A DNA stretch of 40,471 bases from Rubrivivax sp. Lineage in GTDB: Bacteria > Pseudomonadota > Gammaproteobacteria > Burkholderiales > Burkholderiaceae_C. Numbering within the stretch: the stretch's first letter is position 1; each line of letters opens with the position of its first letter. The notes beneath the pieces were generated by a model. The model was not told the origin of the DNA and searched no databases. It was given only the letters and a program-made list of their open reading frames with translations. The position numbers and the translations under genes were made by a program. The stretch is taken from the NCBI GenBank assembly GCA_027483705.1, contig JAIXTY010000151.1:1-40471 (forward strand), written 5' to 3'. Positions 1 to 40,471 of the stretch are shown here, piece after piece.

Positions 1-995
1 AGCGCGTGGCCGAGCTGCTGTCGCGGGACGCCGACGCCCTGGCCGCCCTCGGTGAACGCCTGCGCCGCGAGCCCCCGCGCGGCGTGGTGACGCTGGCGCG
101 CGGCAGCTCGGACCATGCCGCCCAGCACGTGGCCTACCTCGTGATGGCGCGGCTCGGGCGGCTCGTGACCTCGCTGCCGCCCTCGCTGACCACGCTCTAC
201 GGCAGCCCGCTGCACGCCCAGGGCCTGCTGGCGCTGGCCTGGTCGCAGTCGGGGCGCAGTCCGGACCTCGTCGAGTCGATGCAGGCGCTGCGCCGTGGTG
301 GCGCGAACACGGTGGCGCTGGTCAACGACACGGCATCGCCGCTGGCCGCCGCGGCCAGCCAGGTGCTGGGGCTGCACGCCGGGCCCGAGCGCAGCGTCGC
401 GGCCACGAAGAGCGTGATCGCGCAGCTCGTGGCCGGCGCCCGGCTGCTGGCGGCCTGGCAGGCCGACGAGGCGCTCGCCGACGCCGTGTCGGCCCTGCCC
501 GCCGTGCTGGCCACGGCCGCCGCGGTGGACTGGTCGGACGCGCTGCCGCCGCTGCTGCAGGCCCGGCAGCTCTATGTCGTCGGGCGCGGGCCGGGCCTGG
601 CCGTCGCACAGGAGACGGCGCTCAAGTTCAAGGAGGTCTGCGGCATCCAGGCCGAGGCCTTCTCGGGGGCCGAGCTGGCCCACGGGCCGATGGCATTGGT
701 GCAGCCCGGCTGGCCGGTGCTGGTGCTCGCGCCGCGCGGGCCGGCGCAGCCGGGCCTGCTGGCCCTGGCCCGCGATCTGCACGCCCGCGGCGCCGTGGTG
801 CTGGCGGTCGTGCCCGAAGGCTCGAGCCCCACGGAAACCGGCCGCGTGCTCGCGGCGGTGCCGGCGGGGCACGCCGACCTCGACGCCATCGCGATGGTGC
901 AGAGCCTGTACCCGATGCTCGAACAGCTGGCCCGCCTGCGCGGCCGCGACCCCGACCATCCTCCGGGCCTGGCCAAGGTGACGCTGACGCGCTGA
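1..995 (+). CDS. SIS-domain sugar isomerase/deaminase (NagB-II/AgaS/GlmS-isomerase-like), 5' truncated by window edge
   Basis: ORF 6..995, frame open to the left edge; SIS motifs RGSSDHAAQ, SQSGRSPDLV, AATKSVIAQL, ETALKFKEVCGIQAEAFSGAELAHGP. Confidence 0.85.
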   Translation, partial: RVAELLSRDADALAALGERLRREPPRGVVTLARGSSDHAAQHVAYLVMARLGRLVTSLPPSLTTLYGSPLHAQGLLALAWSQSGRSPDLVESMQALRRGGANTVALVNDTASPLAAAASQVLGLHAGPERSVAATKSVIAQLVAGARLLAAWQADEALADAVSALPAVLATAAAVDWSDALPPLLQARQLYVVGRGPGLAVAQETALKFKEVCGIQAEAFSGAELAHGPMALVQPGWPVLVLAPRGPAQPGLLALARDLHARGAVVLAVVPEGSSPTETGRVLAAVPAGHADLDAIAMVQSLYPMLEQLARLRGRDPDHPPGLAKVTLTR

Positions 996-1073
996 GCCGG
1001 CGGGCGGCGTCACCGCTCCCTCCGGTAGCCCTGGCGCCACGCGGCCAACGGGCGACCCCTACACTGCCGGCCC

Positions 1074-1439
1074 ATGCGCCGCTGGCTCGCCCTCATCCTG
1101 CTCGTGCTGCTGCCGCTCCAGGCCACCTGGGCCGCGGCGGCGCGCTACTGCGAGCACGCGGCCGGCGCCGGGGCCACGCACGTCGGTCACCACGATCACG
1201 GGGCGCACGGCCACGCCACGCCGGCCGCCGATGACACCGGCGCCGAGGGCGACGCCCCGACGTCGGACACGGCGCCCGACTGCGGCCACTGCCACGGTCT
1301 GGGCAGCGGCCTGGTCGACCGGGCCGCGACGGCCTGGGCGCCCCAGGTGGCCGATGCGCCGGCCGCGCCGGCCGATCGGCGCCAGGCCGATCACGCACCC
1401 GAGCAGCCCGAACGCCCGCAGTGGGCGCGCCTCGCCTGA
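1074..1439 (+). CDS. CzcI-like small His-rich exported protein of metal resistance locus
   Basis: Signal peptide, ATWAAAARYCEHAAG...THVGHHDHGAHGH; immediately upstream of CzcC-like gene. Confidence 0.7.
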   Translation: MRRWLALILLVLLPLQATWAAAARYCEHAAGAGATHVGHHDHGAHGHATPAADDTGAEGDAPTSDTAPDCGHCHGLGSGLVDRAATAWAPQVADAPAAPADRRQADHAPEQPERPQWARLA

Positions 1440-1561
1440 TCGGCGAGGCGGGCTTCTCCCAGCCCTGAAGACGTCCGCGCAGGTCGCGCGGACGCCCCTG
1501 AGCCACGCGACCTTGTGGTCGCCCCTCGCCGATCTCCCGTGTGTCGATCTCAACACTGGAG
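1428..1561 (+). promoter_or_regulatory. Candidate structured RNA leader with alternative stems upstream of czcC-like gene
   Basis: Perfect complementarities: 1428-1436/1442-1450; 1438-1448/1524-1534; 1472-1480/1486-1494; 1507-1512/1517-1522; imperfect 1534-1542/1553-1561 covering GGAG Shine-Dalgarno. Confidence 0.4.
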
Positions 1562-1567
1562 CATCGG

Positions 1568-2824
1568 ATGCATCCGAGAAGACGAACAGCGATTCCCTGG
1601 CGGCAGGCCCTGCTGGCCGCGCTGCTGGCGGGCATCGGCCCGGGCGCATCGGCGCAGGCCATCGCCACGGCCAACCCGCCGCCCAGCCTGAAGGACCTCT
1701 TCGAGGCCGCCTGGGCCCTGCAGCCTGAGGCCCAGGCCCTGCAGGCCCGCCGCGACGCCGCACGGGCCCAGCAGCGCGCCGCCGGGGCCTGGACCCCGGA
1801 GCCCCCGGCCGTGGAAGCCCGCCACCGCACCGACCGGATCACCGGCAACGACGGCGCGCGCGAGCTGGAGGTGGGCATCGCCGTGCCCCTGTGGCTGCCG
1901 AACGAGCGCCGCGGCGCTGGTGCGCTGGCCGACGCCGCGCTGGCCGCTGCCGACAGCCGCGCCCGCGCGGCCCGCTGGCGACTCGCCGGCTCGGTGCGCG
2001 AGCTGTGGTGGCAATGGCAGCGTGCCACCGTCGACGTGGACATCACACGCGCCCAGCTCGACAGCGCACGGCGCATCGCGGCCGATGTGGCACGCCGCGC
2101 CAAGGCCGGCGAGCTGGCGCGCGCCGACCAGCACCAGGCCGACAGCGCCGTGGCGGCCGCGGAGGCGGCCGTGGCCCAGGCCGAGTCGGCGGCCACGGCG
2201 GCGCTTCAGCCGCTGAAGGCGCTGTCCGGCCTGCCGATCGCCGGCGCGCCCGAAGTCGTGGCCGAGCCGGAACCCGGCGCCGCCGAGGCACCCGACCACC
2301 CTGCTCTCCTCGACCTGCAGGACCGCACGACCCTCGCCGAGCGGTCGGCGGCGCTGGCGGCCACGCAGTCACGCGCCAACCCCGAACTGGCCGTGGCCGC
2401 CACGCGCGACCGTGGCACAGCGGGCGAGCGCTACGGCCAGACCGTGACGCTGGCCCTGCGCATCCCCTTCGGCGGCGGCCCGCGCCACGAGTCCCGCGTG
2501 GCCGCGGCGCGCGCCGAGGCCACCGAGGCCCAGGCCCAGCTGGCGCTCGACCGCGCCCGGCTGCAGGCGGAGCGCGAGGCCGCCGTCGCCCGCGTCGAAG
2601 CGGCACGGCGGCAGCTGGCCGCGGCCGAACGCCGCGCCACGCTGGCTCGCGAGACCCGCGGCTTCTTCGAGAAGTCCTTCCGCCTGGGCGAGACCGACCT
2701 GCCCACCCGCCTCCGCCTCGAGGCCGAGGCCACCGAATCAGAGCGTCAGGCCGCCCGCAGCCGCATCGAGCTGGCCGCCGCGATCTCGGCCTGGCGCCAG
2801 GCCCTGGGCCTGCTGCCGCCGTGA
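1568..2824 (+). CDS. TolC-family outer membrane efflux protein, CzcC-like
   Basis: ORF 1541..2824; ATG at 1568 preceded by TGGAG; long coiled-coil Ala/Arg/Glu-rich repeats typical of the OEP family; followed by RND genes. Confidence 0.85.
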   Translation: MHPRRRTAIPWRQALLAALLAGIGPGASAQAIATANPPPSLKDLFEAAWALQPEAQALQARRDAARAQQRAAGAWTPEPPAVEARHRTDRITGNDGARELEVGIAVPLWLPNERRGAGALADAALAAADSRARAARWRLAGSVRELWWQWQRATVDVDITRAQLDSARRIAADVARRAKAGELARADQHQADSAVAAAEAAVAQAESAATAALQPLKALSGLPIAGAPEVVAEPEPGAAEAPDHPALLDLQDRTTLAERSAALAATQSRANPELAVAATRDRGTAGERYGQTVTLALRIPFGGGPRHESRVAAARAEATEAQAQLALDRARLQAEREAAVARVEAARRQLAAAERRATLARETRGFFEKSFRLGETDLPTRLRLEAEATESERQAARSRIELAAAISAWRQALGLLPP

Positions 2825-2864
2825 GCGCCACGACCGCACCCACCACGCCAACCGAATCCCGATC

Positions 2865-3425
2865 ATGAAGCTCCTCTCCACCCTGGCCGTGCTGCTGATC
2901 AGCTTGGCCACCACCTGGCCGGGCGCCGCACAGGCCGGCCCCGGCCACGACCATGACCATGGCGCCGCCGCGTCCGCACCCGGCGGGCCGGCGCTGCCGC
3001 GCTTTGCCGCCGTCTCCGAAGCCTTCGAGCTGGTCGGCGTGCTCGACGGCAAGCTGATCACGCTGTACCTGGATCGTGCCGCCGACAACACGCCCGTCAC
3101 CGGGGCGAAGATCGAGCTCGAGATCGCCGGCACGAAGTTCAAGGCCGAGGCGCACGACGACACCTATGACGTGCTGCTCCCCGAGGTACCGAAACCCGGC
3201 GTCCTGCCCATCACCGCCACGGTGACCGCCGGCGCCGAGATGGACCTGCTGGCCGGTGAGCTCGAGCTGCCCGAGGACGCGCCGGCCGGCGAGGCCGCAC
3301 ACAGCCACGCCTGGACCGAATACGCGGGTTGGGCCGCAGCCGCGCTGGCTGCACTGGCCGTCCTCGTCTTCCTGGGCCGCCGCGTCGCGGCCCGCCGCCA
3401 AGGCCAGGCCGGAGCCGCTGCATGA
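2865..3425 (+). CDS. Periplasmic-facing, single-TM-anchored His-motif protein of metal efflux locus
   Basis: Signal peptide then AGPGHDHDHG; beta-rich domain FELVGVLDGKLITLYLDRAADNTPVTGAKIELEIAG; C-terminal TM helix WAAAALAALAVLVFLGRR. Confidence 0.7.
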   Translation: MKLLSTLAVLLISLATTWPGAAQAGPGHDHDHGAAASAPGGPALPRFAAVSEAFELVGVLDGKLITLYLDRAADNTPVTGAKIELEIAGTKFKAEAHDDTYDVLLPEVPKPGVLPITATVTAGAEMDLLAGELELPEDAPAGEAAHSHAWTEYAGWAAAALAALAVLVFLGRRVAARRQGQAGAAA

Positions 3426-4546
3426 ACACCCATCGCCTCTTCAAGCTGGGCGCGCTGGTCCTGGCCCTCGGCGCGGCCACGGGCTTGCACGCGCCGGTGC
3501 AGGCCGGCCCCGGACACGACCATGGCGACGCCCCCGCGGCCCCCAGCGCCAACGGCCCGCAGCGCCTGCCGGATGGCAGCGTGTTCCTGCCCAAGGCGGC
3601 GCAGCGCCAGCTGGGCGTGCGCACGCTGCCCACCGAGGCGGCCGCGCTGCCGCGCTCGTTCGAACTGAACGGCCTGGTGGTGATGGACCCCAACGCCGGC
3701 GGCAAGGTGCAGCCGCTGAACGCCGGCCGCATCGAGCCCGGGCCGCGTGGCCTGCCCAACCCCGGGCAGGCGGTGCGCCAAGGCGAGGTGCTGGCCTACG
3801 TCGTGAGCTCGGCCTCGCCCATCGAGCAAGCCAGCCAGGCCGCGCAGCGGGCCGAGTGGCGGGCCGCGCAGTCGCTGGCCGACAAGCGCGTCGCGCGGCT
3901 GAAGGAGCTGGCCGACACGGTGCCGCGCAAGGACATCGAGGCCGCCGAGAGCGAGGCCCGGAGCCTGGCCGAGCGCCTCGCGGCGCTCGGCACGGGCCTG
4001 GCCCCGCGCGAGGCGCTGGTCGCGCCGGTCTCGGGCGTCATCGCCTCGGCCCACGTCGTCTCGGGGCAGGTCGTCGATGCGCGCGAGGTGCTGTTCGAGA
4101 TCGTCGACCCGGCGCGCCTGCGCATCGAGGCGCTGGCCTTCGATGCCGCCATCGCCACCGACGTGGGCAGCGCGAGCATCGCCATCGGCAGCGAGCGTGT
4201 GCCGCTGGTCTTCGTCGGCGCCGCGCGCAGCCTGCGCGAGCAGGCGCTGCCGCTGGTGTTCCGCGCCCAGGGCCGGCCGCTGGCGGCGCTGGCCGTGGGC
4301 CAGCCGGTGCGCGTGTTCGTGCAGGGCCGGACGACGGTGCAGGGCATCGCGGTGCCTTCAGCCTCGCTGATGCGCAACCCGGCCAACCAGACCATCGTCT
4401 GGGTGAAGGCGGCCCCGGAGCGCTTCGAGCCACGCGTGGTGACCACCGTGCCGCTGGACGGCGTGCGCGTGGTGGTGACCTCGGGCCTGAAGGCCGGGGA
4501 CCGCGTCGCCACGCAGGGCGCCACGCTGATCAACCAGGTCCGCTGA
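3422..4546 (+). CDS. RND efflux periplasmic adaptor (membrane fusion protein), CzcB-like
   Basis: Within ORF 3329..4546, ATG 3422; AGPGHDHG N-terminus; LVAPVSGVIASAHVVSGQVVDAREVLFEIVDPARLRIEA lipoyl/barrel segment typical of CzcB/CusB. Confidence 0.88.
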   Translation: MNTHRLFKLGALVLALGAATGLHAPVQAGPGHDHGDAPAAPSANGPQRLPDGSVFLPKAAQRQLGVRTLPTEAAALPRSFELNGLVVMDPNAGGKVQPLNAGRIEPGPRGLPNPGQAVRQGEVLAYVVSSASPIEQASQAAQRAEWRAAQSLADKRVARLKELADTVPRKDIEAAESEARSLAERLAALGTGLAPREALVAPVSGVIASAHVVSGQVVDAREVLFEIVDPARLRIEALAFDAAIATDVGSASIAIGSERVPLVFVGAARSLREQALPLVFRAQGRPLAALAVGQPVRVFVQGRTTVQGIAVPSASLMRNPANQTIVWVKAAPERFEPRVVTTVPLDGVRVVVTSGLKAGDRVATQGATLINQVR

Positions 4547-4558
4547 GCGGGAGCCCTC

Positions 4559-7678
<3,120 letters not shown>

Positions 7679-7725
7679 ACCCGACCTCAACTTCTTCCCG
7701 CCCCCACCCTGCCGAAAGGAATCCC

Positions 7726-8106
7726 ATGAAGACGCCGCTCCTTGCTGTCACCACGATCGCTTTCACCCTGGCCCTGGCCGGCGCCGCCCACGCCGGTGGC
7801 ACACACGACCACACGCCCAAGCACGGCGGCGTGGTGGTCGAAGTCAAGGACATGGACTACGAACTGGTGGCCAAGGCCAACGTGATCCAGCTCTACCTGC
7901 GCGACCACGGCAAGAAGGTCGACATCACCAAGGCCAGCGCGAAGCTCACGCTGCTGACCGGCTCCGAGAAGCAGGAGGTCGAGCTCAAGCCCGTGGGCGA
8001 CAAGCTGGAGGCCACCGGCAGCTTCAAGGTGGGCAAGGGCACCAAGGCGGTGGCCGTGGTGACGGTCCAGGGCAAGCCGGCTACGGCGCGCTTCACGCTG
8101 CCCTGA
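7726..8106 (+). CDS. Small periplasmic His-motif protein of metal efflux locus
   Basis: MKTPLLAVTTIAFTLALAGAAHAGGTHDHTPKHGG; SD AAAGGA; similar in pattern to the globular part of 2865..3425. Confidence 0.75.
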   Translation: MKTPLLAVTTIAFTLALAGAAHAGGTHDHTPKHGGVVVEVKDMDYELVAKANVIQLYLRDHGKKVDITKASAKLTLLTGSEKQEVELKPVGDKLEATGSFKVGKGTKAVAVVTVQGKPATARFTLP

Positions 8107-8161
8107 GGCGCCGGCCCTGCGCGGGCGTAGGCTGGCGGGAGGCTTGAAGCCGTGAGCGAGC

Positions 8162-9067
8162 TCACCGCTGCGGTGATTCGGCGGCACGCTCGGCCGCCAG
8201 AAGCTGCTCCACCAGAGGGTGCGGGATGCCGCGGCGGGGTCGGATGGCGTAGACGTTCTCCCGGATCTCCTCGCACCGCCCCAGCAGCCGCAACCCAGCC
8301 AGCACGCCCAGCGGGTCGACGCCCAGCCGGCTGACCGGGAACACCCCCAGGCCCTGGGCCGCGAACACGGCCATCAGCGCGCTGTCCTCGAACTCGCCGG
8401 CCAGGCGCGGCCTGATGCCCTGGTCCTCGAACCAGCGATCGATCGAGCTGCGCACCACCGAGTGCGTGGTGGGCAGCAGCACCGGCAGCTCCGACAGGCT
8501 GGCCGCCAAGGGCCGCCCCCGCGCCCGGCGCACCAGGCTGCCGTGGCCGTACCAGTCCACGGCCGACGAGGCCAGCCGTTCGCTCTGCACCCGCAGGGCC
8601 GGGTTCGGCGGCGCCGGGCGATCGGCCAGCACCAGGTCGAGGTGGTGCAGCGCCAGCTGCGCGAGCAGCTGCTCGAACTCGCCGTCGTGGCAGACCAGGT
8701 GCAGGTCGGGCGTCTGCAGCGCCGGCCGCAGGATCGCCCGCGCCGCGAGCTTGGAGATGCCGTCCGAGAAGCCCACCGCGAGGCGGACCGATCGACGCCC
8801 GGCCGCGTCCCGCACGGCCACCGGCAACGCCTGCCCGATGCGGAAGATCTCCTCCGCCCGCGAGAACGCGGCCTCGCCGGCCTCGGTCAGCAGCACGCGG
8901 CGGCCCTCGACCTTCAGCAGCTGGTGGCCGAGCGCGCGCTCCAGTTCCTTCACCTGGGCACTCACCGTCTGCACGGCCATGTCCAGCCTGGCCGAGGCCT
9001 TGGCGAAGCCCCCCTCCTTGGCCACGACCCAGAAGTAGTGCAGGTGCCGGTAGTTGAGCGAGCTCAT
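8162..9067 (-). CDS. LysR-family transcriptional regulator, NhaR-like
   Basis: N-terminal HTH LNYRHLHYFWVVAKEGGFAKASARLDMAVQTVSAQVKELERALG characteristic of the NhaR subfamily. Confidence 0.9.
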   Translation of the reverse strand: MSSLNYRHLHYFWVVAKEGGFAKASARLDMAVQTVSAQVKELERALGHQLLKVEGRRVLLTEAGEAAFSRAEEIFRIGQALPVAVRDAAGRRSVRLAVGFSDGISKLAARAILRPALQTPDLHLVCHDGEFEQLLAQLALHHLDLVLADRPAPPNPALRVQSERLASSAVDWYGHGSLVRRARGRPLAASLSELPVLLPTTHSVVRSSIDRWFEDQGIRPRLAGEFEDSALMAVFAAQGLGVFPVSRLGVDPLGVLAGLRLLGRCEEIRENVYAIRPRRGIPHPLVEQLLAAERAAESPQR

Positions 9068-9088
9068 GTCGTCGCAGTCCTGTGCAGG

Positions 9089-9103
9089 TTCGGAAAAACC
9101 GAA
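9089..9103. promoter_or_regulatory. Perfect dyad TTCGG-AAAAA-CCGAA (T-N11-A), possible LysR box
   Basis: Inverted repeat in intergenic region between divergent LysR gene and TerC gene. Confidence 0.4.
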
Positions 9104-9185
9104 GTAGCCGTCATGTTAGGTGCGCTTGAGGCGAAGCCCGCGCCTCACCATCATCCGCGGCTTCGCAACCTCTCTTCGGGAACCC

Positions 9186-10238
9186 GTGGACTTCCTCTTC
9201 ACCGCCTGGCTCGGCATGCCCGTCTGGATCTGGCTGGCCTTCATCGCCGTCGTGCTGGCCATCCTGGCCTTCGACCTGGGCGTGATGAACCGCGAGGCGC
9301 ACGAGATCGGCGTGCGCGAGTGCCTGAACATGTCGGCGCTGTACATCGGCCTCGGCCTGGCCTGGGCCGGCGCGGTGTACTGGATCTACTACACCTACTC
9401 CGGCACCAGCTCGGTCGACCCGCAGATCGCCGCCGCCACCGAACCCGGCGAGCGCGCCTGGACGGCCGTGCAGCTCTACACCACCGGCTACCTGGTGGAG
9501 AAGACGCTGGCGCTGGACAACGTGTTCATCATCTCGATGATCTTCACGTACTTCGCGGTGCCGCGCGAGTACCAGCACCGCGTGCTGTTCTGGGGCATCC
9601 TGGGTGTCATCGTGCTGCGCGCCGTCATGATCGGCCTGGGTGCCGCGCTGGTGATGGAGTTCGCGTGGGTCATGTACCTGTTCGCCGTCATCCTGATCGC
9701 CACCGGCGTGAAGATGATCGTGATGATGGACAGCAAGCCGGACATCGAGAACAACCCGGTGCTGAAGTTCCTGCGCAAGCGCCTGCGCGTGACCGAGCAG
9801 CTGCACGGCCAGGCCTTTCTCGTGCGCCAGCCCGACCCCCGTACCGGCAAGACGGTGCTGTGGGCCACGCCCCTCTTCCTGTGCCTGGTGCTGGTGGAGA
9901 TCGCCGACCTGGTGTTCGCCATCGACTCGGTGCCGGCGATCTTTGCCATCACGCCCGACGCCTTCATCGTCTACACGAGCAACATCTTCGCCATCCTGGG
10001 CCTGCGCGCGCTGTACTTCGCGCTGGCGGCGGTGGTGCACCGCTTCCACTACCTGAAGTACGCGCTGGCGATCGTGCTGATCTTCATCGGCGCCAAGATC
10101 TTCCTGGGCGACTGGCTGTTCGACGGCAAGGTGCCCGCGGCGCTGAGCCTGTCGGTGACGGCGGGCCTGCTGGCCGGCGGCATCCTGTTCTCGCTGTGGA
10201 AGACGCGGCGGGGTGCCGCGAACACGGAGGAGCGTTGA
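9186..10238 (+). CDS. TerC/Alx-family integral membrane protein
   Basis: ORF 9120..10238; likely GTG start 9186 (VDFLFTAWLGMPVWIWLAFIAVVLAILAFDLGVMNR); EKTLALDNVFIISMIF, EIADLVFAIDSVPAIFAIT, IGAKIFLGDW. Confidence 0.92.
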   Translation: MDFLFTAWLGMPVWIWLAFIAVVLAILAFDLGVMNREAHEIGVRECLNMSALYIGLGLAWAGAVYWIYYTYSGTSSVDPQIAAATEPGERAWTAVQLYTTGYLVEKTLALDNVFIISMIFTYFAVPREYQHRVLFWGILGVIVLRAVMIGLGAALVMEFAWVMYLFAVILIATGVKMIVMMDSKPDIENNPVLKFLRKRLRVTEQLHGQAFLVRQPDPRTGKTVLWATPLFLCLVLVEIADLVFAIDSVPAIFAITPDAFIVYTSNIFAILGLRALYFALAAVVHRFHYLKYALAIVLIFIGAKIFLGDWLFDGKVPAALSLSVTAGLLAGGILFSLWKTRRGAANTEER

Positions 10239-10377
10239 CCATGGCCTCGCGAGATCAGGGCGGATCCCGACCACGCTCGGGCAGGCCCCGTCAACGGTCA
10301 GTTCTCCAGCCCGTGGCCGCGTCCTTCGCGCAGGTTTCCGCCTTCGGGCGCGGCATTCGCCGCCCAGCCCCCATGAA

Positions 10378-10405
10378 GCCACGGTGGCCTTAAGCCCACC
10401 GTGGC
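10378..10405. terminator. Perfect 10-bp stem hairpin GCCACGGTGG-N8-CCACCGTGGC downstream of terC (no U-tract)
   Basis: Inverted repeat read directly. Confidence 0.3.
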
Positions 10406-10614
10406 GGACCCGGCCCAGAGCCAGACGACCCGACCATCAGCAAGGCATTCCTGGGATGTTGATGCGGCCCTGGCGCGGCAGCGCGTAGTCTCGTCACCCC
10501 TGCCGCCGACCCGCCCGCCATGAAGCCCCTCACCGCCGCCTCTGACTTTGGGGCCGCGGCTGTCCGGCCCGGGGCGTCGGGGCCCGGGTCACAGGCACTC
10601 GGGGAAGCGGGCCG

Positions 10615-10908
10615 ATGAACCTGGCCCGCGTCTGGTGGATCGGGCTCGTCCTGGCCCTGGGGCTGGCCCTGCTCGCGCGCCCCGCCACCGCGCCGCCGGC
10701 CCCCGACTACACACAGTTCGACCGCGCACCGGGCGCCGGCCACGAACAGCTGCACCGGCCCAGCGGCAGCGCCACCGCGTGGCGGGGCCAGCGTCGCGAG
10801 CTCGCCATCGGGCAGACCATCAGCGCCGGCACGACCTGGCAGCCTGACCACGCCACCCTGAACCTGCCGCCGGCACTGCCGGCACCCGAGAGCGCGCCGG
10901 CGCCGTAG
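10615..10908 (+). CDS. Hypothetical small exported protein
   Basis: 97 aa with signal-peptide-like N-terminus MNLARVWWIGLVLALGLALLARPATA; upstream of secDF; no family recognised. Confidence 0.5.
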   Translation: MNLARVWWIGLVLALGLALLARPATAPPAPDYTQFDRAPGAGHEQLHRPSGSATAWRGQRRELAIGQTISAGTTWQPDHATLNLPPALPAPESAPAP

Positions 10909-11096
10909 CCCGCCACCGCGGCGGGGCCTGCTGCCACCGGCGATGCCCAGGTCCGCTCGGTCTGTGCACCGGCGCGGGGCTGCCGCGATCCCCCCGCAGC
11001 GGCCTGACGCCAGCGCGCCCGCGGCGCGCCAAAGCGGATCCACCTTCAACGGCGCTCGCCGGGCATCGCCCTGCGGGCGCCCATCCGACCTTGCCC

Positions 11097-13625
11097 ATGA
11101 AGAACTCACCGTACCGGGTGGCCGTGTACCTGGCCCTCATCCTGGCCGGCTTCCTGTTCGCGCTGCCGAACGTGTTGCCGGCATCCGTGCTCGAACGCTG
11201 GCCCGCCTTCCTGCCCGACCGCCCCGTGGCGCTGGGCCTCGACCTGCGGGGTGGCTCTCACCTCGTGCTCGAGGTCGATGCCACCGCGCTGCAGGACGAA
11301 CGCCTTCGCACGCTGGCCGACGACACCCGGCGCGTGCTGCGCGAGGCTCAGATCCGCACCAGCGGCGTCAGCACCGGCGCCCAGCGCGTGGTGGTGCAGC
11401 TGCGCGAGCCCTCGCAGACCGAACAGTCCCTGACCCCGCTCGAGAGCCTGGTCACGCCAGGGCCCGACGGGCGGCCCGACATCGGCAGACGGCAGACGGA
11501 GGCCGGCCGCCTGGAGCTGTCGTATACCGAAGACGGCCTGAAGCGCATGCTGGACCGCGCGGTGGAGCAGAGCCTGGAGGTCATCCGCAAGCGCGTCGAC
11601 CAGGTCGGCGTCTCGGAACCCACCATCCAGCGCGTCGGGCCCAACCGCATCCTGGTGCAGCTGCCCGGGCTGCAGGACCCGGCCCAGCTGCGCGCGCTGC
11701 TGGGCTCGACCGCCAAGATGAGCTTTCATCTGCTCGGCGAGGAGGCCAGCCCCGAAGGCGTGCGCCAGCTGCAGGACGCCGAAGGCCAGCAGTACCCGGT
11801 GAATCGCCGCGTCGTGCTGTCGGGCGACCGGCTGGTCGACGCCAGCGCGGGCTTCGACTCCGAGACGCGCGAGCCGGTCGTCAACTTCCGATTCGACCGC
11901 GCCGGCGCCCGCGCCTTCGCGGCCATCACCGAGGCCAACGTCGGCCGCCCGTTCGCCATCGTGCTCGACGACAAGGTGCTGAGCGCACCCGTGATCCGCG
12001 AGCCCATCACCGGCGGCTCGGGGCAGATCTCCGGTGGCTTCACGGTGCAGGAGGCCGGCACGCTGGCCGCGCTGCTGCGGGCCGGCGCGCTGCCGGCCAA
12101 GCTGACCGTGATCGAGGAGCGCAGCGTCGGCGCCGACCTCGGCAGCGACGTCATCCGCAAGGGCATCCTGGCGGGCATCGGCGCCTTCGTCTTCGTGTTC
12201 GCCTTCATGGTGGTGCTGTACGGCGGCTGGGGCCTGGTGGCCAACGCCGCGCTGGCGATCAACGTCGTGCTCACCCTCGCCGGCATGAGCCTGCTGGGCG
12301 CCACGCTCACGCTGCCGGGCATTGCCGGCATCGTGCTGGGCATCGGGCTGGCGGTGGACGCCAACGTGCTGATCAACGAGCGCATCCGCGAGGAAACGCT
12401 CAAGGGCAAACCGGCCCTGACCGCCATCGACGCGGGCTTCCGCAGGGCCTACGCCACGGTGATGGACAGCAACGTCACGGCCCTGATCGCCACGGTGCTG
12501 CTGTTCTCGTTCGGCTCCGGGCCGGTGCGGGGCTTTGCCATCACCATGGCGCTGGGCATCGTGATCTCGATGTTCACGGCCGTCTCGGTGGTGAAGGTGG
12601 CCATGTTGTCGATCGCGCGGCGTCGCAAGCTCAAGACGCTGGAGATCCGGCCGCTGTTCGGCTTCAGGCCCGTGCCGGACGGCACGAGCATCGGCTTCAT
12701 GCGCCTGGGTGTGGCGACGATGGTGGTGTCGGCGGTGCTGGCGCTGGCCTCGCTGGTGTCGCTGGCCAAGCCGGGGCTGAACTTCGGCATCGACTTCCGC
12801 GGCGGCATCCAGATGGAGGTGGCGGTGTCGAAGCCCGACGACCTGGCCCGCTTCCGCGCCGAGCTGGACACCCTCGGCCTGGGCGAGGTCTCGCTGCAGA
12901 CCATGGGCAAGGGCGACCGGTTGCTGGTTCGCGTGGAACGGCAGCCCGGCGGCGAGGTCGCGCAGACCCAGGCCGTCGAAACGCTGAAGGCCGCGATGCG
13001 CGCCATCGATCCCGCGGCCAGCTTCGAGCGCAGCGAGGTGGTCGGCCCCAAGGTGAGTGGCGAGCTCACGCGCGCCGGCCTGCTGGCCGTGGTGCTGGCG
13101 GCGCTGGCGATGCTCGTCTACATCTGGGTGCGCTTCGAGTGGCCGTTTGCCGTGGGCGCCATCGCCACGCTGGTGCTGGACGTCGTGCTCACGCTCGGCG
13201 TCTTCGCGTGGACGCGGCTCGACTTCAGCCTCACGGCCATCGCCGCGCTGCTGACGCTGGTTGGCTACTCGGTGAACGACAAGGTCGTGGTCTACGACCG
13301 CATGCGCGAGAACCTGCACAGCCGGCGCAACCGCAGCCTGCGCGAGGTGATCGACAAGTCCATCAACCAGACGCTGACACGCAGCCTGTACACCTCGGTG
13401 ACGGCGTTCCTCGCGATCCTGCCCCTGGCCATCTGGGGCGGCTCCGCCGTGGCCAGCTTTGCGGTGCCGATGGCCTTTGGCATCGTCATCGCGGCCTGCA
13501 CGTCGGTGTTCGTGGCGGCCCCCATCCTGCTGCTGCTGGGCGACTGGCGCGAGCGGCGTGGCGCGGTGATGTTTGCGCCGGAACCGGCGGCCGAGGGTGC
13601 CGCCGCCAAAGAGCCGGTGAGGTGA
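11097..13625 (+). CDS. secDF: Protein translocase subunit SecDF (SecD-SecF fusion)
   Basis: SecD: ALGLDLRGGSHLVLEVD, VGPNRILVQLPG, GLAVDANVLINERIREE; SecF: GLNFGIDFRGGIQMEV, YSVNDKVVVYDRMREN, in one ORF. Confidence 0.93.
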   Translation: MKNSPYRVAVYLALILAGFLFALPNVLPASVLERWPAFLPDRPVALGLDLRGGSHLVLEVDATALQDERLRTLADDTRRVLREAQIRTSGVSTGAQRVVVQLREPSQTEQSLTPLESLVTPGPDGRPDIGRRQTEAGRLELSYTEDGLKRMLDRAVEQSLEVIRKRVDQVGVSEPTIQRVGPNRILVQLPGLQDPAQLRALLGSTAKMSFHLLGEEASPEGVRQLQDAEGQQYPVNRRVVLSGDRLVDASAGFDSETREPVVNFRFDRAGARAFAAITEANVGRPFAIVLDDKVLSAPVIREPITGGSGQISGGFTVQEAGTLAALLRAGALPAKLTVIEERSVGADLGSDVIRKGILAGIGAFVFVFAFMVVLYGGWGLVANAALAINVVLTLAGMSLLGATLTLPGIAGIVLGIGLAVDANVLINERIREETLKGKPALTAIDAGFRRAYATVMDSNVTALIATVLLFSFGSGPVRGFAITMALGIVISMFTAVSVVKVAMLSIARRRKLKTLEIRPLFGFRPVPDGTSIGFMRLGVATMVVSAVLALASLVSLAKPGLNFGIDFRGGIQMEVAVSKPDDLARFRAELDTLGLGEVSLQTMGKGDRLLVRVERQPGGEVAQTQAVETLKAAMRAIDPAASFERSEVVGPKVSGELTRAGLLAVVLAALAMLVYIWVRFEWPFAVGAIATLVLDVVLTLGVFAWTRLDFSLTAIAALLTLVGYSVNDKVVVYDRMRENLHSRRNRSLREVIDKSINQTLTRSLYTSVTAFLAILPLAIWGGSAVASFAVPMAFGIVIAACTSVFVAAPILLLLGDWRERRGAVMFAPEPAAEGAAAKEPVR

Positions 13626-13663
13626 CGGCATGCCCCAGAGTCCAAGGCGCGCACACCACCTGG

Positions 13664-13806
13664 ATGGCCGAACTCAGGAAACGACTCCGCCGCTGGCTGC
13701 CGACGGCCGACAGCCTGGAGCAGACCGGCGGCTTCGGCTGGCTGAGCCACGACCTGCGCGAATACCCGCGCCTGTGCGTGTTGCACCGCCGGGCTCGCCC
13801 GCAGGA
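13664..13806 (+). pseudogene. Possible truncated N-terminal fragment of a DUF2062-like protein
   Basis: MAELRKRLRRWLPTADSLEQTGGFGWLSHDLREYPRLCVLHRRA resembles DUF2062 N-terminus (R-W-L-P ... P-x-L-x-x-L-x-R-R), then frame runs antisense into the DUF808 gene. Confidence 0.35.
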
Positions 13807-13821
13807 TCAGGCCTTGCGGGC
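13797..13821. terminator. Hairpin GCCCGCA-N11-TGCGGGC at 3' end of yedI-like gene
   Basis: Inverted repeat overlapping the stop of the minus-strand gene. Confidence 0.25.
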
Positions 13822-14688
13822 GGCCAGGCGCTGGATCCCGGCCCCGATGGCAGCCAGCACCAGGCCCACGGCGGCCCCGACGGCGATGTCGACGGCCATG
13901 CCCAGGGCCCAGTGCGGCGCCTGGAAGTGGACGAGGTGCGTGAAGATGCCACCGGCCACCGCCAGCATGGCGACCATGCCGATCGGCCCGAGCGCGCTCA
14001 GGATGCGCGGTGCCGCCCAGACGATCCGCCGGCCCATCGCCTGTCGCGCGGCATCGGGCGCGCGGGCCAGGGCCAGGCCGAAGTCGTCCAGCCGCACCAG
14101 CGCGGCGATGAGCCCGTAGATGCCCACCGTCATCAGCACGCTCATGGCGATCAGCACCATCAGCTTCTGCTCGAACGGCGACTGCGCGGACACGGTGAGC
14201 GAGATGACCAGGATCTCCAGGCTCAGCACGATGTCCGTGACGATGGCGCCGCGGATGCGCTGCTCATCCGTCAGGGGCACCTCGGCCGCGCCGCTGCCCC
14301 AGCCCAGGCGCTCCAGCACCGCCTTGCCGCCTTCGTAGGCGAGGTACAGGCCACCGGCCACCAGCGCGATCTGTATGCCCAGCGGAAACAGCGCATCGAT
14401 CGCCAGCACCAGCGCGATGAGCCAGATCTTGTTGAGGGCGCTGGCGCGGAAGATGCGCCAGATGGCGGGCAGTTCCTGCGCCGGCGAGACACCGGTCATC
14501 TTCGAGGCGCCAACCGCCAGGTCGTCGGCCGCGATGCCGGCCGTCTTGGCGGCGGCGCGGCCGGTCATCAGCGCCACATCGTCGGCAGCGGCGGCGAGCT
14601 TCACGCTCTGGGCGGCCACATCGTCGGCGGCCGCGGCGGCGAGCTTGGCGACGTTGCGAAAGACGGCGAAGAAGGCGGAGGTGGGCAT
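13807..14688 (-). CDS. DUF808/YedI family membrane protein
   Basis: AKLAAAADDVAAQSVKLAAAADDVALMTGRAAAKTAGIAADDLAVG repeats diagnostic of the DUF808 family. Confidence 0.9.
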   Translation of the reverse strand: MPTSAFFAVFRNVAKLAAAAADDVAAQSVKLAAAADDVALMTGRAAAKTAGIAADDLAVGASKMTGVSPAQELPAIWRIFRASALNKIWLIALVLAIDALFPLGIQIALVAGGLYLAYEGGKAVLERLGWGSGAAEVPLTDEQRIRGAIVTDIVLSLEILVISLTVSAQSPFEQKLMVLIAMSVLMTVGIYGLIAALVRLDDFGLALARAPDAARQAMGRRIVWAAPRILSALGPIGMVAMLAVAGGIFTHLVHFQAPHWALGMAVDIAVGAAVGLVLAAIGAGIQRLAARKA

Positions 14689-14827
14689 GTTGGCGCAGAT
14701 GATGCCCGCTGGCCGACCCGGCTCGAACGTGTGACCTGCCGGCGGGTAAGGCCGATGCGGCGCAGCCGGGCTCGCGAGGCGTTCACCCGCTGGCAGGCAA
14801 GCGTTTTGCTCCGCTCACCCCGCACGT

Positions 14828-14904
14828 TGGTAGGCCGTGTTGGACTTGAACCAACGACCAAAGGATTATGAGTCCTCTGCTCTGACCAACTGAGCTAACG
14901 GCCC
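14828..14904 (-). tRNA. tRNA with CAU anticodon, probably tRNA-Ile2 (lysidine-modified CAU); often annotated tRNA-Met
   Basis: GGGCCGTTAGCTCAGTTGGTCAGAGCAGAGGACTCATAATCCTTTGGTCGTTGGTTCAAGTCCAACACGGCCTACCA; encoded CCA; anticodon arm/T arm resemble E. coli ileX rather than metT. Confidence 0.9.
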
Positions 14905-14956
14905 CCTCGGGGCATTCTAGGAGCGGCCCCCAGGCGCCGGCCTGCGCGGCCGGACT

Positions 14957-16018
14957 TCAGGCCTTGTTCGACAGCGTGTGCCCGACCAGCCGCGCGGTGA
15001 TGTCGACGAGCCGGATCATGCGGTCGTAGGCCATGCGCGTGGGGCCGATGACGCCCAGCGTGCCGACGATGCGGCCGTCCACTTCGTACGGCGCCGTCAC
15101 CACGCTCAGCTCCTCGAATGGCACGACCTGGCTCTCGCCGCCGATGAAGATGCGCACGCCCTCGGCGCGGCTGGAGACGTCGAGCAGCCGCATCAGGTCG
15201 GTCTTCTTCTCGAACAGATCGAACAGGCGACGCAGGCTGCCGAGGTCGTTGCCGAAGTCCTGCACGCCCAGCAGGTTGCGCTCGCCGCTGACAACGACCT
15301 GGTCGCTGGTCTCGGCCAGCGCCTCGCTGCCAGCCTGCACCGCCGCCTGCATCAGCTGCGCGATCTCGGTGCGCAGCGCGTCGACCTCGTTCTTCAGCCG
15401 GTCGCGCATCTCGTCGATGCCCAGTCCCGCGTAGTGCGCGTTCAGGAAGTTCGTGGCCTCGATGAGCTCGGCCTGCGCGTAGTCGCGCACCGTGAACAGC
15501 ACGCGGTTCTGCACGTCGCCGTCGGGCGTGACGAGGATGACCAGCACGCGCCGGTCGCCCAGGCGAAGGAACTCGATGTGCCGGAACACGCTCTCCTTGC
15601 GCGGCGCCATCACCACGCCCACGAAGCTGGACAGCTGCGACAGCAGCGACGCCGCCTGGGCGATCACGCGCTGCGGCTGGTCGGGGTGGAGCTGGTCGCG
15701 CACGGCGGCGAGTTCGGCCGCGAGGTCGGGCGAGAGCTGGCTGCCCTGGGAGAAGTCGCCCAGCGTCAGCGGCTGCGCCGTGAGCATGGTGTCGACGAAC
15801 AGCCGGTAGCCGCGCGCCGTGGGCACGCGCCCGGCGCTGGTGTGCGGGCTGGCGATAAGGCCGAGGTCTTCGAGGTCGGCCATCACGTTGCGGATGGTGG
15901 CCGGGGAGAGATCCAGCCCCGAGGTGCGCGACAGCGTGCGCGAGCCCACCGGCGTGCCGTCGGCGATGTAGCGCTCCACCAGCAGCTTCAGCAACGTGCG
16001 CGCGCGGTCGTCCAGCAT
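14957..16018 (-). CDS. hrcA: Heat-inducible transcription repressor HrcA
   Basis: [54 protein letters not shown]. Confidence 0.96.
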
Positions 16019-16110
16019 GGCGCGGATTGTAGGAAGAGCCCCGCCGCGCCGCGGCGGACAAGCCCTCGGGACCCCCGGTTTCCGAGGGGCCCTGTGATGT
16101 AATCGTCCGC

Positions 16111-16986
16111 ATGGCGAGCGCCTTCCGACATGCGGTGATCGTGGGCAAGTACCAGGCCCGGGGCATCCGGCCGGTGCTGGAGGAGATCGCGCACTTCCTC
16201 GTCGGCTGCGGGCTCGAGGTGAGCCTGGAGCGCGAAACCGCGCTGGCCACCGGCGTGACGGACTTCGACGCCCTCAGCCACGACGAGATGGGCGCGCGCT
16301 GCGACCTCGCCGTCGTCGTGGGCGGCGACGGCACCATGCTCGGCATCGCGCGCGAACTGGCCCCCCACGGCGTGCCGCTGGTGGGCATCAACCAGGGCCG
16401 CCTGGGCTTCATCACCGACGTCGCGATCGGCCAGTACCGCGAGGCGCTGGCGCCCATCGTCCAGGGCCACTACGAGCAGGAAAGCCGCTCCATGCTGGAG
16501 GGCGATGTCTGGCGCGACGGCCTCAAGATCTTCGAGGGCCTGTCGCTCAACGACGTGGTCGTGAGCCGTGGCGCCACCGCCAGCATGGTGGAGCTGCGCG
16601 TGGACGTCGACGACGACTTCGTCGCCAACCTGCGCGCCGACGGCCTGATCGTGGCCACGCCCACCGGCAGCACGGCCTACGCCCTGAGCGCCGGCGGGCC
16701 CATCCTGCACCCGGCCATCGGCGGCTGGGTGGTGGTGCCGATCGCGTCACACACGCTGTCCAACCGCCCGATCGTGCTGCCCGATGCCGGCGAGGTGCGC
16801 ATCGGCATCGTCGCCGGCCGCGATCTCTCGGCGAACTTCGACATGCACCACATCGCCAGCCTCATCCCCGGCGACCAGGTGCGTGTGCGGCGCTCGGCGC
16901 ACCAGGTGCGCTTCCTGCACCCGCGCGGCTGGAGCTACTACGCCACGCTGCGCCGCAAGCTGCGCTGGTACGAGGGTGTCGTCTAG
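16111..16986 (+). CDS. nadK: NAD kinase
   Basis: [41 protein letters not shown]. Confidence 0.97.
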
Positions 16987-18666
16987 ATGTTGCGTCGGCT
17001 GTCCCTGCGCGACGTGGCCATCGTCGCGGCGCTGGAGGTGGATCTCGGCCCCGGCTTCACCGTGCTGACGGGCGAAACGGGCGCCGGCAAGTCCATCCTC
17101 ATCGATGCGCTGCAGCTGGCCCTGGGCAACCGCGCCGACGCCACGCTGGTGCGCGAGGGCGCGGCGCGGGCCGAGGTGAGCGCCGAGTTCGACACGCCGG
17201 CGGGCCTGAAAGGCTGGCTCGACGAAGCCGGCTTCAGGACACCCGACGACGGCGACGACACCCTGCTGCTCAAGCGCAGCATCGACACGCAGGGCCGGAG
17301 CCGCGCCTGGATCAACGGCAGCGCCGCCACGCTGACGCAGCTGCGCGAGGTGGCCGAGTCGCTGGTCGACATCCACGGCCAGCACGCCTGGCAGAGCCTC
17401 ACGCGGCCGGCCGCGGTGCGCGCACTGCTCGACGAACAGGCCGGCGCCGACACGCGCGAGTTGCTGCTGCGCTGGCAGGCCTGGCGCGCGGCCGCGCAGG
17501 CGCTGGCCGACGCCCGCCAGGCCCAGGGCACGCTGGAGCGCGAGCGCGAGCGGCTGGCCTGGCAGATCGGCGAGCTGGCCAAGCTGGCCCCGGCCGATGG
17601 CGAGTGGGAGCCGCTGAACGCCGAGCACCAGCGGCTGGCGCACGGCCAGGCGCTGCTCGACGGCGCGCGGGCCGCGCTCGACGCCGTCTCCGATGCCGAC
17701 GACAGCGCCGACGTGCTGGCCGCGCGCGCCATCGACGCACTCGACGAGGTGGTGCGCTACGACGCCGAGCTGGCCCCGGTGCTGGACGTGCTGCGCAGTG
17801 CGCAGGCCCAGCTCGAGGACGCCGCCCGCACGCTCACCGGCTACCTGGGCCGCAAGGAGCCCGACCCGCAGCGGCTGGCCGAACTCGACGAACGCATCGG
17901 CGCGTGGATGGCGCTGGCGCGCCGCTACCGGCGCCCGCCGGCCGAGCTGCCGGCACTGCTGGCCGGCTGGCAGGCCGAACTCGCGGCGCTGGATGCAGCG
18001 GCCGACCTCGACGCCCTCGAACGCGCCGAGGCCGCGGCCGAGAAGGCCTGGCGCACCGAGGCCGGGCGCATCGGCCAGCTGCGCCGGCGTGCGGCCCCGG
18101 CGCTGTCGCAGGCCGTGACGCAGGCGATGCAGCCGCTGGGCATGGCTGGCGGCCGCTTCGAGGTAGCCGTGGAGCCCGCGCCCGAGCCGCATCCGCACGG
18201 GCTGGACGTGGTGGAGTTCCGCGTCGCCGGCCACGCCGGCAGCACGCCGCGCTCGCTGGCCAAGGTGGCCTCGGGCGGCGAGCTCTCGCGCCTGGCCTTG
18301 GCGATTGCCGTGACCACCGCGCAGGCCGACGGCGCCGCCATCCCGACGCTGATCTTCGACGAGATCGACAGCGGCGTCGGCGGCACCGTGGGCGACGCCG
18401 TCGGCCGCGTGATGAAGCAGCTCGGCAGCCGCGCGCAGGTGCTGGCCGTCACGCACCTGGCGCAGGTGGCGGCCTGCGCCGACCGACACTTCGTCGTCGC
18501 CAAGCAGCTGCAGGGCGGCGCCACGCTGTCGGACATCCATGCGGTCGACGGGGAATCGCGCGTCGCCGAGATCGCCCGCATGCTCGGCGGTGAGAAGCTC
18601 TCGGGCATGGCCCATGCCCAGACCCTGCTTCAAGGACCGCGCGGCTCGCGTGCGGCGTCGCGATGA
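16987..18666 (+). CDS. recN: DNA repair protein RecN
   Basis: [46 protein letters not shown]. Confidence 0.97.
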
Positions 18667-19568
18667 GCCTGGACTCGACGTTTGCGCCGATGGACGGCCT
18701 GTCGCAGCGCGACGAGGTGCTGCTGATCACCGGCATCTCGGGCTCGGGCAAGAGCGTGGCGCTGCATGCGCTGGAGGACGCCGGCTACTTCTGCGTCGAC
18801 AACCTGCCGCCCGAGCTGCTGCGCGACTTCGTGCGCCTGGAGCGCGAGAACTTCACGCGCAGCGTGGCCGTGTCGGTGGACGTGCGCACGGCCTCCAGCC
18901 TGCCGGCCCTGGTGCCCATCATCGACCGCCTGCGCGGCGAGGGCGTGCAGGTGCGCAGCATCTTCCTCGACGCCAGCACCGAGGCGCTGGTGCGCCGCTA
19001 CTCCGAGTCGCGCCGCCCGCACCCGCTGACGGCCCCGCACGAGGCCGACAACGCCCGCGCGCTGATGGAGGCCATCGAGCTGGAGCGCCAGCTGCTCACC
19101 GACCTGCGCGACATCTCCACCGTCATCGACACCAGCCAGCTGCGCCCCGCGCTGCTGCGCAAGTGGATCCGCCAGCTCGTGGGCGCGGGCGAGTCGGCGC
19201 TGACGCTGGTGTTCGAGAGCTTCGCCTTCAAGCAGGGCGTGCCGCTGGACGCCGACTTCGTGTTCGACGTGCGCGTGCTGCCCAACCCGTACTACGTGCG
19301 CGAACTGCGGCCCCTCACCGGGCGCGACGCGCCGGTGGCGCAGTGGCTGGCCGTGCAGCCCGATGTCGGCGAGATGGTGTCGCAGATCCACCGCTTCATC
19401 GAGCGCTGGCTGCCCAGCTTCGAGGACGACCAGCGCAGCTACCTCACCGTGGCCATCGGCTGCACCGGCGGCCAGCACCGCAGCGTGTTTGCGGTGGAGA
19501 CGCTGGCGCGCCACTTCCGCAGCCGCACGACGACGCTGGTGCGCCACCGCGAGCTCGACGGCCGCTAG
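18663..19568 (+). CDS. rapZ: RNase adapter protein RapZ
   Basis: [46 protein letters not shown]. Confidence 0.97.
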
Positions 19569-19571
19569 CCC

Positions 19572-20207
19572 ATGGCCGACGACGCTGCCCCCGACGGCCG
19601 GCCGCTGCCGCTGTTCCCCCTGCGCATGGTGCTGTTCCCGGGCGCGCTGCTCAGCCTGAAGGTCTTCGAGGCGCGCTACCTCGACCTCGTGACCGACTGC
19701 CTGCGCTCACAGACGCCCTTCGGCGTGGTGTGCCTGAAGCAGGGCTCCGAGGCCGGCGATCTCTCGGGCCGCGTGCGCTTCGAGGACGTCGGGGTTCTCG
19801 CGCGGCTGGACGAAGTCGACGCCGAGGAGGCCGGCATCCTGCGCGTGCGCTGCACCGGCCTGGCCCGCTTCCGCATCACCGCCGCGCCCGAGCAGCGCGA
19901 CAACGGCCTGTGGGTGGCGCCGGCCGTCGCCCGCGTCGCCGAAGACGCGCTGCACATGCCGGGCCCGGCGATGCTGCAGACGGTGCAGGCCCTGGCCGAA
20001 GCGATCAAGAAACTCGCCGAGCGCGGCGCCAAGCCCTTTGCGCCGCCCTACCGGCTGGACGATGCCGGCTGGGTGGCCAACCGCTGGTGCGAACTGCTGC
20101 CGGTGCCCTTGTCGGCCAAGCAGAAGCTGATGGAACTCGAAGACCCGGTCATCCGGCTGAGCATCGTCGACGGCTTCCTGCGCGACAAGAAGGTCGTGTT
20201 CGGGTAA
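19572..20207 (+). CDS. LON peptidase substrate-binding domain protein
   Basis: LPLFPLRMVLFPGALLSLKVFEARYLDLVTDCLR. Confidence 0.9.
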   Translation: MADDAAPDGRPLPLFPLRMVLFPGALLSLKVFEARYLDLVTDCLRSQTPFGVVCLKQGSEAGDLSGRVRFEDVGVLARLDEVDAEEAGILRVRCTGLARFRITAAPEQRDNGLWVAPAVARVAEDALHMPGPAMLQTVQALAEAIKKLAERGAKPFAPPYRLDDAGWVANRWCELLPVPLSAKQKLMELEDPVIRLSIVDGFLRDKKVVFG

Positions 20208-20230
20208 GGCGCGGACTCAATCACCCGGCC

Positions 20231-21286
20231 TCACGCACCCTGCCGATCGGCACCCGCCAGCAGCTTGCGGATGGGCGCTGGCAATCCCAGCGCCAGTGCC
20301 TCGGCCGGCTCGCACCAGCGGCCTTCGGGCAGGCCCGTCGGCCGTGCCACGCGGGCGGGCAAGGTCCAGGCCAGCGGCTGCAAGGTCCAGTCCAGGTGCG
20401 TCAGCGCGTGCTGCACCGGATCGAGCCACTCGCCATCGCCGCGCCAGCCGGCCACCAGGGCCTGCAGTGCCTCGGCGTTGTCGAACTCCGGCAGGCTCCA
20501 CAGGCTCGCCCACACGCCCGTCGCCGGCCGCTGCACCAGCCACCAGCGCGAACCCTGGCGCAGCCACAGCAGCGCGCTCGTGCGCCGGCTGCGCTTGAGC
20601 GTTCGGCTCTTCACCGGGTAGCGCTCGGGCGCGCCTTCACGGCGGGCCACGCAGGCCTCGGCCACGGGGCAGTGCAGGCAGGCCGGCTTGCGCTGCGTGC
20701 ACAGCGTGGCGCCCAGGTCCATCAGGCCCTGGGTGTAGACGTCCACCTCGCGCGCGGGCAGCAAGGCCGTGGCCTCGTCCCACAGCGCCTGCACGGCGGG
20801 CGCGCGCGCCAGGTCGTCCTCGAAGCCGAGCACGCGCGACAGCACGCGCTTGACGTTGCCATCGAGGATGGCCACGCGTTCGCCGAAGCAGAAGGCCGCG
20901 ATCGCGGCGGCGGTGCTGCGGCCGATGCCCGGCAGTGTTTCGAGCTGCGCGGCGCTGCCCGGGAAGTGCCCGCCGTGCCGTTCGACGACGGCCTGCGCGC
21001 AGCGGTGCAGGTTGCGCGCGCGGCTGTAGTAGCCCAGGCCGCTCCACAGCGCCAGCACGTCGTCAAGCGGCGCGGCGGCCAGGGCCTGCACGTCGGGAAA
21101 GCGCGCCAGGAAGCGGCCGTAGTAGTCGAGCACGGTGCTCACCTGCGTCTGCTGCAGCATCACCTCGGACAGCCATACGCGATACGGATCGCGCGTGCCC
21201 TGCCAGGGCAGGCCGTGGCGACCTTCGCGCTTCTGCCAGGCGATCACCTGGCCCGCGAAGCCGGCGCTGGCGGCAGCGCGGCTCAC
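20231..21286 (-). CDS. mutY: A/G-specific adenine glycosylase MutY
   Basis: GTG start overlapping stop of upstream gene (GTGA); WQGTRDPYRVWLSEVMLQQTQVSTV, LPGIGRSTAAAIAAF, Fe-S Cys motif CTQRKPACLHCPVAEAC. Confidence 0.95.
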   Translation of the reverse strand: MSRAAASAGFAGQVIAWQKREGRHGLPWQGTRDPYRVWLSEVMLQQTQVSTVLDYYGRFLARFPDVQALAAAPLDDVLALWSGLGYYSRARNLHRCAQAVVERHGGHFPGSAAQLETLPGIGRSTAAAIAAFCFGERVAILDGNVKRVLSRVLGFEDDLARAPAVQALWDEATALLPAREVDVYTQGLMDLGATLCTQRKPACLHCPVAEACVARREGAPERYPVKSRTLKRSRRTSALLWLRQGSRWWLVQRPATGVWASLWSLPEFDNAEALQALVAGWRGDGEWLDPVQHALTHLDWTLQPLAWTLPARVARPTGLPEGRWCEPAEALALGLPAPIRKLLAGADRQGA

Positions 21287-23262
21287 GCCGCGTCTTGCTG
21301 CGGGTCGGTTTCCAGCGGCACCCGCGCCACCGTGGGCTCCAGCGCCAGCTTGCGGGCGCTGTCGACGGCTTCGTCGGCCACGGCGTTCAGGCGCGCCAGC
21401 ATCGCGCTGAGGTGGTCGTCCTGCGCCTGCACCTCGGCGATGCGCTGCTCCAGTTCGCCGGCCGCCACCTGCACGCGCTGCAGCGACTCCTTGCGCCGCG
21501 TGAAGCCGCGCCGGCGCTCGCGCAGCTGCATCTCCACCTGGCCCTGGGCACTCTTGCTCCACAGCTCGATCTCGCCGGCGGCGTTCTCGAACACCACCCG
21601 CAGCTTGCTCAGCAGCATGCGGCGGAACTGCTCCGCGAAGCCCGGCGTCGCCATGCGGATGGCCTGGCCCAGGCCGAGGTAGCGGCCGTAGTTGGCGTCG
21701 ATGCGCGCCAGCTCGTCGGCAAAGGCCTCCATCGACGGCATCGGCGCCACCGCGAAGGCGAAGCCGAACTCGGTGTTGAGCTGGCGGAAGCTGGCGTCGA
21801 GCATCTCGCGCATCTCGTCGGACTGCGCGCGCGCCTTGTCGAGATGGCCGCGCACCCGCGACATCAGCGTCTCGAACGCCGCCTTGCCGCCCAGGTTGAA
21901 CAGCGAGGCGGTCATCGCCGAATGCATGGCGCCGACCTCGCGCCGCAAAGCCTCGGCCGACAGCACCGCCAGCACCGACTTCAGGATGCGCGCCTGCACC
22001 GCGCGCAGCGCCGACAGCTTGGCGGTGCAGCGCTCGAAGTCGGCGATCTCGGCGTCGACGCGCTCCAGCATCAGGCGTGTCTTGGCGCTGCTCTTGCCGC
22101 GCAGGCCGCGCAGTTCCATCAGCTGCTCGGCCAGCGTGCGGCGGCGGTCACCCAGGCGGCGGCCGGCCTGCTGGCGCAGCTGCTCCACCACGCCCACGGC
22201 CGATTGCACCAGCAGCTCCTGCCGGCGCGGCAGCAGCTCGGTCACCAGCGCGGCCTCCAGCGGCGGCAGGCGGCTGGCGGCCAGGCGCTTGTCGTCGAGG
22301 TCCACGCGCGCGGCCAGCGCATCGCGCGCCGACAGCGGGAACACGCGCTCGGCCGGCACGCCCAGCGTGTGCGCCGTGTCCTGCCGCTGCTGCTCGATCT
22401 GCGCCTGCACCACCGCCGGGCTCACCATCGGGTCGGCCAGCGTGTCGATCTTGTTGAGCACGACAAAGCGCTCGAGGCTGGCCTGCCCGAGGTGGTCGCG
22501 CCAGATCGACAGATCGGACTTGGTGACGCCGGTGTCGGCCCCCAGCACGAACACCACGGCGTGCGCCGAAGGCAGCAGGCCCAGCGTCAGCTCGGGCTCG
22601 GCGCCGATGGCGTTGAGGCCCGGGGTGTCGATGACGACGAGGCCGCGCTTGAGCAGCGGGTGCGGGTAGTTGATGACGGCGTGGCGCCAGGTCGGCACCT
22701 CGACCAGGCCGTTGTCGTCGATGGGCGGGTTGTCGTCGGGGCGCTCGTCGTTCCAGAAGCCCAGAGCGATGGCGCGCTCCTTGTCGACGCGCTGCGTGCG
22801 CGTGACGGCGGCCAGCGCCTGCACCAGCGTGCGCGGGTCGCGCGCGTCCAGCGGCACGTGGTGCCAGGGCTCGTCGCGGCCGCGCAGCTCGGCCAGGCTC
22901 AGGCCACGCAGCCGCGTCTCCACCGGCAGCAGCGACAGCCGCGGCGGCGCGTCAGGCTCGTAGCGCAGCTCCACCGGGCACATCGTCGTGCGGCCCGGCG
23001 TGGCCGGCAGCACGCGCTGGCCGGCGTCGGCAAAGAAGATGGCGTTGATGAGCTCGCTCTTGCCGCGCGAGAACTCGGCCACGAAGGCCAGCACCAGCGT
23101 TTCCGAGGCCAGCCGCTCGCGCAGCGCCGACAGCAAGGCCTGGTCGGTGGCGTCGAGCAGTTCCTGCTCGGCCAGCGAACGCCCCAGGTGGGCGACGGCG
23201 CGGTCGAGCTCGGCGCGCCAGGTCGCCAGGGCATCGAGGCTGTCGGCAATGCGGCTGTGCAT
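21283..23262 (-). CDS. Bacterial dynamin-like GTPase
   Basis: AEFSRGKSELINAIFF (P-loop), TTMCPVEL, VVIDTPGLNAIG, NKIDTLADP; long coiled-coil C-terminal half. Confidence 0.88.
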   Translation of the reverse strand: MHSRIADSLDALATWRAELDRAVAHLGRSLAEQELLDATDQALLSALRERLASETLVLAFVAEFSRGKSELINAIFFADAGQRVLPATPGRTTMCPVELRYEPDAPPRLSLLPVETRLRGLSLAELRGRDEPWHHVPLDARDPRTLVQALAAVTRTQRVDKERAIALGFWNDERPDDNPPIDDNGLVEVPTWRHAVINYPHPLLKRGLVVIDTPGLNAIGAEPELTLGLLPSAHAVVFVLGADTGVTKSDLSIWRDHLGQASLERFVVLNKIDTLADPMVSPAVVQAQIEQQRQDTAHTLGVPAERVFPLSARDALAARVDLDDKRLAASRLPPLEAALVTELLPRRQELLVQSAVGVVEQLRQQAGRRLGDRRRTLAEQLMELRGLRGKSSAKTRLMLERVDAEIADFERCTAKLSALRAVQARILKSVLAVLSAEALRREVGAMHSAMTASLFNLGGKAAFETLMSRVRGHLDKARAQSDEMREMLDASFRQLNTEFGFAFAVAPMPSMEAFADELARIDANYGRYLGLGQAIRMATPGFAEQFRRMLLSKLRVVFENAAGEIELWSKSAQGQVEMQLRERRRGFTRRKESLQRVQVAAGELEQRIAEVQAQDDHLSAMLARLNAVADEAVDSARKLALEPTVARVPLETDPQQDAA

Positions 23263-23358
23263 CGGTGGGGTCGTCGGGCTGCGGGCTAGATACCGCGTCG
23301 GGCATGCTAGCGCAGCGGGGTCGCTCGCCCGCCACGGAAATCACGAAGCAGGCCACGG

Positions 23359-24189
23359 TTACCGCTTCTGACAGATGGCGCAGAAGTAGGTCGAGCGTTG
23401 GGCCATCACGCGGCGCTTCACCGGCGCGCCGCATCGCGGGCAGGGCTGGCCCTCGCGGCCGTAGACCGCGGCCTCGGCCTGGTAGGCGCCGCTGGCGCCG
23501 TGCACGTCGGTGAAGTCGCGCAGCGTGGAGCCGCCCAGCGCCAGCGCGCGCCCCAGCGTCTGGCGCACCGCGGCCAGCAGGCGGTCGGCCCGCGGCAGGC
23601 TGATGCGGTCGGCACGCAGGGCCGGGTGGATGGCGGCCTGGAACAGCGCCTCGCAGGTGTAGATGTTGCCGGCCCCCACGACCGCGTCGCCAGACAGCAG
23701 CACGGCCTTGATGGGCGCGCGACGCTGCTTCAGGGTCGCGTGGAAGCGTTGCGGCGTCAGTTCGGGGTCGAAGGGCTCGGGGCCCAGTCGGGCCAGCAGC
23801 GTGGCGGCCGGGTCGTCGCCCAGCGACGCCGACCACACCACGGCCCCGAAGCGCCGCGGGTCGTTCAGGCGCAGCGTGCCGCGGTCGGTGACGAGGTCGA
23901 AGTGGTCGTGCGGCCCGGGCTCGCCAGCCCGTGCGTGCAGGCCCAGCGAGCCCGACATGCCCAGGTGCAGCAGCAGCCCGCCTTCGGGCACGGCGCCGCG
24001 CGTGAGCGGCAACCACAGGTACTTGCCGCGCCGCGTGATGTCGCCGATGGTCAGGCCGGCAAACGACGCCGGCGCGCGGCCCAGCGGCCAGCGCAGCGGC
24101 TTGCCCAGGCGCAGCGTGTGCACCACCGCACCGGCCAGCGGGGCGGCAATCCCCCGGCGTGTGACTTCGACCTCCGGCAGCTCCGGCAT
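23359..24189 (-). CDS. mutM: Formamidopyrimidine-DNA glycosylase
   Basis: [14 protein letters not shown] start; [13 protein letters not shown]-terminal zinc finger [25 protein letters not shown]. Confidence 0.97.
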
Positions 24190-24198
24190 GCAGGCATT

Positions 24199-26070
24199 AT
24201 GGGAGCCATGACCCGACGCCCCCCGATCCCGCCGCGCGGCCCGGCCGCCCTTCGAGCCTCCCTGCTGGCCGCCACGGTGGCTTGCCTGGCAGGCCCGCTG
24301 GCCGCGCAGACCGCCCCGGCTTCGCCGGCCGTGCCGGCTCCGCCGCCGGCGGCCGCCGAGCCGGCGCCGCAGAACTCCGTGATGGACGACCGGCTCTTCT
24401 ACCAGCTGCTGGTGGGCGAGCTGGCGCTGACGCAGGGCGACCTCGGCACCGCCTACAGCTGGCTGCTCGACGCCGCGCGGCGCACGCGCGACGACGGCCT
24501 CTTCCGGCGCAGCATCGACATCGCCATCCAGGCCCGAAACGGCGACCAGGCCCTGGCCGCCGCACGCGCCTGGCGGCTGGCGCGGCCCGAATCGCTGGAC
24601 GCGCTGCGCCTGCAGGTGCAGCTGCTGATGGGCACCGGGCGCGCGGCCGAGGTGACCGAGCCGCTGCGCTCGCTGATCGACGAGACGCCGCTGGCCGAGC
24701 GCGGCGGTCTGATCGCAGCCCTGCCCCGCTTCCTGCAGCGGGCGGGTGACGCGAAGATGGTCGCGCAGCTGATGGACGACGTGCTCAAGCCGCACCGCCA
24801 GCGCCCTGAGACGGCGGTGCCCGCGCGTGTCGCCCAGGGCCGCGCCTGGCTGGAGGCCAAGGAGCCCGCACGCGCGCTGGCATTGGCGCGCGAAGCCCAG
24901 GCGATCGAGCTCGCGGCGCCCGGCCCAGCGCTGCTGGCGATGGAACTGATGCGCGAGCGGCCCGAGGCCGAGGCCCTGGTGAAGGCCCACCTCGACAGCC
25001 CGGCCGCCGAACCCGCGGTGCGCCAGGCCTACGCCCGCGTGCTGACCTCGGCCCAGCGCTACACCGAGGCCATCGCGCAGCTGGAGCTGGCCGTGAAGGC
25101 CAGTCCGCAGGAACCCGGCCCGTATCTCACGCTGGGTGCGCTGCACCTGGAGCTCAAGCACCCGGTGGAGGGCGAGGCCGCGCTCAAGCGCTTCGTCGAG
25201 CTGGCCACGCCGGCGGCCGGCACGCCGGCGGCGGCGGACGACGATCGCGCGGACGACCGACCCGACGGCCGCCCGGACGGCCGCCCGGACGACCGCCCCG
25301 ACGACCGCCTGGTCCAGGCCTGGCTGATGCTGGCGCAGGCGGCCGAGCAGAGGGGCGACTTCAAGGCCGCCGAAGGCTGGCTGGCGCGCATCGCCGACCC
25401 CGACCGCGCGCTCGACGTGCAGACCCGCCGCGCCACGATCCTGGCGCGCGAGGGCAAGCTGCGCGAGGCACGGGCCCTGATCCGCGCCCTGCCCGAGCGC
25501 GACGCCGAGGAGGCCCGCGCCAAGTTCTCGGCCGAGGCGGGCATGCTGCGCGAGGTCAAGCGCTGGAAGGAAGCCTACGAGGTGCTGGGCCAGGCCGTGC
25601 AGCGCTTCGCTGACGACACCGAGCTGCTCTACGAGCAGGCCATGATGGCCGAGAAGCTCGACCGCATGCCCGAGATGGAGCGCCTGCTGCGCCGCGTGAT
25701 CGCGCTCAAGCCCGACAACGCGCATGCGCACAACGCGCTGGGCTACTCGCTGGCCGACCGCGGCGAGCGCCTGCCCGAGGCGCGCGCCCTGATCGCCCGC
25801 GCGCTGGAGCTGGCGCCGGGCGACCCGTTCATCACCGACAGCCTGGGCTGGGTCGAGTTCCGGCTCGGCAACCGCGACGAAGCCCTGCGCCTGCTGCGCC
25901 AGGCCTACGCCGCGCGGCCCGACACCGAGATCGGCGCCCACCTGGGCGAGGTGCTGTGGTCGGTGGGCCGCCGCGACGAGGCGCGCCGCATCTGGCGCGA
26001 GAGCCGCACCCGCGACGCCGCCAACGAGGTGCTGCGCGAGACGCTGGCGCGCCTGCGGGTGGACCTCTGA
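24199..26070 (+). CDS. Tetratricopeptide-repeat exported protein
   Basis: Signal peptide; TPR segments such as [59 protein letters not shown]; alternative ATG at 24208. Confidence 0.88.
25252..25311 (+). repeat. Five tandem 12-nt units encoding D[D/G]RP-type repeat within the TPR gene
   Basis: GACGACCGACCC GACGGCCGCCCG GACGGCCGCCCG GACGACCGCCCC GACGACCGCCTG. Confidence 0.85.
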
Positions 26071-26075
26071 ACCGC

Positions 26076-26639
26076 GTGACGCGAGTGCCCACTCGCCGAT
26101 TCCTCATTGCCGGCATGGCACTGGGCCTGCTGGCCGGCTGCGCCACCCGCGCGCCCGATCCCGCCGGCGGCTGGACCACCGGCCGCCTGGCGCTGCGTGT
26201 CGAGGCCAGCCCCGAGCGCGGCCCGCAGAGCCTGAGCGCGGCCTTCGAGCTGCGCGGCGACGGCCGCGAAGGCGAGCTGAAGCTGCTGTCGCCGCTGGGC
26301 ACCCAGCTCGCGGCGGCGCGCTGGGCGCCGGCCCTGGCGGTTCTGGCCACCGCGGACGGCGAGCGCCGCTTCGAGAGCCTCGACGCGCTCTCGCGCGAGG
26401 CGCTGGGCGAGCCGCTGCCGCTGGCCGCCCTGCCCGACTGGCTGGCCGGCCGCCCCTGGCGCGGCGCGCCGCACGCGGCACGCGACGACGGCTTCGAGCA
26501 GCTGGGCTGGGCCGTCGTCACCGCCGCGCTCGCCGAAGGCCAGGTGAGCGCGCGCCGCGCGGCGGCCCCAGCCGTGACGCTGCGCGTGCGGCTGGATCCG
26601 CGGGGCGACACGCCGCCGGACAATCGCGCCCCACGATGA
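26076..26639 (+). CDS. lolB: Outer membrane lipoprotein localisation protein LolB
   Basis: Lipobox [49 protein letters not shown]; immediately upstream of ispE; GTG start inferred. Confidence 0.85.
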
Positions 26640-27589
26640 GCCTCGCCGCCCTGTACGACCTGCCGGCCCCGGCGAAGATCAACCTCTTCCTGCACGTCGT
26701 CGGCCGCCGCGCCGACGGCTACCACCGGCTGCAGTCGGTGTTCGTGCCCATCGACTGGGCCGACACGCTGCACGTCGAGCTCCTGGACGACGGCCGCCTG
26801 GAGCGCATCGACCTCGGCCCCGCGCTGCCCGCCGACGACCTGTGCCTGCGCGCGGCGCGCGCGCTGCAGCAGGCCAGCGGCACGGCGCTGGGCGCACGCA
26901 TCCACATCGACAAGCAGGTGCCCTGGGGCGCGGGGCTGGGCGGCGGAAGCTCGGACGCGGCCACCACGCTGATCGGGCTCAACCGCCTGTGGGGCCTGCA
27001 CTGGCCCCGCGCGCGCCTGGCGGCGCTGGCGCTGCGGCTCGGGGCCGACGTGCCGTTCTTTCTGGGGCGCGGCCCGGCCTTCGTGGAAGGCATCGGCGAG
27101 ATCCTGACGCCGATGCACCTGCCCGCGATGCCGCTGGCCGTGGTGAAACCGCCGCAGTCGCTGCCGACGCCGGAGATCTTCGGCCATCCGCTGCTGAAAC
27201 GGGACACGGAGCCTGTTATAGTCATGGGCTCTTTCGACAGCGCTGCTCAGGCAGTCGCTGCCCCGGCAACAAGTGCGATGCCGGCGGGTGCCGTGAACTG
27301 GCCGGTGGAATGGGGTGCGGTGGATGCAGGCTTCGGCCGCAACGACCTGCAACCCCCGGCCGAGGATCGCTGCCCTGCCGTGGCCGACGCCGCCGCCTGG
27401 CTCCGCCAGCGCTACGGCAACGCCCGCATGAGCGGCTCCGGCAGCGCGGTGTTTGCGCACATGGCGGAAGACGGCAGCGACGCCCCCCCGATGGCGACGT
27501 TCCCGCAGGGCAGCATGCCTGCGGGCTGGGTGGGGCGGCGATGCCGAAGTCTGGAGTCCTTGCCGCTGGCGGCCTGGCTCGACGACTGA
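26636..27589 (+). CDS. ispE: 4-diphosphocytidyl-2-C-methyl-D-erythritol kinase
   Basis: [61 protein letters not shown]. Confidence 0.96.
27194..27222 (+). promoter_or_regulatory. Candidate internal sigma70-like promoter CTGAAA-N17-TATAGT inside ispE
   Basis: AT-rich hexamer in GC-rich coding DNA, 17-nt spacing to -35-like hexamer; upstream of tRNA-Gln and prs. Confidence 0.35.
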
Positions 27590-27629
27590 GACGGTTTCGA
27601 GGGCACCGGTGCGAACCGGGGTCCTGTGT

Positions 27630-27706
27630 AGGGGAGTCGCCAAGTTGGTTAAGGCATCGGATTTTGATTCCGACATGCGAGGGTTCGAGTCCTTCCTCCC
27701 CTGCCA
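27630..27706 (+). tRNA. tRNA-Gln (UUG)
   Basis: AGGGGAGTCGCCAAGTTGGTTAAGGCATCGGATTTTGATTCCGACATGCGAGGGTTCGAGTCCTTCCTCCCCTGCCA; anticodon TTG; encoded CCA. Confidence 0.95.
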
Positions 27707-27774
27707 AACATCTGCCGGCCAGGCCTGACGAGGCCCGGTCACCCACCGTCAGCGCCCACCCGCCGAGTCCGACC

Positions 27775-28737
27775 GTGCTGTTCAACACCGTCCTCTTCAC
27801 CGGCAACGCCAACCCGGTGCTGGCGGCCGAGATCGCCAGTGCGCTCGGCGTCGAGCTCGGCAGCGCCGACGTCGGCCGCTTCTCCGACGGTGAAGTCACC
27901 GTCGAGATCCGCCAGAACGTGCGGGCCCGCGACGTCTTCGTCGTCCAGCCCACCTGCGCGCCCACGAACGACCACCTCATGGAGCTGGCGTTCATGGTCG
28001 ATGCGCTCAAGCGCGCGAGTGCCCGCCGCATCACCGCCGTCATCCCGTACTTCGGCTATGCCCGCATGGACCGCCGCCCGCGCAGCATGCGCGTGCCGAT
28101 CAGCGCCAAGGTCGTGGCCAACATGCTCGAGACCGTGGGCGTGGAACGCGTGCTGACGATGGACCTGCACGCCGACCAGATCCAGGGCTTCTTCGACATC
28201 CCCGTCGACAACATCTACGCCAGCCCGGTGCTGCTGTCGGACGTGAAGTCCAAGCGTTACCCGAACCTCGTGGTCATCTCGCCCGATGTCGGCGGCGTGG
28301 TGCGCGCCCGCGCGCTGGCCAAGCAGCTGGGCTGCGACCTGGCCATCATCGACAAGCGCCGCCCGGCCGCCAACGTCTCGGAAGTGATGCACGTCATCGG
28401 CGAGATCGAAGGCCGCAACTGCGTGATCATGGACGACATGATCGACACCGCCGGCACGCTGGTGAAGGCGGCCGAGGTGCTCAAGGAGCGCGGCGCCAAG
28501 AGCGTGTTCGCGTACTGCACGCACCCGGTGTTCAGCGGCCCGGCCGTCGACCGCATCGCCAAGAGCGCGCTCGACGAGGTCGTCATCACCAACACCATCC
28601 CGCTGTCGGACACGGCCAAGGCCTGCCCGAAGATCCGCCAGCTCAGCGTCGCCTTCCTGTTTGCCGAGAGCATCCGTCGCATCTCCGACGGCGAATCGGT
28701 GACCTCCCTCTTCGCGGAGCAGAACAACAACTTCTGA
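27775..28737 (+). CDS. prs: Ribose-phosphate pyrophosphokinase
   Basis: GTG start; [59 protein letters not shown]. Confidence 0.97.
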
Positions 28738-28826
28738 TCCGTGCAGGGCCTGCGGCGCAATCCGGCGCGGCAGGCTTCCATCGGGCCGCCTGGTCGCGGG
28801 CGGGCCCATCCATCCTTGGAGTCAAC

Positions 28827-29474
28827 ATGAAATTCACTGCCTACGAGCGTACGCAGCAGGGGACCGGAGCGAGCCGCCGCCTGCGCCACGCCGCCAAGGT
28901 GCCTGGCATCGTCTACGGTGCCGGCACGCCGGCCATGATCGAACTCGATCACAACGCCCTCTTCTTTGCGCTCAAGAAGGAAGCCTTCCACTCGTCCATC
29001 CTCGAGATGGAGCTGGCCGGCAACGTGCAGAAGGTGCTGCTGCGCGACTTCCAGATGCACGCCTACAAGCCCCAGGTGCTGCACGTGGACTTCCAGCGCG
29101 TCGACGAGACGACCAAGCTGCGCAAGAAGGTGCCGCTGCACTTCTCGGGCGAAGAGAACTCGCCGGCCGTCAAGACCGACAAGTGCCTGGTCAACCACAT
29201 CGCCATCGAGCTCGAGATCGAGTGCCTGGCCTCGAAGCTGCCCGAGTTCGTGACGATCGACCTGTCGGGCCTGACCAAGAACCAGAGCCTGCACGTCAGC
29301 GACCTGAAGCTGCCCGAGGGCATCAAGGCCGTGCGCCGCGGCACGCTGAACCCCGCCATCGTGACGGCCACCGTGCCGAAGGTGGAAGAGGAAGTCGTCG
29401 CCGCGCCGGTGGTGGCCGCCGAAAAGGGCAAGGCCGCGCCGAAGAAGAAGGACGAGAAGCAGAACAAGAAGTGA
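28827..29474 (+). CDS. rplY: 50S ribosomal protein L25/general stress protein Ctc
   Basis: [24 protein letters not shown]-terminal Ala/Lys tail typical of betaproteobacterial L25. Confidence 0.95.
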
Positions 29475-29482
29475 TTCCCGCC

Positions 29483-29506
29483 GGGTGCCCCCGTTCGTGG
29501 GCACCC
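29483..29506 (+). promoter_or_regulatory. Hairpin GGGTGCCC-N8-GGGCACCC after rplY
   Basis: Perfect 8-bp inverted repeat. Confidence 0.4.
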
Positions 29507-29522
29507 CGGACTCGCTGCCCGA

Positions 29523-29545
29523 GCCCCACCGCGGTGGGGCTTTTT
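29523..29545 (+). terminator. Rho-independent terminator after rplY
   Basis: GCCCCACCGCGGTGGGGC followed by TTTTT. Confidence 0.85.
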
Positions 29546-29576
29546 CATGCCTGCGCGCCACCAATAATCCAACGCC

Positions 29577-30205
29577 ATGATTCGACTGTTCGTCGGCCTG
29601 GGCAACCCCGGCACCGAGTACGAGGCCACCCGCCACAACGCCGGTTTCTGGTGGATCGACGCGCTGGCCGCGCAGTGGGGCGCGCGCCTGGTGCCGGAGC
29701 GCGCCTACCAGGGCCTCGTGGCCCGCGTGGCGCGGCCGCCCGGCGGCGCCGAGGGCCCGGTGTGGCTGCTCGAACCGATGACCTACATGAACCGCTCGGG
29801 CGTGTCCGTGGCGGGCCTGGCGCGCTTCTTCAAGATCGCACCGGCCGAGATCCTCGTCGTGCACGACGAGCTCGACCTGCAACCCGGCCAGGCCAAGCTC
29901 AAGCTGGGCGGCAGTGCCGCCGGCCACAACGGGCTGAAGGACATCCACGGCCTGCTCGGCACGCAGGACTTCTGGCGCCTGCGCCTGGGCATCGGCCACC
30001 CGGGCGTGAAGGCCGAGGTGCCGAACTACGTGCTCAAGAAGCCCTCGGCCGACGACCGCGACGCCATCGCCAAGGCGTTGGAGCAGTCGCTGAAGGCCGT
30101 CGATGCCATGCTGGCCGGCCAGATGGACCGCGCGCTGCAGATCGTGCATGCCCAGCCGCAGCGGCCCAAGCCGCCGCGCAAGGAACCGCCCACCGGAGAC
30201 GAACC

Positions 30206-30209
<4 letters not shown>
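29577..30209 (+). CDS. pth: Peptidyl-tRNA hydrolase
   Basis: [33 protein letters not shown]-like [40 protein letters not shown]. Confidence 0.97.
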
Positions 30210-31358
<1,149 letters not shown>

Positions 31359-31951
31359 TCAGCCTGTGCGGCGGAACAGCCGCGCGTACACGGCGCCGGC
31401 CTTCAACTCGCGGAACGGCTCCAGCCCCGGCGGGCAGGCCGGCTCGGTCTCGGCGACCGCGGCCTCCAGGTAGACGAAGCCGCGCTCGGCCACCAGCGGC
31501 GCCGCCACGGCCAGCGCCGGGCCCGCGAGCCCGGCGTCGAACGGCGGGTCCAGCAGCACCAGCTCGAAGGCGGCCCGCGGCGCACGCGCCATCCAGCCCA
31601 GCGCATCGGCGCGCAGCACCTGCACGGCCTGGGCATTCAGCCGCTGGCGCACGGCCAGCAGGCCGGCCACGAGGCGGCCGTCCTGCTCCAGCAGCGTGGC
31701 CGCCGCCGCCCCGCGCGACGCCGCCTCGAAGCCCAGCGCGCCACTGCCGGCAAAGGCATCGAGCACACGCCAGCCCGAGAGATCCTGACCCAGCCAGTTG
31801 AACAGCGTCTCGCGCACGCGGTCGGGCGTGGGGCGCAGGCCGGGGGCATCAGGCACCGGCAGCTTGCTGCGCTTCCACTGCCCTCCAATCAGCCGCACCT
31901 CGCCGGGTGGCCGCGTGGGCCGGACGGCCCCGCGCGGTTTCGCGGGCGGCT

Positions 31952-31955
<4 letters not shown>
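31359..31955 (-). CDS. rsmD: 16S rRNA (guanine966-N2)-methyltransferase RsmD
   Basis: [65 protein letters not shown] start. Confidence 0.95.
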
Positions 31956-32713
<758 letters not shown>

Positions 32714-32723
32714 GCGGCGACTC

Positions 32724-33476
32724 CTAGTTGCCCAGCTCGTCGCTGAGCGCGTCGGCGCGGCGCTGGGCCTCGGCCAGATCCAGATCGCCGGTGTAGATGG
32801 CGCGACCGCAGATCACGCCCGAGACGCCCTCGCGCTCCACGGCGCACAGGGCCTCGATATCGGCCAGGCCGGCCAGACCGCCCGAGGCGATCACGGGCAT
32901 GGTCAGGGCCTGGGCCAGGCGCACCGTGGCCTCGATATTGATGCCGCTGAGCATGCCATCGCGACCGATATCGGTGTAGATCACGCCCTCGACGCCGTAG
33001 TCCTCGAACTTGCGGGCCAGGTCCACGACCTCGTGGCCGGTGAGCTTGCTCCAGCCGTCGGTGGCCACCTTGCCGTCCTTGGCGTCCAGGCCCACGAGGA
33101 TGTGGCCGCCAAAGGCGCTGCAGGCGTCCTTCAGGAAGCCGGGGTTCTTGACGGCGGCCGTGCCGATGATGATGTAGCTCAGGCCGTCGTCCAGATAGCG
33201 CTCGATGGTGTCCAGGTCGCGGATGCCGCCGCCCAGCTGCACCGGGATGTCGTCACCGACCTCGCGGAGGATGGACCGGATGGCGCCCTCGTTGACCGGC
33301 TTGCCGGCAAAGGCGCCGTTCAAGTCGACCAGGTGCAGGCGTCGGGCGCCAGCGTCCACCCAGCGACGGGCCATGGCGGCCGGGTCATCGCCGAAGGTGG
33401 TGGAGGCATTCATATCGCCCTGTTGGAGACGGACGCATTTGCCGTCCTTCAGGTCAATGGCGGGAATCAGCAGCAT
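32724..33476 (-). CDS. hisA: Phosphoribosylformimino-5-aminoimidazole carboxamide ribotide isomerase HisA
   Basis: [38 protein letters not shown]. Confidence 0.97.
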
Positions 33477-33548
33477 GGCCGAAGTGCAGGTGGTGGTGGA
33501 AAGGAATGGAGCGGAAAAGCGCGGAGGAAGAGGATGACGGGGCGGTCC

Positions 33549-34196
33549 TCAAGGCTTCCACAGCAGGAAGTTGCGATACAGGGCGAGCCCCAGCGCGGCA
33601 CTTTTCTCGGGATGGAATTGGGTGGCAAAAATATTATCCCGGGCCACCGCGCTGGTAAAGCACAGACCGTAGTCGGTCTCGCCCACGCTGTGGTGCGGGT
33701 CCGACGTCGTGGCGTAAAAGCTGTGAACGAAGTAGAACCAGCTCTGGTCGGGCACCTCGCCCCAGACCGGGTGGGGCCGAGCCTGGCGCACGCGGTTCCA
33801 GCCCATCTGCGGCACCTTGTAGCGGCTGCCATCGGGCTGGATCCGGCCCTCCAGCTGGAAGCGCTGCACCCGGCCGGGGATCAGACCCAGACCCGGCGTG
33901 TCCTGCTCCTCGCTGTGGTCCAGCAGCATCTGCATGCCCACGCACACGCCCATCAGGGGCTTGTGCGCTGCGGCATGCAGCACGGCCTCCTTCATGCCGG
34001 ATTCGGCCAGCTCGCGCATGCAGTCGCGCATGGCGCCCTGGCCGGGCAGCACCACGCGCTCGGCGGCATAGACCGCCTCGGGCTCGCTGGTGATCACGAC
34101 CTCCACGCCCGAGCCCTCGGCCGCATGCAGCACGGCCTGCGAGACCGAGCGCAGATTGCCCATGCCGTAGTCGACGACGGCGACGGTCCGTTTCAT
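33549..34196 (-). CDS. hisH: Imidazole glycerol phosphate synthase subunit HisH
   Basis: [46 protein letters not shown]. Confidence 0.97.
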
Positions 34197-34197
34197 G

Positions 34198-34794
34198 TCA
34201 GAGCGTTCCCTTGGTGGACGGAATCACGCCCGCGCTGCGCGGGTCCAGGGTCATGGCCATGCGCAGCGCGCGGCCAAAGGCCTTGAACATGGTCTCGCAC
34301 TGGTGGTGGGCGTTGTGGCCCTTGAGATTGTCCACATGCAGGCTCACCAGGGCGTGGTTCACAAAGCCCTGGAAGAACTCATAGGTGAGCTGGGTGTCGA
34401 AGGCGCCGATGGAGCCCGCGGTGAACTTGCAGTCCATCTCCAGACCCGGACGGCCCGAGAAATCGATCACCACGCGCGAGAGCGCCTCGTCCAGCGGCAC
34501 ATAGCTGTGGCCGTAGCGGGTGAGGCCCTTCTTGTCGCCCACGGCCTGGGCCACGGCCATGCCCAGCGTGATACCCACGTCTTCCACCGTGTGGTGGCCG
34601 TCGATGTGCAGATCACCTTGGGCCTCGATCTCCAGATCGATCAGGCCGTGGCGCGCGATCTGGTCCAGCATATGGTCGAAGAAGCCGATGCCGGTGTTCA
34701 GCTTGGCCTCGCCCGTGCCGTCCAGATTGACGCGCACGCGGATCTGGGTTTCCTTGGTATTGCGGCTGACTTCCGCGATGCGGGGGGTACTCAT
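34198..34794 (-). CDS. hisB: Imidazoleglycerol-phosphate dehydratase HisB
   Basis: [36 protein letters not shown]. Confidence 0.97.
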
Positions 34795-35879
34795 GAAAGG
34801 CTTTCCTTGAGTGCGGCCAGCATGGCCGTGTTTTCTTCCGGCGTGCCTATGGTCAGGCGCAGGCAGTTGGCCAGCAGGGGGTGCATGGACGAGACGTTCT
34901 TGATCAGCACGCCGCGCGCCTTCATGCCGGCAAAGGCCGCAGCCGCATCGGCCACCCGCGCCAGGATCATATTGCCCTGACTCGGAAAGGGCTGCACGCC
35001 GGGCAGGGCTTGCAGGGCGGCCATCACGCGTTCGCGCTCGGCGCGCAGCACACGCGCCTGCTCGGCATAGACCTCGGCATGTTCCAAGGCAAAGAGGCCG
35101 GCCTCGGCATTGAGCACGCCCACATTGAAGGGTGGGCGGATCTTGTCGATCTCGGCAATCAGGCTCTGCTCGCCCATCAGGTAGCCGATGCGCACGCCGG
35201 CCAGGCCGAACTTGCTCATGGTGCGCATCACCAGCACATGGGCGTACTTGGCCAGCAGGCCCATCGCATCGCGCTCGGCAAAGGGCTGGTAGGCCTCGTC
35301 CATCACCACCAGACTGCCCACCGCACCCGCGGCCTGCACCAGGCGCTCGATCACGGCGGCGTCCCAGAGATTGCCGGTGGGGTTGTTCGGGTAGGCCAGA
35401 TAAATCAGCGCAGGCTGCTCCCGCTCGATCGCGGCCCGCATGGCGGCCTCGTCCAGCTCGAAGTCGGGCGTGAGCGGCACGCCGACGAAGTCCAGGCCCT
35501 GGTAGCGCGCCGAGATGCCGTACATCACGAAGCTCGGCAGCGGCGACAGGATCTTGGCGCCGGGACGGCTGACCGCCATGGTCAGCATGGTGATGATCTC
35601 GTCCGAGCCATTGCCCAGGGTGATGCCGCAGCCCGCGGGCATGCCGGCATGGGCGGCCAGGGCGCGGGCCAGGTCTTGCGTGCGCTCGGCCGGGTAGCGG
35701 TTGATGGCCACCCGTCCCAGGCGCTCGCCCAGCTGCTGCTGCAGCGCCTCGGGCAGGCGGAAGGGGTTCTCCATGGTGTCCAGCTTGATCAGGCCGGCAG
35801 CGCTCTGCACCGCATAAGCCTGGGTGGCGCGCAAATCCTCGCGGATGCGGGCCAGGGCCGGGTTCAGTCTCGGGTCCAT
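34791..35879 (-). CDS. hisC: Histidinol-phosphate aminotransferase HisC
   Basis: ATG 35879; [39 protein letters not shown]. Confidence 0.95.
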
Positions 35880-36319
35880 GTGCTGGGAGGCTCCGTGAGC
35901 AAGGGGTTCAGGATCTGCACGCTGTCGTACTGCGCCGCGTGGGGCAGCTCCAGGCTCAGCAGGCGCTCGCAGCCCTGGGCCTTGGCGGCAGCCACGATCA
36001 GGGCGTCGGCATAGGCCAGGCCGAAGCGGCTTTCGATGGACCAGGCCGACTCCACGGTGGCATGGTCCACGGCCCAGGGATTCCAGCGCTGGTAGCGCCG
36101 CACCTCGGCCCGCGCATCGCCATTGGGCATGGGCGGCTGGATGCGGGTGGTGACCTGGCGGTAGAAGTCGTTGAGCACCTGGGTGGAAACGCGGCCGGCG
36201 CGCTGCTGCCACAGGCTCATCAGCCAGCCCAGGGCGCGGGCGCGCTCGGCCGGCCGGGCGCCATCCTCGCTGAGGATGAGCACCGAGGTGTCCACGAAGA
36301 CGAGGCCGCTGCTGCTCAC
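35864..36319 (-). CDS. PIN-domain toxin (type II toxin-antitoxin)
   Basis: GTG start at 36319 overlapping antitoxin stop; [48 protein letters not shown]. Confidence 0.88.
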
Positions 36320-36540
36320 CGGGGCGCCTCGCTGCGGCTGGGGTAAGGCTGGCCGTCCGAGGCCCAGGTGCGCTCGCGGTGCAGCCAGTCCTGCAGCGCC
36401 CGCTCGTAGGCATCGTCCGAGCGCATCTTCTCGGCCAGCATCTCGCCCACCAGGCGCGAGACGCTGGTATTGCGCCGCGCCGCTTCCAGCCGGGCCCACT
36501 CGGCCACGCTGTCTTCCATGGTCACGGTCACGTTCTTCAT
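36316..36540 (-). CDS. Ribbon-helix-helix-type antitoxin
   Basis: MKNVTVTMEDSVAEWARLEAARRNTSVSRLVGEMLAEKM; GTGA overlap with toxin gene; annotated ORF start at 36576 lies in the operator. Confidence 0.85.
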   Translation of the reverse strand: MKNVTVTMEDSVAEWARLEAARRNTSVSRLVGEMLAEKMRSDDAYERALQDWLHRERTWASDGQPYPSRSEAPR

Positions 36541-36555
36541 GATGGACCGCAATTT

Positions 36556-36586
36556 AACACGAAGTTCGTGTTGCACGAACTTCGTG
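36556..36586. promoter_or_regulatory. Predicted toxin-antitoxin operator: two mirrored dyads CACGAAGTTCGTG-TTG-CACGAACTTCGTG
   Basis: Perfect inverted repeats between hisD stop and antitoxin start; adjacent AT-rich TAAATT on minus strand. Confidence 0.75.
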
Positions 36587-36589
36587 GTC

Positions 36590-37936
36590 TTACTTCAAGC
36601 GCATCTCCGCCGCCTGCGCATGCCCCTGCAGCCCCTCGCCATAGGCCAGCTCGGCCGCAATGGGGCCCAGCACCTGGGCGCCGGCCTCGCTGACCTCGAT
36701 CAGGCTGCTGCGCTTCTGGAAGTCGTAGACGCCCAGGGGCGAGGAGAAGCGCGCGGTGCCCGAGGTGGGCAGCACATGGTTGGGGCCGGCGCAGTAGTCG
36801 CCCAGGCTCTCGCTGGTGTAGGCGCCCAGGAAGATGGCACCAGCATGGCGCAGCAGGGGCTCCCAGCGATGCGGATCGCGGCTGGACACCTCCAGATGCT
36901 CGGGCGCAATGCGGTTGGAGATCTCGCAGGCCTCCTCCATGGAGCGGGTCTGGATCAGGGCGCCACGGCCCTCCAGCGAGGCACGGATCACATCGCGACG
37001 CGGCATGGTGGGCAGCAGGCGCTCGATGGACTCGCGCACGCGGGCGATGTAGTCGGCATCGGGGCAGAGCAGGATGCTCTGCGCCAGCTCGTCATGCTCG
37101 GCCTGGCTGAAGAGGTCCATGGCCACCCAGTCCGGCGGGGTCGTGCCATCGGCCAGCACCAGGATCTCGCTGGGGCCGGCGATCATGTCGATGCCCACCC
37201 GGCCAAACACATGCTTCTTGGCGCTGGCCACATAGGCATTGCCGGGACCGGTGATCTTGTCCACGCGCGGCACGGTGGCCGTGCCATAGGCCAGGGCCGC
37301 CACGGCCTGGGCGCCGCCGATGGTGAAGGCGCGGTGCACGCCCGCCACATAGGCGGCGGCCAGCACCAGGGGGTTCTTCTCGCCGCGCGAGTCCTTGGAC
37401 GCGCCATCCCTGCGGGCTGGCGTGGGCACCACCATGATGATCTCGGGCACACCAGCCACCTGGGCCGGGATGGCGTTCATCAGCACGCTGCTGGGATAGG
37501 CCGCCTTGCCGCCCGGCACATAGATGCCCACGCGGTCCAGCGGGGTCACTTTTTGCCCCAGCAGGGTACCGTCCTCGTCGCGGTAGCTCCAGCTCTGGCC
37601 GCAGGCGGCTTTTTGCTTCTCGTGATAGCTGCGCACCCGGGCGGCGGCGGCCTCCAGAGCTTTGCGCTGGGCCGGGGTGATGGCCTCGAAGGCGGCCTTG
37701 AGTTCCTCGCGGCTCAGTTCCAGCGCGCCCAGCTGCCCGGCAGACACACCGTCGAAACGGGCGGTGTACTCCAGCACCGCGGCATCGCCGCGAGCACGCA
37801 CATCGGCCAGGATCTCGGCCACGCGGGTCTCGATGGCTGCATCGGTCTCCGCCGACCAGTGCAGCACGCGCTGGAACTCGGCTTCGAACTCGGGGCTGGC
37901 GGTATTGAGCTGGCGCAGATTGAGAGGGGTCGTCAT
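36590..37936 (-). CDS. hisD: Histidinol dehydrogenase HisD
   Basis: ATG 37936 ([10 protein letters not shown]); [59 protein letters not shown]. Confidence 0.97.
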
Positions 37937-37943
37937 CGCGATC

Positions 37944-38582
37944 TCACTGGGGAATGGCGGTGGCAAAGGCGTCGATCAGCGCGCGCAGCGGCGCGCGCTT
38001 GAGCTTGAGCGAGGCCTGGTTCACCACCAGGCGGGAGGAGATGTCCATGATGCGCTCCACCTCCACCAGCTTGTTGGCGCGCAGGGTGCTGCCGGTGGAG
38101 ACCAGATCCACAATGGCATCGGCCAGGCCGGTCAGCGGCGCCAGCTCCATGGAGCCGTAGAGCTTGATCAGGTCCACATGCACGCCCTTGTCGGCAAAGT
38201 GCTGGCGGGCGATCTGGGTGTACTTGGTGGCCACACGCAGGCGCGAGCCCTGCTTGACGGCGCTTTCGTAGTCGAAGTCGGCGCGCACCGCCACGCTCAT
38301 GCGGCACTTGGCGATGTTCAGGTCCAGGGGCTGGTACATGCCGGCCAGGCCATGCTCGATCAGCACATCGCGGCCGGCCACGCCCAGGTCGGCGCCGCCG
38401 TACTGCACATAGGTGGGCACGTCGGAGGCGCGCACCAGCACCACGCGCACATCCTCGCGGTTGGTGGGCAGGATGAGCTTGCGCGAGGTCTCGGGGTCTT
38501 CGAGCACCTCGATGCCGGCGGCCTTCAGCAGCGGCAGGGTTTCTTCGAAGATGCGGCCTTTGGACAGCGCCAGGGTGATCAT
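37944..38582 (-). CDS. hisG: ATP phosphoribosyltransferase HisG (short form)
   Basis: [59 protein letters not shown]. Confidence 0.97.
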
Positions 38583-38678
38583 GATTGCTTGTCGTCCTTC
38601 TGCTCGGGGGAGGAGGACGGCAGCGAGTCACCAGCAGGCGCGGCGCATCACCGCCATCCGCCTAGACGGATGGGGTGT

Positions 38679-38939
38679 TCAGGGATGGTGATGGGCCGGG
38701 GCGGAAGCAGCCTCGGCGGGTGTCAGGGTCTTCATCGACAGCGCGTGGATCTGCTCGCGCATGCGGTCGCCCAGGGCCTGGTAGACCCGCTGATGACGGC
38801 GCACCCGGTTCAGCCCCTCGAACTCGGTGGAGACGATGGTGGCAAAGAAATGCCGGCCGTCGCCTTCCACCTGCAGCTGCTCGCAGCGCAGGCCATCGGC
38901 GATGTATTGCTGGACTTCGGCGGGGGTGGGATCGGCCAT
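38679..38939 (-). CDS. BolA/IbaG-family protein
   Basis: EVQQYIADGLRCEQLQVEGDGRHFFATIVSTEFEGLNRVRRHQRVYQALGDRMREQIHALSMKTLTPAE. Confidence 0.92.
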   Translation of the reverse strand: MADPTPAEVQQYIADGLRCEQLQVEGDGRHFFATIVSTEFEGLNRVRRHQRVYQALGDRMREQIHALSMKTLTPAEAASAPAHHHP

Positions 38940-38966
38940 GATGGGCGGCATTCTAGCGGCTGGTGT

Positions 38967-39737
38967 TTAGCCGCGGATTTTGTAACCCCTTCGCAGCAGC
39001 TCCAGCGCAATGGCCGAGACCACCACAAAGGCCGTGCCCACGATGGTCAGGCTCAGCCAGGGCGAGACATCGCTGATGCCGAAGAAGCCCCGGCGGAAGC
39101 CGTCGATCATGTAGAAGAAGGGGTTCAGATGGCTGATGCCCTGCCAGAAGGGCGGCAGCGACTTGATGGAATAGAACACGCCCGACAAAAAGGTCATGGG
39201 CATGATGATGAAGTTCTGGAAGGCCGCCATCTGGTCGAACTTCTCGGCCCAGAGGCCGGCGATCAGGCCCAGCGCGCCCAGCATGCCCGCGCCCAGGGCC
39301 GCGAACACCAGGATCCACCAGGGCTCGGCAAAGCTGGGCGGCGCAAACCACACCGTGACCAGGAACACGCCCGTGCCCACGGCCAGGCCGCGCACCACCG
39401 AGGCGCCCACATAGGCCATGAACCAGGCCCAGTGCGAGAGCGGCGTGACCAGCAGAAAGACCAGATTGCCGGTGATCTTGCTCTGGATCAGGCTGGACGA
39501 GCTGTTGGCAAAGCTGTTCTGCAGCACGCTCATCATCACCAGGCCCGGGATCAGGAAACTGGTGTAGCCCACCGCGTCATAGACCTTCACATGGTCTTCC
39601 AGCACATGGCCGAAGATCAGCAGATAGAGCACGGCGGTGAGCACCGGCGCGGCCACGGTCTGGAAGCTCACCTTCCAGAAACGCAGCACTTCCTTGTAGA
39701 ACAGCGTCCGAGCGCCCTGCAGCTTGATGGCGCTCAT
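38967..39737 (-). CDS. ABC-2 type transporter permease, YadH-like
   Basis: LFYKEVLRFWKVSFQTVAAPVLTAVLYLLIFGHVL, SKITGNLVFLLVTPLS, MTFLSGVFYSIKSLPPFWQ. Confidence 0.93.
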   Translation of the reverse strand: MSAIKLQGARTLFYKEVLRFWKVSFQTVAAPVLTAVLYLLIFGHVLEDHVKVYDAVGYTSFLIPGLVMMSVLQNSFANSSSSLIQSKITGNLVFLLVTPLSHWAWFMAYVGASVVRGLAVGTGVFLVTVWFAPPSFAEPWWILVFAALGAGMLGALGLIAGLWAEKFDQMAAFQNFIIMPMTFLSGVFYSIKSLPPFWQGISHLNPFFYMIDGFRRGFFGISDVSPWLSLTIVGTAFVVVSAIALELLRRGYKIRG

Positions 39738-40471
39738 GCACCCACTCCTTGTTCTGCGCCATTCATGATTTCGAGAAACACGTCTTCCAGATCGGCGCGG
39801 CCGATCTCCAGGTCTTCCACCGGCACCTGGGCGGCGCGCAGCGTAGCCAGCATGGTTTCCACCTCGGCGGCGTCATGCGCCTTGATCTGCACGATGCGCC
39901 CGGTCACGCGCGACTGCGCGGCCAGCGCCGGCGGCAGGGCCGCATCGGTCTTGAAGCGCAGCATGGTGGAGGCCCGGCCCGAGAGCAGATCGCTGGTTCG
40001 GTCCAGCGCCACGACACGGCCCAGCTTGAGCATGGCGATGCGGTGGCACAAGGCCTCTGCCTCTTCCAGATAGTGCGTGGTCAGCAGCACCGTGTGGCCC
40101 TCGCGGTTCAGGCGCGCGATAAAGGCCCACAGCGTCTGGCGCAGTTCCACATCCACGCCCGCGGTGGGTTCGTCCAGCACGATGACCGGCGGGCGGTGCA
40201 CCAGGGCCTGGGCCACCAGCACCCGGCGCTTCATGCCACCCGAGAGCTGGCGCATATTGGCTTTCGCCTTGTCGGCCAGGCCCAGGTTCTCCAGCAGCTC
40301 ATCGATCCAGGCGCCATTGCCCTTGACGCCGAAATAGCCGCTCTGGATCTCCAGGGCCTCGCGCACGCTGAAGAAGGGATCGAACACCAGCTCCTGCGGC
40401 ACGATGCCCAGGGCGCGGCGAGCGGCGGCGTAGTTGGCCACCACGTCGTGGCCCATCACGGTGACGGTGCC
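39734..40471 (-). CDS. ABC transporter ATP-binding protein, YadG-like, N-terminus beyond window edge
   Basis: RQLSGGMKRRVLVAQALVHRPPVIVLDEPTAGVDVELRQTLW; frame open to the right edge (GTVTVMGHDVVANY). Confidence 0.95.
   Translation of the reverse strand, partial: GTVTVMGHDVVANYAAARRALGIVPQELVFDPFFSVREALEIQSGYFGVKGNGAWIDELLENLGLADKAKANMRQLSGGMKRRVLVAQALVHRPPVIVLDEPTAGVDVELRQTLWAFIARLNREGHTVLLTTHYLEEAEALCHRIAMLKLGRVVALDRTSDLLSGRASTMLRFKTDAALPPALAAQSRVTGRIVQIKAHDAAEVETMLATLRAAQVPVEDLEIGRADLEDVFLEIMNGAEQGVGA

Follow-up and report, generated by a model that had tools for sequence, protein, structure and literature searches.

The czcI-czcC locus

We analysed a 40,471-nucleotide stretch of Rubrivivax sp. 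DNA (contig JAIXTY010000151.1; hereafter the window) in which a czcI-like gene stands ahead of metal-efflux genes. The czc operon is a model heavy-metal efflux system, and the gene order after the leader is czcC-like (an outer-membrane efflux protein, OEP), a 186-aa gene, a czcB-like adaptor and a czcA-like RND pump. The czcI product marginally passes the Pfam DUF2946 model (PF11162; 23.9 bits, cut-off 23.7) and covers the full NCBIfam CzcI model (NF045614) at 86.1 bits and an E value of 2.9e-24, missing that model's cut-off of 100. By sequence comparison it is a homologue of the CzcI family that falls below the NF045614 equivalog threshold. Its own genome holds a single copy of the leader, which rules out a repeat or mobile element. 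The features discussed below are as follows.

1074..1439, plus strand: czcI-like gene, 121 aa, exported His-rich CzcI/DUF2946-type leader protein (Pfam, NCBIfam)
1281..1295, plus strand: codons of CGHCH (CxxCH), a putative metal motif 48 residues before the C-terminus
1413..1424, plus strand: codons of RPQW (RP[QNK]W), conserved C-terminal motif four residues before the stop; proposed pause site
1428..1436, plus strand: segment A (CGCCTCGCC), last czcI codons, partner B (pair list, covariation, Leu-codon constraint)
1437-1439, plus strand: czcI stop codon
1438..1450, plus strand: segment B (GATCGGCGAGGCG), overlapping the czcI stop, partner A or D (pair list, covariation)
1472..1494, plus strand: inner hairpin, inside B:D when that forms, lineage-specific (folding)
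1507..1522, plus strand: inner hairpin GCGACC/GGTCGC, just 5' of D (folding, family comparison)
1524..1534, plus strand: segment D (CCTCGCCGATC), partner B or, via 1529-1537, E (pair list, covariation)
1529..1542, plus strand: anti-Shine-Dalgarno arm (CCGATCTCC-C-GTGT), overlapping D (minimum-energy structure, D:E test)
1553..1567, plus strand: segment E (ACAC-T-GGAG-C-ATCGG), spanning the czcC Shine-Dalgarno and what lies between it and the ATG (pair list, folding, D:E test)
1568-1570, plus strand: czcC ATG
1568..2824, plus strand: czcC-like gene, outer-membrane efflux protein, proposed regulated gene (Pfam OEP, 88.3 bits)

Three further genes were noted nearby. The 186-aa His-containing gene between czcC and czcB (2865-3425) has no match in Pfam or NCBIfam. 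Directly after czcA, the 3' part (~7730-8106) of a mechanical ORF at 3256-8106 reads like a gene for a short exported His-containing protein (MKTPLLAVTTIAF...). On the minus strand, 8162-9067 resembles by eye a LysR-type regulator gene, convergent with the efflux operon.

Competing folds in the leader

A preliminary description of the window had A pairing across the czcI stop codon and B alternatively complementary to D. Both helices hold base for base: 1428-1436 pairs with 1442-1450 (9/9 bp), and 1438-1448 is complementary to 1524-1534 (11/11 bp). The two hairpins placed between B and D, at 1472-1494 and 1507-1522, are likewise present. The hairpin said to bury the czcC Shine-Dalgarno (1534-1542 with 1553-1561) exists and is longer than described, as CCGAT at 1529-1533 also pairs with ATCGG at 1563-1567. 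D is therefore contested by B upstream and E downstream: its positions 1529-1537 pair with the czcC Shine-Dalgarno/start region (1558-1567), a link to D that had not been drawn. The mutual exclusivity of A:B and B:D thus extends to a third helix, D:E, making the leader a four-segment switch in which A:B with D:E hides the czcC start and B:D exposes it.

Folding 1420-1580 with RNAfold gave -82.5 kcal/mol, against a mean of -65.3 for dinucleotide shuffles (z -4.55; 0/200), and the minimum structure comprises A:B plus the Shine-Dalgarno hairpin. On a slightly longer stretch, forcing A:B gave -85.9 and forcing B:D -81.9 kcal/mol. The earlier warning that chance stems abound in GC-rich DNA was apt: the longest helix with B averages 8 bp in shuffled intergenic regions. 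From a single sequence B:D is indecisive; comparison among related sequences is what establishes it.

The multibranch element proposed around these helices stood in part. Its inner hairpins exist in the window but are lineage-specific, the one just 5' of D being present in 34/39 family sequences and 18/34 order-level ones, and their loss in distant relatives rules them out as part of the core. As a separate observation, the Caldimonas caldifontis leader (L002, 3601-3892) measures 221 nt, compared with 154 nt in L003, and its inner hairpin region is directly duplicated. The duplication leaves A, B, D and E intact, which fits a middle that serves as a tolerant spacer.

Conservation of both folds among relatives

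We searched 300 family genomes with the leader DNA. Strong matches had ~70-77% identity over ~170-230 nt and two conserved cores, the czcI end with A:B and the stretch from D through the czcC start; weak short matches were mostly chance, to the czcC signal-peptide region. In a second sampling, blind to the RNA, we searched with a CzcI protein model, fetched the loci and read the sequence onward from each czcI stop. The model found matches in 69 of 398 order genomes and 7 of 369 class genomes; the Acinetobacter-type CzcI (NF045615) gave only 2 weak matches in the 369 class genomes. Among plasmids the window CzcI protein had no match, and the protein of Cupriavidus metallidurans CH34 served as the query instead. 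Eighty non-redundant loci had an RPx[W/R] ending; 7 without a clear element were removed by eye, so the 73 that we tested are a set conditioned on a recognisable element. A CzcC-type gene follows the element in 73/73. In remote lineages the sequence has been replaced and the pairing retained: B is CCGACGGGACG and D CGTCCCGTCG in L099, and in L132 B is CCGACGAGGA and D TCCTCGTCGG, where GGTTC of D pairs with GAACC of E.

With D positions taken from sequence alignment rather than complementarity, own partners across the 73 non-redundant leaders paired better than swapped ones: 7.82 versus 6.91 bp for A:B, 9.96 versus 8.41 bp for B:D and 5.85 versus 5.15 bp for D:E (each p<=5e-5). The control pairing A:E gave no significant difference in the same leaders (4.08 versus 4.01, p 0.14). 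On 51 aligned sequences, 87.8% of B:D cells were paired (80.4% when shuffled; 31-56% in slid registers, maximum 55.8%), with 60 double-changed cells versus 23.6 shuffled and double-sided change in 8/10 pairs. A:B in this alignment was 81.7% paired, with 43 double-changed cells versus 21.1 shuffled. D:E reached 74.1% in a single register, a count weakened by the one-base difference in register between AATTCG-type and ATCGG-type starts. Under a tree-based null, in which columns were simulated independently along the protein tree (400 runs), B:D had 53 double-changed cells against an expected 17.1 (sd 6.7; 0/400) and A:B 37 against 15.2 (2/400). RNAalifold, supplied with no structure, predicted B:D. 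Covariation, which the preliminary description had called for, is strong for A:B and B:D, and the alignment-free test supports the start-region stem. Chance complementarity from shared composition is countered by the swapped partners, the slid partners, the A:E control and the tree-based null. On this comparative evidence, the leader stems are maintained by selection, and both folds have been kept by evolution across many bacteria, C. metallidurans included.

Riboswitches typically fold in alternative ways around a ribosome-binding site, and these genes handle metals; the RNA itself might bind metal or another ligand. We consider this very unlikely. No conserved pocket lies outside the helices, the B-D distance ranges from 19 to 129 nt across loci, and czcI codons are among the conserved positions. 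Nor does the element correspond to a known riboswitch or leader, as Rfam returned no gathering-score match (best weak hit 16.3 bits, cut-off 50, on the opposite strand). Less probable still is that the repeats serve a regulator protein as half-sites in the DNA and are not RNA stems, a reading prompted by the CGCCGAT-like core that A, D and the complements of B and E have in common. B:D contains 47 G.U cells and 13 A.C cells (a ratio of 3.6, versus 2.1 with permuted partners), which identifies the transcript as the pairing strand, as expected for RNA. This asymmetry and the variable B-D spacing disfavour a DNA operator, and the overlap with the start codon also speaks against one.

Two order-level loci depart from the usual ending. 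In L113 and L142, CzcI-like proteins followed by a czcC-type gene end in RPP and not RPxW; suggestive B:D helices of 9 and 10 bp (p 0.03 and 0.05) occur there and are absent from most other RPP-type loci.

Constraint at the end of czcI

The CzcI of most relatives ends with RP[QNK]W and then four residues, and the distance from CxxC to the C-terminus is 48 residues in 93/120 relatives having CxxC (close relatives included). The window CzcI has RPQW in place of a proline-rich RAPP/RPP-type C-terminal stalling motif, which is absent from it. At the penultimate czcI codon, a Leu codon within A, 52/54 loci use CTC, which makes up 18% of the Leu codons of czcI and czcC (p 2e-36, nominal because the loci are related). 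An Ala codon is GCC in 62/67, against a background of 46%. The CTC count rules out coding constraint alone; judged from these codon counts, RNA pairing constrains the Leu and Ala codons beyond the needs of the peptide.

Published work views CzcI as a periplasmic quencher of the pump once this is assembled (PMC10127602). It could accordingly be a free-standing periplasmic regulator of pump activity, with the RNA tuning only basal czcC translation and sensing nothing. This strikes us as a poor prospect, since four features tie the peptide to the RNA: the fixed distance from CxxC to the C-terminus, an RPxW motif close to the stop, a stop codon inside the first hairpin and the synonymous constraint in A. 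In the CH34 proteome, moreover, CzcI went undetected and downstream Czc proteins were detected (PMC11647595). Removing czcI together with A would be expected to free B and increase pump expression, an effect that might be mistaken for the loss of a quencher. Caution is thus advisable with czcI deletions, which may alter czcC expression through loss of segment A.

Ribosome position and access to the czcC start

We placed the edges of the ribosome using ordinary footprint sizes: with W in the P site it was assumed to end just before B, and at the stop codon to cover A and B. Opening energies were then computed by folding the RNA left free. With these assumed edges, the mean predicted cost of opening the czcC start across 73 loci is 7.76 kcal/mol for a ribosome at RPxW, 10.35 for no ribosome and 12.19 for a ribosome at the stop codon. 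The RPxW state thus lies 2.6 kcal/mol below free RNA and 4.4 below the stop-codon state; its mean is 10.70 kcal/mol when B is scrambled. The RPxW cost is lower than the stop cost in 72/73 loci and lower than the free cost in 63/73; the drop from free RNA to RPxW is missing in 10/73, and the predicted change is modest in some loci. In the window the costs are 13.9 (free), 11.3 (RPxW) and 14.4 kcal/mol (stop), and the RPxW state folds into the complete 11-bp B:D stem. The change in accessibility with ribosome position is a computed one and depends on the model. Control responsive to translation or metal had been proposed at the outset: the translation-dependent part fits the geometry and these computed energies, and both the literature and the protein family make a response to metal plausible.

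A leader probably read by the translating ribosome

The conservation of both folds suggests that production of the pump hinges on the ribosome that reads czcI. We propose, and think it probable, that the leader is a translational attenuator, read by the czcI-translating ribosome, that sets expression of the CzcCBA pump. In free RNA, or with a ribosome on the czcI stop, D would pair with the czcC Shine-Dalgarno and start (D:E) and czcC would be off; in free RNA the A:B hairpin would also occupy B, reinforcing the off state. A ribosome paused on RPxW would cover A but not B, and B, being free, would capture D and release the czcC start. The likely trigger would be Zn, Co or Cd on the CxxCH/His region of nascent CzcI emerging in the periplasm. 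We infer the pausing at RPxW, metal as the trigger and the direction (metal on); that nascent CzcI may sense metal draws on the analogy with CutF and CruR.

In the trp leader, segments pair as 1:2, 2:3 and 3:4, and a ribosome on segment 1 selects 2:3; in ermC-type translational attenuation, 3:4 hides the ribosome-binding site. The czcI-czcC leader likewise has mutually exclusive 1:2, 2:3 and 3:4 pairings, conserved as in a four-segment attenuator, with 3:4 over the ribosome-binding site. It differs from these classical attenuators in that its leader peptide is an exported, putatively metal-binding protein of 121 aa, with segment 1 at the very end.

The accessible portions of the CutF report (PMC9973294) describe an exported DUF2946-type uORF in the Rhodobacter capsulatus cutF-cutO leader, for which copper on nascent CutF emerging in the periplasm is the trigger. 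They list CzcI as CutF-like, without the proline-rich stalling motif, and leave its mode of action open. As described there, CutF has a Cys metal motif ~45 residues before its C-terminal motif, comparable to the CxxC 48 residues before the CzcI end, and the metal-resistance gene that comes after it has its Shine-Dalgarno hidden in a stem-loop. The window has such a stem-loop (1529-1542 with 1553-1567), and D:E is kept across relatives. In contrast, those portions concern copper and a multicopper oxidase, a proline-rich C-terminal motif, and a single sequestering stem-loop that the ribosome opens, with no mutually exclusive anti-sequestor. CruR (bp2923)-bfrG of Bordetella pertussis, according to the accessible portions of its report (PMC9426467), is also a DUF2946 uORF whose nascent chain senses metal, with CxxC at a conserved 45 aa from the C-terminal RAPP arrest motif. 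It differs in that copper relieves the arrest, leading to Rho termination (repression), and those portions describe no Shine-Dalgarno switch. We group the window CzcI as probably working like CutF and CruR, not as a member of either.

The czc operon of Cupriavidus metallidurans CH34

One of the fetched loci is the czcI-czcC junction of CH34 pMOL30 (NC_007971.2; 99.8%). CH34 czcICBA has this A/B/D/E switch too, and there also the loop between A and B contains the czcI stop codon; it differs in having a shorter leader without the inner hairpins of the window. Counted from the first base of the czcI stop codon, the annotated czcC start comes 78 nt later. Predicted opening costs are 6.86 (free), 3.76 (RPxW) and 12.61 kcal/mol (stop), with the same three folds. 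The openly available literature that we searched describes no RNA switch at this junction.

The zinc response of CH34 czcICBA is independent of CzcRS (PMC10127602). Separate czcI and czcICBA transcripts have been found (PMC9045368; PMC10127602); transcript steps after czcI are known, and it has been proposed that the RNA is terminated or cleaved there (PMC9045368). The same alternative structures might hence act mainly on transcription or mRNA survival, with untranslated czcC causing the operon to be cut off after czcI by Rho-dependent termination or by cleavage; CruR, a Bordetella member of this protein family, acts through Rho (PMC9426467). We judge this unlikely, although the strongest of the alternatives. 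Positions 900-3000 of the window contain no match to the intrinsic terminator consensus, and the conserved E-D pairing points to translation as the primary step, from which a transcriptional effect could follow.

The fuller form of the attenuator reading is that CzcI is a co-translational periplasmic sensor of Zn, Co and Cd: metal would hold the ribosome at RPxW, flip the RNA and turn on the RND pump, in CH34 czc as well. We regard this as evenly poised. The switch offers a testable answer, namely that CzcI may act in cis, with leader translation as the signal. If true, nascent-protein metal sensing would extend from copper to a zinc/cobalt/cadmium pump, and a true two-state RNA would join that family. 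In CH34, czcI2 on the chromid retains A, B and D.
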